This document shows positions 1 through 64,000 of a DNA stretch of 64,000 nt, in pieces (positions within the stretch are counted from its first letter, which is position 1; the number at the start of each line of letters is the position of its first letter). A program made the translations under genes and the position numbers. Source of the stretch: an uncultured Verrucomicrobiota bacterium (GTDB lineage Bacteria > Verrucomicrobiota > Verrucomicrobiia > Limisphaerales > UBA9464). Under the pieces are notes generated by a model. It was not told the DNA's origin. It searched no databases and worked only from the letters and a program-made list of their open reading frames with translations. Location of the stretch: assembly GCA_903916195.1 (NCBI GenBank), contig CAIWVP010000034.1:1-64000 (forward strand), written 5' to 3'.

Positions 1-765
1 CATCACCACGGCGACCACGCCTACGGCAACCAGGTGTGGGCCGACGCCGGCGCGACCATCGTCGCCCACGAGGGCGTGCTCGCCGAGATGAAGCGCTTCG
101 AGACCGGGACCTTCGGCGGCGCGCCGGGCCGCTGGGAGGGCACCGCCAAGGACCGCCCCGACGTCGCCCGGTCGAAGCTCCGTCCGCCCACGTTGCTCTT
201 CCCGCGCCAACTGGTGTTCGACGACGGCGGACTGCGCGTCGAGCTCCACCACTTCGGCGTCGCACATACCCGCGGCGACGGCTTCGCGTGGCTGCCGAAC
301 GAGCGCGTCCTCTTCACCGGCGACGCCTGCGTGAACGGCCCCTACAACTTCATGGGCGACGGCGACACCGGCGAATGGGTGAAGACCTTGGAGACCGCCC
401 GCGCCCTGAAGCCGAAGTTCGTCTGCCCGGGCCACGGTCTCATGGGCGGGTCCGAGATCCTGGACAACCAGATCGCGTTCCTCCGCGCGCTGCGGACCGA
501 GGTGAAGAAACTCACCGACGCCGGCAAGACCTCCGTGGAGGCCAAGGCCGCGGTCGACACCATCAAAGCGGCGATCCAGAAGGACGAACGTATCGCGAAC
601 TACGTCGGCGGCATGTTCGCCTCGCAGGTGGAGAAGGTGTTCGTCGAGTTCGGCGGCAAGCCCTTCGAGTCCGCGCTCCGGCTCTCTCCCGAGTCCAGGG
701 AATCGCTCCGTGCCCGCGCCGCCGGCAAGCCGGACCGTTTCGCGGGCTTCGTGACCGGGCGCTGA
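1..765 (+). CDS. MBL-fold metallo-hydrolase (5'-truncated by window start)
   Basis: Frame 1 is open from base 1: HHHGDHAYGNQ (HxHxDH metal motif); ORF 34..765 continues with VLFTGDACVNG and VCPGHG. Confidence 0.85.
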   Translation, partial: HHHGDHAYGNQVWADAGATIVAHEGVLAEMKRFETGTFGGAPGRWEGTAKDRPDVARSKLRPPTLLFPRQLVFDDGGLRVELHHFGVAHTRGDGFAWLPNERVLFTGDACVNGPYNFMGDGDTGEWVKTLETARALKPKFVCPGHGLMGGSEILDNQIAFLRALRTEVKKLTDAGKTSVEAKAAVDTIKAAIQKDERIANYVGGMFASQVEKVFVEFGGKPFESALRLSPESRESLRARAAGKPDRFAGFVTGR

Positions 766-847
766 GGACGGTGCCGCCGCGTCGACGAGGGCGTCCGCGC
801 TCCGCGCGCCTACTTGCCTCGCTCGCGGGCCTCGGCACACTGCCCGC

Positions 848-3800
848 GTGTCACCTGCCCGCCGCATCTTGGCCCTTCTGCCTTTTGCCTTTTGCCTTCT
901 TCCCGCCCGCGCCGCCGACATCGGCGCGGTGAAGGACGCCGGTGCCGGCACCAACGGCTTCCGTCCGCTCGTCGCCGCCGACCGCACCGCCGTGCCGTTG
1001 CTCGCGCCGGCCAGCCACGAGGGCGAGGCGCGCATCAAGCAGTTCAAGCTGCTGCCCGGCATGAAGGTCGAGCTCTGGGCCGCGGAACCGATGCTCGCGA
1101 ACCCGGTCGCCTTCTCCGTCGACGAGCTCGGCCGCGTCTGGACCAGCGAGACGTACCGCTACCGCTCCAGCGTGCTCGATATCCGGCACTACATGTTCAT
1201 GCTGGAGGACGACCTGGCGTCGCGCAGCCTCGACGACCGGTTGAAGCAGATCCGGAAGTGGTTCGGGCCCGAAGGCGAGAAGGCGCTGAGCCAGGAGACC
1301 GAGGTGATCCGCATGGTCGAGGACACCGACCACGATGGAAAAGCCGACAAGTCGACGGTCATCGCCGACGGCCTGAACTCGCCGCTCGACGGCATCGCCA
1401 GCGGCATCCTCGTCCGGCGCGGACAGGTCTGGTTCACCGATATCCCGAGCGTGTGGAAGTTCTCGCCGCAGGTGGGCGGGCAGCTGGACAAGCCGATGTC
1501 CGTCGCGACCGCCGCGAACCCGGCGGCCCGCTTGGCCTCCTCGCCGCGGATGCACACGAACTACACCGCCGAGGCGCTGCTCACGGGGTTCGGCATCCGG
1601 TTCAGCTTCACCGGGCACGACCTGCACGGGCTGAAGTTCGGTCCGGACGGACGGCTCTATTTCTCCTGCGGAGACCGCGGCACGCATGTGGTCACCAAGG
1701 AAGGCAACGTCATCGACCTACCGGACGAGGGCGCGGTGTTCCGCTGCGAACTGGACGGCTCGAAGATGGAGGTCTTCGCCCGCGGCCTGCGCAATCCGCA
1801 GGAACTGGCCTTCGATGAATACGGCAATCTCTTCACCGGCGACAACGACTCCGACCAGGGCGACCGCGAGCGCTGGGAATACGTCGTCGAAGGCGGCGAC
1901 TACGGCTGGCGCGTCGGCTACCAGCACGCGCCGCTCGGCAACGCCGGGCCCTGGAACATGGAGCGCCTCTGGGTACCGCATTTCGAGGGACAGGCCGCCT
2001 ATATCATCCCGCCCATCGCGAACATCGCCGACGGCCCGAGCGGGTTGGTGCACAACTACGGCACCGGATTGCCCGCGTCGCTCGACCATCGGTTCCTGCT
2101 CGCCGACTTCAAGGGCACCAGCTCCAAGAGCGGCATCTACTCGCTGCTGAACCGTCCGAAAGGCGCCGGGTTCGAGCTGGTGGCGCACGACCCGTTCCTT
2201 TGGAACACGCTCGTGCCCGACGTCGATATCGGTCCCGACGGCGCGGTGTGGTTCGCCGATTGGCACGAAGGCTGGCCCAAGAGCAACAAGGGCCGGATCT
2301 ACCGCGCCTATTTCCCGGAGGCCATCGCCGACCCGGTGGTGAAGGAGACCGCGAAGCTGCTGGCCGCAGGCATGGAGAAGCGGCCCGACGACGAACTGTT
2401 CCGGTTGCTCGCGCACCGCGACATGCGCGTTCGGCAGGAAGCACAGTTCGAGCTGGCCGCACGCGGACCGAAGATGTTCCCGGGTCTGGAGAAGGTCGCT
2501 GCGGATCCGGCGAGCCCGCTGGCGCGGATCCACGCGATCTGGGCCTTGGCGCAGGTCGGCCGGCGGACCACCGAACCGGTCGCGCCCATGCTCCTCCGTC
2601 TGCGCAACGATCCCGACGTCGAGGTCCGCGTGCAGGTGGCGCGGGCCCTCGGCGACATCGGGCCCGGCGACGCACAGACCAGCGCGGCCGGCATCATGTT
2701 GTCCGACGCGAGCCCGCGCGTCCGCGCCTCCGCCGCGCTGAGCCTCGCCAAACTCGCGCCGTCGTTCCGCTACCGGCGCGGCATCGCGGCGGACGTGCTC
2801 CAGCGCTCCTTGCGTGAGGACTCGAAGGACCCGGTCCTTCGGCACGCCTACGCGATGGCGGTGGCCAGCTCGTATCCCGACAAGGTCTCCGACCAGTTCC
2901 CGACCCACCGCGCCGGCATCGCCCGCATCGTGACGCTGCTGGCCTATCGCCTCCGCGCCGACCCGAACGTCGCCCGCTTCCTCGCCGACCCCGATCCGTT
3001 GCTGATGCTCGAGGCCGCGCGCGCGATCAACGACGTGCCCATCACCAACGCGCTGCCCGCCCTCGCCGCCCTCGCCGAGCCCGCGCAGCTCGACGTGCTG
3101 CTGGGACAGTTCGCGTCCCTGAAGCCGGCCCCGGTCCCGGTGCCCGCGCCAGGTGCCATCCGCGACGTGCGCGCCGACCAGCCGCTGCCATGGGGCGATG
3201 CACCGCTTGATCAGCTCACCCCCATGCTTCTGCGCGTGGTGAACGCCAACTTCCGCGTCGGCACGCCGGAGGCCGCGCGTCGTCTCGCCGCCCTCGCCGC
3301 CCGGTCCGATCTATCGGACCTCGTCCGCACCGAGGCACTCTTCGCCTTGTTCCATTGGACCAAGCCGCCGGCCCGGGACCGTGTGGTAGGCGTGTTCCGG
3401 CCGCCGCAGGAGCGCCGGGACGATACTTCGAATCAAGCGCTCCGGTCCCTACTGGCCGGACTCCTGGATCCTGCCCGTACTCCGGAACGGGTGATGGTGG
3501 CCACCTGCGGATTCCTCAAGGACCTACCGCTCATAGAATCGGCGCCTCATCTCGAAGTTCTGATCGTGAACGAGAAGGCTTCGGGGGAGGCCAGGGCCGC
3601 GGCGCTCCGCCCCTGGGTGGCTGCCGACCACTTCAAAGCGATGGCGTCCAGCGATTCCGGCGCCGAAGGCCGGTTCCGCGAACGCGCTTCGCGGCTCCTC
3701 CGCTACGCCGCCGCACAAACCCACGAGAGCCTCCGCCTCGAGGCCTCGAAGCTCGACGCGGAGCTGGATCCCAACCATGCCACCGGCCCGCTCACCGAGA

Positions 3801-4480
3801 AGCTCAGGTCCGGTTCGCTCACCGAGCAGCAGTCCGCCTTCACCTCGCTCGGCGACCTCAAGTCCGACGCGGCGGACGCCGTCCTCGCTGAATGGCTCGA
3901 CAAGCTCATGAAGCGCGAGGTCGCCAACGAGGTGATGCTCGACCTCGTCGAGGCCGCCGCCAAACGCAGCGCCGTCGCGGTGAAGTCGCGTCTCGAGGCC
4001 TACGCCAAGTGGAAGCTGCCGCAGGACCATCTCACGCCTTATCGTGAGACGTTGTCGGGTGGGGACGCGGCGCGCGGCAAAAAGATCTTCTACGAGAACG
4101 TCGCCGCGGCCTGCACCCGCTGCCATCACCTCGGCACCGACGGCGGCGGCAACGCCGGGCCGGTGCTCGACGGCATCGCGTCGCGCCAGACCCGCGAGTA
4201 TCTTCTGGAGAGCATCGTGTCCCCGAACCAGCAGATCGTGCAGGGCTTCGAGAGCGCGACGCTGACGCTGAAAAACGGCGCGAACCACGCCGGCGTCGTG
4301 AAATCCGAGACGGACTCCGAGGTCACCCTCCTCTCGCCCGAGGACGGCGACGTGAAGGTCAAGAAGTCGGACATCGCCACGCGCGAAAAGGGCCTGAGCG
4401 GGATGCCCGAGGGCCTCGTCCAACTGCTCACGCGCCAGGAGTTGCGCGATTTGGTCGAGTTCCTCGGGACGCTTAAATGA
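848..4480 (+). CDS. PVC-type heme-binding protein: N-terminal beta-propeller (membrane-bound dehydrogenase type), HEAT-like repeats, C-terminal cytochrome c CxxCH
   Basis: 1210 aa, GTG start, signal peptide; CTRCHHLGTDGGGNAGP heme motif; propeller motifs such as FGPDGRLYFSCGDRG. Confidence 0.85.
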   Translation: MSPARRILALLPFAFCLLPARAADIGAVKDAGAGTNGFRPLVAADRTAVPLLAPASHEGEARIKQFKLLPGMKVELWAAEPMLANPVAFSVDELGRVWTSETYRYRSSVLDIRHYMFMLEDDLASRSLDDRLKQIRKWFGPEGEKALSQETEVIRMVEDTDHDGKADKSTVIADGLNSPLDGIASGILVRRGQVWFTDIPSVWKFSPQVGGQLDKPMSVATAANPAARLASSPRMHTNYTAEALLTGFGIRFSFTGHDLHGLKFGPDGRLYFSCGDRGTHVVTKEGNVIDLPDEGAVFRCELDGSKMEVFARGLRNPQELAFDEYGNLFTGDNDSDQGDRERWEYVVEGGDYGWRVGYQHAPLGNAGPWNMERLWVPHFEGQAAYIIPPIANIADGPSGLVHNYGTGLPASLDHRFLLADFKGTSSKSGIYSLLNRPKGAGFELVAHDPFLWNTLVPDVDIGPDGAVWFADWHEGWPKSNKGRIYRAYFPEAIADPVVKETAKLLAAGMEKRPDDELFRLLAHRDMRVRQEAQFELAARGPKMFPGLEKVAADPASPLARIHAIWALAQVGRRTTEPVAPMLLRLRNDPDVEVRVQVARALGDIGPGDAQTSAAGIMLSDASPRVRASAALSLAKLAPSFRYRRGIAADVLQRSLREDSKDPVLRHAYAMAVASSYPDKVSDQFPTHRAGIARIVTLLAYRLRADPNVARFLADPDPLLMLEAARAINDVPITNALPALAALAEPAQLDVLLGQFASLKPAPVPVPAPGAIRDVRADQPLPWGDAPLDQLTPMLLRVVNANFRVGTPEAARRLAALAARSDLSDLVRTEALFALFHWTKPPARDRVVGVFRPPQERRDDTSNQALRSLLAGLLDPARTPERVMVATCGFLKDLPLIESAPHLEVLIVNEKASGEARAAALRPWVAADHFKAMASSDSGAEGRFRERASRLLRYAAAQTHESLRLEASKLDAELDPNHATGPLTEKLRSGSLTEQQSAFTSLGDLKSDAADAVLAEWLDKLMKREVANEVMLDLVEAAAKRSAVAVKSRLEAYAKWKLPQDHLTPYRETLSGGDAARGKKIFYENVAAACTRCHHLGTDGGGNAGPVLDGIASRQTREYLLESIVSPNQQIVQGFESATLTLKNGANHAGVVKSETDSEVTLLSPEDGDVKVKKSDIATREKGLSGMPEGLVQLLTRQELRDLVEFLGTLK

Positions 4481-4574
4481 GCCGACGGGCCCTATCATCG
4501 CGGGCCAGCCGTCCAAGTCGGCGGTTGAACAACCTCGGGGTTCGTGTAGTCCTCAAGTCAGCACGATCATCTGC

Positions 4575-4865
4575 ATGAAACCTCGCCTGATCCTCACTTC
4601 CTTCGCAGCAGCGCTCTTGGTCCTGACCGGTTGCGACAAGTCGGACAGCACCGCGCCGTCGGCCTCTGCCGTCCCGGCGACCGCCGCAGGCGTGAAGCCT
4701 TATCCGCTGACCGTCTGCCCGGTCTCCGACGAGAAACTCGGCTCGATGGGCGATCCCGTGGTGTTCGTCCACGCCGGCCAAGAGATCAAGCTCTGCTGCA
4801 AGAACTGCCGCAAGGACTTCGACGCCTCCCCCGCCAAGTACATAGCGAAGCTGACGGCGAAATGA
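4575..4865 (+). CDS. Small YHS/TRASH-like metal-binding lipoprotein (copy 1)
   Basis: Lipobox LTGC; YPLTVCPVSDEKLGSMGDPVVFVHAGQEIKLCCKNCRKDFDASPAKYIAKL. Confidence 0.75.
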   Translation: MKPRLILTSFAAALLVLTGCDKSDSTAPSASAVPATAAGVKPYPLTVCPVSDEKLGSMGDPVVFVHAGQEIKLCCKNCRKDFDASPAKYIAKLTAK

Positions 4866-4894
4866 TCTTCCCCGAGCCACACCCTGCACCGTCC

Positions 4895-5146
4895 ATGAAG
4901 AACGTCTTCTTGCCCCTCGCCGTCGTGGCCTTGTTAGCCGGTTGCGCCAGCTACAGCGACAAGCCTTCGGCGTCCGCCAAGCCATATCCGCTCAACACCT
5001 GCATCGTCTCGGGCGACAAGTTCGACCATGGCAATCCGGTCGTGCGGATCGTGAACGGTCAGGAAGTGAAGCTCTGCTGCAAGGATTGCTTGAAAGACTT
5101 CGACAAGGATCCGGTGAAATATTTGACGAAGCTCGACGCGAAGTGA
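4895..5146 (+). CDS. Small YHS/TRASH-like metal-binding lipoprotein (copy 2)
   Basis: ATG at 4895 in the frame of ORF 4631..5146; lipobox LAGC; YPLNTCIVSGDKFDHGNPVVRIVNGQEVKLCCKDCLKDFDKDPVKYLTKL. Confidence 0.75.
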   Translation: MKNVFLPLAVVALLAGCASYSDKPSASAKPYPLNTCIVSGDKFDHGNPVVRIVNGQEVKLCCKDCLKDFDKDPVKYLTKLDAK

Positions 5147-5173
5147 CCTTTTGGATGTCCGCCCGCTGATCCT

Positions 5174-5542
5174 ATGAAACGAACCTGCGCCCTCCTGATG
5201 AGCTTCGTGCTCCTTGTGGCGCTGTTCTATCCCGGTGTCGCCCGTTGCGCGGCGGGCGTCGACCGTTCCGCCGTGGCCGCCAAGCATGGCTGCTGCGCTC
5301 CATCCCAGTTCGCCTGCTCCGCTCCTTGCTGTGCGGATCGCTCCGCCGCTCCGCACGACCGCTCGACCCCGACGCCGGCCACCGACCACGGTCCCCGCGT
5401 CACTCCGCTCGCCTTGCTCGCCGCTCTCTGGACGCTCCCGGCGCCTGCCGCTCTTCCCGCGTCCTTCTCCGCGCCGTCCCCCGACGCGGTCCCGGCACCG
5501 GTTCTCCCGCTTTTCTTGCGGGATGCCGCGCTGCTGATCTGA
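5174..5542 (+). CDS. Hypothetical small Cys-rich exported protein
   Basis: N-terminal hydrophobic segment; KHGCCAPSQFACSAPCCADRS; sits between metal-binding lipoproteins and the efflux genes. Confidence 0.55.
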   Translation: MKRTCALLMSFVLLVALFYPGVARCAAGVDRSAVAAKHGCCAPSQFACSAPCCADRSAAPHDRSTPTPATDHGPRVTPLALLAALWTLPAPAALPASFSAPSPDAVPAPVLPLFLRDAALLI

Positions 5543-5659
5543 CCCGACCCTGCTCCGCGCACCCGGTGTGCCCATCGATGGCGCCCGTGTGCCTCGCTGT
5601 CGTCGCCCGTCGTCCAGGTCCTTGTCCGGTCGTCCGTCTTTCACCTCCTTTCCCGTCCC

Positions 5660-7018
5660 ATGAGAACGCGTGTCTCGTCCGCGTCGGCTGGCTTGCTCGC
5701 CGCCCTCCTGTGCGTCGCCGTGTCGGCCGATGCACCGGCGGCCTCCCATCATGCCGTGCCGTCCGAGGGCGCCGCCGTGGTCGGTCCGGCCTTGCTGGAC
5801 CGCTACGCGGAAGCGCTGCGGGCACATCATCCGGCGGTGGCCGCTGTGGCGGCGCGGACCGAAGCGGCCGAGCTCGCCCTCGCCGGCACACGTCGGTTCG
5901 CGGACCCGACCTTCCGCTTGGGTGGCGGCCTGTTCGACGAACGGAACATGTCGGCCCGAGAAGAGGGCAACCTGGGCTACGGCATGGAGCAGAAGCTGCC
6001 CTTGCTCGGGAAGGAGCAGGCGGCCCGGTCGTCCGCGCGGGCCGAAGCGGAGGCCGCCGCGACCCGCGCCGAGGTGCGGTTCCAGGGCCTCCGCCGATCG
6101 CTCGCCCGGGCCCTGCACGCCGCGGCGCTCGCGGAGGAGACCGTCCGGCTCGGCCGCGAGGACCTGGCCTGGCTGGACACGACGGTGACCGCGGCCGAGG
6201 CCCGATATGCCGGCGGGACGGCCTCGCAGTTCGAGTTGCTCCGCGTCCAGAACGAGCGCTCGAAACGGGCGAACCAGCTCGCCAACGACGAGCGCCGGCG
6301 CGACGCGGCCCGGGCGTTGGTGAACCACGCGCTGGGACGCGACCCTCTCGTGCCGTTGCCGGACCTCGTGCTGCCGCCGGTCGCCGGCGAGTTGGTCGGG
6401 TCGGACGCGTTGGTCGAGCGCGCCGTGCGCAACGCGCCGGACCTGCGCGTGCTCGCCCGCGAACGCCGCGTCGCCGAGGCGTCGGTCGAGGTCGCCCGGC
6501 GTTCGCAGCGGCCGGACATCGCGCTCGGCGTGGAAGGACGGCAGTTCGCCGGCGACGGCGGGTTCCGCAACGGCACCTTCACCGTCAGCTTGAGCCTTCC
6601 TTGGTTCAACCGCGCCAACTACCGCCGTGATCTCGACCGGGAACGCGCGAAGCTCCGCGCCGCCGAAGCGGACCACGCCGATGCCGCGGTGTCGGTGCGC
6701 AACGAGGTCCATCATCTCCTGGTCGAGACCGAGACGGCGCGCCGCGAGGCCCTTCTCTATCGCGACGACGTGGCGCCGCGGTCCGGCCAGGCGCTGGCCG
6801 CCGCGCACGCCGCCTGGTCCGGCGGCAAGGGCATGATGAACGACGTGCTCGAGGCCCGCCGCATGCGGGTCGAGGCGAAGCTCATGCTCGCCCGCGCGGT
6901 CGCGGCACAGCAGGACATGCTGAGCGACCTGTCCTTCGTCTGCGGCGTGGCCGACATCACCGCGCCCGATGTCGCACCCCTTTCCGCCGGTCCAGCAGCG
7001 ATGCCCGCCCAACCTTGA
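5660..7018 (+). CDS. TolC/CusC-family outer-membrane efflux protein
   Basis: 452 aa; signal peptide; TolC-like coiled-coil repeats; precedes RND adaptor and pump genes. Confidence 0.8.
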   Translation: MRTRVSSASAGLLAALLCVAVSADAPAASHHAVPSEGAAVVGPALLDRYAEALRAHHPAVAAVAARTEAAELALAGTRRFADPTFRLGGGLFDERNMSAREEGNLGYGMEQKLPLLGKEQAARSSARAEAEAAATRAEVRFQGLRRSLARALHAAALAEETVRLGREDLAWLDTTVTAAEARYAGGTASQFELLRVQNERSKRANQLANDERRRDAARALVNHALGRDPLVPLPDLVLPPVAGELVGSDALVERAVRNAPDLRVLARERRVAEASVEVARRSQRPDIALGVEGRQFAGDGGFRNGTFTVSLSLPWFNRANYRRDLDRERAKLRAAEADHADAAVSVRNEVHHLLVETETARREALLYRDDVAPRSGQALAAAHAAWSGGKGMMNDVLEARRMRVEAKLMLARAVAAQQDMLSDLSFVCGVADITAPDVAPLSAGPAAMPAQP

Positions 7019-7022
7019 TCCT

Positions 7023-8807
7023 ATGAAGCTCCTCCTTCCCATCGTGGCCGCCGCCGTCGTGGCCGGCGCCATCGGTTGGTTCGCGCGCCCGCATCTGTCG
7101 CCGGGGGGCGGGCGTCCCGTCGCCGGACCCTCCGACGACGCTCCGGGCACCCGCCGGATCCTCTACTACCAATCGCCGATGCATCCATGGGTCCGCTCCG
7201 ACCAGCCGGGCAGATGCACGGTGTGCGGCATGGACCTCGTGCCGGTCCGCGAAGGCGAGGCGCCCGCCGTCGACGGACTGGTCACGCTCGGATCGAACGC
7301 CGTCACGGTCGTGGGCGTGCAGACCGAGGCGGTCCGCCGCCAACCGCTCGTGCGGACGCTCCGCTTCGCCGGCACGATCGACGACGACGACTCGCGGCAC
7401 CGCATCCTCGGCGCCTACCTCGACGGCCGCATCGAGGAGCTCTTCGTGAACAACGAGGGCGCGGAGATCGTCGCCGGCCAGCGCCTCGCGCGCTTCTACA
7501 GCCCGATGCTCCTGACCGCGGTGCGCGAATACGTGGCGCTCCGCAAGGACGCCTCGGCGGCGGGCGGTCCGCTGCTGCTCTCCGGCGCGGCGACCCGACT
7601 GCGGCAGCTGGGCCTGACCGACGCGCAGGTCCTGTCGTTGCCGACGACGTTCCGCGAGACCGACCTCGCGGTGGACATCTTGGCGCCGATGAGCGGCACG
7701 GTGGTGAAACGCACCGTGTACGCCGGACAGCACGTGAAGGAAGGCGAACCATTGTTCGAGCTCGGGGACTTCACGACGATGTGGTTCAAGTTCGACGCCT
7801 ACGAACGCGACCTCGCGTGGCTCAGGCCGGGCCAAGCGGTCGAGATCACCACGGCGGCCCTGCCCGGACGCGTCTTCACCAACGCGGTGGCGTTCATCGA
7901 TCCGAACGTCGACGCGGTGACCCGTAGCGCGAAGGTCCGCGTCGAGATCCCCAACCCGTCCTCGACGGTCGAGGGCCGCGCGGAACGGCTCTTCCGCCAC
8001 CGCCTCTTCGCCGATGCGCGGGTACGGACGGTCGCGCCCGATGCGCTGTGCCTTCCGCGCACCGCCGTGCTCTCGACCGGCGGCGCGCCCGTCGCCTACG
8101 TCGAACGTGCGCCGGGTCACTATGAGGCACGTGCGCTGCGCCTCGGCCGCATCGGCGACGAGGTGGTCGAGGTGACCGCCGGTCTGGCCGAAGGCGAACG
8201 CGTGGTGACGCAGGGCAACCTGCTCCTCGATTCGCAGAGCCAGATCGCCGGCGTACCGCGTCCAGAAGATCCCGCGGGCGATGACGCCGGCCCGGTCGCG
8301 TCGCCGCAGGCCAAGCCCGCCCCGGCCGCTCCGGTCGGCGGTCCGAGCGGCGGCGTGATCGCTCCCGGGGCGCAACGCGCGGTGCGTGACTTTCTCAAGG
8401 CCGCGGACGCGGTGCGCGAGGCGTTGGCGGCGGACGACCTGACGCGCTTCAACGTCGCCGCGGCGGCGTTGCATCCGGTCGTCGGTGCGCTGCCGGACAT
8501 CGGCGCGCTCCCCGCGTTGGCCCGCGCCGGGAAGGCCGCGCATCTGCCGGAGGCCAAGGACCTCCCGTCGGCGCGGAAGTCGTTCTATCCGCTCAGCACG
8601 GATCTGGTGGAGGTCGTCCGCGGCCTCCGAGGGATGCCGGATATCGCCGCGGCATCCGCCGACGTGACCCTCTACCAGTGCCCGATGGTGAAGCGCGCCT
8701 TCCCCGGGGCGCCGAAGACCGCCTCGTGGATCCAGCTCGGCGGGCCGGTGCGCAACCCGTGGTTCGGCGCCGACATGATCGATTGCGGCACCGAGCTAGG
8801 ACGATGA
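7023..8807 (+). CDS. RND efflux periplasmic adaptor subunit (CusB type) with heavy-metal-binding domain and C-terminal DUF3347-like domain
   Basis: ATG at 7023; YYQSPMHPWVRSDQPGRCTVCGMDLVPV metal-binding motif; adaptor lipoyl/barrel sequence; C-terminal YQCPMVKRAFPG. Confidence 0.87.
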   Translation: MKLLLPIVAAAVVAGAIGWFARPHLSPGGGRPVAGPSDDAPGTRRILYYQSPMHPWVRSDQPGRCTVCGMDLVPVREGEAPAVDGLVTLGSNAVTVVGVQTEAVRRQPLVRTLRFAGTIDDDDSRHRILGAYLDGRIEELFVNNEGAEIVAGQRLARFYSPMLLTAVREYVALRKDASAAGGPLLLSGAATRLRQLGLTDAQVLSLPTTFRETDLAVDILAPMSGTVVKRTVYAGQHVKEGEPLFELGDFTTMWFKFDAYERDLAWLRPGQAVEITTAALPGRVFTNAVAFIDPNVDAVTRSAKVRVEIPNPSSTVEGRAERLFRHRLFADARVRTVAPDALCLPRTAVLSTGGAPVAYVERAPGHYEARALRLGRIGDEVVEVTAGLAEGERVVTQGNLLLDSQSQIAGVPRPEDPAGDDAGPVASPQAKPAPAAPVGGPSGGVIAPGAQRAVRDFLKAADAVREALAADDLTRFNVAAAALHPVVGALPDIGALPALARAGKAAHLPEAKDLPSARKSFYPLSTDLVEVVRGLRGMPDIAAASADVTLYQCPMVKRAFPGAPKTASWIQLGGPVRNPWFGADMIDCGTELGR

Positions 8808-8875
8808 CCCCTATTTCCCGTGGCGGTGCGTGGGACGCCGCGGGCTCCAAACCAATCCACGCGAGGAGAAACAAG

Positions 8876-9190
8876 ATGAAACTGCACCACACGTTGATCG
8901 CCGCCGCCGTCCTGTTGGGCTCGGTCGCGATGTCCACCACCGGCTGCAAATCCGGCGCCTGCTGCGACATGAAATCGAAGGGCGCCAAGTCCGCGTCGGT
9001 GAAGCCGTATCCGCTCAAGACCTGCATCGTGTCCGGCGAGAAGCTGGGCGAGATGGGCGAGCCCGTCGTGTTCGTCCACGAAGGACAGGAGATCAAGCTC
9101 TGCTGCAAGAACTGCCGGAAGGACTTCGACAAGGAGCCCGCCAAGTATCTGAGCAAGCTGGCCGACGCCGCGCCCGCCGCGCACCACTGA
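8876..9190 (+). CDS. Small YHS/TRASH-like metal-binding lipoprotein (copy 3)
   Basis: ATG at 8876; lipobox TTGC; YPLKTCIVSGEKLGEMGEPVVFVHEGQEIKLCCKNCRKDFDKEPAKYLSKL. Confidence 0.75.
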   Translation: MKLHHTLIAAAVLLGSVAMSTTGCKSGACCDMKSKGAKSASVKPYPLKTCIVSGEKLGEMGEPVVFVHEGQEIKLCCKNCRKDFDKEPAKYLSKLADAAPAAHH

Positions 9191-9289
9191 AGCGCCGACC
9201 ATCGGGCGGGAACGGCCGAAGTCCGTTCCCGCCTGCACTTCCATCCGCACCGCACCGCCCTTTCGTCCGTCCACAGCAACGCGTCCGCC

Positions 9290-12200
9290 ATGATCACCCA
9301 CCTCATCGATTGGTCGTTGAAGAACCGCTTCCTCGTGATCTGCGCCGCGCTGCTCTTGGCCGCGTGGGGCGTGAAGGCGCTGCGCGCGACGCCGGTGGAC
9401 GCCATCCCGGACCTCTCGGAGAACCAGGTGCTCGTGTACGGCGATTGGCCGGGCCGTTCGCCGCGGGAGGTCGAGGACCAGGTGACGTATCCGCTGAGCG
9501 TGAACCTCCAGGGGCTCTCCGGCGTGAAGGCGGTCCGCGCGAATTCGATGTTCGGGTTCTCGCTGGTGACCGTCGTGTTCGAGGACCGCGTGCCCGGCGA
9601 TCTCGCCCGGCAACGCGTCAGCCAGCGCCTCGGCCTCGTCGGTTCTCAGCTGCCGGCCGGCGTCACCCCGCAGCTCGGCCCCGACGCGACCGGCCTCGGC
9701 TGGGTGTACCAGTACCACCTCCACGTGGATCCGGACGCGCCGGGCGGCCACGACCTCGGCGAGCTCCGCGCGGTGCAGGATTTCTTCCTGCGCTACCAGC
9801 TCCAGAGCGTTCCCGGCGTCGCCGAGGTCGCGAGCATCGGCGGGTTCGTGCGGCAATACCAGATCGAGGTGGACCCGGCGAAGCTGCGCCAGGCCGGGGC
9901 CACGTTGGCGCAGGTGATGGACGCCGTGGGCTCCAACAACCTGAACGTCGGCGGGAAGGTGATCGAGGAGAACGGCATGGAGTTCGTGGTCCGCGGCGTC
10001 GGCCTGGTGAAGTCCGTCGCCGACCTCGAGCAGATCGCGGTCGCGACCAAGGACGGCACGCCGGTCTATCTGCGCGATGTCGCGACCATCGGCCTGGGCG
10101 GCGATTTCCGCCGCGGTGCGCTCGACGTCGACGGGCGCGAGGTCGTCGGGGGCATCGTGGTGATTCGCACCGGCGACAACGCGATGGAGGTGATCCAACG
10201 CGTGAAGGCGAAGCTCGCGGAGATCGCGCCGAGCTTGCCCGCGGGCGTCACCGTCCTGCCCTTCTACGACCGCAGCGACCTCATCGCGCGGACGATCGAG
10301 ACACTGAAGCACGCGCTGGTCGAGGAGATGGTGCTCGTGACATTGGCGCACATCGTCTTCCTGTTCCATTTCCGCAGCATCCTCATCGTCACCATCCCGC
10401 TGCCGCTGAGCATCCTCGTGTCGTTCGTGCTGATGCAACGGTTCGGCATCTCCTCGAACATCATGTCGCTCGCGGGCATCGCCATCGCCATCGGCGTGCT
10501 CGTCGACGCCGGGATCGTGATGACCGAGAACGTCATCCGCCACTGCGAGGAGGCGGAGGCCAGGAAGAAGGCGGCCGGCGGGTCGGCGGACGCCGACCCT
10601 TCGCTCACGCCGGCCGAGCGCCTCCAGGTCACGCTGGAGGCGGCGACGCAGGTCGGGCGTCCGATCTTCTTCGCGATGGCCATCATCATCCTCGCGTTCG
10701 TGCCGGTGTTCGCGATGGGCGGCCAGGAGGGCAAGCTGTTCCATCCGCTCGCGTTCACCAAGACCTTCGCATGCGTCGGAGCGACGCTGCTCGCGGTGAC
10801 GCTCGTGCCGGTGCTCTGCTCGCTGCTGGTCAAAGGACCGTTCCATCGCGAGGAGGACAACTGGGTGATGAAGCTGCTGCTGCGCGTGTACGACCCGGCG
10901 CTCGACTGGTCGCTCGCGCATCGCAAGAGCGTGCTCGGGCTCGCGGCGCTGGTGCTGCTCGTGTCGCAAGTGGTCGCGTGGGGATTGCCCCGGCCGGTGC
11001 TCGACCGCATCGCGGCATGGAGCCCGTCGGCCGCTGCGCGGCTCGGAGGTTTCGGCCGCGAGTTCATGCCGGCGCTGAACGAAGGCTCGCTGCTGTTCAT
11101 GCCGGTGCTGCTCCCTCAGGTCTCGCTCACCGAGGTGAAGCGCATCATGTCCTGGCAAGACCGCGTGATCTCCCGGACGCCCGAGGTCGCCAGCGTCGCG
11201 GGCAAGCTCGGCCGCAGCGAGACGGCCACCGATCCCGCGCCGGTGGAGATGATCGAGACGACCATCATGCTCAGGCCCGAATCCGCGTGGCGCCCCGGCA
11301 TGACGCGCCAGAAGATCGTCGCCGAGCTGACGGAGAAGCTCACCGCCGTCCCGGGCTACGTGCCCGGCTTCCTCCAGCCGATCGAGAACCGCGTGCTGAT
11401 GATCTCGACCGGGATCCGCGCGCAGGTCGGCGTGAAGCTGCTGGGAGAAGACCTCGACCAACTGCAGCAGCTCGCCTTCGACGTCGAGAAGGTGGTGCGC
11501 GAAGTGCCGGGCGCCGTCGGCGTCGCGCCGAGCCGGGTGCAGGGCAAGCCGTATCTCGACATCGAGGTCGACCGTCCCGCGATGGCCCGCCTCGGCCTCT
11601 CCGCGAAGGACGTGCTCGACGTCGTCGAGACCGGGCTCGGCGGCAAGAACGTCGGCACCACCATCGAAGGACGCCAGCGGTTCCCCATCCAGGTGCGCTT
11701 CGACCGCGCGGCGCGCGACGACATCGAGAAGCTCGGCGAGGTGCTGGTGCCGCTGCCTTCCGGCCGGTCGATCCCGCTCGGCAGCGTCGCGAAGATCCGG
11801 CGCGTCGTCGGCCCGAGCGAGATCGCCAGCGAGAACGGCCGCCTCCGTGTGTTCGTGCAGGCCAACGTCCAGGGCCGCGACCTCGGCGGGTTCGTCGAGG
11901 ACGTGAAGGCGCGCATGGCGAAGGACGTCGTCCCGCGCCTGCCGAAGGGCGTGACCGTAGAGTATTCCGGCCAATACGAGCACCAGCTGCACGCGGAGCA
12001 GACGCTGCGGATGATCGTGCCCGTGGTGCTGCTCACCATCTTCCTGCTCCTCTACATCGTATACCGCAGCGCGAAGGAGGCGGCGCACGTGCTGCTCGCC
12101 GTGCCGTTCGCGCTGAGCGGATCGGTGTTCCTCCAATGGGCGCTCGGCTACGACTTCAGCGTCGCGGTCTGGATCGGCTACATCTCGCTCTTTGGCATCG

Positions 12201-12574
12201 CCATCCAGACCGGCGTGGTGATGGTCGTTTATCTTGAGGAGGCCATGGCGAAGCGCCAGGAGGCCTGCCGGGCCCGGGGCGCACCGTTCACTCGCGCCGA
12301 CCTGCTCGAAGCGATCAAGGCCGGCGCCCGGCTCCGGCTGCGTCCGAAGGTGATGACCGTGGCCACGACCATCGCGAGCCTGCTGCCGATCATGTGGAGC
12401 ACGCGGGCGGGCGCCGAGGTGATGAAGCCGCTCGCGACACCGGTCATCGGCGGCAGCGTCAGCTCGCTCATCCACATCCTCATCGTCACGCCGGTGATCG
12501 TGGCGTGGTTGCGCGAACGCGAGCTGGCGAAGGCGTCCGCGAAGGGGTCCGCCGGGTCCGTCACTTCCCGGTGA
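9290..12574 (+). CDS. CusA/CzcA-family heavy-metal efflux RND transporter
   Basis: 1094 aa; DAIPDLSENQVLVYGDWPGRSPREVEDQVTYPL and typical RND transmembrane blocks. Confidence 0.92.
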   Translation: MITHLIDWSLKNRFLVICAALLLAAWGVKALRATPVDAIPDLSENQVLVYGDWPGRSPREVEDQVTYPLSVNLQGLSGVKAVRANSMFGFSLVTVVFEDRVPGDLARQRVSQRLGLVGSQLPAGVTPQLGPDATGLGWVYQYHLHVDPDAPGGHDLGELRAVQDFFLRYQLQSVPGVAEVASIGGFVRQYQIEVDPAKLRQAGATLAQVMDAVGSNNLNVGGKVIEENGMEFVVRGVGLVKSVADLEQIAVATKDGTPVYLRDVATIGLGGDFRRGALDVDGREVVGGIVVIRTGDNAMEVIQRVKAKLAEIAPSLPAGVTVLPFYDRSDLIARTIETLKHALVEEMVLVTLAHIVFLFHFRSILIVTIPLPLSILVSFVLMQRFGISSNIMSLAGIAIAIGVLVDAGIVMTENVIRHCEEAEARKKAAGGSADADPSLTPAERLQVTLEAATQVGRPIFFAMAIIILAFVPVFAMGGQEGKLFHPLAFTKTFACVGATLLAVTLVPVLCSLLVKGPFHREEDNWVMKLLLRVYDPALDWSLAHRKSVLGLAALVLLVSQVVAWGLPRPVLDRIAAWSPSAAARLGGFGREFMPALNEGSLLFMPVLLPQVSLTEVKRIMSWQDRVISRTPEVASVAGKLGRSETATDPAPVEMIETTIMLRPESAWRPGMTRQKIVAELTEKLTAVPGYVPGFLQPIENRVLMISTGIRAQVGVKLLGEDLDQLQQLAFDVEKVVREVPGAVGVAPSRVQGKPYLDIEVDRPAMARLGLSAKDVLDVVETGLGGKNVGTTIEGRQRFPIQVRFDRAARDDIEKLGEVLVPLPSGRSIPLGSVAKIRRVVGPSEIASENGRLRVFVQANVQGRDLGGFVEDVKARMAKDVVPRLPKGVTVEYSGQYEHQLHAEQTLRMIVPVVLLTIFLLLYIVYRSAKEAAHVLLAVPFALSGSVFLQWALGYDFSVAVWIGYISLFGIAIQTGVVMVVYLEEAMAKRQEACRARGAPFTRADLLEAIKAGARLRLRPKVMTVATTIASLLPIMWSTRAGAEVMKPLATPVIGGSVSSLIHILIVTPVIVAWLRERELAKASAKGSAGSVTSR

Positions 12575-13865
12575 CGGCGGCGACGATCATGGCGACGGTC
12601 TTCTCGATGCCGCCCTGGTTCTCGTCGACCACGGCGCGGGCCCGTTCGCCGAGCCGGGCGCGCAGGCCGGGATCGGCGAGCACCTCGGCCAACGACCGCT
12701 CCAGGGCCCCGGCATCGGGGACCTGGATGGCGGCCTTGCGCTCGACGAACTGCGGCACGATCTGCGGGAAGTTCTGCATGTTCGGTCCGAACAGCACCGC
12801 CTTGCCGAGCGCCGCGGGCTCGATGGGGTTCTGGCCGCCCTCGGCCGTGAGGCTCTTGCCCACGAACACCGCATCGGCCCGTTTGTAGAAGAAGCCGAGC
12901 TCGCCGGTGGTGTTGACGAGCAGGCACCCGACCTCGCCCGGGGCGCGTTGCGTCGTCGAGGTCACCTCGGTGCGGAAGATGAACTTCACGCCGCGGGCCG
13001 CCAGCTCGCGTCCGACCTCGGCGCCGCGCTCATGGTGGCGCGGCACCAGCACGAGGAAGAGCTTGGGGAACCGCACGCGCAGACGGCCCGCGATATCGGC
13101 CAGGATGGCTTCCTCGCCGGCGTGGGTGCTGCCGGCGACCAGGACGAGCGCGTCGTCCGCCACGCCGAGCTGGCGCAGAAGCAGCGGCACGTCCAACTGA
13201 CGGCGGTCCGGGACCTTCGCGGAATCGAACTTCAGGCTGCCGGTGACGAGCACCGATGCCGGCCGGCAACCGAGTTTCCGGAGGCGCTCGGCATCGGCCT
13301 CGCTCTGGACGCCGACGCCGACGAAGCCCGCGAAGAACGGGCGGAATAGAAAACCGGCGCGACGATAACCGCGGAACGACCGGTCGGAGACCCGGGCGTT
13401 CACCAGCAGGTACGGGATCTCCCGCTTCTGGAGGCCCCAGAGCATGTTCGGCCACAGCTCGGCCTCGACGAAGACCATCGCCACCGGGTTGATGATCCCG
13501 AGGGCGCGCTGGACGTGTTTCCGCCGGTCGATGGGGTAGTAGATCTTCGCGACGTGGGCCGGAAGGCGCTTCTTGAGCTCGGCCATACCGGTGGCGGTCG
13601 TGGTGGAGACAAGCAGCTTGTGGTGCGGTAGCCGCAGCTCCAACACCTTGAGCAGCTGCACGCAGAGGTTCACCTCGCCGACGCTGACCGCGTGGAACCA
13701 GAGGGTCCGCCGGTTGGTCAGCGCCTGCTTGAGCTTGGCGTCGTAGTTGCCGAAGCGCTGCCCGAACCCAGCGACCCAACCGCCGCGACGCCACATCTTG
13801 AGGAAGTAGAAAGGCGCGGTGACCAAGAGGCCGATGTTGAAAAGAAGGTTGTAGAGAAACCGCAT
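12561..13865 (-). CDS. waaA: 3-deoxy-D-manno-octulosonic acid (Kdo) transferase
   Basis: LWFHAVSVGEVNLCVQLLKVLE ... ELWPNMLWGLQKREIPYLLVNARVSDRS ... VLVAGSTHAGEE. Confidence 0.9.
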   Translation of the reverse strand: MRFLYNLLFNIGLLVTAPFYFLKMWRRGGWVAGFGQRFGNYDAKLKQALTNRRTLWFHAVSVGEVNLCVQLLKVLELRLPHHKLLVSTTTATGMAELKKRLPAHVAKIYYPIDRRKHVQRALGIINPVAMVFVEAELWPNMLWGLQKREIPYLLVNARVSDRSFRGYRRAGFLFRPFFAGFVGVGVQSEADAERLRKLGCRPASVLVTGSLKFDSAKVPDRRQLDVPLLLRQLGVADDALVLVAGSTHAGEEAILADIAGRLRVRFPKLFLVLVPRHHERGAEVGRELAARGVKFIFRTEVTSTTQRAPGEVGCLLVNTTGELGFFYKRADAVFVGKSLTAEGGQNPIEPAALGKAVLFGPNMQNFPQIVPQFVERKAAIQVPDAGALERSLAEVLADPGLRARLGERARAVVDENQGGIEKTVAMIVAAVTGK

Positions 13866-14085
13866 GTCCGTGTCGGCCAGCTAGCGCCGCGCCAGATTTG
13901 ACCAGAAGTTCACACCGGCAAGCAAATGTTGCGGCCGCGAACGGAAGCCCGCGGATGCCCGGACGGAGGATTGTCGGCAGGTCCCGCGGAGAATCCTGCC
14001 CCGGACAAGTTCGGTTTGGAAATAACTCCGGCGACCCCTATCGCGTTCTCCGATCCCACAGCGTCGAATGAACGTTGAGGTGTCG

Positions 14086-14226
14086 GGAGGGACGCGGTTC
14101 CACCCGCGCCCTCGATGTTTCACGCCGCACCCGTCATCGCTTTCCATCGCAGCCCGTCACGTCACGGGATATCCTGCACGGCTTCTTCGCGAATGGATCA
14201 GGGCGCGGATGGAACCGCGCCCTCCC
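14086..14226. repeat. Inverted pair of a 27-bp GC-rich element (MITE-like / intergenic repeat)
   Basis: 14086-14112 reverse complement AGGGCGCGGGTGGAACCGCGTCCCTCC versus 14200-14226 AGGGCGCGGATGGAACCGCGCCCTCCC: one substitution plus one indel. Confidence 0.6.
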
Positions 14227-14266
14227 GGGTTCCCGGCGCGCCGGTCCACTCGAAGCGTCTTGGACT

Positions 14267-14295
14267 GCGGTGGCGCAGCAGAGCGGAGCCACCGC
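14267..14295. repeat. Intergenic hairpin (REP-like)
   Basis: GCGGTGGC-gcagcagagcgga-GCCACCGC, perfect 8-bp stem. Confidence 0.6.
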
Positions 14296-14499
14296 TTTGG
14301 GCGGGATACCCGATCCGGCGAGGCGCAACCCCGTTCGTCGCCGCGTCCGGCAGGCGAAGGCGGTGGCAAGCCACACGCACTCCAAGACCTCGCGGAATCC
14401 GCATGGGGCGGGAGAAGTCGCGTTGGCGTCGTGATGCTCCGCACCGACTTTTCTTTGCCTCCCGGGAGCGGGTTTCCGTAAGAATCGGACCGCACCGCT

Positions 14500-17400
14500 A
14501 TGCCGCACCGATCCGCCTCCGCTGTCGCCGCACCCTCGGGCCGCCGTGAGTTCCAGAAGCTCATGGCCGCGAACCGTTCCGAGATTGCCATCCGCATCTT
14601 CCGCGCGGCGACCGAGCTCGGCATGCGCACCGTCGCCATCTACGCCGCCGAGGACCGCTTCGGGGCACACCGCTTCAAAGCCGACGAGGCGTACCAGGTC
14701 GGCCAGGGCAAGGGGCCGGTCGCCGCCTACCTCGACATCGATAGCATCGTCGCCGCCGCCAAGGCGCGCGGCGTGGACGCCATCCATCCCGGCTACGGCT
14801 TCCTCTCGGAGAACCCGGCCTTCGCCCGCGCCTGCGCCAAGGCGGGCATCACCTTCGTCGGGCCACGTCCCGAGCTGCTGGACATGATGGGCGACAAGAC
14901 GGCCGCCCGCGCGCTGGCTCAGAAGATCGGCGTGCCCGTGCTGCCCGGCACCGAGGAACCGGTGAGCGACCGCGACGAGGCGCTGAAGGTGGCGAAGCAG
15001 ATCGGCTTCCCGCTCATCATCAAGGCGGCCTTCGGCGGCGGCGGACGCGGCATGCGCGTGGTGCACAAGGCGGGCGACCTCTCCGGCCTGCTCGACGAGG
15101 CGCAGGGCGAGGCGGGACGCGCCTTCGGCAACCCGGCGGTCTTCCTGGAGAAATACATCCCGCACGCGAAGCACATCGAGGTGCAGATCCTCGGCGACCA
15201 GCACGGCAACGTGATCCACCTGCACGAGCGCGATTGCTCGGTGCAGCGCCGGCACCAGAAGGTCGTGGAGGTCGCGCCCTCCTTCGGCCTGCCGGAGCAC
15301 GTGGTGAAAGAGCTGTGCGACGCCGCGGCGCGCATGGCCCGCGAGATCCGCTACGACAACGCGGGCACCATCGAGTTCCTCTACGACCTCGACCGCCACG
15401 AGTGGTTCTTCATCGAGATGAACCCGCGGATCCAGGTCGAGCACACGGTCACCGAGGTCATCACCGGCCTCGACCTCGTCCGCGCGCAGATCCTCATCGC
15501 GCAGGGACACAGCCTGCATTCGCAGCAGGTGGCGATGCCGCCGCAGAACCAGGTCCCGCGGAACGGCTACGCCATCCAGTGCCGCATCACCACCGAGGAC
15601 CCCGAGAACAAGTTCATGCCGGATTACGGCAAGATCCTCGCCTACCGCTCGCCCGGCGGCTTCGGCATCCGGCTCGACGGCGGCATGGGCTACACCGGAT
15701 CGGTGATCACGCCGTTCTACGACTCGATGCTGGTGAAGATCACCGGCAGCGGCCAGTCGTACGAGATGGCGATGAACCGCGTCCACCGCGCGCTGAGCGA
15801 GTTCCGGATCCGCGGCGTGAAGACGAACATCCCGTTCCTCGAGAACGTGATCGGCAACCCGGTGTTCCGCGCCGGGCAGGCGACCACCACGCTCATCGAC
15901 ACGACGCCGGAGCTCTTCACCTTCAAGCCCCGCCGCGACCGCGCCACGAAGCTGCTGAACTTCCTCGGCAACGTGATCGTGAACGGCAACCCGCACGCCA
16001 AGGGCTACAAACCCGAGCGTCCGTCCGTCGCCGCCCCGGTCCCGGCCAGCGAACCGCTCACCGCGCCCGCGCCCGGCACGCGCGACCTGCTGCTCAAGCT
16101 CGGGCCGGCCAAGTTCGCCGAGTGGACGCGCAAGCAGAAGCGCCTGCTGGTGACCGACACGACCTTCCGCGACGCGCACCAATCGTTGATGGCCACCCGC
16201 GTCCGCAGCTTCGACATGCTGGCCGTGGCCGATGCCGTGGCGCGCCGCACCCCGGACCTCTTCTCGCTGGAGATGTGGGGTGGCGCGACGTTCGACACGT
16301 CGATGCGCTTCCTCAACGAGGACCCTTGGGAACGCCTCCGCCAACTGCGCGCCAAGATCCCGAACATCTGTTTCCAGATGCTCTTCCGCGGCAGCAACGC
16401 CGTGGGCTACTCGAACTATCCCGACAACGTGGTCGCCGGCTTCGTGAAGCACGCCGCGTCGTCGGGCATGGACATCTTCCGCATCTTCGATTCGCTGAAC
16501 TACCTGCCCAACCTGCGGGTCGCGATGGCGGCGGTGCACGACACCCACGCCCTCTGCGAAGCGGCCGTGTGCTACACCGGCGACATCCTCGACGAACGCC
16601 GCGACAAGTATTCGCTGAAGTACTACGTCAAGCTGGCCAAGGAGCTGGAGAAGATGGGCGCGCACATGCTCGCCATCAAGGACATGGCGGGCCTGTGCCG
16701 TCCGTTCGCCGCGAAGAAGCTCGTGAAGGCGCTGCGCGACGAGGTCGGGCTGCCGATCCATTTCCACACCCACGACACCAGCGGCGTGCAGGCGGCGTCC
16801 ATCCTCAACGCCTCCGAGGCGGGCGTGGACATCGTGGACCTCGCACTGGCGAGCATGAGCGGCAGCACGTCGCAGCCGAACCTCAACTCCATCGTGGCCG
16901 CGCTGCAGCACACGTCGCGCGACACCCAGCTCGACCTCGCGGCGCTGAACGAGTTCTCCGACTACTGGGAGAAGGTGCGCGAGCACTACGCGCCGTTCGA
17001 CACCGCGCCCAAGACCGGTAGCGCCGAGGTCTACCTGCACGAGATGCCGGGCGGCCAGTACACCAACCTCAAGGAGCAGGCCGCCAGCATGGGCGTCTCG
17101 CACCGCTGGCCGGAGATCGCCCGCACCTACGCCGAGGTCAACGCCCTCTTCGGAGACATCGTGAAGGTCACCCCGAGCAGCAAGGTCGTCGGCGACATGG
17201 CGCTGTTCCTCTTCAGCCGCGGCATCCGCCCGGCCGACGTCGTCAACCTGGAGCCCGGCACCGGCGGATTCCCGGAGAGCGTCATCGACATGCTCAGCGG
17301 CGGGCTCGGCTGGCCGGCCGGCGGATTCCCGGAAGCGGTCCAGCGCGTCGTGCTCGGCGAGAAGAAGGCCAAGGAGGCCCAGGCCCTCTTCCGCGCCGAC

Positions 17401-18012
17401 CAGACCGGCAACCGCGCCGCGCCGATCCATCTCGGCAAGCTCCGCAAGGAGCTCTCGGAGAAATCCAAACGCGAGGTCGGCGACGACGACCTGTACTCGC
17501 ACCTGATGTACCCGCAGGTCTTCGCCGATTACGCGAAGCACCACTTGGCATACAGCGACGTGAGCGTGCTGCCGACGACGGCGTTCTTCTACGGCCTTCG
17601 TCGCGGCGAAGAGATCGCTGTGAGCATCGAGGAGGGCAAGACGCTGATCATCCGCCTCGTCAACGTGAGCGAGGCCGACAAGGACGGCCGCCGCACGGTG
17701 ACCTTCGAGCTCAACGGCATGACCCGCGAGGCCTTCATCGCCGACAAGAAGGTCGTGCCGCAGACCAAGGCCCGGGTGAAGACCGACATCGCCGACCCGC
17801 TCCAGCACGGCGCGCCGATCCCCGGCCTCGTCACCAGCATCGCCGTCACCGTCGGCCAGAAGGTCGCGAAGAGCGACAAGCTGCTCATGATGGAGGCGAT
17901 GAAGATGCAGACCACCGTGTACGCCACCGCGGACGGCGTGGTCGCCGAGCTGCACTGCGCCGTGGGCGAGACCGTCGAGAGCAAGGACCTGCTGGTGCGC
18001 CTGCGGGCGTAG
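14500..18012 (+). CDS. pyc: Pyruvate carboxylase
   Basis: 1170 aa: biotin carboxylase, carboxyltransferase (VTDTTFRDAHQSLMATRVR) and BCCP (MMEAMKMQT) domains. Confidence 0.95.
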   Translation: MPHRSASAVAAPSGRREFQKLMAANRSEIAIRIFRAATELGMRTVAIYAAEDRFGAHRFKADEAYQVGQGKGPVAAYLDIDSIVAAAKARGVDAIHPGYGFLSENPAFARACAKAGITFVGPRPELLDMMGDKTAARALAQKIGVPVLPGTEEPVSDRDEALKVAKQIGFPLIIKAAFGGGGRGMRVVHKAGDLSGLLDEAQGEAGRAFGNPAVFLEKYIPHAKHIEVQILGDQHGNVIHLHERDCSVQRRHQKVVEVAPSFGLPEHVVKELCDAAARMAREIRYDNAGTIEFLYDLDRHEWFFIEMNPRIQVEHTVTEVITGLDLVRAQILIAQGHSLHSQQVAMPPQNQVPRNGYAIQCRITTEDPENKFMPDYGKILAYRSPGGFGIRLDGGMGYTGSVITPFYDSMLVKITGSGQSYEMAMNRVHRALSEFRIRGVKTNIPFLENVIGNPVFRAGQATTTLIDTTPELFTFKPRRDRATKLLNFLGNVIVNGNPHAKGYKPERPSVAAPVPASEPLTAPAPGTRDLLLKLGPAKFAEWTRKQKRLLVTDTTFRDAHQSLMATRVRSFDMLAVADAVARRTPDLFSLEMWGGATFDTSMRFLNEDPWERLRQLRAKIPNICFQMLFRGSNAVGYSNYPDNVVAGFVKHAASSGMDIFRIFDSLNYLPNLRVAMAAVHDTHALCEAAVCYTGDILDERRDKYSLKYYVKLAKELEKMGAHMLAIKDMAGLCRPFAAKKLVKALRDEVGLPIHFHTHDTSGVQAASILNASEAGVDIVDLALASMSGSTSQPNLNSIVAALQHTSRDTQLDLAALNEFSDYWEKVREHYAPFDTAPKTGSAEVYLHEMPGGQYTNLKEQAASMGVSHRWPEIARTYAEVNALFGDIVKVTPSSKVVGDMALFLFSRGIRPADVVNLEPGTGGFPESVIDMLSGGLGWPAGGFPEAVQRVVLGEKKAKEAQALFRADQTGNRAAPIHLGKLRKELSEKSKREVGDDDLYSHLMYPQVFADYAKHHLAYSDVSVLPTTAFFYGLRRGEEIAVSIEEGKTLIIRLVNVSEADKDGRRTVTFELNGMTREAFIADKKVVPQTKARVKTDIADPLQHGAPIPGLVTSIAVTVGQKVAKSDKLLMMEAMKMQTTVYATADGVVAELHCAVGETVESKDLLVRLRA

Positions 18013-18049
18013 GCGCAGGAGCGGCCGATCCCAGGGGTCGCCTCCTATC

Positions 18050-18116
18050 GCCGCCGATCTGAGGAGGCGGAAGGCCTGGGTTTGTCCGTGGCGATCCGCC
18101 TCCTCACGTCGGCGGC
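18050..18116. repeat. Long imperfect inverted repeat between convergent genes
   Basis: Arms 18050-18071 and 18095-18116 (22 nt, 2 mismatches) with 23-nt loop; abuts the stop codon of the minus-strand gene. Confidence 0.65.
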
Positions 18117-19771
18117 TACGGGGTCAGCGGCAGCAGCCATGCGCCGAGCAGCACCAAGGCGAACCCCACGCAGCCCATCAGGCTCATCATCACCGAGGCT
18201 GTCTTCAACGTCTCGGCCTCGGTCATGCCGCTCATCCGGCTGATGATCCAGAAGCCGCTGTCGTTGAGCCACGGGATCGGCTTCGAGCCGCACCCGACGG
18301 CGAGCGCGAGATAGACCGGATGATACGGCAGCGCCGCAGCCGCCGCGAGGGGCGCGACCACGCCCGCGGCGGTGATCATCGCGACGGTGGCGGAGCCCTG
18401 CGCGATCCGCACCAGCGCGGTCACGGCGAAGGCCGCGGTCAGCAGCGCGAAATGCCCGGAGCCGGAGAACGCCGCGAGGCGCGACGCGACGTCCGTCTGC
18501 CGCAATGCCGCGCCGAACGCGCCGCCCGCCGCGGTGATGAGCAGGATCACACCGCCGCTGGCGACCGCCGGGGCCAACGCGTCCTTGAGGATGCGCCAAC
18601 GCCAGCCGTTCTGGCGGACCAGCACCAAGACCGCGATGACCGTCCCGAGCAGCAACGACATCTGGGTCTGGCCGAGGAAGTGGATGGTTCCGGCCCACGC
18701 GGTCGCCGCCGGCGCCGGCGCGAACGCCTTCAGGGATTCGCTCGCCGCGATCAACGAGACCGGCAGGAGGATCGGCAGGACGGACAGACCCAGCGAGGGA
18801 AGCGTGTCCGGCGACCGGACGACCGGCGCAGGCGCGTCGCCTCCACCGTCGTCGCCCACCGGTCGCAGCGGGATGGGCCAGCGGCGGTTCGCCCACCGCG
18901 CATAGGCCAAGCCCACGAGCACGGGCAATCCACCCACCACCAATCCGCCCGCCATCATCGTGCCGACGGACACGCCGAACGCTTGCGCGGCGAAGAGCGG
19001 TCCCGGTGTCGGCGGAACCAGCGAGTGCGCCATCGTCGCGCCGGCCACGATGCTGAGCGTGTAGAGCAGGAAATCCCGGCCCGTGCGCGCGGCCAACCCG
19101 CGGCCCAGCGGCATGAGCAGGTAGAACACCGTGTCGAAGAACACCGGGATGCCGAGCAGGAAACCGCTCAACGCAAACCCTTGCGAGGCGCGCGGCTCAC
19201 CCAAACCGGCTTGGATCCAGCGCACGATGCGGTCCGCCGCGCCGCTCTCGGTCAGGCATTGACCGATGACCGACGCCAGCACGATGAGCAACCCGATCCC
19301 TCGGCAGGTGTCGCCGAAGCCGTCCGCGACCACCTCCAGCGGATGCCGCCGGCTCTGGGCCACCGCGGCCTCCCAAGCGGCCACGGGAGCGAGCCACAGG
19401 TCGTCCGCGGGAAGCTGGGACAGACCCGTGTCGCTCAACCGCCAGACGGCGCGGTCGCCGTCCTGTTGCCGCAGCAGCAAGGCCGTCGCCAACGGGGCCG
19501 GTCCGTCCGCCCGCTGCGTGAACAAACGCACGCGTCCTTCCGCCGGCGGTTTGGATCGGGGCGGGAAGGTGACCTCGCCGCTGGCGACATCCGTGCGCGC
19601 GACTTGGACGGCGCCGGCCCGGAGCGCCTGCCATTGCCGCGCCGGCGCGGGCGTGAGCAAGCAGACGACCAAGGCCCCGGCCACGAGCGAAAGAAACGCA
19701 TGCAGCCGGAAAGCCATCAGGCACGTCACCATGACGGCCGTGCCGGCGAGCACGATGAGCAGGGGGTCCAT
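18116..19771 (-). CDS. GntP-family gluconate/sugar-acid permease
   Basis: Start MDPLLIVLAGTAVMVTCLMAFRLHAFLSLVAGALVVCLL; multiple TM segments; GCGSKPIPWLNDSGFWIISRMSGMTEAETLKT. Confidence 0.85.
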   Translation of the reverse strand: MDPLLIVLAGTAVMVTCLMAFRLHAFLSLVAGALVVCLLTPAPARQWQALRAGAVQVARTDVASGEVTFPPRSKPPAEGRVRLFTQRADGPAPLATALLLRQQDGDRAVWRLSDTGLSQLPADDLWLAPVAAWEAAVAQSRRHPLEVVADGFGDTCRGIGLLIVLASVIGQCLTESGAADRIVRWIQAGLGEPRASQGFALSGFLLGIPVFFDTVFYLLMPLGRGLAARTGRDFLLYTLSIVAGATMAHSLVPPTPGPLFAAQAFGVSVGTMMAGGLVVGGLPVLVGLAYARWANRRWPIPLRPVGDDGGGDAPAPVVRSPDTLPSLGLSVLPILLPVSLIAASESLKAFAPAPAATAWAGTIHFLGQTQMSLLLGTVIAVLVLVRQNGWRWRILKDALAPAVASGGVILLITAAGGAFGAALRQTDVASRLAAFSGSGHFALLTAAFAVTALVRIAQGSATVAMITAAGVVAPLAAAAALPYHPVYLALAVGCGSKPIPWLNDSGFWIISRMSGMTEAETLKTASVMMSLMGCVGFALVLLGAWLLPLTP

Positions 19772-19898
19772 CCCTCGATGACAGCGGAGTGGACGGCGAA
19801 GCTCAAAGCCGAAAGCGTGGAATCCGATGCTTCGGAGCGCGAACCGCGCCGCGTTCCCGGCCATCGGTCGAACGAGCCACCCGCGCGGCAGTTTTCAG

Positions 19899-20003
19899 CG
19901 TGCTGCCGGCGTCCCGCCGGCAGGGCCACCGATGACCCGAAAACATTCGTGCCCGTGCTCGGCTTCGCTACGTCGCCCCTGCCTGCAAGATGCCGGCAGC
20001 ACG
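19899..20003. repeat. REP/BIME-like inverted repeat element
   Basis: CGTGCTGCCGGC (19899-19910) / GCCGGCAGCACG (19992-20003), plus internal perfect hairpin CTGCCGGCG-TCC-CGCCGGCAG (19903-19923). Confidence 0.6.
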
Positions 20004-20053
20004 TTGCCCAAAGAATGGCAGGCGCGGCCACGGGATGTGCCGGCAATCCGTTC

Positions 20054-20081
20054 TTTTGAGCTTTGAGCTTTGAACTTTGGG
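20054..20081. repeat. Heptanucleotide tandem repeat (4 units)
   Basis: TTTTGAG CTTTGAG CTTTGAA CTTTGGG. Confidence 0.7.
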
Positions 20082-20110
20082 CTCCGAACCTAGCGTGCTC
20101 CCACCACTCC

Positions 20111-21844
20111 ATGTCATCCGCCGCGCGCAAACGTCCCGAGGACCTCCGCAGCCATCGCTGGTTCGGTCCCGACGACCTCCGGTCCTTCGGCCACCGCTCG
20201 CGCACGAAGGGCATGGGCTTCGACACCGAGGATTTCGCCGGCAAGCCGGTCATCGCCCTGCTCAACACCTGGAGCGATCTCAACACCTGCCACTCGCATC
20301 TGCGCGAGCGGGCCGAGCAGGTGAAGCGCGGCGTGTGGCAGGCGGGCGGTTTCCCGGTCGAGCTGCCCGTGATGTCGCTGAGCGAGCAGTTCATGAAGCC
20401 GACGTCGATGCTCTACCGGAACCTCACCGCGATGGAGGTCGAGGAGACGTTGCGCTGCCATCCCATCGACGGCGCGGTGCTGATGGGCGGTTGCGACAAG
20501 ACCGTCCCGGCGCTGCTCATGGGCGCGCTGACGATGGACCTGCCCTGCGTCTTCCTGCCGGCGGGCCCGATGCTCAAGGGACGTTGGCGCAACGAGACGC
20601 TCGGCAGCGGCAGCGATGCGTGGAAGTTCTGGGCCGAGCGCTGCGCCGGGAAGATCGGCTGCGACGCCTGGCGCGAGATCGAGGATGGCATCGCCCGCTC
20701 GCCCGGCGTGTGCATGACGATGGGCACGGCGGCCACGATGGCCTGCGTCGTCGAGGCGCTGGGCTTCATCTTCCCCGGGGCGGCGTCCATCCCGGCGGTC
20801 CAATCGGCGCACTCGCGTCTCGCCGTCGCCTGCGGACGGCGCGCCGTCGAGATGGTCTGGCAGGACGTGCGCCCGTCGCGTATCGCCACCCGCGCCGCCT
20901 TCGAGAACGCGGTCACGACGCTGATGGCCATCGGCGGCTCGACCAACGCCATCGTCCATCTGATCGCCCTCGCAGGACGCGCCGGGACGAAGCTCACGCT
21001 CGACGATTTCGACCGCGTCTCGCGGCGCACGCCGCTGCTGGCGGACATGCGGCCGACCGGAAGGTTCCTCATGGAGGACTTCCACGACGCCGGCGGCGTG
21101 CCGGCGCTGCTCGGCCGCATCCGCGACCTGCTCGACCTCGGTTGCCTCAACGTCGTCGGCAAGACCTTGGGCGAGGCCATCGACGGAGCGGAGGTGCTCG
21201 ACGACCAGGTGATCCGGCCGCGCGACGGCGCGTTGGCCTCCGAAGGCGGCATGGCGGTCCTGAGGGGCAACCTCGCGCCCGACGGCTGCGTGATCAAGCA
21301 CCTCGCGGCCGAACCCCGGCTGCGCCAGCACACCGGCCCCGCGCTCGTCTTCCGCGATTATCCCGACCTCAAGGCACGCATCGACCGCGACGACCTGCCG
21401 GTCACGGCGGATTCGGTGATCGTCCTGCAGAACGCCGGCCCGGTCGGCGCGCCGGGGATGCCCGAGTGGGGCATGTTGCCCATCCCGAAGAAGCTGCTGA
21501 AGGCCGGCGTGCGCGACATGGTCCGGCTCTCCGACGCGCGGATGAGCGGCACGAGCTACGGCGCCTGCGTGCTGCACATCGCTCCGGAATCGGCCGCCGG
21601 TGGACCGCTCGCGTGGGTCCAGGACGGCGACTTGATCGAGCTCGACGTCGCCGGACGCCGCCTCCACTGGCACGTCTCCGACGAGGAGATCGCACGCCGT
21701 CGCGCCGCGTGGAATGCGCCCGCACCGCGCTTCGCCCGGGGCTACGGCAAGCTCTTCAGCGAAGAGGTCACGCAGGCCCACGAAGGCTGCGATTTCCGCT
21801 TTCTTCACCACGGTCCGCCGACGCCCGAGCCCGACATCTTCTGA
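20111..21844 (+). CDS. IlvD/Edd-family dehydratase (probable sugar-acid dehydratase)
   Basis: MGGCDKTVPALLMGALTMDLPCVFLPAGPM; GGSTNAIVHLIA; RMSGTSYGACVLHIAPESAAGGPLA. Confidence 0.88.
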   Translation: MSSAARKRPEDLRSHRWFGPDDLRSFGHRSRTKGMGFDTEDFAGKPVIALLNTWSDLNTCHSHLRERAEQVKRGVWQAGGFPVELPVMSLSEQFMKPTSMLYRNLTAMEVEETLRCHPIDGAVLMGGCDKTVPALLMGALTMDLPCVFLPAGPMLKGRWRNETLGSGSDAWKFWAERCAGKIGCDAWREIEDGIARSPGVCMTMGTAATMACVVEALGFIFPGAASIPAVQSAHSRLAVACGRRAVEMVWQDVRPSRIATRAAFENAVTTLMAIGGSTNAIVHLIALAGRAGTKLTLDDFDRVSRRTPLLADMRPTGRFLMEDFHDAGGVPALLGRIRDLLDLGCLNVVGKTLGEAIDGAEVLDDQVIRPRDGALASEGGMAVLRGNLAPDGCVIKHLAAEPRLRQHTGPALVFRDYPDLKARIDRDDLPVTADSVIVLQNAGPVGAPGMPEWGMLPIPKKLLKAGVRDMVRLSDARMSGTSYGACVLHIAPESAAGGPLAWVQDGDLIELDVAGRRLHWHVSDEEIARRRAAWNAPAPRFARGYGKLFSEEVTQAHEGCDFRFLHHGPPTPEPDIF

Positions 21845-21848
21845 ACCT

Positions 21849-22772
21849 ATGGACACACGCCCCGTCACCACCGCCCGTCTCGCCGCTTCCGTCGTCGCCG
21901 TGCCGCCGCTCGCCCGCGATGCCGATGGGTGCATCTCCGCCGCCGAGAACGCCAAGATCATCCGCCACATCGAGGCCGGCGGCGTCGACACGCTGCTCTA
22001 CGGCGGCAACGCGATCCTCTACCACATCCGTCCCAGCGAATACGCCGGCATGCTGACGATGCTCGCCGGAGCGGCCGCGAAGGACACCTTGGTCGTGCCG
22101 TCCGCGGGCCCGTCCTACGGCGTGATGATGGACCAGGCCGAGGTGCTGCGGGACTTCGAGTTCCCGACGGTGATGGTCCTGCCGCACCAAGGCCTGAACA
22201 CCTTCGCGGGGGTCGAGACCGGACTGCGGCGCTTCGCGCAGAAGCTCGGCAAGCCGATCGTCGTCTACGTGAAGCAGGAGGGCTACGTGACGCCGAAGGA
22301 AGTCGCGCGGCTGGTCGCCGACGGCGTGGTCTCGTGGATCAAGTACGCCATCGTCCGCCCCGATCCGGCGGAGGACCCCTTCCTCAAGGACCTGGTCGGC
22401 CTCGTGCCGCCGTCGCTCATCGTGAGCGGTATCGGCGAGCAACCTGCCATCGCCCATGTGCGCGGCTTCGGCCTCACGGGCTTCACCAGCGGTTGCGTGT
22501 GCGTCGCGCCGGCGTTGTCGCAGAAGATGCTGCTGGCCATGCGCGCCGGGGACTGGGCGGAGGCGGAGCGGATCCGCGGGATCTTCAGACCGCTGGAAGA
22601 CCTGCGGAACGCGATCAACCCCGTGCGGGTGCTGCACGAGGCCGTACGCCTCGCCGGAGTCGCGGACACCGGCACGATCCTTCCGCTGCTGAGCCCGCTC
22701 GACGAGACCCAGCGCGCGACCGTCGCCTCGGCGGCGAAGGCGTTGCTCTCGCAACCTGGCGCGACGGTCTGA
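21849..22772 (+). CDS. DapA/dihydrodipicolinate synthase-family aldolase
   Basis: IEAGGVDTLLYGGNAILYHIRPSEY; class I aldolase fold features; 5 bp after the dehydratase. Confidence 0.8.
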   Translation: MDTRPVTTARLAASVVAVPPLARDADGCISAAENAKIIRHIEAGGVDTLLYGGNAILYHIRPSEYAGMLTMLAGAAAKDTLVVPSAGPSYGVMMDQAEVLRDFEFPTVMVLPHQGLNTFAGVETGLRRFAQKLGKPIVVYVKQEGYVTPKEVARLVADGVVSWIKYAIVRPDPAEDPFLKDLVGLVPPSLIVSGIGEQPAIAHVRGFGLTGFTSGCVCVAPALSQKMLLAMRAGDWAEAERIRGIFRPLEDLRNAINPVRVLHEAVRLAGVADTGTILPLLSPLDETQRATVASAAKALLSQPGATV

Positions 22773-22802
22773 CGACGCGACGACGCGACGGCGCGACGAC
22801 GC
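22771..22802. repeat. Octanucleotide tandem repeat (4 units)
   Basis: GACGACGC GACGACGC GACGGCGC GACGACGC between convergent genes. Confidence 0.7.
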
Positions 22803-22818
22803 GGAGCCGGGCCGCGCC

Positions 22819-24021
22819 TCAAGCCGTCACGCGGAGCAGCGAACCGCCGCGCGCGAGATGGCGCCGCTGCAGCTCGTCGATGGCGTCGACGACCAGCGAC
22901 TGCGACATCTCGTGCACCTCGAAGCCCTGGCCGATGGCGCGGAGGAGCGTGATGGTGAGCTCGCCGCCGAGATGCTCGCGGAACTCCTCCAGCCCGGCGA
23001 CGACCAGCAGTTGGCCGGTCTCGTCCTCATGCAGGAGCTCGCCGGCGAAGAGGTCGAAGCCGAGCCGCTCCAACAGCACCAGCACGCGCTCCGCGTCGGC
23101 CGCGCCGAGGAACCCCCGGGAGCGCGCGTAGACGACATCGAGAGCGACCCCGACGGCCACGGCCTCGCCGTGGCGGAGCCGGTATTCGGAAAGCTGCTCC
23201 AGCTTGTGGGCGGCCCAATGGCCGAAATCGAGCGGACGCGCGCTGCCCATCTCGAACGGATCACCGTTGCCCGCGATGTGGTCGAGGTGCAGCTCGGCGC
23301 TGCGGAAGATGAGACGCTGCATCGCCGCGGGTTCGAACGCGGCGAGCGCGGCGGCGTCCTGCTCCATCCGGGCGAAGAACGCGGCGTCGCGGATGCAGGC
23401 GACCTTCACCGCCTCGACGTAGCCGGCGCGCTTGTCGCGCGGCGGGAGCGTCTCCAGCAGCTTGAAGTCGTTGATCACCGCGAACGGCGGCGTGAAGGTG
23501 CCGACGAAGTTCTTCTTCCCGAACGCGTTGATGCCGTTCTTCACGCCCACGCCTGAATCGTCCTGCGCCAAGGTCGTGGTGGGGAGCCGGACCAGCCGGA
23601 CGCCACGGTGCGCGGTCGCCGCGGCGAGGCCCACCATGTCGAGCAGCGCGCCGCCGCCGATGGCGAGCACGTAGTCGTGCCGGTCGATGTGGAACCGCTC
23701 GATGAGCGCGTGGATCTCGGAGACGCGGAAGTAGGCGTTCTTCACCGGCTCGCCGCCGATGATGAGCACCGGCGGGCAGACGAGCAGGGTGGAGTCGGCG
23801 CGGGCCGCGAACCACGCCTCGATCCGCGCGACCAATCCGGGCGCCGCCTGTGCAAGCGCCTCGTCGACGACGACCAACGCCTTGGCCCGGCGTCCGAACG
23901 GCACCGGCCGCCCCTCGACGAGCACGTCGGCGAGCAGCACGTTTTCCAGCGAGAACACGTCGTGCGTAAAATGCACTTGGTGCCGCCAGCGGACTTCGAT
24001 GGTGCGTTCCAGGGTGGGCAT
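22819..24021 (-). CDS. 3-dehydroquinate synthase-family protein (possibly EboD-like rather than canonical AroB)
   Basis: VLAIGGGALLDMVGLAAATAHRGVRLVRLPTTTLAQDDSGVGVKNGINAFGKKNFVGTFTPPFAVINDFKLLETLPPRDKRAG. Confidence 0.82.
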   Translation of the reverse strand: MPTLERTIEVRWRHQVHFTHDVFSLENVLLADVLVEGRPVPFGRRAKALVVVDEALAQAAPGLVARIEAWFAARADSTLLVCPPVLIIGGEPVKNAYFRVSEIHALIERFHIDRHDYVLAIGGGALLDMVGLAAATAHRGVRLVRLPTTTLAQDDSGVGVKNGINAFGKKNFVGTFTPPFAVINDFKLLETLPPRDKRAGYVEAVKVACIRDAAFFARMEQDAAALAAFEPAAMQRLIFRSAELHLDHIAGNGDPFEMGSARPLDFGHWAAHKLEQLSEYRLRHGEAVAVGVALDVVYARSRGFLGAADAERVLVLLERLGFDLFAGELLHEDETGQLLVVAGLEEFREHLGGELTITLLRAIGQGFEVHEMSQSLVVDAIDELQRRHLARGGSLLRVTA

Positions 24022-24112
24022 CGGACAGATCGTTGCGGTCGGACGGGGCAGGGCCGGGATTATTTGATCAGGTTCCAAGAACCGCACCGGAAGCCAGGGC
24101 GGCGGAAAACAG

Positions 24113-24138
24113 GCACGCCCGGCCGAGGCCGGGCGTGC
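24113..24138 (-). terminator. Rho-independent-like terminator downstream of the ThuA-DUF1080 gene
   Basis: GCACGCCCGGCC-GA-GGCCGGGCGTGC perfect 12-bp arms; minus strand followed by CTGTTTTCC; 22 nt past the stop. Confidence 0.6.
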
Positions 24139-24160
24139 TGGGAAATGCGGAACCGCGGGA

Positions 24161-25531
24161 TCAATCCAACCGCTGGATGCGGATGTTGCGGAAGCCGGCC
24201 GCACCATGGTCGCCCTGGAGCAGGATCGGACCCGGCTTGTCGTTGTCGTCGTCGAGGTGGCCGCCGGTGCCGTGGGAGACCGGGACGTTGTCGTGGACCT
24301 TCACGCCGTTGAGGATGTAGGTGACCTTGTCGCCCACCATGCGCGCCTCGCCCTGCTGCCATTGGCCGGCCTTGCGGGCCGCCGGGACGGCGCAGGACGC
24401 AACGTTGTACAGGTCGCCGTTCAGGCCCTTGGCATGGCCGTCCTTGTTGGCGTTGTCGAAGATCTGCAGCTCGTAGCGGCCGCGGAGATAGAAGCCGGAG
24501 TTGGACCCGGGCGGCACCTGGTACTCAAAGCGCACGACGAAGTCCTTGTACTTCTCCTCGGTGTGGATGTCGGTGCCGTGCTCGCCCTTGCCGAGCGTGT
24601 TCACGAGCATGCCGTTCTGGACGCTCCACGACTTCGGTCCTTCGGCGCGGCGGTACTTCCAGCCGTTCATCGTCTTGCCGTCGAAGAGCAGCTTGAAGCC
24701 GGCCTTCTTCTCGTCCGCGGAGATGCTGTTCGCGGTGTCGGTCGGCTTGCCCGAGCCCTTCTCGAGGCCGAGCGCCCACTTGATGCCGCCCAAGATGTGC
24801 TGTTGGTAGAGCGCGCTGGTCCAGACGTCCTCGCGGTGGCCGAGCGAGGTGTAGAAGACCTTGCCGCCGTGGCCGACATCCTTGGACCAAGCGATGGGAT
24901 AATCCCCCGGGGCGAGCGTCTGCGGATGCTTGTCGAGCGTGAGCAGCCCGTGGACGCGATCACGGTGCCAGCTGGCGTCGGTGAACTCGTAGATCTCGTC
25001 GAAGATGGTGTAGACGGGCCCGAGGTGTTTGGTGGCCGGATGGCTCGGGTCCTGGTTGTAGGCGTCCACCTGCACCTGGGCGCCATGGGTCTTGAACTCG
25101 GCGCCGAGCAGGTCGATGAACGGTTGGTGGCGGGCGGCCCCGTCGAAGGTATCGCTACACGAGTGCATGCCGATCAAGGCGTGGCCGTTCTCGACCCACT
25201 TGATGAAGCCGTCCTTGTCGGGGATCGCGAGGTTGCCGGTCGTGTTGGCGAAGATGACGGCGTCCACCTGCGCCAGCTTGGCGAGGGTCATCTTCTCCAT
25301 CACGTCGGAGTCGTCCTGGCCCTTCTTGGCATCGCCGCCGCCCCGCACGTAGTCCACGACCGTGAACGCGCCGCTGGTCTCGCCCAGGGTGGCGATGACG
25401 TTCTCGGCGGTGGCGATGGAGCTGTGGCGGAAACCTTTCGTGGCGGTGACGACAAGGACCTTCTTGGGCGCGGCTTCGGCGGCGATCGATCCGACGGCGA
25501 CGAGCGCTGCGGTGAGGAGACGGAGTTTCAT
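24161..25531 (-). CDS. ThuA domain fused to DUF1080 (3-keto-disaccharide hydrolase-like) secreted protein
   Basis: ThuA: KVLVVTATKGFRHSSI ... LIGMHSCSDTF; DUF1080: FKLLFDGKTMNGWKYR ... NSGFYLRGRYELQIFDN. Confidence 0.85.
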   Translation of the reverse strand: MKLRLLTAALVAVGSIAAEAAPKKVLVVTATKGFRHSSIATAENVIATLGETSGAFTVVDYVRGGGDAKKGQDDSDVMEKMTLAKLAQVDAVIFANTTGNLAIPDKDGFIKWVENGHALIGMHSCSDTFDGAARHQPFIDLLGAEFKTHGAQVQVDAYNQDPSHPATKHLGPVYTIFDEIYEFTDASWHRDRVHGLLTLDKHPQTLAPGDYPIAWSKDVGHGGKVFYTSLGHREDVWTSALYQQHILGGIKWALGLEKGSGKPTDTANSISADEKKAGFKLLFDGKTMNGWKYRRAEGPKSWSVQNGMLVNTLGKGEHGTDIHTEEKYKDFVVRFEYQVPPGSNSGFYLRGRYELQIFDNANKDGHAKGLNGDLYNVASCAVPAARKAGQWQQGEARMVGDKVTYILNGVKVHDNVPVSHGTGGHLDDDNDKPGPILLQGDHGAAGFRNIRIQRLD

Positions 25532-25696
25532 GGCGTGATGCGTGTTTCTGGATGCGTGACGACGCGAGCGCACTGGCGAACGCGGGGACACATCCATTTA
25601 GCCGCTCTGCCCGATGCTGCGGCAAGCTGCGAGTTGGCGACGAGCGCGATCCGTAGCGATCGGATGGAATTCCGGCCCCCGATGGCCGGCACGGGC

Positions 25697-26635
25697 TCAC
25701 GACAGGCGGTCGATCGTGTGGCCGGCGAGGAACTGCTCGGCGGTCATGCGTCGGCCGCCCTCGGGCTGGACCTCGGTCAGGCGCAGCGCGTCTTCACCGC
25801 ACGCGACCACCAGCCCCGCCTTGTCCGCCGCTAGGAGCGTCCCAGGCGCTCCACATCCGGCAACGGGCAACGCCACGTGGACCTTGAGCAGCTTCGCCTT
25901 GGGCCCGGAGGGGATATGGCAGAACGCTCCCGGCCACGGCGTGAACGCCCGGATGCGCGCCGCCAAGGTCCGCGCCGGCCGCGTCCAGTCGAGACGTCCG
26001 TCCTCCTTGGTCACCTTGCGCGCGTAGGTGACGCCTTCCGCGGGCTGGGGCCGCGGGACGATCTCGCCCGCGAGATAGGCGGGCAAGGTGTCGACGAGCA
26101 GCTCGCCGCCGAGCCGGGCCAGGCGGTCGTGCAGGGTCTGGCCGGTGTCGGCGTCGCTGATCGGCGTGCGTGCGATCGAGACGACCGGACCGGTGTCGAG
26201 TCCGGCCTCCATCCGCATCAAGGTGACGCCCGTCTCCGCGTCGCCGTCCGCGATGGCCCACTGGATCGGCGCCGCGCCGCGCCAGCGCGGCAGGATCGAG
26301 GTGTGGACGTTCAGGCAGCCGTGGCGCGGGATGTCGAGCAGGGCCTGCGGCAGGATCTGGCCGTAGGCGGCGACGATGATGAGATCGGGCGCCAGCGCGC
26401 GGAGCTGGTCGAGGAACGCCGGGTCGCGGGCCTTCTCCGGTTGCAGCACCGGCAAGCCACGTGCGAGCGCCTCGATCTTCACCGGCGGTGGCTGGAGCTG
26501 GAGATCGCGGCCCTTCGGTCGGTCCGGTTGGGCGACGACCGCGACGACAGGGAACCGGTGATCGTCCGCCAAAGTGGCCAAGACCTCGCGGGCCAGGTCG
26601 GGCGTGCCCATGAAGATGATCCGGAGCGGAATCAT
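25697..26635 (-). CDS. fmt: Methionyl-tRNA formyltransferase
   Basis: LRIIFMGTPDLAREVL; LNVHTSILPRWRGAAPIQWAI. Confidence 0.93.
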   Translation of the reverse strand: MIPLRIIFMGTPDLAREVLATLADDHRFPVVAVVAQPDRPKGRDLQLQPPPVKIEALARGLPVLQPEKARDPAFLDQLRALAPDLIIVAAYGQILPQALLDIPRHGCLNVHTSILPRWRGAAPIQWAIADGDAETGVTLMRMEAGLDTGPVVSIARTPISDADTGQTLHDRLARLGGELLVDTLPAYLAGEIVPRPQPAEGVTYARKVTKEDGRLDWTRPARTLAARIRAFTPWPGAFCHIPSGPKAKLLKVHVALPVAGCGAPGTLLAADKAGLVVACGEDALRLTEVQPEGGRRMTAEQFLAGHTIDRLS

Positions 26636-26720
26636 TGGGACATGTCGATTGTTGCTGATCCGATGGGGCCGGCCCGGGCGCCGGAAAATCCGCGACGCCC
26701 AGCGGGAGGCCGGGGTGGGG

Positions 26721-27356
26721 TCAGGCGTTCGGCTTGACCGCGAAGGTGGTGTTGCCGTCGCTCACCGCGGGCTTGGGGACGCGGGCGACGATCTTGAGGA
26801 TGTCGAGCAGGACGTGGAGCGGTTCCTGGGTGGAATCAATCTGGTGGATCAGCTCCTCCGGGTAGCACTCGAGCACGGCGCGGGTCTCACGCTTATAGGT
26901 CTCGAGGCGGGCGCGGATCGTCTCCACATTGGCGTCGTCGAGACGGTTTTCGCGGAGGGCGCGGCGCTGGAGGCGGTTGATCAGCTTGTCCATCGCCGGG
27001 CAGAACAGGTTGAAGACGGCCTTCACCTCGATCAACTCGGTCATGATCCGGGCTTGGTTCGGGTTCCGCGGGATGCCGTCGAGCAACAGGGTGTCCGCCT
27101 CGGGATTGAATCGGCCGGCGGCGATGAAGCCGCTGATCGAGTTGTGCCAGAGCTCGATGGTGGGCTCGTCGGGGACGAGCTGGCCCTTGGAGGCGTACTC
27201 GACGAAGACGCGGCCGAGGGGCGAATCGACGCGCAGGTTGCGGAAGGCGTCGCCGCAGGAGAAGTGGATGAAGTTCGGGACCTGGCCGAGGATCTTGCCC
27301 TGGGTGCCTTTGCCGGCTCCAGGTGCCCCGAACAGCAGGATGGCGCGATATCTCAT
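26721..27356 (-). CDS. Adenylate kinase-family nucleoside monophosphate kinase
   Basis: LLFGAPGAGKGTQGKILGQVPNFIHFSCGDAFR; LLLDGIPRNPNQA. Confidence 0.85.
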   Translation of the reverse strand: MRYRAILLFGAPGAGKGTQGKILGQVPNFIHFSCGDAFRNLRVDSPLGRVFVEYASKGQLVPDEPTIELWHNSISGFIAAGRFNPEADTLLLDGIPRNPNQARIMTELIEVKAVFNLFCPAMDKLINRLQRRALRENRLDDANVETIRARLETYKRETRAVLECYPEELIHQIDSTQEPLHVLLDILKIVARVPKPAVSDGNTTFAVKPNA

Positions 27357-27399
27357 GGGTGGCGTTGGGAGCTTTCGGGCCGCGCCGGGACAGGCTCGA

Positions 27400-28347
27400 T
27401 CAGGCGGCGTCCTTGGACCGGAGCTTCACCTCGACCATCTCCGCGAACGGCACCTGCAGCTCTTGGTTGGTCGCGGTCTTGATGAAGACCTCATTGGCCG
27501 AGATGCGGCTGATGCGGACGGCGACGACGCTGTGCTTGCCGGCGGCGATCTCGATGACGAGGTCCTTGTCGGCCTCGCTGGAGACGACGCGGAAGAAGGT
27601 CGGGAACTGCGTCTCGAAGAAGCGGCGGTTGAAGGTGATGTCGCCGCGCTTGAAGATCTTGGGCAGGCCTTCCTGCTGCGTGGCGCTGCCGCCGCCCTTG
27701 GCGACACCGAGCGCGGATGCGACACCCCCGCCGCTCGCGGGAACCGCCCCGCCCACAGGGACGCCGAGATGGGTCTGCTGCACGGCGGTCTCGGTGGCGC
27801 TCTCCTGGGCCTCGACCGTGTGGCGCGGCAAGACGAGGAAGATGAGGGGGCCGAGCACCGGCAAGATCGCCGAGGTGCCGCACACGAGCGCGACCGGACG
27901 CCACTTGAAGCGGGCGATCTCGTAGGCACCGTAGAGGTTCGCAAAGAAGAGGACACCGAGGAGGACCAAGCCGTTGGGCGAGGTCAGCGCGGCAGCGAGG
28001 CCCTTCTTCACGTCGGGCAGCTCGACCCGGGCAGGCTGCTTGACCGGGATCTCCTTGGCCTGCTGAAGGGCGATCGTCTCGGACGGCGGTTCGATGAACG
28101 GTTCGACGAAGCGGCGGGCCTTGGGGTTGTCGGCCAGGTCCTTCAGCGTCTCGTCGCTCAGCTTCGCCCAGTCGATGCGCGGGGAGAAATCGCCGCTGTC
28201 GAGCCGGACGACGAGGCCGTCCTTGTCGGCAGCGGAAAGCTCGCCCTTGAAGACGTCACCGGTGACCAGACGGAATTCGGCGGCCTCGACCATCAGGGCC
28301 ACCATGGCGCACGACAGCAAGGCTAGGACTTGACGAACCGGAGACAT
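27400..28347 (-). CDS. Hypothetical membrane/secreted protein
   Basis: Signal-like N-terminus MSPVRQVLALLSCAMVALMVEA; two central hydrophobic segments. Confidence 0.65.
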   Translation of the reverse strand: MSPVRQVLALLSCAMVALMVEAAEFRLVTGDVFKGELSAADKDGLVVRLDSGDFSPRIDWAKLSDETLKDLADNPKARRFVEPFIEPPSETIALQQAKEIPVKQPARVELPDVKKGLAAALTSPNGLVLLGVLFFANLYGAYEIARFKWRPVALVCGTSAILPVLGPLIFLVLPRHTVEAQESATETAVQQTHLGVPVGGAVPASGGGVASALGVAKGGGSATQQEGLPKIFKRGDITFNRRFFETQFPTFFRVVSSEADKDLVIEIAAGKHSVVAVRISRISANEVFIKTATNQELQVPFAEMVEVKLRSKDAA

Positions 28348-28530
28348 GATGACGCGACCTTGGCAAAGGGCTCCGGCACGGGGAACTAAAAACTTCCGGA
28401 CGGAGCGGGACGACGGGGTTCCGATAGGCATGCCCCCGCCTTAGCAAGTGCGCTGCCTATCTCTTGCGGAGAATCTTGCGCGGAAGGCGGGCTGCTTGAC
28501 CCCGCCTTCCGCGCTCCGCAGCCTGCGGTC

Positions 28531-28932
28531 GTGTCGCCGCCGTCCCCAGCCGCCCGAGCCCGCCGAGCCGAACAGGCCCGCGGACGCGTGCTCGCCGCGT
28601 GGCGCGGGATCGATGTCCGGCCGCTCGAGATCGCCGCGCGTTCCGCCGGGCGCCCGGTCGGCCAGCTCATCCCGCAGGTCCTGGCCGGCCTCCGGCTGGA
28701 GGAGCGCGTCGCCGAATCGCAGATCCAATCCGTCTGGCAACGGACCATCGATCCGTTGATCGCGCAGCACGCGCAGCCGGCCGGCCTCGTCCGCGGCACG
28801 CTCTTCGTGAACGTCGACAGCAGCACGTGGCTCTCGGAGATCGTCCGCTACCGGCGCCACGAGATCCTCGAACGGCTCCAGCTCGCCGTCGGCAAGGCGA
28901 TGGTCCAGAAGATCAGCTTCCGCGTCGGTTGA
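28531..28932 (+). CDS. DUF721 (DciA-like) domain protein
   Basis: LEERVAESQIQSVWQRTIDPLIAQHAQPAGLVRGTLFVNVDSSTWLSEI. Confidence 0.7.
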   Translation: MSPPSPAARARRAEQARGRVLAAWRGIDVRPLEIAARSAGRPVGQLIPQVLAGLRLEERVAESQIQSVWQRTIDPLIAQHAQPAGLVRGTLFVNVDSSTWLSEIVRYRRHEILERLQLAVGKAMVQKISFRVG

Positions 28933-29067
28933 GGCGGCCTCGGCCGGTCCGACCGACGTCGTCGGGCACGACCCTCTGGAACCTTCGCTGTAACCGTCCG
29001 TTCGCCGGCCGGGTCTTCTTCCAAGTCACCACCGTTGCTCAAACCAGCACACTCACTCCCCGACCCC

Positions 29068-29784
29068 ATGAAACACATCCTCACCGCCACATTCCTCTCC
29101 TCGTTCGCGCTGACGCTCTGCCTTGCCGACGCCAAGGAAGATGTCAAAGCCGCCGCCAAGAAGCTCTCCGACGCTCCGAACTACAGCTGGACCGCTGTCA
29201 CCGAGATCGAGGGCGGGCAATCCACGCCGGCGCCGATCAGCGGCAAGGCCGAGAAAGGCGGGTTCGCGGTGCTCACCCAGGAACGTGACGGCAACACGAC
29301 CACCGCGGTGCTCAAAGGCGACAAGGGCGTGCTCAAGACCGAGGACGGTTGGCAGACCGCCGAGGAGCTCCGCGCCGCCGCGAGCGGTGGCGGCGGCGGT
29401 GGCGGCCGGATGCGCGGGCAACTGCTCCGCAGCCGGATCCCGGGCGACGAAGCGGGCAAGCTCGCCGACAAGGTCAAGGAGCTGAAAGCCTCGGACGGCG
29501 TGGTCAGCGGCGACCTCACGGAAGAAGGCGCCAAGGAACTCGCCGCCTTCGGTCGCGGCGGACGTCCCGGCGGCCAGGCGCCCGAGCCCAAGAACGCCAA
29601 GGGCTCGGTGAAGTACTGGCTCAAGGAAGGCCAGATCTCCAAGGTACAGGTCAAGATCTCGAGCACCGTGAACATCCAGGGCGAGGACCGGAACATGACC
29701 CGCACGACCACTTACGAGCTCAAGGCCGTGGGCACCACCAAGGTCGAGGTGCCCGAAGAAGCGAAGAAGAAGATCGGGGCCTGA
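29068..29784 (+). CDS. Hypothetical secreted protein with poly-Gly linker
   Basis: ATG at 29068; signal peptide MKHILTATFLSSFALTLCLA; SGGGGGGGR tract; followed by a terminator. Confidence 0.65.
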   Translation: MKHILTATFLSSFALTLCLADAKEDVKAAAKKLSDAPNYSWTAVTEIEGGQSTPAPISGKAEKGGFAVLTQERDGNTTTAVLKGDKGVLKTEDGWQTAEELRAAASGGGGGGGRMRGQLLRSRIPGDEAGKLADKVKELKASDGVVSGDLTEEGAKELAAFGRGGRPGGQAPEPKNAKGSVKYWLKEGQISKVQVKISSTVNIQGEDRNMTRTTTYELKAVGTTKVEVPEEAKKKIGA

Positions 29785-29809
29785 ACCGGCCGCCACCGGA
29801 CCGATCGCG

Positions 29810-29837
29810 GGGCGGGCCCTCCAGGCCCGCCCTTTTT
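29810..29837 (+). terminator. Rho-independent terminator
   Basis: GGGCGGGCC-ctcca-GGCCCGCCC-TTTTT, 26 nt after the 29784 stop. Confidence 0.85.
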
Positions 29838-29927
29838 GCGCCGGCGACCCATCCGAACGCGGCCGCTCCGGCTCCAGTAAATCCGGTCGCCTCCGGCGGG
29901 CAGCCTCCTTAGCGTCCTCCCCTCACC

Positions 29928-32900
29928 ATGGAAGCTGCCCGGTATGCCCGCGATCTCGCCGGAGGTGTGGCGCTCGCCTTCGTCGTCTGCACCAGCGTCC
30001 CGGTCCTCGCGGCCCCGCCGCTCGTCTGGCAGACCGGCGAAGGGTTCCGCAGCGCCAAGGCCGAGGTCCCGGCGACCGGGAAACCGGGCTTCACTTTGCT
30101 CCCACCGGCCGAAACCGGCATCCGCTTCACCAACCGTCTCACCGACGCGATGGTCGCCGCCAACCGCCTGCTCGAGAACGGTTCGGGCGTGGCCTTGGGC
30201 GATGTCGACGGCGACGGCTGGGTGGACATCTACTTCTGCCGGCTCGACGGCGGGAACGTCCTGTACCGGAACCTGGGAGGCTGGAAGTTCGAGGAGGTCA
30301 CCGCCGCGTCCGGCGTCGCATGCCCGGGCCAGTTCTCGACCGGCTGCGCGTTGGCCGATATCGACGGGGACGGCGACCTCGACCTGCTGGTCAACAGCCT
30401 CGGCGGCGGCACCCGCGCCTTCCTCAACGACGGCCGCGGCCGTTTCACCGAGGTCGCCGATCCGAAGCTCGCCAAGAAGTCCGGCGCCACATCGATGGCC
30501 CTCGCCGATGTCGACGGCGATGGCGACCTCGACCTGTACGTCACGCATTACCGGACCGACACGGTGAACGACAACCCTCCCGGCCTGCGGATGACCACGG
30601 GCCGCGCGCCCGACGGCTCGCCGGTCGTCGAACCGCGCGACCGTTTCCTGGCGCTACCGAACCCGGGCGGCGCGACCGAGGTGCTCGAGAAGGGCGAGGG
30701 CGACCAGTTCTATGTGAACAAGGGCGGCGGCAATTTCATCCCCGCCCCGTGGCACGTCGGCGTGTTCCTCGACGAGGACGGCCAGGCACTGAAGGAAGCA
30801 CCGCCGGATTGGGGGCTGGCCGCGATGTTCCGCGACCTGGACGGCGACGGCCTGCCGGATCTCTACGTCTGCAACGACTTCGTCTATTGGCCGGACCGCA
30901 TCTGGATGAACCAGGGCGGCAAACGCTTCAAGGCCGCTCCGCGGACCGCCTTCCGCCACTACAGCCTGTCGTCGATGGCGGTCGACGCCGCGGACATCGA
31001 CCGCGACGGCTTCGACGACCTCTTCGTCGCCGAGATGCTCAGCCCGCGCCGGCAGACGCGCGCATGGCAACGGCCGTTCACCTTGGACGGCATCCTGCCC
31101 TGGCCGGTCTCCGACCCGGATTTCCGCCCGGAGGTCCCGCGCAACACGCTGCACCTCGCGCGCGGCGACGGCACCTACGCCGACATCGCGCCGCTCGCCG
31201 GTGTGGCGGCGACCGATTGGACGTGGAGCGCCGTCTTCCTCGACGTGGACCTGGACGGCTGGGAGGACCTGCTCATCGCCAACGGCAGCAACCATGACGT
31301 CCAGGACGCGGACGTGATGGCCGAGGTCGGCCGCACCGGCGCGTGGCGGACGCCGGAGAAGCGCCTCCAGTTCCTCGGGCGCATGCCGCGACGCGAGGTG
31401 CCGAGCATGGCGTTCCGCAACCGCCGCGACCTGACCTTCGAGGACGCCGGCGCCGCGTGGGGGTTCGACACCACGGGTGTGGCACAGGGCATGGCCCTGG
31501 CCGATCTCGACAACGACGGTGATCTCGATGTCGTCATCAACTGCCTCAACGGGCCGGCACGCGTCCTCCGCAACGACTCGTCCGCGCCGCGCGTCGCGGT
31601 GCGCTTGAAAGGCGCCGGTGGCAACACACGCGGCATCGGCGCGAAGATCAAGGTCCTCGGCGGCCCGGTCACGCAGACGCAGCAGATGATGGCGGGCGGC
31701 CGCTACTGCTCGAGCGACGATCCGATGCGCGTCTTCGCCGCGGGCACGGCCAAGCGGCTCTCGATCGAGGTCGTCTGGCGCAGCGGCAAGAGGAGCGTCG
31801 TGGACGACGTGGTGCCGGACCGCATCTACGAGATCGACGAGGCCGCGGCGCGGCCCTCACCGCCCGCCGTCGCCGCACCGCCGGCGTTGTTCCGCGATGT
31901 GAGCGCGTCCGTCCGGCACGTCCATATCGACGAGCCCTACGACGACTTCGCGCGGCAACCGCTGCTTCCGCGCAAGCTCAGCACCCTCGGGCCCGGCGTC
32001 GCCTGGGCCGATGTCGACAGCGACGGCGCGGACGACCTCATCGTCTCCGGCGGCAAGACCGGACGCACCGTCGTCTTCCGCAACGACGGCCAGCGCGGTC
32101 TGATCGAATGGACCAACGCTCCGGTGCCGCCGTCCAATCCGCGCGACCAGACCGGTATCGCCGTGTGGCAGGTCGCGGACGGCACCGTCCGCATCGTCTC
32201 CGGCGCGTCGAACTGGGAGGACTCGGACGCGGATGCGGCGCCGTTCGTCATCGCGACCTTGAAGGGTGCCGCACCACCCGTCGCCAAGCTCGCGGTCATC
32301 AACCATCTCAACTCCACCGGCCCGGTCGCGATGGCGGATGTCGACGGCGACGGCGACCTCGACCTCTTCATCGGTGGGCGCGCGGTCGCCGGTCGGTATC
32401 CGGAGCCGGCGACTTCGTTGCTCCTGCGGAACGACGGTGGGGTCTTCGTGGTCGCCCAGACCTTCGCCGACATCGGCCTCGTGAGCGGCGCGGTGTCCAC
32501 CGACTTCGATGGCGACGGCGATGCCGACCTGGCGCTCGCCTGCGACTGGGGCCCGGTCCGACTGCTGCGGAACGACGGCGGCAAGTTCACCGATGTGACC
32601 ACATCGTACGGGATGAACGGTATCACCGGCTGCTGGAACGGCATCACCACGGCGGACCTCGACGGCGACGGCCGGATGGACCTGGTCGTCTCGAACTGGG
32701 GCCGCAACTGGCGCGTCGACCCACCTTCCGGCAGCGACCTGCCCGCGCGGCTCTTCTACGGCGACCTCGCGGACAACGGCGGCGTGCAGACGTTGCTCGC
32801 ATCGATGGATCCGCAGCTCTCGATGGTGACGCCGTGGCGGCAATGGAAGACGGTCGCGGCGCTGCTGCCGGCAGTGGCGGGGCGCGTGCCGGACCACCAC

Positions 32901-33626
32901 TCCTACGGGCGCGCGAGCATCGCCACCGTGCTCGGCGACCACGCCGCCGCGGCCCGCGAGCTGGTCGCTTCGACATCCGACTCGATGGTCTTCCTGAACC
33001 GCGGCGACCGCTTCGAGGCGCGGGCGATGCCGTTGCAGGCGCAGTTCGCGCCGGCCTTCGGCGTGAGCGTCGCGGACTTCGACGGTGACGGGAACGAGGA
33101 CGTGTTCCTGGCACAGAACTTCTCCGGCATGGATATCGAGACCGCGCGGCAAGACGCGGGAGCCGGCCTGGTGCTGCTCGGCGACGGTCGCGGCGGGTTC
33201 CGCGCGCTCGGGCCTCTGGCATCAGGCGTCTCCATCCACGGCGAGCAGCGCGGCAGCGCGGTGGGGGATCTCGACGGCGACGGCCGTCCGGACCTGGCGG
33301 TGGGACAACAGAACGGTCCCGTGCGGCTCTTGCGGAACCAGACCGGACGCCCGGGCGTCCGCGTGGCCTTGCGCGGCCCGAAAGACAATCCCGACGCGGT
33401 CGGTGCGATCGTGCGGTTGCGGTCCGGCGACCGGCACGGTCCGGCCCGCGAGGTCCACGCGGGCCACGGATACTGGTCACAGGATTCGGCGACGGTGCTG
33501 CTGGCCGCGCCTTCGACCCCGACCGGGCTCCAGGTCCGCTGGCCGGGAGGCAAGTCGCAGGAGTTCGCCTGGCCGGCGGGCGCGCGATCCGTGGAGGTGT
33601 CGACCGAGGGCATCCGCGGACGTTGA
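29928..33626 (+). CDS. CRTAC1-family FG-GAP/VCBS repeat protein with ASPIC/UnbV-type domains
   Basis: Repeated DVDGDGDLDLxxxx motifs; VRLKGAGGNTRGIGAKIKVLGG and VRWPGGKSQEF. Confidence 0.88.
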   Translation: MEAARYARDLAGGVALAFVVCTSVPVLAAPPLVWQTGEGFRSAKAEVPATGKPGFTLLPPAETGIRFTNRLTDAMVAANRLLENGSGVALGDVDGDGWVDIYFCRLDGGNVLYRNLGGWKFEEVTAASGVACPGQFSTGCALADIDGDGDLDLLVNSLGGGTRAFLNDGRGRFTEVADPKLAKKSGATSMALADVDGDGDLDLYVTHYRTDTVNDNPPGLRMTTGRAPDGSPVVEPRDRFLALPNPGGATEVLEKGEGDQFYVNKGGGNFIPAPWHVGVFLDEDGQALKEAPPDWGLAAMFRDLDGDGLPDLYVCNDFVYWPDRIWMNQGGKRFKAAPRTAFRHYSLSSMAVDAADIDRDGFDDLFVAEMLSPRRQTRAWQRPFTLDGILPWPVSDPDFRPEVPRNTLHLARGDGTYADIAPLAGVAATDWTWSAVFLDVDLDGWEDLLIANGSNHDVQDADVMAEVGRTGAWRTPEKRLQFLGRMPRREVPSMAFRNRRDLTFEDAGAAWGFDTTGVAQGMALADLDNDGDLDVVINCLNGPARVLRNDSSAPRVAVRLKGAGGNTRGIGAKIKVLGGPVTQTQQMMAGGRYCSSDDPMRVFAAGTAKRLSIEVVWRSGKRSVVDDVVPDRIYEIDEAAARPSPPAVAAPPALFRDVSASVRHVHIDEPYDDFARQPLLPRKLSTLGPGVAWADVDSDGADDLIVSGGKTGRTVVFRNDGQRGLIEWTNAPVPPSNPRDQTGIAVWQVADGTVRIVSGASNWEDSDADAAPFVIATLKGAAPPVAKLAVINHLNSTGPVAMADVDGDGDLDLFIGGRAVAGRYPEPATSLLLRNDGGVFVVAQTFADIGLVSGAVSTDFDGDGDADLALACDWGPVRLLRNDGGKFTDVTTSYGMNGITGCWNGITTADLDGDGRMDLVVSNWGRNWRVDPPSGSDLPARLFYGDLADNGGVQTLLASMDPQLSMVTPWRQWKTVAALLPAVAGRVPDHHSYGRASIATVLGDHAAAARELVASTSDSMVFLNRGDRFEARAMPLQAQFAPAFGVSVADFDGDGNEDVFLAQNFSGMDIETARQDAGAGLVLLGDGRGGFRALGPLASGVSIHGEQRGSAVGDLDGDGRPDLAVGQQNGPVRLLRNQTGRPGVRVALRGPKDNPDAVGAIVRLRSGDRHGPAREVHAGHGYWSQDSATVLLAAPSTPTGLQVRWPGGKSQEFAWPAGARSVEVSTEGIRGR

Positions 33627-33661
33627 CGTGCAACCGTCTTCGGCTAAGCCTCCGCGCTTCT

Positions 33662-34432
33662 ATGGGACTTCTCACCGGAAAGCTCGGTATCGTCTTCGGC
33701 GTCGCCAACAAACGCTCCATCGCCTGGGCCATCGCGCAGGCGTGGGCCCGCGAAGGGGCAACCCTCGCGTTCACCTACCAGGGCGAACGCCTGAAGGACA
33801 ACGTCGAGGAACTCGCCGGGACGTTCGGCGCGGACACGATCATCCTTCCGTGCGACGTGACGCGCGACGAGGACATCGCGTCGGTGTTCGCGCAGGTCGG
33901 CGCCAAGTTCGGCCGGCTCGACCTGCTGTTGCACTCGGTGGCGTTCGCGCCGCGCGAGGCGTTGGAGGGCGATTTCTTGGACACGAGCCGCGACGCCTTC
34001 AAGGTCGCGCACGACGTCAGCGCCTATTCGCTGATCGCGCTGGCCCGCGGCGCCGCGCCGTTGATGACCGACGGCGGCAGCATCGTGGCGATGAGCTACT
34101 ACGGCGCCGAGAAGGTGATCCCGCACTACAACGTCATGGGCGTGGCGAAGGCCGCGCTGGAGGCGAGCACGCGTTACCTGGCGTATTCGCTCGGGCCGAA
34201 GAAGGTCCGCGTGAACTGCATCAGCGCCGGCCCGATGAACACGCTCGCGGCGCGCGGCATCGCGGGTTTCGGCGACATGCTCAAGCACTACGAGGCGCAC
34301 TCGCCGCTCAAGCGCAACGTGCTGCCCGACGAGCTGGGCGCGACCGGCGTGTTCCTCGCCAGCAACGGCGCGGCGGCCATCACCGGCCAGGTGATCTACG
34401 TCGACGCCGGCTACCAGATCATGGGCATGTGA
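33662..34432 (+). CDS. fabI: Enoyl-ACP reductase (NADH)
   Basis: GKLGIVFGVANKRSIAWAIAQAWAREGATLAFTYQGER; SYYGAEKVIPHYNVMGVAKAALEASTRYLA. Confidence 0.93.
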   Translation: MGLLTGKLGIVFGVANKRSIAWAIAQAWAREGATLAFTYQGERLKDNVEELAGTFGADTIILPCDVTRDEDIASVFAQVGAKFGRLDLLLHSVAFAPREALEGDFLDTSRDAFKVAHDVSAYSLIALARGAAPLMTDGGSIVAMSYYGAEKVIPHYNVMGVAKAALEASTRYLAYSLGPKKVRVNCISAGPMNTLAARGIAGFGDMLKHYEAHSPLKRNVLPDELGATGVFLASNGAAAITGQVIYVDAGYQIMGM

Positions 34433-34504
34433 GCCGGCGCGACGCGGGCTCTCCTGCGATCGGGCGCGCTGCGGGCCGTTTCCGGGGTTGAAGCCGGACG
34501 CGGG

Positions 34505-37500
34505 TTGTCGCGTCATGCGGCCGTGCACCCGTTGTTCCGCTCCCGTTGCCTGCTCGCCGGCCTTCTCGTGTTCTTCGCCGGTCCGCCGGCCGCCCGCGCG
34601 GTCGACGCCCTGTTCGCGCCGACCAACCTCGTCGCGTGGTGCATCGTGCCGTTCGACACGAAGAAGCGCGGACCCGAGGAGCGTGCCGAGATGCTGCAGC
34701 GGCTCGGCATCCGGCGGCTCGCCTACGACTGGCGGTCCGAGCACGTGCCGACCTTCGACGCCGAGGTGGCGGCCCTCGGGAAGCGCGGCATCGAGCTGAC
34801 CGCCTGGTGGTTCCCGGCCTCGCTCGACGACGAGGCCAAGGCCGTGCTGGATTGCCTCGCACGTCACAAGCTCAGCCCGCAGCTCTGGGTCACGATGGGC
34901 ACCGAACCAGAGCCGGATGCCGCGAAGGTCGCCGCCAAGCTGGACGGCGCGGTCGCGACCCTCGCGCCGATCTGCGACGCGGCGCAGAAGATCGGGTCGA
35001 CGGTCGGCCTGTACAACCATCTCGGCTGGTTCGGGGAACCGACGAACCAGGTGGCCATCGTCCGGCGCCTGCGCGCCGCCGGCCATCCGAACGTCGGCAT
35101 CGTCTACAACTTTCACCACGGCCACTCCCATATCGAGGATTTCGCCGCGGTGCTCCGTCTCGTGCAGCCCTTCCTGCTCGCGGTGAACCTCGACGGCATG
35201 GTCCGGGACGGCGACCGCACGGGGAAGAAGATCATCCCGCTCGGCACCGGCGACGAGGAGGTCGACATGGTCCGCACGCTGCGCGCGAGCGGATGGAGCG
35301 GCCCGGTCGGCATCCTCGGCCACACCGAGGAGGACGCCGAGGTGAAGCTGCGTAAGGAGCTCGACGGCCTCAAGGTCGTGCTCGCCCAGCTGGACGCGCC
35401 GCCGAAGCCCAAGGCTCCGCGTCCGTCGCGCGCCGCGGCGGGCCTCCTGCCTCCGGCCTCGACGGCGGTGCGGCCTGGGAAGTCCGGTCCGGCGCTCGAC
35501 GCGCGGGTGACAGGCCTGGTGCTCGACGGGAAACCATGGTTCCGCCAGCCGCCGATCCGCGTCACCGCCAAGGTGCGCTTCGGCAGCAAGGCGCAGTTCA
35601 ACATCATCGCCGCGAGCGAGGCCAAGTCCTCGCCTTCTCACTGGGAACTCTACACCTACACGGGCACCGGCGAACTCAGCATGTACGTGCCCGGCGTGAC
35701 GCCGTCCGAATTGCGCTCGGGCCGGGACGTCTGCGACGGCCAGTGGCACACGATCGTGATGCATTTCGCGCGCGAGGCGGTCCGGTTGTCGGTGGATGGC
35801 GCCGAGGTCGCACGGGCTTCCATCAAGCGGGATACCGAAGGCGACGGTACCGCGGCGCAGATCGCGGTCGGCCGGCTCGTCGAGGGCGGCCTCGGTTGCG
35901 ATGGTTGGATCGAGGACCTGCAGGTGACGGAGCAGGGGACCGGCAAGGGCGAGACGGTGTCGCTGGCGGTCTGGCGCAAGAGCGACGGGTCGGAAGCGGA
36001 TCTCACGGCCCTGCCACGGCCCACCGCTCCCGCGGTCGGCGGATCCAAGAGCGCGGCCAGACCGGTCGCGAAGGCCGGCGTGGGCGAGCCGGCCATCTCC
36101 GGTCGCGAGGCGTCGACGCAGGGCGAAGCCGATTGGAACGACAACCGCTGGCAACAGACCGACGTGGGGCCGTTTCTGGCGTCGACCTTGATGTTCCCCG
36201 AAGGCGCGGTGGCCAAAGGGCTCACCATCAAGGTCGGCGACCACGGCGAAGGCGCGGTCGCCTACGACATGGCCACCGGCGCGTTGCGCGCGGCGTGGAC
36301 CGGCGGGTTCCTCCAGTTCAGCCCGGTGCGGTTCGGGCTCATCCGCGCGCCGCAGCCGGCCGGCAAGCTGGCCTTCACCGCGGTCGATGGGACCGCATCC
36401 TCGACCGGGGCATCGTACCGCTATGTGGGACTCCATCGGGGCGACCGCCGCACCGTGCTCGAGCACGCGTTCGACGGCGTCCGGGTGCTAGAGGTCCCGG
36501 GACTGGAAAACACTCCGGCCGGCCCGGTGTTCCGCCGGACCTTCTGGGTCGACCGCCACGCCCAGCCGCTCCGCATGGTCGCAGCCGGGCATCTCCGCGG
36601 CACGACGAACGTCGTCAGCGCCTCCTCCGAGCACCGGAAGGTCGACGACACAGCCCGGACCGACGTCACCGTGCATCGCCAGCTCGACCAGAACCAGGAA
36701 GGCGACACCATTTCGGCCGCGGTCGTGACCGGCGTCCACATCGCTTCTTCCGCGAACTACATCGCCGAAAGCGGCGGCTGGAAGGACATCGTGCTCCCGG
36801 CGAGCGACAAGCCCGTGGTGTTCTCGGTGCTGCTGTGGCGCGGGACGGAAGCGGCGTCCGGCGAGTTCAAGAAGTTCGCCGAGGCATCGGTGCCGACCGA
36901 GGACCCTAGCCGGCTGCTGCGGCCTTCGCCGTCGCGCTGGCCGGCGCGGACCACCCGCGGCCAACTTGGGGCGGACACGGACATCCTCGCGGTCGACACG
37001 CTCACCCTGCCGTACGACAACCCGTGGAAGGCCCTGCTGTTCGCGTCCGGCGTGGACTTCGGACCCGACGGCGCGGCCTACGTCTGCACCCTCCACGGCG
37101 ACGTGTGGCGCGTGACGGGCATCGACGACTCCTTGCGCGAGCTCACGTGGAAGCGCTACGCGACCGGGCTGTTCCAGCCGCTCGGCCTGCGGGTCCGCGA
37201 CGGAAAGGTGCTCGTGCTCGGACGCGACCGGATCACCCGGCTCCACGACGAGGACGGCGATGGCGAAGCGGACTTCTACGAGAGCTTCACCGATTCCATC
37301 GCCACGTCGGCCGGCGGCCACGACTACGTCACCTGCCTCGAAGCCGACGCGGCGGGCAACCTCTACTACGTCGACCCGAAAGGCATCCACCGGGTCTCGC
37401 CCGACGGTCGTACCAACATCACCTTGGCCACCGGTTGGCGGAACCCGAACGGCATGGGCGTCCGGCCCGACGGTCTCCTCACGGTCGCGCCGCAGCAGGG

Positions 37501-38302
37501 CGAGTGGACGCCATCGTCGCAGATCAGCGAGGTCCGGCCCGGAGGCTACTACGGCTACGGCGGCCCGAAGATCACCGCCGAGCGGGCGCTCGGCTACGAT
37601 GCGCCGTTGTGCTGGATCCCGCACGCGGTCGACAACTCCAGCGGATCGCAGGTCTGGTTGCCTCGCAGCGCGTGGGGGCCGCTCGGCGGGCAGATGCTCC
37701 ATCTGCTCTGGGGCCGCTGCGGCATGATGTCCGTGCTGCGGGACACCGTGGGCGACGTTTCGCAAGGCGCGGTCGTGCCGTTGCCGGTGAAGCTCCTCAG
37801 CGGCCCGAACCGCGCGACCTTCAACGCCCGCGACGGCGCGCTCTACGTGGCGGGCAGCACCGGTTGGCAGACCAGCGCAGTGAAGGACGGCGCGCTCCAA
37901 CGCGTCCGGTGGACCGGGCGTCCCGCCCATCTCCCCGTCAAATGGCACGCCCATGCCAACGGCATCACGGTCACCTTCAGCGAACCGCTGAAGCGGGACA
38001 CCGCGGAGGATGCCGGCAGCTACGCGGTGAAACGTTGGAACTACCGCTACGCCGCGCAGTACGGGTCGAAGGACTGGTCGGTCGCGCAGCCCGGCAAGGA
38101 AGGCCGCGACGACGTCCCGATCAGATCCGCGAAGCTGCTCGCCGACGGCCGCACGGTGTTCCTTGACCTCGGCGACCTCGCGCCGGTGATGCAGATGGAG
38201 CTGAAGTGGAACCTCGACGCCGTCGACGGCAAAACGACGCGCAGCCAGTTGTGGCTGACGTTGAACCAACTGGACACGGCATTCGCCGGCGGCGCCCGTT
38301 GA
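34505..38302 (+). CDS. Multidomain secreted protein: TIM-barrel (sugar isomerase-like), LamG-like, DUF6797-like, C-terminal beta-propeller
   Basis: 1265 aa; isomerase-like first ~290 aa; CDGQWHTIVMHFAREAVRLSVDG (LamG-like); VDFGPDGAAYVCTLHGDVWRV (propeller). Confidence 0.65.
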   Translation: MSRHAAVHPLFRSRCLLAGLLVFFAGPPAARAVDALFAPTNLVAWCIVPFDTKKRGPEERAEMLQRLGIRRLAYDWRSEHVPTFDAEVAALGKRGIELTAWWFPASLDDEAKAVLDCLARHKLSPQLWVTMGTEPEPDAAKVAAKLDGAVATLAPICDAAQKIGSTVGLYNHLGWFGEPTNQVAIVRRLRAAGHPNVGIVYNFHHGHSHIEDFAAVLRLVQPFLLAVNLDGMVRDGDRTGKKIIPLGTGDEEVDMVRTLRASGWSGPVGILGHTEEDAEVKLRKELDGLKVVLAQLDAPPKPKAPRPSRAAAGLLPPASTAVRPGKSGPALDARVTGLVLDGKPWFRQPPIRVTAKVRFGSKAQFNIIAASEAKSSPSHWELYTYTGTGELSMYVPGVTPSELRSGRDVCDGQWHTIVMHFAREAVRLSVDGAEVARASIKRDTEGDGTAAQIAVGRLVEGGLGCDGWIEDLQVTEQGTGKGETVSLAVWRKSDGSEADLTALPRPTAPAVGGSKSAARPVAKAGVGEPAISGREASTQGEADWNDNRWQQTDVGPFLASTLMFPEGAVAKGLTIKVGDHGEGAVAYDMATGALRAAWTGGFLQFSPVRFGLIRAPQPAGKLAFTAVDGTASSTGASYRYVGLHRGDRRTVLEHAFDGVRVLEVPGLENTPAGPVFRRTFWVDRHAQPLRMVAAGHLRGTTNVVSASSEHRKVDDTARTDVTVHRQLDQNQEGDTISAAVVTGVHIASSANYIAESGGWKDIVLPASDKPVVFSVLLWRGTEAASGEFKKFAEASVPTEDPSRLLRPSPSRWPARTTRGQLGADTDILAVDTLTLPYDNPWKALLFASGVDFGPDGAAYVCTLHGDVWRVTGIDDSLRELTWKRYATGLFQPLGLRVRDGKVLVLGRDRITRLHDEDGDGEADFYESFTDSIATSAGGHDYVTCLEADAAGNLYYVDPKGIHRVSPDGRTNITLATGWRNPNGMGVRPDGLLTVAPQQGEWTPSSQISEVRPGGYYGYGGPKITAERALGYDAPLCWIPHAVDNSSGSQVWLPRSAWGPLGGQMLHLLWGRCGMMSVLRDTVGDVSQGAVVPLPVKLLSGPNRATFNARDGALYVAGSTGWQTSAVKDGALQRVRWTGRPAHLPVKWHAHANGITVTFSEPLKRDTAEDAGSYAVKRWNYRYAAQYGSKDWSVAQPGKEGRDDVPIRSAKLLADGRTVFLDLGDLAPVMQMELKWNLDAVDGKTTRSQLWLTLNQLDTAFAGGAR

Positions 38303-38335
38303 AGGGCGGGGCGCCGGCGCGTCAGGGTGTTTTTT
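38291..38335 (+). terminator. Possible terminator
   Basis: GGCGCCC ... GGGCGCC-type stem followed about 15 nt later by a T6 run; spacing is not ideal. Confidence 0.35.
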
Positions 38336-38418
38336 CTCGGCACGGCAACTTCCCCGGCCCTAAGATGCTTTATAGGACGATACAAGTTCCCTGGGCCACC
38401 ACCAACGCGAGAACGGCT

Positions 38419-39255
38419 ATGAGGCTGAACCTGGCAGGGCGGAACGCAATCTTGACGGGCGCCAACGGCGGCCTCGGAGTCCATTTCACGGCGGCATTGT
38501 CAAAGGCGGGGATGAACCTGCTCCTCGTCGCCTATCCCGGCATCGGTCTCGAAGACGTGCAAGCGGCGGCGCGCAAGGATTCGGTCCAGGCCGAGATCCT
38601 GGTGGCGGACCTGAGGGTGCCCGAGGAGCGGACCCGCGTGGTCGAGACGGCGATGGCGCGATTCGGGTCGATCGATCTGCTGGTGAACAACGCCGGGGTC
38701 GAGTTCTCGTCCACCTACCACGACCTCGATGTCGACCGGATCCGCGACGTCATCAACGTCAATCTGGAGGCGCCGATGATGCTCACCCGGTTGGCGTTGC
38801 CGCACATGCTCCGGCAAAGACGCGGCCACATCGTGAACATCTCGTCGCTCGCCGGGAAATCGGGGCCGGGTTACCAGGAACCCTACGTCGCCACGAAAGC
38901 GGGCCTGAGCGCGTTCACGCTGTCCCTCCGCAACACATATCGCGGCACCGGTGTGAGCGCGTCGGTCATCACGCCGGGTTTCGTCGAGGCGGGGATCTAT
39001 TCCCGGCTCAAGGTCCAGACCGGTCGGTCCGCGCCCATCTTCCTCGGGGCCTGTTCGCCCCAGAAGGTCTGCGCCGCCTTGTTGCGGGCCGTCCGCGACG
39101 ACGTGCCGGAGGTCATCGTGAACCGGTATCCGATCCGTCCGGTGCTGGCGCTGACCACATTGTTCCCCGCGTTCGGTGAATGGATGACCGAATGGACCGG
39201 CACGAACGCGTTCTTCCGCCGTGCCCACGAGGCCTCCAAACACCCGGAAGCATGA
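38419..39255 (+). CDS. Short-chain dehydrogenase/reductase
   Basis: ILTGANGGLGVHF (TGxxxGxG), NNAG, YVATK (YxxxK). Confidence 0.88.
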   Translation: MRLNLAGRNAILTGANGGLGVHFTAALSKAGMNLLLVAYPGIGLEDVQAAARKDSVQAEILVADLRVPEERTRVVETAMARFGSIDLLVNNAGVEFSSTYHDLDVDRIRDVINVNLEAPMMLTRLALPHMLRQRRGHIVNISSLAGKSGPGYQEPYVATKAGLSAFTLSLRNTYRGTGVSASVITPGFVEAGIYSRLKVQTGRSAPIFLGACSPQKVCAALLRAVRDDVPEVIVNRYPIRPVLALTTLFPAFGEWMTEWTGTNAFFRRAHEASKHPEA

Positions 39256-39346
39256 CGACCCACCCCGGATCCCGCCCACGGCTGCGGCCAAATGGGCCCC
39301 GAGCCTTCCCTGACGGACATCGCTTTACCATCCCTAGACTCAACGA

Positions 39347-39376
39347 TTGCCCAACATGATATCGAAGGGTTAAAAT
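39347..39376 (+). promoter_or_regulatory. Candidate sigma70-like promoter for the FadL-like gene
   Basis: TTGCCC-N18-TAAAAT in an AT-rich pocket immediately before the ATG at 39384. Confidence 0.35.
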
Positions 39377-39383
39377 TATAGAC

Positions 39384-40607
39384 ATGTCCAAAACGCCCCA
39401 TCCTCGCCGTCTTCTGTCCGCTGCCGTCTGCTTGGCGGCGACGTTCGTCCCGGCGCATGCCGGTGGTTTCCGACTCCCGGACCAGGATGCCTTCGCCACG
39501 GCCCGAGGTGAAGCGTTCGCTGCGACCGCCGACAACCCGTCGGCGGTCTACTACAACCCGGCCGGCATCACACAACTCGAAGGCCATCAGGCGCGATTCG
39601 GCGTCTATGGGATCGACCTCGGGGTGAGCTACACCTCACCTGCCGGGAAGAAGCACGACAACAGCAAGGACCTCCACGCCGTCCCGCAGATCTTCTACAC
39701 CTTCACCCCCGAAAAATCGCCGGTCTCGTTCGGCTTCGGAGCGTATTCACCCTATGGCCTGAGCTCGGAGTGGCCGGAGGACACGGGATTCCGCAGCGTG
39801 GTGCTGGGCGGAAAGCTGACCTACCTGACACTCAACCCCGTGGTCGCGTGGCAGATCACGCCGACATTATCCATCGGCGGCGGAGCGATGATCAACTACG
39901 CCGAAGCCGACCTGCGGAGCGGTCTGTCGCCGATCGCGGGTGTCGGCCAGTCGCGGCTGAACGGCTCCGGCTGGGCGCCGGGGTTCAACGCGGGGATCCT
40001 CTGGAAACTCTGCGAGAAGGTGCAGATCGGCCTGAATTACCGGAGTGAATCGCGGATCCCGCTGGACGGCTACCTCGATATCACATCGCCGGTCTTCAGC
40101 GCGCATCCGGATGCCAAGGCCGAGCTCCCGTTCCCGCAGACCTTCGTCGCCGGCATCTCATATCGGCCGACGCCGGATTGGAACCTGGAGTTCGACATCG
40201 AGTGGAACGACTGGAACCGGCTCAACTCGATGAGCGTCCACGCGCCGCAGGCGCCGTTCCTGGACTCGGCGATCGCGTTCAACTGGCAGTCGAGCTTCTA
40301 CTACGAGTTCGGAGCCACCCGGCACCTCGGGGGCGGCTGGTCCGTCAGCGCCGGGTACATCTTCAACGAGAACTCGGTGCCCGACCACGACTTCACGCCG
40401 CTGGTCTCGGACTTGGACCGGCATTTCGTGAGCTTCGGCGGGGGCTACAAGCATGGCCGGCTGAGCGTGGACCTCGCCTACCAGCTCGGCTACGGGCCGA
40501 CGAGGACCGTCACCGGCAACCCGGTGAACTCCTCCGGCCAATCAGCGAACGGCGAGTACGACTTCCTCAGCCACGCGCTGCTCTTGAGCATGGGCTGGCA
40601 TTTCTGA
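39384..40607 (+). CDS. OmpP1/FadL/TodX-family outer-membrane protein
   Basis: Signal peptide; GGFRLPDQDAFATARGEAFAATADNPSAVYYNPAGITQLEG; C-terminal aromatic GWHF. Confidence 0.88.
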   Translation: MSKTPHPRRLLSAAVCLAATFVPAHAGGFRLPDQDAFATARGEAFAATADNPSAVYYNPAGITQLEGHQARFGVYGIDLGVSYTSPAGKKHDNSKDLHAVPQIFYTFTPEKSPVSFGFGAYSPYGLSSEWPEDTGFRSVVLGGKLTYLTLNPVVAWQITPTLSIGGGAMINYAEADLRSGLSPIAGVGQSRLNGSGWAPGFNAGILWKLCEKVQIGLNYRSESRIPLDGYLDITSPVFSAHPDAKAELPFPQTFVAGISYRPTPDWNLEFDIEWNDWNRLNSMSVHAPQAPFLDSAIAFNWQSSFYYEFGATRHLGGGWSVSAGYIFNENSVPDHDFTPLVSDLDRHFVSFGGGYKHGRLSVDLAYQLGYGPTRTVTGNPVNSSGQSANGEYDFLSHALLLSMGWHF

Positions 40608-40717
40608 CATGCTGTACGGACGGTACCGCCCGCTTCCGACGGGTGGCGCGGCGATCCGATGGGCCGTGGCCGGCGTGGACCACGCCCGACAGGACAACTT
40701 GCTTTAGACCGATCCGC

Positions 40718-42151
40718 ATGGCGACGAAACCGACAGGTACCTTATCGGGCGAGCGAGAGAGCTTCATCAGCTGCCGCAACAGCCAGGGCGCGGAGGTCCG
40801 GGCCACGCCGGTGCGCCTGACCCGCTTCACCGTGGTGCTCGAGGTCTACAACCCGTTCAGCATCGTCCAGATCTCCGAGGTGCTGAGCGAGTTCCGGATC
40901 ACGATGAACGACCGGCTGGTCTATTCCGGCCGCGCCGTCGTGAGCAACATCGTCAACACCGGCATCATGGTGTTGTGCGAGGCCACGCTGGACGATTCAT
41001 GGCTCGACGTGGACATGTTCTCGTCGTCCGCCCATCCGGGGCGGCTACGGGACGAGTTCGGCGAGTTCCTCCAAGAATGGCAGAAGATCCATAGCGTCAC
41101 CCCCGGCTTCAAGGTCGTGGTGGCCGACATGCAGACGCTGCTCGCCGACCTGCGGCGGTGGATGGAGCAGGTGGAGCTGGGCATCCGTTCGTCACCCGGA
41201 GGGAACCGGGCCTTGCTTGAACGCGACGTGATCACCGACCTGAGCCAACCGGTGCTGACGGTGATCGACGAGTTGTTCGACCGGTTCGAATCGATCGCCG
41301 GCTCCTTGGATCCCGCGCTGCAGCCGATGCACCGGAACTATATCAAGCGACAACTGCATCCGCTGGTGCTCTGCGCGCCGTTCGCCTACCGCACGTTCCA
41401 GAAGCCGCTCGGGTACGCCGGCGACTACGAGATGGTGAACATGATCCTCCGCGACCCGTTCGAGGGCGGCTCTCTGTTCGCCAAGACCGTCAACCTCTAC
41501 TTCCTCAACTCCGCCCCGGCCCTCGCCCACCGCAACCGCATCAAGTACCTGGTGCAGGTCCTCTCGGCCGAGGCCCGCCGCACCTCGGCCGAAGGACGAC
41601 CTGTCCGCATCCTCAACCTGGGCTGCGGACCCGCCGGCGAGATCCAGCAGTTGCTGGCGACCGATCCAGTCGTGGACCAGATGGATTTCACGTTGATGGA
41701 TTTCAACGACGAGACGCTCGATTTCACGCGGCACCGCTTGGATGCACTGAAGGTCCAGCACGGGCGCCGGACGCCGCTCCAGTTCGTCAAGAAATCCGTC
41801 CACCAGGTCCTCAAGGAAGGTTCGCGGCCCGAGCACGGCCAGCCGCGCTACGACCTCATCTACTGCGCCGGCCTGTTCGACTACCTCTCCGACCGGATCT
41901 GCCAGCGGTTGATGACCATCTTCTACGAGATGCTCGCCCCTGGAGGGCTGCTCGTCGCCACCAACGTCGATCCGAGCAACCCTTCTCGGAACGGCATGGA
42001 GTTCATCCTCGACTGGCATCTCGTCTACCGTGACCGCGAGCAGCTGAAGCTGCTCCATCCGTCAGGCGTGCCCGACGAGAACATCGTCAGCCGCGCGGAT
42101 GAGACGGGCGTCAACATCTACCTTGAAGTCCGCCGTCCCATCGATCGTTGA
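40718..42151 (+). CDS. Class I SAM-dependent methyltransferase, PhcB-like (putative fatty-acid methyl ester signal synthase) with ~150-aa N-terminal domain
   Basis: ILNLGCGPAGEIQ SAM motif; MHRNYIKRQLHPLVLCAPFAYRTFQKPLGYAGDYEMVNMILRDPFEGGSLFAKTVN; DLIYCAGLFDYLSDR. Confidence 0.65.
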   Translation: MATKPTGTLSGERESFISCRNSQGAEVRATPVRLTRFTVVLEVYNPFSIVQISEVLSEFRITMNDRLVYSGRAVVSNIVNTGIMVLCEATLDDSWLDVDMFSSSAHPGRLRDEFGEFLQEWQKIHSVTPGFKVVVADMQTLLADLRRWMEQVELGIRSSPGGNRALLERDVITDLSQPVLTVIDELFDRFESIAGSLDPALQPMHRNYIKRQLHPLVLCAPFAYRTFQKPLGYAGDYEMVNMILRDPFEGGSLFAKTVNLYFLNSAPALAHRNRIKYLVQVLSAEARRTSAEGRPVRILNLGCGPAGEIQQLLATDPVVDQMDFTLMDFNDETLDFTRHRLDALKVQHGRRTPLQFVKKSVHQVLKEGSRPEHGQPRYDLIYCAGLFDYLSDRICQRLMTIFYEMLAPGGLLVATNVDPSNPSRNGMEFILDWHLVYRDREQLKLLHPSGVPDENIVSRADETGVNIYLEVRRPIDR

Positions 42152-44810
42152 CGGCGGACCGGAGGCCGATGCGGCGTTCCAGGAGGCCTTCCACTCAGAG
42201 GACCTCCGGGAGCGCCTCCGCATCGGGAAGCTCGGCTGCGCGCTGGTCATCGTCCTGATGCCCCTCGGGGCCTCGCTGGACTACGTCGTCTACAAGGACG
42301 ACGTCGCGGTGTTCCAGTTCTTCCTCGGGCTCCGGCTCCTGTGCTCGCTGGTCACGGGCGCGTTGCTGGCCGTCCACCACACCCGGTGGGGCGAGCGGAA
42401 CGTGCGGATGCTCGGCCCGTTCATCGCGCTCCTGCCCGCCGTGTGCATCGCCGGCATGATCGGTCACAAGGATCAGTGGGGATCCCACTACTACGCCGGC
42501 CTGAACCTCGTCCTCATCGCCGTCAACGTCGTCGCCCGCTGGACCGTCCGCGAATCGCTCGCCATCGTCGGCAGCGTCGTCGCGTTCTACCTCTCGGCAT
42601 GCCTCATCGGGACCGGCTGGCCAGAGGCCCCCGGGCAGCGGCAGGACCTCTTCAACAACCTGTACTTCCTCACGTTGACAGGTGTGATCGTGGTCGCCGG
42701 CAACTGGCTCTACAACCAGCTCCGGGAGCGCGAGTTCGCCCTCCGGTACGAGCTCGGCAAGAACCAGCGCCAGCTGCAGGAGGCCAACCAGAAGCTGCGC
42801 GACCTCGACGAGGTGAAGAGCCGTTTCTTCGCCAACATCAGCCACGAGCTCCGCACCCCGCTCACGCTGCTGCTCGGGCCGCTCGACGCGCTCATCCGGC
42901 AGCGGGGCCGCCTCGGCGAGCCGGAGATCGACGAGCACCTGGAGACGATGCACGGGAACGGTCTCCGCCTGCTCAAGCTCATCAACGACCTGCTCGACCT
43001 CGTCCGCCTCGACTCCGGGCATATCGCCCTACGACGCGAGGCCGTGCCGCTCTCCCAGTTCTTCGGCGGCGTGGTCAACTCGACCCGCAAGCTCGCCGAG
43101 GACCGCCGGATCCAGCTCCGCCTCGTCCTCGACGACCAGATGGGCCGCGCGATGCTCGACCCGGACAAGCTGGAGAAGGTCCTGTTCAACCTCATCATCA
43201 ACGCGATCAAGTTCACCGCGAGCGGCGGCACGATCACCTGCCACCCCGAGCGCCACGGCGACGAGATGGTCATCGAGGTGAGCGACAGCGGCGTCGGCAT
43301 CCGGTCGGACGACCTCCCGCACATCTTCGACCGGTTCTGGCAGGCCGACACCAGTTCCCAACGCAAGCACCAGGGCACCGGTATCGGCCTCGCGCTCGTG
43401 AAGGAACTGGTCGAGGCGCAGGGAGGTCATGTGACGGTCGCCAGCGAGGTCGACAAGGGCACGACCTTCACCATCACCCTGCCATGGATCGATCCGCCCC
43501 GGACCGATCCACACGCCCAGCCGGTCACTGTGCTCCCGCCGGCCGGGCCGGCCGAACCGCAGGACGCTTGGCTGGTCAGTCTCTATCGCAGGGCGGAGCT
43601 CTTCCCGGGGATCGCCCCGCTCAAGGAGAGCCTGAGGCCCGACACCATGTCGTCCACCGACCACCGGCCACGGATTCTCATCGCGGACGACGAGCCGGAC
43701 ATGTTGCGGTTCCTGCGGTCCCAACTTTCCGGGCAGTTCCAGGTGTTCGAAGCGGTGGACGGACAGCAGGCGATCGAGAAGGCCGCCCAGTTCCTGCCGG
43801 ACATCATCCTTTGCGACATGATGATGCCGGAGAAGGACGGCCTGGACGTCTGCCGCGAGGTCCGCGCGCGGTTCCCGACCCGCAACATCCCCATCGTGCT
43901 GCTCACCGCACGGGCCGACGACGAGACCAAGCTCGCAGCGCTGGCCGCCGGCGCGAATGACTTCCTGTCCAAGCCGTTCTCGACGACCGAGCTCCGGATC
44001 CGCCTCAAGAACCTGGTCGACGCCCAGAGGCTCCAGAAGGAGCTGGCCTGGCAGAACCAGAAGCTGCAATCGACCCTCGAGCAGCTGAAGGAGACCGAAT
44101 CGCAGCTCGTGCAATCCGAGAAGATGGCCTCGCTCGGCCGCATGAGCGCCGGGATAATACACGAGATCAACAACCCGCTGAACTATGCCAAGACGGGCAT
44201 CTTCACGCTCCAGAAGATGGGCCGCTCGATGCCGCCCGGCGAGATCGCCGATTTCGAGGAGATCCTCCATGACATCGGCGACGGGCTCACCCGTGTGGCC
44301 GGGATCGTCGGCGACCTGAGGGCTTTCACCCATCCCCACGGCGGGGCGATGGAGGATGTGGATGTCCGCGCCGTCGCGGCCGGCGCGCTGCGGTTCCTCG
44401 CGGCCGAGACCAAGGATGTCGCGATCGACAACGCCATCCCGCCGGGTTTCCGGGTGAGGGCGAACCGCAACAAGCTCATCCAGGTCTTCGTCAACCTGCT
44501 CCAGAACGCCGTCGACGCGCTCGGCGAGAAGCGGTTCAGCGACGGCGAGACCGCCCGGATCGTGCTCGGGGCCGAGGCCACGGACACCGCCCGGACCGTC
44601 ACGTTCCACGACAACGGCCCCGGGATGGATACCGATATTTTGGACAAGATTTTTGACCCGTTCTTCACCACCAAGGAGGTAGGCAAGGGCACCGGGCTCG
44701 GATTGAGCATCTGCTACCGCATCATCAACGAGGCCGGCGGGCGCATCACAGCCCAGAGCGAGCCAGGAAAGTGGACCGAATTTGCATTGGAGTTCCCGAC
44801 GACAGTGTGA
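42099..44810 (+). CDS. Membrane hybrid sensor kinase: ~6 TM segments, HK, REC, second HK
   Basis: [16 protein letters not shown] (H-box 1); [14 protein letters not shown] ... [14 protein letters not shown] (REC); [16 protein letters not shown] (H-box 2); [14 protein letters not shown] (second G-box). Start overlaps the upstream gene; a downstream TTG at 42123 is possible. Confidence 0.88.
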
Positions 44811-44842
44811 CATAAGAAAAACGCCTCAACGCACTGCCGGTC

Positions 44843-46108
44843 ATGGATCCCCACTACGATTACAAGCGATACGCCGTCCTTTATGTGGATGACGAGGAGA
44901 AGTCCCTGAAGGGCTTCGATCGCGGCTTCAAGGACACTTTCCGCATCCTCACGGCGACCAACGCCGACGATGCCCTGCGCTTGATCGAGACCCAAGGTGA
45001 TGAGATCGGCGTCATCATGTCCGACCAGCGGATGCCCGGCATGAAGGGCGTGCAGTTCCTGGAGCGCTCGCGCCAGCTCCGGCCCAAGACCGTCCGCATC
45101 CTCGCGACCGCCTTCACCGACCTGGATGCCGCCATCAGCTCGGTCAACAACGGCGCCATCTACAAGTACGTCTCCAAGCCCTGGGAACCGTACGAGCTGG
45201 ACCACGTGCTCAAACGTGCCCTCGAGTTCTACACGGTCCAGAACGAGCGAGACCAACTGCTGCGCGAGAAGATGTCGGTGCTGCACAAGATGGTGATCAC
45301 CGACCGCGTGCTCAGCCTCGGGGTGCTCGCCGCCGGCCTCGGCCACCACGTGCGCAACGCGATGTCGGCCGTCCGCACCTTCCTCGACCTCGCGCCCGAG
45401 ATGCTCCACCGCGAGAGCCTCGATCTCAACCAGCTCCACCACCCGGCTTTCTGGCAAGATTTCCACCACAAGGTGCAGGGTCGTGTGAAGCTGCTCGTCG
45501 ACCTGCTCGACGACCTCTCCGACCACACGCAACCGGGACCGTTCCAGTTCGACAGCGAGATCGGTCTGCGCGACGTGATCTCCGACGGGGTGACCGAGAT
45601 CGGTCTCGAGCTGGCCGGCCGCCGCATCCAGGTCATCAACGATATCCCGTCGGATCTGCCGCGCCTGCTCGTCGACCTTCCGAAGATCCGCAAACTCTTC
45701 CAGCTCCTCCTCCGCGACGAGCTGACCAACCTCCAGGACGGCGCAACCATCCGGTTCGAGGCCGCTGCCCGCGAGGCCACCGCTCTCCAGCCTGCCGGTG
45801 TCGAGCTCTTGATCCAGGACGACGGACCGGGCCTCCCCCAGGCCTCGATCATGGCGGTCTTCGACCCGTTCTTCGTCCGGAACGACAGCCCGGACGAGTT
45901 CGGGATCTACCTCATGGCGTGCTACTTCATCGTGTACCATCATGGCGGCACGATCCATGTGGGACCGGGCAAGGACGGAGGCCTCGCGTTCCGCATCTGG
46001 CTCCCGTTGGCGCCCGGCATCGGGACGGCGAGCGAAGAGAACGCAGATTTCCTTGTCCGGGTGATGACCAACGAACGGCTTTGGGAACGCCTGCTCGCGA
46101 CCCCCTGA
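44843..46108 (+). CDS. Response regulator (REC) with C-terminal histidine-kinase-like region, PhcR/PhcQ-like
   Basis: VLYVDDEEKSLKGF ... IMSDQRMPGMKG ... YKYVSKPWEP (REC); AAGLGHHVRNAMSAV (H-box-like); DDGPGLP; degenerate G2 box. Confidence 0.8.
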   Translation: MDPHYDYKRYAVLYVDDEEKSLKGFDRGFKDTFRILTATNADDALRLIETQGDEIGVIMSDQRMPGMKGVQFLERSRQLRPKTVRILATAFTDLDAAISSVNNGAIYKYVSKPWEPYELDHVLKRALEFYTVQNERDQLLREKMSVLHKMVITDRVLSLGVLAAGLGHHVRNAMSAVRTFLDLAPEMLHRESLDLNQLHHPAFWQDFHHKVQGRVKLLVDLLDDLSDHTQPGPFQFDSEIGLRDVISDGVTEIGLELAGRRIQVINDIPSDLPRLLVDLPKIRKLFQLLLRDELTNLQDGATIRFEAAAREATALQPAGVELLIQDDGPGLPQASIMAVFDPFFVRNDSPDEFGIYLMACYFIVYHHGGTIHVGPGKDGGLAFRIWLPLAPGIGTASEENADFLVRVMTNERLWERLLATP

Positions 46109-46120
46109 GCCTCCGGATGT

Positions 46121-47401
46121 ATGTCGCCACCCCCCTCCATGCACCCGGTCCGCGCCGGCGGCGTCCTGACGGCGGACAGCCCGGCGTTGCCGCCGCTGCC
46201 CGTGCGCCGTCCCGTGCTGCTCGTGGTCGACGACGACGAGCCGCTGCGGCAGGCGTTGCGGCTCATCTTCGAGTACCAATACGAGGTCGTGCTCGCCGCG
46301 TCCGGACCGCACGCGCTCTCGCTGATCCAGCGCGGGCTCTTCGATGTCGCGGTCGTGGACATCCGCATGCCCGGCATGTCGGGCTTCGAGTTCCTCGAGC
46401 GCTCGCGGACGGTGGACCCCGACATCCAGACGGTGATCCTCAGCGGGCAGAGCACCTTCGAGATGGCCCGCCAAGCGGTGCGGCTCGATGCGTTCGATTT
46501 CCTGCCGAAGCCGTTCGACTTGCAGGTGCTGCGGCAGACCATCCAACAGGCGGCCCGGCGACGCGCATGGCTGCGGTTCGAGAAGAAACGCGAGGCGGCG
46601 CTCCAGCGCGCGGTGACCGCCGCGGAGACGGCCGCGCAGGAACGTGACCTGCTGGTCAGCCTCTTGTCCGAATTCCGCGCCCCGCTCAACTCGATCTCCG
46701 CGGGGGCGGCAGCCCTGGACCAGGAGTTGACCCGGCAATCCACACCCTCCGAGCCGCAGGTCGCGGCGTGGCGCCACCAGCTCCAGGAGCTCGGCCGCCA
46801 AGCGACCCTCTGTGTCCAGTTGGCGGGCGGCCCCCGGCAGGACCTCTCGTCGCCCGGTCCGCCCGAAGGCGTGCCAGCCGTGCAGGTGATGGACGACCTG
46901 GGACGCTTGCTCCGCGTGCACCCGGCGTCCAAGGGCCACCAGCTCACGATCCGCCCGCCCGCGCTGCCCGCGGGCTTGAAGGCGCGGGAGGCGGACCTGC
47001 TCCGCATCCTGGTGAACCTCGGCCGCAACGCGCTCGAATCCTCCGAGGTGCCGCACCGCGTGGACTTCGAATCGTGGCTGGTCAACGAACCGGTCCTGCT
47101 CGACGGCCCTGAACGTTCCCAAGGCCGCTTCGTGCTGCGCGAGACGTTCGAGAACCGTCCGCCCCTGCTCGCGATCGCGGTCAAGGACGACGGCCCGGGG
47201 ATCTCGCCGGAAATTTGGCCGCACCTCTTCCAAACCGCTGTCACGACCAAGCCCGGCAGGGGCGATGTCGGCCTCGGACTCACCTCGGTGCGGGACCTCG
47301 TCGCCGCCACCGGATGCGCCCTGGAGATCCGCAGCGAGCCCGGATCCGGGACCACGGCCACGCTCTACGTGCCGGTCGTCCGCCCGGTGGACCCTTCGTA
47401 G
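46121..47401 (+). CDS. Response regulator (REC) with C-terminal HATPase, H-box His apparently absent
   Basis: LLVVDDDEPLRQAL ... VAVVDIRMPGMSG ... FLPKPFD (REC); LLSEFRAPLNSIS; VNLGRNALESSE; KDDGPGISPE; GDVGLGLTSVRDLV. Confidence 0.8.
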   Translation: MSPPPSMHPVRAGGVLTADSPALPPLPVRRPVLLVVDDDEPLRQALRLIFEYQYEVVLAASGPHALSLIQRGLFDVAVVDIRMPGMSGFEFLERSRTVDPDIQTVILSGQSTFEMARQAVRLDAFDFLPKPFDLQVLRQTIQQAARRRAWLRFEKKREAALQRAVTAAETAAQERDLLVSLLSEFRAPLNSISAGAAALDQELTRQSTPSEPQVAAWRHQLQELGRQATLCVQLAGGPRQDLSSPGPPEGVPAVQVMDDLGRLLRVHPASKGHQLTIRPPALPAGLKAREADLLRILVNLGRNALESSEVPHRVDFESWLVNEPVLLDGPERSQGRFVLRETFENRPPLLAIAVKDDGPGISPEIWPHLFQTAVTTKPGRGDVGLGLTSVRDLVAATGCALEIRSEPGSGTTATLYVPVVRPVDPS

Positions 47402-47465
47402 ACGGCGAATAGGTTCGCCCGCCCGCGGCGTGTCCGGTATCGCTCGCCCGGCCTCGCGCCGACCC

Positions 47466-48877
47466 ATGCGCAGAACCAAGATCATCGCCACGCTCGGGCC
47501 CGCCACCGACTCGTCCGAGATGCTCGGACGCCTCATCGACGCGGGCATGGACTCGCCCGGCTGAACATGTCCCACGCCACGCCCGATTGGGTGCGCCGCG
47601 TCGTGAAGGACATCCGCGCCCACTCCAAGGCGCGCGGCGTCGCCATCGGGATCCTGCTCGACACCCAAGGCCCCGCGATCCGCACCGGCGATGTGCCGGC
47701 GAAGATCCCCCTCGCGGTCGGTGACCGCTTCGTCTTCACCGTCCAAGGCGACTCGCTCCGTCCCGACGAAGGTGTCAAGGGCACGTCCGTCGGCTACGAC
47801 GGGTTCGCGGCGGACGTCGAGGTCGGCAAGACGCTGATCGTGGACAACGGCGAGCTGCGGATGCGCATCCTCTCCAAGACAGCCACACGGGTCGTGTGCG
47901 AAGTGCTCACCGAGGGGCAGATGGGCAGCCGACGCCACATCAACCTCCCCGGCGTCCGCGTCTCGCTCCCTGCGTTGACCGACAAGGACAAGGCCGACGT
48001 GGAGCTCGGGCTCGAGGTCGGGGTCGATTTCATCGCGCTCAGCTTCGTCCGCGATCCCGATGACATGGCGCAGCTGCGCGCGCTCGTGGCCGGTTCGCCG
48101 CACCAGCCCAAGCTCATCGCCAAGATCGAGCACCAGTTCGCGGTGGACCACTTCGAGGCCATCGCCCGGGCCTCCGACGGCGTGATGGTCGCGCGGGGCG
48201 ACCTGGGCATCGAGTGCCCGTACGAGGAGCTGCCGATCATCCAGCGCCGCATCGTCAAGAAGTGCCAGGAGATCGGCCGCCCGGTGATCGTCGCAACGCA
48301 TCTGCTCGAGAGCATGATCACGAACCCGATGCCCACGCGCGCGGAGATCACCGACGTGGCGAACGCCGTGTTCGAGCAGGCCGACGCCATCATGCTCAGC
48401 GGCGAGACGACCGTGGGGAAGTACCCGCTCCAGTGCATCGAGGTGTTCGACACCGTCACCCGCCGCATCGAGCGGAGCGGTGGAGCCGATTACCACCACG
48501 CCGCCGAGCTCACGTCGCCGCGGCAGAAGCTCGTGAAGAGCGCGGTGCTGCTCGCCGACGAACTGAAGGCCGCCGCCATCGTGGTCTTCACCCGGCGCGG
48601 CCACATGGCCCGCTACGTCTCGTGGCTCCGGCCGCGTTTTTCCCCCATCTACGCCTTCGCCGACCGCTGGACGACCGCGGAATCCCTCGCGATCTGCCGC
48701 GGCGTCGTGCCTGGTGTCGTCCCGTTCACCCACGCGGAACCGGACAAGACCGTCGACGCCGCCCTCGCGTCGCTGATGGCGAAAGGCCGACTCAAGCGCG
48801 GCGATGCCGTCGTCGTGCTCAGCATCGTCACCGCCGGCGACCAGCTCGTGGACGCGGTGACGATGCGCGTGATCTGA
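47466..48877 (+). pseudogene. pyk: Pyruvate kinase with an apparent 1-nt deletion frameshift near 47552 (may be a sequence error)
   Basis: MRRTKIIATLGPATDSSEMLGRLIDAGMD in frame 3, then [V]ARLNMSHATPDW... in frame 2; inserting one G after 47552 restores the reading frame. Confidence 0.85.
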
Positions 48878-48978
48878 CGACCGGCGGCGAGGTCCGGCGC
48901 GGCGTGGGGCGCTTTGTCAGGACCGCCTGTGCTCGACCGGCTCGACGTCCCGTGACCCCGCCGTCGGCGCGGCGCTGC

Positions 48979-49731
48979 TCAGCCGATCTCGATGCCCACC
49001 GGGCAGTGGTCGCTGTCCATGACGTGGGGCTGGATGAACGCGCGCCGGAGGCTCGGCCGGAATGCGGCGCTGACCATGAAGTAATCGATCCGCCAACCGA
49101 TGTTCCGCGCACGGGCGGTGCCCATCGGGCTCCACCAAGTGTAGTGGCCGCCGCCCTTCTCGAACTCGCGGAAGGTGTCCACGAACCCGGCGTCGATGGC
49201 AGCGCCGAAACCGGCGCGCTCCTCGGGCGTGAAACCGTGGTTCTTCATGTTCGCCTTCGGGTTCGCGAGATCGATCTCCGTGTGGGCGACGTTCAGGTCG
49301 CCGCACCAGATCACCGGCTTCTTCTGCTCGAGCGTCTTGAGGTAGGCGAGGAAGTCGACGTCCCAACGCTGACGGTAAGGGAGCCGAGCGAGCTCGCGCT
49401 GCGAGTTCGGCACGTACGCGTTCACCAGGTAGAAATCTCCGTGTTCGGCGGTGAGCACGCGGCCTTCGTTGTCATGGTCCCCGATGCCGATGCCTTGGGT
49501 GACCGCGATGGGTTTCGTCTTGGTGAATATCGCGGTGCCGGAGTAGCCCTTCTTCACGGCCGAGTTCCAATAGGTCTGGTAGGTGGCCGGCCAGACCGGC
49601 TCGACCTGGTCGGGCGAGCACTTGGTCTCCTGGAGGCAGAGGATGTCGGGCGCCTCGTCGGCGAGGTAGGAGAGGAAGTTCTTCCTCAGCACGGCCCGCA
49701 GACCGTTCACGTTCCAAGAGATGAGCTTCAT
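48979..49731 (-). CDS. xth: Exodeoxyribonuclease III
   Basis: [56 protein letters not shown]. Confidence 0.93.
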
Positions 49732-50077
49732 GACGGCGAAGATGGCGGCAGAAGCCCGCCGGAGCGGAAAGCAGAATCGCGACGAGGACGCCATGGACCG
49801 GCGTGGCGGCGAAGGGAGGATGGCTTCGCTGGAGGAACGTCTGTCGGGAAGCTGGGCGGCCTCGACCTTCACCCGGCCCTCTCCGTCGGGGAGGGTCTCC
49901 ACGACGGTCGAGGCCCACGGATCGTGGACAGGGACCTGAACGGTGCGCCCGGGAGATCCGCGTCAGCAGCCGGACCACGGACGGGGCCAGCGATGCCCGG
50001 CCGCCATCCATCGGCCTGATCAGTCCCTGCCTTCGTTCCCTTCCGTCAGGTTCCTCTTGTTCTTTCCGGGGCCCGCT

Positions 50078-50446
50078 TCACTTCGCCGGCTTGCCTGCGA
50101 CGACCCGCGGGCGCAGCCCCTCCAACGTCTTCGGGCCGATGCCGCTCACCTTGGCCAAGTCGTCGACCACGTCGTAGGGCCGGCCCGCGATGATGCGGCG
50201 GGCCATCGCCTCGTTGACCCGCGGGAGCAGCATGAGGTCGTCCGCCGAGGCCGTGTTCAAGTCGACGACCTTGGCGGAGGCCCCGGCGACCTGCTCGCGC
50301 GACCCGGGCTTGCCGCACTGTTTCAGGCCGACGGCCGCGAGCAGCGCGGCCACGGCGAGGCCGGCGAGCTTGGAGACGATGCGCGACGTCACGTTGCGCG
50401 TGACGCGCCCGGCGATGTCGCCGACGGGGCCGAAGGACCGGCTCAT
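50078..50446 (-). CDS. ComEA-like helix-hairpin-helix protein
   Basis: VDLNTASADDLMLLPRVNEAMARRIIAGRPYDVVDDLAKVSGIGPKTLEGLRP. Confidence 0.8.
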   Translation of the reverse strand: MSRSFGPVGDIAGRVTRNVTSRIVSKLAGLAVAALLAAVGLKQCGKPGSREQVAGASAKVVDLNTASADDLMLLPRVNEAMARRIIAGRPYDVVDDLAKVSGIGPKTLEGLRPRVVAGKPAK

Positions 50447-50462
50447 TCGGAGCGGGCGCGGA

Positions 50463-51182
50463 TCAATCCAGCTTGCGCAGCCAGATGTTGCGGTAGCGGA
50501 CCGGGTTGCCGTGGTCCTGGAGGAACAGCGGGCCCTTCGGCGTCACGCCGGAGAACTTCGCCGCCGTGGTCGAGTCGCCTTTGACCGGGACGTGGTCCTG
50601 CACGAGCACGCCGTTGTGCAGCACCGTGAAGGAACCTTCGGCGACCTTGCCGTCCGCGCCGGGCACCGGCGGATGGAACACGATGTCGTAGGCCTGCCAC
50701 TCGCCGGGCTTGCGGCTCGCGTTCACCAAGGGCGCGTTGTGCAGATAGAACGCGGCGGCCTGGCCGTTGAAGTAGGTCGGGTTCTTCCAGGAATCGAGCA
50801 CCTGGATCTCGTAGCGGCCCTGGAAATACACACCGCTGTTGCCGCGGCCCTGGCTGTCGCCCTTCACCTCGGCGGGCGCGGCCCACTCGATGTGGAGCTG
50901 GATCGCACCGAACTCCTCCTTGGTCGTGATGCCGCCGCCATGGACCTCGGCGTAACCGTCGGCGATGCGCCACCCGGGGGCCGGATCCTTGTCGCCCTTC
51001 CACGCGGAGAGGTCCTTGCCGTCGAAGAGCACGATGGCATCCGACGGCGGGGCGCCGGCGACGCCGGCCGTGACCACGGCCGGTTCCTTGGCAGTGGGGT
51101 TGCCCGCGGCGGAAGCGGCGAGGACAAGGGCGGCGTTGGTGACGAGCGCGAAGCGCCGGAGGCAGGGCAGAGGAGTTTTCAT
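50463..51182 (-). CDS. DUF1080 (3-keto-disaccharide hydrolase-like) secreted protein
   Basis: AIVLFDGKDLSAWKGDKDPAPGWRIADGYAEVHGGGI; GNSGVYFQGRYEIQVLDSW. Confidence 0.88.
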   Translation of the reverse strand: MKTPLPCLRRFALVTNAALVLAASAAGNPTAKEPAVVTAGVAGAPPSDAIVLFDGKDLSAWKGDKDPAPGWRIADGYAEVHGGGITTKEEFGAIQLHIEWAAPAEVKGDSQGRGNSGVYFQGRYEIQVLDSWKNPTYFNGQAAAFYLHNAPLVNASRKPGEWQAYDIVFHPPVPGADGKVAEGSFTVLHNGVLVQDHVPVKGDSTTAAKFSGVTPKGPLFLQDHGNPVRYRNIWLRKLD

Positions 51183-51216
51183 CGTTGGGATCGGGGATAT
51201 GCCACGGAGGGGAAGA

Positions 51217-52593
51217 TCAGTTGGCGGAGGCGACCGGCTTGCGCATCGCCTCGGGGGGGACGGGATCGAGCACGGCGCGGACCTTGCCGTCGGCCGGATC
51301 GAACACGCGCACGAGGCCGTCGAAGCCGGCGGTGACGAGCCGTTTGCCGTCGGGCGAGAAGGCCAGCGCGAAGACCGCACCGCCGTGGCCGCCGCAGGTC
51401 GCGGCGCGCTTGCCGTCGTCGGTCTTGTAGACGCGGACCTCGCCGCCGACGCTCCCGGCGGCGAGCAGCAAGCCGTCGGGCGAATAGGCGAGGGCCTGCA
51501 CCGGGCCGGGCTGCCGCTCGAACTCGCGGACGAGGTTCACGTCGTTGTTGCCCGAGGTGCGGTCCTGGTTCTCCTGCATCTTGTAGGCGCGCACGCCGCC
51601 TTCGGCACCGCCGTACGCGGCCCATTCCTGCTTGGGATGCCGGGCCATGCTCACGACCGGTTCGAGCAGCTTGTTGACGTCGTCGATGAACTGGCCGTTG
51701 GCGGTGTTGATCAACTTCATCGCGCGGTCCCGGCTTCCGGAGAGCAGGCGCTGGCCGTCGTCCAGCCACGTGGTGCGGAAGACCCAGTCGCTGTGGTTGT
51801 CGAACTTCATCAGCTCCTTGCCGTCGGTCGACGACAGCACGCGCACGGTCTTGTCGGCACCTCCGAACGCCAGCTTGGAGCCGTCGGGCGACCAGGAGAC
51901 GCCGAAGAGAGAATCGCTACCGACCTTGAAGGACCGCTCCTGCTGCGCCGTCGCCGGATCCCAGACCTCGATCTCGCCGAAGCGGGCCGGCGCGCCTCCG
52001 GCCACGGCGAGGCGCCTGGAATCCGCGGTGAACGCCAGCGCCTCGATGCGCGGAGATTCGCCGACGAGCCGCGCCTTGAGCGCAAGGTCGCCGGCGTCGA
52101 GCAGGAAGACCTCGTGATACCCCGCGACCGCGAGCCACCGGCCGTCGGCCGAGAACGCGACCGCGGTGGTCACCGGAGGCGAGAGATACGTGGGCGGCTC
52201 CTTGAGCTTGGTGGAGTAAGCGTCGGCGGGCGTGTCGTCCTTGGCGCCCTCGCGGATCCAACGCTCGACCAACGCGACCTCGGCGGGCGAGAGAGGATCG
52301 CCTTCCTTCGGCATCGACGGCTCTTTGCCGGCGACCTCCTCGAGGACGAGCGATTTCGCCGGATCGCCTGCAACGAAGCTCGGACCGTGCTTGCCCGCCT
52401 TGAGGAAGCCCGCGTAGGTCGAGGTGTCGACCTCGCCCTTGAGCTTGTTCGGGTTGTGGCAGCCGTTGCAGGAGCGCCGGAAGACCGGCGTGATGTCGTG
52501 GAACCACGACACGGGCTTCTCGGCCGCGACGGCGGAGAAGGCCGCGCCCAACGCGGCCAACAACGGCGCGGTGATCTTCGCGGAGCGTCTCAT
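51217..52593 (-). CDS. Planctomycete-type cytochrome c / WD40 repeat protein
   Basis: FRRSCNGCHNPNKLKGEVD (CxxCH); multiple VxxLAFSPDGKRLVTAG WD40 repeats. Confidence 0.87.
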   Translation of the reverse strand: MRRSAKITAPLLAALGAAFSAVAAEKPVSWFHDITPVFRRSCNGCHNPNKLKGEVDTSTYAGFLKAGKHGPSFVAGDPAKSLVLEEVAGKEPSMPKEGDPLSPAEVALVERWIREGAKDDTPADAYSTKLKEPPTYLSPPVTTAVAFSADGRWLAVAGYHEVFLLDAGDLALKARLVGESPRIEALAFTADSRRLAVAGGAPARFGEIEVWDPATAQQERSFKVGSDSLFGVSWSPDGSKLAFGGADKTVRVLSSTDGKELMKFDNHSDWVFRTTWLDDGQRLLSGSRDRAMKLINTANGQFIDDVNKLLEPVVSMARHPKQEWAAYGGAEGGVRAYKMQENQDRTSGNNDVNLVREFERQPGPVQALAYSPDGLLLAAGSVGGEVRVYKTDDGKRAATCGGHGGAVFALAFSPDGKRLVTAGFDGLVRVFDPADGKVRAVLDPVPPEAMRKPVASAN

Positions 52594-52730
52594 GGTGTCT
52601 GCACACGAAACCATGGGCGCGGCTGTTCGGTGAAGTTTTTTCCTCGGATGAAATCATCCCGGCCAAAATGTCCGGCGCGTCGGCGATCACGCGGCTCGCA
52701 CCAAGGGCCGGTATCGTGTCTGCTGGGCAC

Positions 52731-53408
52731 ATGGGCGCGACGTGGTTCATCACCGGCACCGACACGGGCGTGGGCAAGACCTTGCTGACCGGGCTGCTCG
52801 CACGTCGTCTGCGCGCGACCGGCGGCCGGTTCCGCGCGGTGAAACCGTTCTGCTCCGGCGGCCGGGAGGATGCCGAGACGCTCTTCGCCGCGCAGGGCGG
52901 GAGGGTCCCGATGGACGAGATCAACCCGTGGCATTTCCGCGCGCCGCTCGCACCGTTGGTCGCCGCCCGTCGCCAAGGCGTCCGCGTGACGCTGGAGGAA
53001 GCGGTGGCATTCCTCCGGCGGTCGGCGCGCGGCCGCGACCAGTTGCTCGTGGAAGGCGCGGGCGGATTGCTGAGCCCGCTGGGCGAAGGCTTCTCGGCCC
53101 GGGAACTGATCCGCGCGACCCGTGCCCGTGTGCTGGTCGTCTGCCCGGACCGCCTCGGAGCGATCAACCAATCGCTGCTCGTCTTCACGGCGTTGCCGAA
53201 GATGGTCGCGGCGCGGGCGAAGCTGGTGCTTTCCGCGACGGCCGAGCCCGACGGTTCGTGCCGGACCAACCGCACCGTGCTTGCCGAGCTGCTCGGCGCG
53301 GACCGCGTCCACGTGTTGCCGAGATCGGGCCCGGAAGAGCTCGCCGCGATCGAGGAGGACCGGATGTCGGCGAGGTTGAAGCGGAACCTGGACGCGCTGC
53401 TCGCTTGA
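52731..53408 (+). CDS. bioD: Dethiobiotin synthase
   Basis: MGATWFITGTDTGVGKTLLTGLLARRL; VEGAGGLLSPLGEG. Confidence 0.9.
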   Translation: MGATWFITGTDTGVGKTLLTGLLARRLRATGGRFRAVKPFCSGGREDAETLFAAQGGRVPMDEINPWHFRAPLAPLVAARRQGVRVTLEEAVAFLRRSARGRDQLLVEGAGGLLSPLGEGFSARELIRATRARVLVVCPDRLGAINQSLLVFTALPKMVAARAKLVLSATAEPDGSCRTNRTVLAELLGADRVHVLPRSGPEELAAIEEDRMSARLKRNLDALLA

Positions 53409-53515
53409 AGACGGGCTCCGGGAAAGGGGTTTGAGCCCCGGTGAGGCCGGGCTAGGGTCGCGGGCCGTAGACCTGCCACAGATGATCCGGCATCGGTCCG
53501 CGGACAGGATCTTCC

Positions 53516-55474
53516 ATGGAACAAACCACACTGACGCGGCCGCCGGTATCGCGGGACCGGTCCTCGGGCGCATTGGCCCTGTACATATTCGGCTGGCTGA
53601 TGGCGATGTCGGTCGCCCTGAGGCTCGTGCTGTGCGCGCGGTTCGCGGGCGAGACGCACGGGCCGTTCGCCGGCGTGTTGTGGGCGATGGCGATGGGGAT
53701 CCACCGCGACGTGCTGGTGGCGCTGGTCTTCACCTTGCCCTGGCTGCTCTGGCTCAGGTGGGTGCCGGAGCGGTGGCGCACGCGCACGTGGCATCGCCTG
53801 CTCTTCCACGCCGCGCTGGCGTTGTTCTGGGCGTGGCAGGTGTTCCAGCACGCGCTGGAGTTCTACTTCTTCGAGGAGTTCCGCTCGCGCTTCAACACCG
53901 TGTCGGTGGACTACCTGCTCTATCCGCACGAGGTCTTCGTCAACATCTGGGAGTCGTATCCCATCGTGCGGATCATCGGCGTGTGCCTGCTCGCGGGCCT
54001 GGCGTGGGTGTGGATCGCGCGGCGCTGGTGGGGACCGCGCGGCGGCGCGTTCCCGCCGAGCGCCGGGTGGCGTCCGGTCGCGGTGGTCGCGCTGCTCGCC
54101 GCGGTGCTGGTCCCGACGGTGCCGCTGCGGCTGAAGAGCTCGGGCGAAGAACGCCTGCTCAACGAGTTCGCCAACAACGGTCCGCTCGCCTTCCTATCGG
54201 CGGCCATCACGCGGCATCTTGATTACACGGCGTTCTACCCCACGATGCCCTTGGACGAGGCCTACGCCCGCGCGCGACGGCTTGTCGGCGGGACGAACAC
54301 GGCCTTCGTCGGCGCCGGTCGGTCGCTGGTCAGGGAGATGGGCGGTGACACCCACCGCCCGCGCCACAACGTGGTGGTGCTGCTCGAAGAGAGCCTCGGG
54401 TCCGAGTTCTGGGGATCGCTCGGCCGGCCAGGCGAGACCTTGATGCCGGAGATGGACAAGCTCGCGGCGTCCGAAGGCCTGCTCTTCACCCACCTCTACG
54501 CGAGCGGCAACCGGACCGTGCGCGGCATGGAAGGCGTGCTGTCGTCGTTCCCGCCGCTCCCGGGCGATTCGATCGTCGTGCGCGACCTGTCGGACCACGT
54601 GGAGACCGTCGCGCGAACGCTCCAGCGGGACGGCTACCACACGTCGTTCTTCTACGGCGGCCGGGGCCTGTTCGACGGCACGAAGTTTTTTGCGACGCGC
54701 AACGGGTACGACCGGTTCTTCGAGCTCAAGGACATCCCGGCCCCGGTGTTCACCACCGCCTGGGGCGCGTGCGACGAGGACCTGTACGACCGCGCGCTCG
54801 TGGAGTTCCGCAAGTGGAACGAGGCCGGGCAGCCGTTCTTCAGCACGGTGCTCACCGTCTCGAACCACAAGCCGTACACCTATCCGACCGGCCGGATCGC
54901 CGAGGATCCCGCTGCCCGGAAACGCGAGCATGTGGTGAAGTACACGGATTACGCGTTGGGACGGTTTTTCCGGCAGGCGCGACAGGAGGCGTTCTGGACC
55001 AACACGCTCTTCGTCGTCGTCGCCGACCACGGCGCGCGCGTCTACGGCAGCGAAGAGATCCCCATCAAGTCCTACGAGATCCCGATGGTCATGGTCGGCC
55101 CGGCCTTCGTGAAGGCTCCCGACCGCATCGGAGCGCTCGGCAGTTCGCTGGACGTGGCGCCGACCATCCTCGGCCGGTTGGGGCGTCCTTACCGCTCGAC
55201 CTTCTTCGGCCGCGACCTGCTGAAGATCCTTCCGGGCGAAGGCCGCGTCCTGATGAACCACAACCGCGACATCGGCATCTTCGACGGACGCCACCTGATC
55301 GTGCTGGGCATCCGGCACGGCGTGTCCTGCTACCGCGGCGACGGACGGACGGGCGAGTTCCAGTTGCTGCCCGAGGTCCCGGCTGAGGCAAAGGCGCTTT
55401 ATGACGACGCCATCGCGCTGTTCCAGGTCGCCGACGACTTGTACCAGCACGAACGTTTCCGGGTGGACCGTTGA
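53516..55474 (+). CDS. LTA synthase-like / sulfatase-family membrane phosphoethanolamine/phosphoglycerol transferase
   Basis: 5 N-terminal TM segments; NVVVLLEESLGSEFWGSLG; YASGNRTVRGMEGVLSSFPPLPG; FVVVADHGARVYG. Confidence 0.85.
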   Translation: MEQTTLTRPPVSRDRSSGALALYIFGWLMAMSVALRLVLCARFAGETHGPFAGVLWAMAMGIHRDVLVALVFTLPWLLWLRWVPERWRTRTWHRLLFHAALALFWAWQVFQHALEFYFFEEFRSRFNTVSVDYLLYPHEVFVNIWESYPIVRIIGVCLLAGLAWVWIARRWWGPRGGAFPPSAGWRPVAVVALLAAVLVPTVPLRLKSSGEERLLNEFANNGPLAFLSAAITRHLDYTAFYPTMPLDEAYARARRLVGGTNTAFVGAGRSLVREMGGDTHRPRHNVVVLLEESLGSEFWGSLGRPGETLMPEMDKLAASEGLLFTHLYASGNRTVRGMEGVLSSFPPLPGDSIVVRDLSDHVETVARTLQRDGYHTSFFYGGRGLFDGTKFFATRNGYDRFFELKDIPAPVFTTAWGACDEDLYDRALVEFRKWNEAGQPFFSTVLTVSNHKPYTYPTGRIAEDPAARKREHVVKYTDYALGRFFRQARQEAFWTNTLFVVVADHGARVYGSEEIPIKSYEIPMVMVGPAFVKAPDRIGALGSSLDVAPTILGRLGRPYRSTFFGRDLLKILPGEGRVLMNHNRDIGIFDGRHLIVLGIRHGVSCYRGDGRTGEFQLLPEVPAEAKALYDDAIALFQVADDLYQHERFRVDR

Positions 55475-55540
55475 GCCCGGGCGCGGCGGCGGATCCGGCG
55501 GCCTTGACGACCCGGCGTCGGTGCGCGAGGACTGGCGCCG

Positions 55541-55741
55541 ATGAAACTCACTTGGAAAGACCATGAGGAGATTGCCTGGGCTCTGATGGACAAGTTCCCC
55601 GACCAGGACCCCCTCAAGCTGTCGTTCCCGAAACTCCACAAGATGGTGACCGAACTCGAGGGGTTCGGCGCTCCTCCCGAGGCGTCGAACGAGAAGGTCC
55701 TCGAGAACATCCAGATGGCCTGGTACGAGGAGAAGACGTGA
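55541..55741 (+). CDS. iscX: Fe-S cluster assembly protein IscX
   Basis: MKLTWKDHEEIAWALMDKFPDQDPLKLSFPKLHKMVTELEGFGAPPEASNEKVLENIQMAWYEE. Confidence 0.85.
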   Translation: MKLTWKDHEEIAWALMDKFPDQDPLKLSFPKLHKMVTELEGFGAPPEASNEKVLENIQMAWYEEKT

Positions 55742-55799
55742 ACCCGGCCTCGTCCGCCGACCTGCGCCGACCGCTTTTCTGACATCGTCCGATCCCGCC

Positions 55800-56192
55800 A
55801 TGCCCAAGCAAGCCATCTCCCCGGAAGGCGCCCCGCCGGCGCTCGGCCCTTACAGCCATGCGGTCCGCATCGGCGACCTGCTGTTCTGCTCCGGCCAGGT
55901 GCCGATCGACCTGGCGCACCCGATCGGCCCGGTCGTCGGCGACATCCGCGCGCAGACACGGCGGTCGCTCGAGAACGTGAAGGTGGTCCTTGCCAGCCAA
56001 GGCCTCGACTTCCGGCACGTGGTGAAGAGCACGGTCTTCATGACAGACCTCGGGCAGTTCCAAGGGATGAACGAGGTCTACTCCGAGTTGTTCACGCCGC
56101 CGTACCCCGCCCGCTCGACGGTGCAGGTGTCGGCATTGCCCCGGGCCTCCGCCGTGGAGATCGAGGTCGTCGCGAGTTTCTCGGCGGTCTGA
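55800..56192 (+). CDS. RidA-family protein
   Basis: GPYSHAVRIGDLLFCSGQVPID; LASQGLDFRHVVKSTVFMTDL; YPARSTVQVSALPR. Confidence 0.92.
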   Translation: MPKQAISPEGAPPALGPYSHAVRIGDLLFCSGQVPIDLAHPIGPVVGDIRAQTRRSLENVKVVLASQGLDFRHVVKSTVFMTDLGQFQGMNEVYSELFTPPYPARSTVQVSALPRASAVEIEVVASFSAV

Positions 56193-56393
56193 AACGGGGG
56201 GGGTCCGGCCCGGATCCAAACCAAATACCGCGTTGACGGAGAACGTGAGATTATGAGCAATTCTCGCCCGTCCGTTCAGAACGGCGGTGTCGGAGTCATG
56301 GCGACGGTTTGGGTGGCGGTAGGTTCAACCCACGCAACTAGCGGCCTGCAGGTGCAAGCAGCCCACCACGGCGTTTGGAGCGGTCAGATCGTT

Positions 56394-56816
56394 ATGGACA
56401 ACAACTCAAGGCTCTTCGTGGGCAACCTGTCGTTCCAGACCTTGGAGCGCGACCTCCAAGACCATTTCAGCGCTGCTGGCGTGGTCACCAACGTCAACCT
56501 CATGCTCGACAAGTTCACGGGCAAATCCCGCGGCTTCGCGTTCGTGGAGTTCAACACCCCCGACGAGGCCAACAACGCGGTCGAGATGTTCCAAGGCAAG
56601 GAACTCGGCGGCCGGGCTCTGACCGTCAACATCGCCCGTCCGCGCGAGGACCGTCCTCCGGGGGGAGGCGGCGGCGGCGGGTACCGCGGTGACCGTGGTC
56701 CTGGCGGCGGCGGTGGTTGGCGCGGTGATCGCGGCGGCGACCGTGGTGGCGGCGACCGTGGTGGCGGTGGTGGTGGCGGCTGGCGCGGTGACCGCGGCGG
56801 CGGCGACCGTTACTGA
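56394..56816 (+). CDS. Glycine-rich RRM RNA-binding protein
   Basis: RLFVGNLSF (RNP2), KSRGFAFVEF (RNP1), RGG-rich C-terminus. Confidence 0.9.
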   Translation: MDNNSRLFVGNLSFQTLERDLQDHFSAAGVVTNVNLMLDKFTGKSRGFAFVEFNTPDEANNAVEMFQGKELGGRALTVNIARPREDRPPGGGGGGGYRGDRGPGGGGGWRGDRGGDRGGGDRGGGGGGGWRGDRGGGDRY

Positions 56817-56842
56817 TCCGTGCCGGGCACGGGTCCTTTCCG

Positions 56843-56875
56843 AAGGCCGATGGCGAAAGCCGTCGGCCTTTTCGT
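56843..56875 (+). terminator. Rho-independent terminator
   Basis: AAGGCCGATGGC-GAAA-GCCGTCGGCCTT (12-bp stem, one GU, GAAA tetraloop), then TTCGTTT. Confidence 0.8.
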
Positions 56876-57000
56876 TTGGACGACGGGCTGGACGACGGCT
56901 AAGGCTCCAGACCCTTCCCGGTGTCCGTGCCCACACCCGTGGAGAATCCGCGACAACTCGTCCCTGACAGCGGGTCCGGCTCCGTTATAGTGGCGGCGCC

Positions 57001-57435
57001 ATGTCCGCCACCGCGGTCCAATTCCTCCAACGCTGGGTCGTCACCACGCTTGCCGTGCTCGTCGCCGTCAACATCGTGCGCGGGCTCAGCTATGACGGGG
57101 TCTCGTCGCTGCTGGTCGCGTCGCTGTTGCTGGGGTTCCTGAACGCGTTCGTGCGCCCGTTGCTGTTGGTCATCTCGCTGCCGCTGCTGCTCTACACGCT
57201 CGGCCTGTTCATGCTGGTGATCAACGCGCTCCTGCTCTGGATGGTGGGCTCGATGGTGAAGGGCTTCCACGTCTCAGGGTTCGGGCCCGCGTTCTGGGGC
57301 GCCTTGGTGATCAGCATCGTCTCGCTCGTCGCCAACGCCTTCCTCGGCAAAGGCCCGAAGGTGCAGCTGAAGAAGGGCCGCGGACGCAAAGGCGATGGTG
57401 GCAGCAACGGCGACGGCCCGGTGATCGACGTGTGA
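57001..57435 (+). CDS. Phage-holin-family (4-TM) membrane protein
   Basis: LLLGFLNAFVRPLLLVISLPLLLYTLGLFMLVINALLLWMVG. Confidence 0.8.
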   Translation: MSATAVQFLQRWVVTTLAVLVAVNIVRGLSYDGVSSLLVASLLLGFLNAFVRPLLLVISLPLLLYTLGLFMLVINALLLWMVGSMVKGFHVSGFGPAFWGALVISIVSLVANAFLGKGPKVQLKKGRGRKGDGGSNGDGPVIDV

Positions 57436-57441
57436 CCCGCC

Positions 57442-58665
57442 ATGGCACGTCGTGCTGCACCAGGTCCGCGCGGTCCTCGTCCTCGCCGCAGCAAAACGCG
57501 CTGGCTCTGGATCGGCGCGGCGATCGGCGTGCTTGCCGGTGCGGGTTGGACCGCATGGCGACGCTCGGCCGGTTCCACTTCACAGAAGGTTCCGGTCTTT
57601 TCCACGCCCGGACCTCCTGCTGCGGCCGAGCCGTCCGGACCGTCCATTTCACCCACGCAGCCGACGACCAAGCCGGCACCGATCGTCGAAGCACCCAAGC
57701 AGGCCGCTCCACCACCGGTCGAGAAGGAGCCGGCACCGAAAGTCGCGACCGACACCGATCAGGTCCGCGCCGAGATCCCGAAAGCCGGGACGCCAGCGGC
57801 CCGCACCCCTCCACCGCCGGAGCTGCTCCTCTCGCTACAACTCGCGCTCACCGGCCACGGCATCTCCGTGGGCCCGATCGACGGCGTCGGTGGCGCGCAG
57901 ACCGCGTCCGCCCTGCGCGCGTTCCAGATGCAGCACGGCCTCGAGCAGACCGGCCGACCCGACCCCGACACGGTCCGCGAGCTGGAGACCGGACGGGGCG
58001 AACCCTTCACCCTCATCACCATCACCGCCGCCGACCTCGCCGGGCTCGCGCCGGTGCCAATCACCTGGCTCGGTCGATCCCGGGTGCGGACGCTTGGTTT
58101 CGAGACCTTGCTCGAGCTCGTCGCCGAGCGGCACCACGCGCAGCCGTCGCTCGTGCGTCGGCTGAACCCGGCGGTCGATTGGGACCATCCGGCCGCCGGC
58201 CTCGAACTGTTCGTCCCACGTGCCGCCTATCCGCCGGCCCGGCACGCGGCCCTGGTCCGCGTGAGCCTCGGGCAACGCTGGATCCGGGCCTTCGACGCGC
58301 AAGGAAACCTGCTCGCGCACTTTCCGTGCAGCATCGGCCGGATCGCCGAGAAGCGCCCGGTGGGCGAGCTCCACGTCGCCGTCGCCGTCAAGGATCCCGA
58401 CTACACGTTCGATCCCGCGGTCTTCCCAGAATCCGCCGAGGCCAAGGAGATCGGCCGCAAGCTCCGCATCCCGCCCGGCCCGAACAACCCGGTCGGAGTC
58501 GCCTGGATCGGTCTGGACAAGCCAGGTTTCGGTATCCACGGCACACCGGCCCCGGAGCAGGTCGGCCGCACCGAGAGCCACGGATGCTTCCGCTTGGCGA
58601 ACTGGAACGCGGCCTATCTCCGGCAGATGGTGACCGTGGGAACCCCGGTCTGGATCGAGCCCTGA
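57442..58665 (+). CDS. L,D-transpeptidase (YkuD) with peptidoglycan-binding domain
   Basis: LALTGHGISVGPIDGVGGAQTASALRAFQMQHGL; GIHGTPAPEQVGRTESHGCFRLANWNA. Confidence 0.9.
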   Translation: MARRAAPGPRGPRPRRSKTRWLWIGAAIGVLAGAGWTAWRRSAGSTSQKVPVFSTPGPPAAAEPSGPSISPTQPTTKPAPIVEAPKQAAPPPVEKEPAPKVATDTDQVRAEIPKAGTPAARTPPPPELLLSLQLALTGHGISVGPIDGVGGAQTASALRAFQMQHGLEQTGRPDPDTVRELETGRGEPFTLITITAADLAGLAPVPITWLGRSRVRTLGFETLLELVAERHHAQPSLVRRLNPAVDWDHPAAGLELFVPRAAYPPARHAALVRVSLGQRWIRAFDAQGNLLAHFPCSIGRIAEKRPVGELHVAVAVKDPDYTFDPAVFPESAEAKEIGRKLRIPPGPNNPVGVAWIGLDKPGFGIHGTPAPEQVGRTESHGCFRLANWNAAYLRQMVTVGTPVWIEP

Positions 58666-58750
58666 CGACGACCGCTTCCGCGCTCCCGACGACGGACGAC
58701 GCGCCGGACCCGGCCTTGACGCCCCGGACGGCAACGCGTGTCCTCCGCAG

Positions 58751-60070
58751 GTGCATCTTCCGAGACTGTTGTCGTCCGCCGCGGCGGCGTTGAGCATCCT
58801 GGCCCTGCGTCTCGTCGCCGGCCCGCTCGAGGACTACGTGGGCGCGCCGGACGCCTCCTTCAACTGGAAGCGCAACGAGCAGAAGCCGCTGCCCGGCGCC
58901 ACGCTCAGCCATCTCGAACTCGTCTCGCAGACGTGGCAGGGACAGTTCTGGAGCCACCACATCCTGGTCGTCCGACCGGACAAGCTGACCCATCCAGACA
59001 TCGCGCTGCTCTTCGTCACCGGCGGCGGCTACGGAGCGCCCGACGACAAGGACGCGGAGCGCTTCAACCTCATCGCCCAGCGCGCCGGCGCCGTCACCGC
59101 CATCATCACCAAGATCCCGAACCAGCCGCTCTACGACGGCCGCACCGAGGACGCGCTCATCGCGTACACCTTCGACAAGTTCCTCAAGACCGGTGACAAG
59201 ACGTGGCCGCTGCTCTTCCCGATGGTGAAGAGCGCCGTCCGCGGCATGGACACCGTCCAGCAGTTCGCCAAGAAGGAGTGGGGCCAGGACGTGAAGCAGT
59301 TCGTCATCTCCGGTGCGAGCAAGCGCGGCTGGACGACCTGGCTCACCGCCGCCGCGGATCCGCGCGTGAAGGCCATCGCTCCGATGGTCATCGACATGCT
59401 GAACATGAAGAAGCAGCTCGAATGGACCGGCAAGATGTACGGCCGCCAGAGCGAGGAGATCAACGACTACACCGAGCTGCACCTCGACACGCGGGACGAC
59501 GAACCGATGCGCCAGCTGCGTTCTTGGGTCGATCCGTACGCCTATCGCGCCCGCTACACGATGCCCAAGCTGCTCCTGCTCGGAAGCAACGATCCCTACT
59601 GGGTGGTCGATTCCCTCCGCAACTACTGGGACGATCTCCCGGCTAAAAAGGTGGTGTTCCAGACGCCGAACGCCGGCCACGATCTCGGCGGCGGCAAGGA
59701 TGCCACCCTCACGCTCGCGAACTGGTTTGCCCAGGTCGCCGCGGACGAGGCGTTGCCCGAGGTGACCTGGAAGCTACGCGACGGCGCCAAGGGCGCGGCG
59801 GGGATCGACGTGGCGGTGGACCGTCCGGCGAAGAAGATCCGCTTGTGGAGCGCCCAGTCGAAGGACCGCGATTTCCGCGACGACACCTGGACCAGCCGCG
59901 AACTGGTCATCGAAGGCGACCACAAATCGGCCCACGCCGATGTGCCCAAGCCGGCTTCCGGCTTCACCGCCTTCTTCGCCGAGGTCGAGTTGCCGACTCC
60001 CCAAGGCGACACCTACAAGCTCTCGACCCAAGCACAGGTCGTTCCAGATCTTGTCAACAAGAACCCCTGA
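58751..60070 (+). CDS. PhoPQ-activated pathogenicity-related (PqaA) family alpha/beta hydrolase
   Basis: GPLEDYVGAPDASFNWKRNEQKPLPGATLSHLELVSQTWQGQFWSHHILVVRP; FVISGASKRGWTTWLTAA. Confidence 0.87.
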   Translation: MHLPRLLSSAAAALSILALRLVAGPLEDYVGAPDASFNWKRNEQKPLPGATLSHLELVSQTWQGQFWSHHILVVRPDKLTHPDIALLFVTGGGYGAPDDKDAERFNLIAQRAGAVTAIITKIPNQPLYDGRTEDALIAYTFDKFLKTGDKTWPLLFPMVKSAVRGMDTVQQFAKKEWGQDVKQFVISGASKRGWTTWLTAAADPRVKAIAPMVIDMLNMKKQLEWTGKMYGRQSEEINDYTELHLDTRDDEPMRQLRSWVDPYAYRARYTMPKLLLLGSNDPYWVVDSLRNYWDDLPAKKVVFQTPNAGHDLGGGKDATLTLANWFAQVAADEALPEVTWKLRDGAKGAAGIDVAVDRPAKKIRLWSAQSKDRDFRDDTWTSRELVIEGDHKSAHADVPKPASGFTAFFAEVELPTPQGDTYKLSTQAQVVPDLVNKNP

Positions 60071-60249
60071 GCGAGTTCCACCTGTTGAGGAAGACATGTC
60101 CGTGTCCTGATCTGGGGACATGCGGGAGCAACCGGTAGGGCACGCTGGCGAGGCACGATGAATTCGTGACACCGGGGCCCGTCTATCCCCTCGCATGAAG
60201 CCCGGCTCCGGGCAAAATGGATCGGTGGTCGGTCTGGTGGGTCGTTCTT

Positions 60250-60849
60250 ATGAAAAGCTTCATCGTCAGCAGTTCGTTGGTCGCGGCCGTGGTGCTCGTC
60301 CTGTCGGACTGTGCCGTGTCCCGGGCCGCAGCCCAAGAGGCAGCGGCCAAACCGGCGCCGGTGCCCACGCTCTCCTACAGCTCGAACGAAGTGCTCAAAC
60401 TCGTCCGCGCCAAGGTCGGCGACGACACGGTCGTCGCTTACATCGACCATGCGACCGCTACGTACGCCCTGAGCGCTTCGGATTTGATCCATCTCCGTTC
60501 CGAAGGCGTTTCCGACAAGGTCCTCAGCGCGATGCTGAACCGTTCCAAGGGCGCCGAAGCGATTGCCTCTGCCCCGGTCGCTCCTGCCGCGCCGATCGCG
60601 CCGCCGGCCCCGGCGGCGGCTCCTGCGTCCTACGTCGGCGCCAATCCCCAGCCGGCGCAGGTCGTCGTGCAGCCCGCGGTCACCACCTACATCCAAGCTC
60701 CGCCTCAGGTCGTGGTCGCCGCGCCGGTGGTCTACGACTACGGGTACTATCCGTACTACGGTTATCGTTATCCCGCGGTGTCGCTCTCGTTCGGTTTCGG
60801 CGGAGGATACCGGGGCGGCTATCGGGGCGGGTTCCACGGGCACCGTTGA
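60250..60849 (+). CDS. Hypothetical exported protein, Pro/Ala-rich with Gly/Tyr-rich C-terminus
   Basis: Signal peptide; SSNEVLKLVRAKVGDDTVVAYIDHATATYALSASDLIHLRSEGVSDKVLSAML. Confidence 0.6.
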   Translation: MKSFIVSSSLVAAVVLVLSDCAVSRAAAQEAAAKPAPVPTLSYSSNEVLKLVRAKVGDDTVVAYIDHATATYALSASDLIHLRSEGVSDKVLSAMLNRSKGAEAIASAPVAPAAPIAPPAPAAAPASYVGANPQPAQVVVQPAVTTYIQAPPQVVVAAPVVYDYGYYPYYGYRYPAVSLSFGFGGGYRGGYRGGFHGHR

Positions 60850-60907
60850 ACGGCGGCGGAGCCGGAACCACGGGCCGGGCCTCGGCTCCGGCAGCGGTGA
60901 ATTGGTC

Positions 60908-61300
60908 TTGGAAGAGCTGTAAGCCGAGTTCTGTCTTCGCCCTTGCGGACGGAGAGGATCATTTATCTGAGCAACCGATACCCGGGACCCGGACCGCTTG
61001 CGCGGCCACTGGTGCGGGCAGCACCGAGGTCCCCTATTTGGTCTTGCTCCCAGGCAGGTTTTCCTTGCCCCGTCGCTTGCGCTATGGGCGGTGGGCTCTT
61101 ACCCCGCCGTTTCACCCTTACCGCCGACCTTGCGGCCGGCGGCGGTCTACGTTTTCTGTGGCACTATCTGTCAACCGCGGCTTTCGCCACAGCTGCCCGC
61201 GTGTATCTCCGGCCTGACCGGAGTTACGTGGGCCTGCGCCCTATGGAGTTCGGACTTTCCTCCCGCAGCTTGCGCCACGAGCGATCCTCCGCTCTTCCAA
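60908..61300 (-). ncRNA. rnpB: RNase P RNA (bacterial type A)
   Basis: Minus strand has GAGGAAAGTCCGAACTCC, ACAGAAAACGTAGACCG, AAGGGTGAAACGGCGGGGTAAGAGCCCACC and ACAGAACTCGGCTTACAG; P1 ends TTGGAAGAGC/GCTCTTCCAA pair. Confidence 0.93.
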
Positions 61301-61469
61301 AACCGAGGTCACGCTAACAGGGGGTCACGCCGAGGCAAGGGATGTCGCAAAATAGCGCACGGGCATCGTGCTCAGGACGCCAGCGCCGGTGGACATGGGA
61401 GCCGGACCGACTTCCCGCCGGCAACCGCTCCGACTCGGAGCCCTTCCTGAGACCCCCTCGGCGACCTTG

Positions 61470-62519
61470 TCATCGACCGGTCTCGGCCACGACGACCGTG
61501 GGCGGAGCTTCCGTCGCGGGTCTCGGTTCGGCGTCGGTCAAGCCCACGCAGACCAACGCCAGCCAGGTGCAAGACCCGACGACCCAAGTGCGGGCCTCGG
61601 GGCGGTAACGGGCGATCGCCTGCATCCGATGCACCAACGGAGCGAACTCGTTCTCGTCGCCGCCCAGGATGCCGACAGACGCCGTGCTGTCCTGCGCCGA
61701 CGCGAAAGGGGCCCCGCGCTCCAGAAGTTTGATCAATGTCTCGCCGTAGGCCCTGCGCGCTTCCGGGCGAGCAGCAAGCGCGGAGGCATCGCAGGCTTCC
61801 TCCCGGTCGGCCCGAAAACGGCGGGTCACCAGCCAGACCAACGGATTGAACCAATGGATGCTCTCGACGGCAGCCAGCAACCAGTTCAAGGCCAGGTCCC
61901 GGCGCCGGAGATGCGCCAATTCGTGGAGGAAGACCAATCGGAGCTCGTCCCGCGAGAGCTCGCCCATCAGCCCTCGCGGGAGAAGGAGACACGGCCGGAA
62001 GAAGCCCACCAAGCAGGGGCTTTGCACGTGGGCCGATTCGTGGACGGCGAACGGAGCCACCTGCCCGGTAGCGTCCTCGCACTCTTTGGCGAGCCACCCG
62101 ACCTGCCATGGATCCATCCGCCGTGCGGCCTTGCGTATCCAGAACGACCGGAGCCAGCCGACGGCCACCCGTAGGGAAAGCGCGATAGCGACTCCGGTCC
62201 AGGTCCAGGCCACCCAAGGTTGTTCCACCCACCGTCCTGCTTGGGCCGCGACCTCACCAGGCAGCCAGAACGGCACGGCATCCGGACTTGCCAAGCGGGT
62301 CGGCGCGGAGAGGAGATTGAAGAGGCTGACCGGGCTCGGGAGGGAGAACGGCCAAGCCAACCGGACGATCACCAGCAACCAGAGCCTGCACCGCCAACGC
62401 GGATCCAGATGCCGTCCCAATGCCCGGCACGTGGCCCAAACGGCCACCGCCAGCAATGAAGCTTGGGCAGAGGCGTTGCCCAGTTGGGCGAAAAACTCGG
62501 TCAATGGGGCTGCGTCCAT
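61470..62519 (-). CDS. M56-family (BlaR1-like) membrane metallopeptidase
   Basis: VFLHELAHLRRRDLALNWLLAAVESIHWFNPLVWLVTRRFRADREEACDASAL. Confidence 0.9.
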   Translation of the reverse strand: MDAAPLTEFFAQLGNASAQASLLAVAVWATCRALGRHLDPRWRCRLWLLVIVRLAWPFSLPSPVSLFNLLSAPTRLASPDAVPFWLPGEVAAQAGRWVEQPWVAWTWTGVAIALSLRVAVGWLRSFWIRKAARRMDPWQVGWLAKECEDATGQVAPFAVHESAHVQSPCLVGFFRPCLLLPRGLMGELSRDELRLVFLHELAHLRRRDLALNWLLAAVESIHWFNPLVWLVTRRFRADREEACDASALAARPEARRAYGETLIKLLERGAPFASAQDSTASVGILGGDENEFAPLVHRMQAIARYRPEARTWVVGSCTWLALVCVGLTDAEPRPATEAPPTVVVAETGR

Positions 62520-62561
62520 GGCGGCGAAGGGATGGCCGCACTAAGCAAACGCCGGGCCGGA

Positions 62562-62933
62562 TCAGTGCTCTTCCAGAGCTTTCCGCAGCTCTTTCACCTG
62601 CTTCGCCGAGAGTTTCCGGTGCTCCACGAAGTGGGCGACCATGGTCGACAGCGATCCATCGAAGACCCGTTCCAAGAACGACGAACTGGCCGCGTTGACG
62701 CAGTCGCGCTCCTTGACCAGCGCCTTGTAGACATAGGCGCGGCCATCGAGGTCGTAGCCTAGGGCGCCTTTCTTGACCAAGCGGTTGAGGAGCGTCTTGG
62801 CGGTGACCGGGTGCCAGGTGGGGTCGTCCTTCGAGAGCTGGTCGATGATATCGGCAGCCGTGACCGGGCTCAGTGCCCACACGACGCGCATGATCTCCCA
62901 TTCGGTCTCGGAGATACGGGGAAGATTCGCCAT
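62562..62933 (-). CDS. BlaI/MecI/CopY-family transcriptional repressor
   Basis: ISETEWEIMRVVWALSPVTAADIIDQLSKDDPTWHPVTAKTLLNRLVKKGAL. Confidence 0.92.
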   Translation of the reverse strand: MANLPRISETEWEIMRVVWALSPVTAADIIDQLSKDDPTWHPVTAKTLLNRLVKKGALGYDLDGRAYVYKALVKERDCVNAASSSFLERVFDGSLSTMVAHFVEHRKLSAKQVKELRKALEEH

Positions 62934-62994
62934 AGAGATAGCAGGTGAGGTATCTAACGGGTGGACAAAAAACGTTTATGCGCGTGAACGGTGG

Positions 62995-63008
62995 TTGTCA
63001 ACGGACAA
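62995..63008. promoter_or_regulatory. Candidate operator TTGTC-aacg-GACAA
   Basis: Inverted repeat in the divergent intergenic between the blaI-like and DUF1552 genes; same architecture at 63160. Confidence 0.5.
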
Positions 63009-63157
63009 GCGGACACGGACGAGGCCGGGATCCGATCCGGCGCGTCTTCGGCGGATCCGGACACCCATGGTATCAACTCGCCACGTGGAACCATTCCGGG
63101 AGCGCAAACCGGCAAGGTGAGTCCACCTACTTTTCATCCATCCTTCCGATGATGGAC

Positions 63158-63175
63158 CGTTGTCGGCCGACAACG
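63158..63175. promoter_or_regulatory. Candidate operator: perfect 18-bp palindrome CGTTGTCGGCCGACAACG
   Basis: Perfect palindrome containing TTGTC-ggcc-GACAA, 71 bp before the DUF1552 ATG. Confidence 0.55.
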
Positions 63176-63245
63176 TTTGGGACAGACTTTTCCGAGACGC
63201 CTCCAAAAGATCAGGACCTCACCGTCCGACGACCGACGCACGCTT

Positions 63246-64000
63246 ATGCCTACCCACCACTTCTCCCGCCGCACGTTCCTCCGCGGAGTCGGCGTCACCA
63301 TGGCGCTGCCGTGGATGGAATCCATGACCGTCTGGGGCGACGCCCCGCCGTCGGGTGTCCGGCCCGCCAGCGAGGCACCGGTCCGGCTCGCCGTGCTCTT
63401 CTCCGGGAACGGCTTCCACTCCAAGGAATGGTGGGCCAAGGGCGAAGGCAAGCAGATGGAGCTCGGCAAGGTGCTCGCGCCGTTGTCGGACTTCCGCGAA
63501 AAGATGCTCTTCATCCGCGGCCTCCACAACGAGGAGGCCCTCAAGGGCAACATCCACAGCTCGCAGACCGGCAACCTCCTCTCCGGCGCGCCGCTCGCCT
63601 CCGGTGGCGAGATCCGCTCCGGCACCAGCATCGACCAACTCCTGGCCCAGCGCTACGGCCGCTCGACCAAGGTCCCCAGCCTCGTGCTCGGCTGCGAGAA
63701 ATCGAACCCTTCGGTCCACAAGAACTACTCGATGCTCTACAGCTCCCACATCTCGTGGAGCTCGCCGACCACGCCGACGCCGCTGGAGATCTATCCCGCG
63801 CTGGCGTTCGACCGGTTGTTCAAGGACGGCGCGGACAAGGGCGACAAGAGCGTGCTCGACGCCGTGCTTGCGGATGCCGCGGATCTCCGCCGGAACATCA
63901 GCCGCGGCGACCAGCACAAGCTCGACGAATATCTCGATTCCGTCCGCGACGTGGAGCAGCGCATCGAGAACGCCGGCAAAAAGGGCGAGCTCCAAGGCTG
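63246..64000 (+). CDS. DUF1552 secreted protein (3'-truncated by window end)
   Basis: Frame open to window end; Tat-like SRRTFLRGVGVTMALPWMESM; VRLAVLFSGNGFHSKEWWAKGEG. Confidence 0.85.
   Translation, partial: MPTHHFSRRTFLRGVGVTMALPWMESMTVWGDAPPSGVRPASEAPVRLAVLFSGNGFHSKEWWAKGEGKQMELGKVLAPLSDFREKMLFIRGLHNEEALKGNIHSSQTGNLLSGAPLASGGEIRSGTSIDQLLAQRYGRSTKVPSLVLGCEKSNPSVHKNYSMLYSSHISWSSPTTPTPLEIYPALAFDRLFKDGADKGDKSVLDAVLADAADLRRNISRGDQHKLDEYLDSVRDVEQRIENAGKKGELQG

Follow-up and report, generated by a model that had tools for sequence, protein, structure and literature searches.

The stretch of DNA analyzed here, called the window, covers 64,000 nt of an uncultured Verrucomicrobiota bacterium (GTDB: Bacteria; Verrucomicrobiota; Verrucomicrobiia; Limisphaerales; UBA9464) and corresponds to positions 1-64,000, forward strand, of contig CAIWVP010000034.1 in assembly GCA_903916195.1. 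Six same-strand genes with short gaps had been described in it by a first-pass annotation, and the open reading frames are present at the coordinates of Table 1, with intergenic distances, in order, of 128, 110, −53, 32, and 12 bp. According to Pfam, they encode an adh_short protein, a Toluene_X/FadL protein, a weakly matched class I methyltransferase, a HisKA-HATPase-REC-HisKA-HATPase kinase, and two proteins composed of REC and HATPase. As had been noticed before, the three regulators carry no DNA-binding output domain that Pfam detects, and the same search found the PLP-dependent autoinducer synthase domain of LqsA/CqsA to be absent from all six genes. The consecutive genes of the methyltransferase, the hybrid kinase, and the first receiver protein are the genome-wide best matches of Cupriavidus PhcB, PhcS, and PhcQ, respectively. 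The description of the genome as Verrucomicrobium-like agrees with the EUB338-III 16S target site, found in two genomes of the same genus and in 15 of 39 relatives; the specificity of this probe is taken by us to mark Verrucomicrobium-like 16S.

Table 1. Features of the locus, in window coordinates
Feature	Position	Strand	Basis or proposed role
SDR-family reductase, 278 aa, accessory	38419..39255	+	Pfam adh_short 7e-46
FadL/TodX outer-membrane channel	39384..40607	+	Pfam PF03349 4e-56; proposed lipid-signal passage
PhcB-family SAM methyltransferase, 477 aa	40718..42151	+	Cupriavidus PhcB homology; proposed signal synthase
N-terminal beta domain, residues 15-91	40760..40990	+	AlphaFold2 model, six strands
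Class I SAM-binding methyltransferase domain, residues 293-475	41594..42142	+	Motif NLGCGPAGE, Pfam, AlphaFold2, Foldseek
PhcS-like hybrid kinase, 903 aa, sensor-HK1-REC-HK2	42099..44810	+	Pfam; top PhcS match in genome
Membrane sensor domain common to PhcS, residues 21-235	42159..42803	+	blastp, alignment, co-occurrence
Inserted HK1 + receiver unit, residues 240-636	42816..44006	+	Absent from PhcS
HK2, equivalent of the PhcS kinase domain, HEINNP motif, His688	44085..44801	+	Identity, alignment
PhcQ-like receiver protein, degenerate HATPase C-terminus, 421 aa	44843..46108	+	Cupriavidus PhcQ match
PhcR-like receiver + HATPase protein, without phosphoacceptor His, 426 aa	46121..47401	+	Cupriavidus PhcR match

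Methyltransferase, kinase, and receiver proteins

The betaproteobacterial reference loci were checked as genuine by diagnostic positions taken from the literature (PMC6989110, PMC11960443), Arg22 of PhcB being present and the equivalents of PhcS His230 and Leu161 lying at +1, and their protein lengths are close to those published (PMC8578825). The methyltransferase, which had been assigned to the PhcB family from motif similarity, belongs there: it aligns with Cupriavidus PhcB over 452-455 aa at 42-43% identity (380-400 bits, E 1e-119 to 5e-131), the two are reciprocal best hits, and the window's genome holds one copy and no second gene of its kind. No unrelated family matches better, the best Pfam domain being Methyltransf_12 with 32 bits (residues 299-412), while an NCBIfam search returned no model over its cut-off. 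A CheR or other protein methyltransferase is rejected on its scores, as CheR reaches 14 bits (E 0.027) against a cut-off of 27 bits. The N-terminal domain is modeled by AlphaFold2 with moderate confidence (pLDDT mostly 63-81, with a minimum of 53 near residue 91). Foldseek matches of the class I domain model include O-methyltransferases; overall, they are generic class I methyltransferases, the best one being a Bordetella protein of unknown function, and therefore the substrate is not inferable from the fold. Solved structures match by sequence only marginally (E 0.056 or worse), the same methyltransferase motif is also found in shorter enzymes and in a polyketide synthase on a plasmid, and an identity of about 40% to PhcB is not enough to fix the substrate.

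The membrane sensor domain of the kinase matches 18 betaproteobacterial PhcS proteins in blastp (E 7e-8 to 1e-21) and shares with them the blocks LLP..I.WMI and YY.GLNL. HK2 is 33-37% identical to the PhcS kinase, with which it aligns at the His230 region. The HK1-receiver unit between them is missing from betaproteobacterial PhcS proteins (about 445 aa) and is new relative to phcBSRQ; the simple architecture of a sensor with one kinase core is found only in two relatives (L138, L192) and not in the window. His249, Asn368, Asp573, His688, and Asn803 are invariant in 26/26 relatives. The 53-bp overlap of the methyltransferase and kinase genes reported by the first-pass annotation exists at the called reading frames but holds only if translation starts with the ATG at 42099; alignment with homologues mostly sets in some 20-25 residues after it, so the real start may be downstream.

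Cupriavidus PhcQ matches the first receiver protein at 40% identity over 156 aa (E 2e-33, against 6e-16 for the runner-up locus in the genome). The match is confined to the receiver and linker, and the C-terminal half, a degenerate HATPase, is not alignable to PhcQ. Among the PhcQ-like proteins, Asp61 is present in 27/27, and the kinase Asn is lost in most. The PhcR-like protein is 27% identical to Cupriavidus PhcR over residues 4-418; its His-box reads SEFRAP in the window and is of LHDLNGPL type in other families, the phosphoacceptor His being lost in the window's genus. PhcR-like genes are absent from most loci, numbering 10 against 27 PhcQ-like genes.

Linkage and distribution in the phylum

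The methyltransferase and the PhcS-type sensor occur in an identical set of 33 out of 58 related genomes (Fisher p 6e-17). Conserved linkage to the kinase was also found across the order and the phylum: of the stretches taken from relatives, 29 of 32 have the two genes next to each other, as do 20/20 more distant ones, and because of this recurrence their adjacency is more than chance. Their pairwise identities are correlated (r 0.82; within-group 0.79). The module is also present in genomes of the phylum that consist of a single contig (G311, G314), which rules out a MAG artefact or contamination.

The FadL protein matches the Toluene_X/FadL beta-barrel profile with 191 bits (cut-off 29.7) over residues 24-394. 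FadL is present in 32/33 methyltransferase-positive genomes versus 6/25 negative ones (p 3e-9), and its gene adjoins that of the methyltransferase in 25 of the 33, usually as the sole FadL, at about one copy per genome. As these genomes usually carry only one FadL, chance adjacency is ruled out. The FadLs in this position include divergent ones, only 23-30% like that of the window. The SDR accompanies FadL in about 10 loci (family cluster), and it might act, for instance, on a 3-oxo/3-hydroxy acyl chain. The conserved association with the module is genuine for FadL and, less frequently, for the SDR; the first-pass annotation had listed both without building on them. The module is conserved across Verrucomicrobiota, usually next to a FadL gene. 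In some relatives an AraC regulator lies downstream of it, and the window's genome encodes four LysR proteins, none linked to the module. One locus (L194) carries a fusion of REC and methyltransferase.

In a tree without outgroup, betaproteobacterial PhcB forms one branch (100/100) adjoining the polyketide-synthase-linked verrucomicrobial branch, a placement compatible with transfer in either direction. A published survey, which judging by its text covered Proteobacteria, describes the distribution of the phc cluster in Betaproteobacteria as restricted (PMC10653808), and no report of PhcB in Verrucomicrobia was found among 5.4 million open papers. Fatty-acid methyl ester signaling probably reaches far beyond Betaproteobacteria. 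It is a more doubtful proposition that quorum sensing by fatty-acid or polyketide methyl esters is phylum-wide in Verrucomicrobiota with a dedicated FadL signal channel, that the Ralstonia phc system is an offshoot minus the FadL link, and that the betaproteobacterial sister placement reflects inter-phylum transfer.

A candidate lipid-signal module and its alternatives

Homology of the synthase, sensor, and receiver families, gene order, exact co-occurrence, and coupling to FadL are established here. Judged from sequence, the locus would be a phc-type module for cell-cell signaling by fatty-acid methyl esters in which FadL lets the lipid traverse the outer membrane (probability about 0.7), and it probably serves quorum sensing. 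The lipid-signal circuit proposed earlier is supported in this way, both the homology and the linkage tests having failed to refute it. In the scheme that we infer, the PhcB-family enzyme would convert a long-chain fatty acid, probably a 3-hydroxy one, into a diffusible methyl ester by methylating its carboxyl group; being hydrophobic, the ester would cross the outer membrane via the FadL channel, in whichever direction the signal travels. It may then be sensed, presumably in dependence on cell density, by the membrane domain that the hybrid kinase has in common with PhcS. This domain would in turn control a phosphoryl flow that runs from HK1 via REC and HK2 and ends at the receiver domains of the PhcQ-like protein and, in loci that have it, of the PhcR-like protein. 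Just as PhcQ acts on PhcA, these proteins could reach an unlinked final regulator, either through protein contact or through phosphotransfer.

A plausible though less probable reading keeps this architecture and changes the molecule: a different acyl or polyketide carboxylate would be methylated instead of a 3-hydroxy fatty acid, giving a chemically distinct lipid signal. Type I polyketide synthases (KS-AT-DH-ER-KR-ACP) lie directly upstream of the methyltransferase in five loci (L186, L188-L191), which points to an acyl substrate and speaks for the main reading as well; a related methyltransferase domain forms the end of a polyketide synthase on an Enterobacter plasmid, and methyltransferase identities inside the phylum drop to 28%, leaving room for a change of substrate. 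The window locus, however, is without a polyketide synthase, and the distance of its enzyme from Cupriavidus PhcB does not exceed that which separates many members of the phylum from one another.

It is rather unlikely that the methyl ester, or fatty acids imported by FadL, merely report lipid supply or membrane state to the kinase with no density function. Fatty-acid import is the classic role of FadL, the main genomic partner here, but a methyltransferase that is dedicated to the sensor and always occurs with it (33/33) fits a synthase-receptor pair and would be unneeded for nutrient sensing, and the Ralstonia homologue of the system works in quorum sensing (PMC8578825, PMC11960443). Least probable is an ordinary two-component locus in which a CheR-like or other protein methyltransferase modifies the kinase for adaptation and no small-molecule signal exists; the weak CheR match and the fusion in L194 would fit it, yet that match stays under its cut-off while PhcB scores hundreds of bits. 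In addition, chemoreceptor-like glutamate helices are not known from PhcS-type sensors.

If the phc-type reading is confirmed, one of the most abundant and most poorly understood phyla of soil signals with lipids akin to those of a major crop pathogen, and cross-talk between the two in the rhizosphere becomes possible. The conserved FadL neighbor also opens to testing the old question of how very hydrophobic quorum signals get through the outer membrane.

Comparison with known systems

The closest counterpart is phcBSRQ of Ralstonia and Cupriavidus, whose signals are 3-OH PAME and 3-OH MAME. Shared with it are a PhcB-family methyltransferase in first place, a PhcS-type membrane kinase next, and then receivers without a DNA-binding domain, with full-length PhcB homology, homologous sensor and PhcQ receiver, and reciprocal best hits. 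The window differs in its phylum, in the inserted HK-REC unit, in a Q-like protein that ends in a degenerate HATPase, in the joining of FadL (and SDR) to the locus, and in that no PhcA was identified in its genome. The gene order of phcBSRQ claimed by the first-pass annotation stands for synthase, sensor, and regulators; it does not for the regulators among themselves, the PhcQ-like protein coming first and the PhcR-like one, often absent, second. The FadL link is new relative to phcBSRQ, as none of 80 betaproteobacterial loci has FadL beside the phc methyltransferase.

The lqs/cqs systems of Legionella and Vibrio likewise consist of a dedicated synthase gene, a membrane sensor kinase, and kinase/receiver regulators. 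Their gene content is covered in PMC10653808, by which the Legionella synthase LqsA is a PLP-dependent enzyme rather than a methyltransferase, and the Lqs and Phc systems differ in both genes and signals. The analogy to lqs drawn at first thus extends at most to the type of kinase and fails at the synthase.

In Sinorhizobium, a LuxI-type synthase produces the long-chain signal, which is an AHL and not a methyl ester. There, FadL has been reported to mediate uptake of long-chain quorum signals through the outer membrane (PMC9938287), the same task that is proposed for the FadL channel of the window.

The six-gene locus and its methyltransferase

The six same-strand genes lie at the positions and carry the domains (Pfam) that the first-pass annotation had proposed, and the regulators, as it had also observed, combine receivers with kinase-type domains and lack any DNA-binding domain (Pfam). 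The Verrucomicrobium-like character of the genome is supported at phylum level by relatives, members of the same genus among them, that carry the EUB338-III 16S site; the site is absent from the window's own assembly, probably because the 16S gene is unassembled. The 53-bp overlap described between methyltransferase and kinase exists with the chosen ATG and is uncertain, since it hinges on that choice and alignments of relatives usually begin ~20-25 residues downstream. The reading frame of the window's pyruvate kinase gene is broken by an apparent frameshift near 47550, which looks like a sequencing or assembly error or a broken gene; in close relatives the gene is one intact ORF (470 aa in loci L116, L117 and L119).

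Features of the locus and of related loci (L, stretches from relatives or plasmids; G, genomes; C, contigs)
Feature	Location	Remark
SDR	window 38419-39255
FadL	window 39384-40607
PhcB-type methyltransferase	window 40718-42151
Sensor kinase	window 42099-44810	sensor, HK1, REC, HK2
PhcQ-like	window 44843-46108
PhcR-like	window 46121-47401
Pyruvate kinase	window 47467-48877	frame broken
Second kinase and PhcQ-like receiver pair	G000:C168:8257-9728	window's genome, outside the window
Partial second methyltransferase	G033:C110:8973-10028 (L142)	unlinked
PapA-like acyltransferase (weak Pfam match)	L119:9017-10126	between FadL and methyltransferase, opposite strand
Type I polyketide synthase (KS-AT-DH-ER-KR-ACP, ~2100 aa)	L186, L188, L189, L190, L191	directly upstream of methyltransferase
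Short AraC-type HTH protein	L180:4404-4829	just past PhcQ-like gene
Short AraC-type HTH protein	L181:4798-5190	just past PhcQ-like gene
Short AraC-type HTH protein	L182:14093-14527	just past PhcQ-like gene
Short AraC-type HTH protein	L183:4555-5004	just past PhcQ-like gene
Receiver fused to N-terminus of PhcB-type methyltransferase	L194:2089-4146
Type I polyketide synthase	L034:1754-4891	Enterobacter ludwigii plasmid

General libraries cannot settle whether the methyltransferase (METHYLTRANSFERASE) belongs to the PhcB family, because its Pfam match is to a generic SAM-methyltransferase domain only (32 bits) and no NCBIfam model scores above cut-offs. A Paraburkholderia graminis plasmid, found by tblastn against plasmid sequences, encodes a full-length homologue followed by a membrane kinase and then two receivers, and the best 80 matches in a scan of 85,462 genomes with an alignment led by this homologue came from Paraburkholderia, Cupriavidus, Janthinobacterium and their kin. 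The Cupriavidus loci are identified as phcBSRQ by the lengths of PhcB (463 aa), PhcQ (330-335 aa) and the ORF called as PhcR (383-405 aa, counted from the first possible start), which are near those published (464-468, 336-337 and 368-374 aa; PMC8578825), by Arg22 of PhcB (position from PMC6989110), and by the autophosphorylated His and Leu161 of PhcS, located at +1 (positions from PMC11960443, PMC6989110). The window methyltransferase is 42-43% identical to Cupriavidus PhcB over 452-455 residues, which upholds the family assignment first made from motif similarity. Its AlphaFold2 model (mean pLDDT 81) comprises an N-terminal beta domain, a long helical region and a class I methyltransferase domain; Foldseek matches of this predicted fold, many O-methyltransferases at modest TM-scores, support the enzyme class, not the substrate. 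The C-terminal part of the Enterobacter ludwigii polyketide synthase also matches the PhcB-family methyltransferase domain (26%).

In the window's genome, Cupriavidus PhcB has a single match, the window methyltransferase (E 1e-119), which is the only PhcB-type copy there. The window kinase ranks first for PhcS, aligning in HK2 (E 7e-39) and again over sensor and HK1, and the PhcQ-like protein ranks first for PhcQ (E 2e-33, against 6e-16 for the next locus). Three members of one operon thus have their best counterparts in three consecutive window genes. The second kinase and PhcQ-like receiver pair on contig C168 reaches 39% to the PhcQ receiver.

Linkage and architecture of the kinase and receivers

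Conserved linkage of methyltransferase and kinase, on which the proposal of a signalling cassette depended, is found in relatives. A true PhcB-type gene occurs in 33 of 58 related genomes (a 34th match, weak and partial at E 1e-4, was left out), the sensor domain occurs in the same 33, and both are missing from the other 25 (Fisher p 6e-17). Among 32 fetched stretches the methyltransferase is followed by the kinase in 29; two of the exceptions lie at contig ends and the third is the unlinked copy in genome G033. Further methyltransferase loci, at 31-61% identity, were found in a phylum-wide sample of 390 genomes; the sensor kinase adjoins in all 20 fetched stretches (split into two ORFs in L185), and a PhcQ-like gene follows in 18. 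Contamination as the source of the module was ruled out, as some carrier genomes are single contigs. The methyltransferase and the sensor have correlated pairwise identities (0.82; 0.79 within groups), in part because of shared descent.

The kinase sensor is homologous to PhcS across ~200 residues. Unlike PhcS, the window kinase has an extra HK1-REC unit between this sensor and its PhcS-like kinase HK2; the compact layout is kept in two relatives (L138, L192), and thus both forms exist within the group. All 26 of 26 long forms conserve the His, Asn and Asp residues of HK1, REC and HK2, which makes a multi-step relay within the hybrid kinase plausible. The PhcQ-like protein keeps its receiver Asp in 27/27 cases, and most members have lost the catalytic Asn of the kinase-like half, which probably serves as a pseudokinase or a phosphotransfer domain. 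Members from more distant families have 346-397 aa, and two of them align with PhcQ almost end to end. Only a minority of loci have the PhcR-like gene, and in the window's genus its product has lost the phosphoacceptor His.

FadL and locus variants

FadL-family genes, usually single-copy in the related genomes, are present in 32/33 methyltransferase-positive and 6/25 negative genomes (p 3e-9), and lie inside the methyltransferase locus in 25 of the 33, usually within 300 bp and co-directional or divergent. The FadL of several loci is only 23-30% like that of the window, a pattern that would fit separate recruitment of different FadLs to this position. Uptake of long-chain AHL signals in Sinorhizobium goes through FadL (PMC9938287), and by this analogy it is reasonable to infer that FadL has a part in moving a lipid signal. 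The acyltransferase ORF of L119 clusters with ORFs of three other loci.

The polyketide synthases of five loci, from three verrucomicrobial families, are single-module and fully reducing, and have no thioesterase match (domains scanned in L186; L188-L191 genes placed by the same sequence cluster); a polyketide-derived signal is possible there. The AraC-type proteins of four loci, one family, are candidates for a DNA-binding output, and the receiver fusion in L194 suggests phosphorylation control of signal synthesis. In the methyltransferase tree the betaproteobacterial branch adjoins the polyketide-synthase-linked branch, whose L190/L191 receiver is closest to PhcQ (47-53%); lacking an outgroup, the tree gives no direction of transfer.

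Relation to the phc system of Betaproteobacteria

The system has been described as restricted in Betaproteobacteria (PMC10653808), and the literature searched mentions Verrucomicrobia alongside PhcB or 3-hydroxypalmitate methyl ester only in passing, with no study found; the genes may already be labelled in databases of automatic annotation. The data establish homology of synthase, sensor and receiver to Phc, the gene order, exact co-occurrence and the coupling to FadL. On the proposed model, the synthase would make a methyl ester, FadL would transport it, the membrane domain of the kinase would sense it and relay to the PhcQ-like protein, and the output would lie unlinked to the locus. PhcQ works through binding and stabilising PhcA (PMC13320629), so missing DNA-binding domains are normal for Phc regulators; the window's genome has four LysR proteins, 0/4 linked to the locus, and may or may not have a PhcA equivalent. 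The coupling to FadL, a gene found in the flanks of 0/80 betaproteobacterial loci, is the main addition to the known system.
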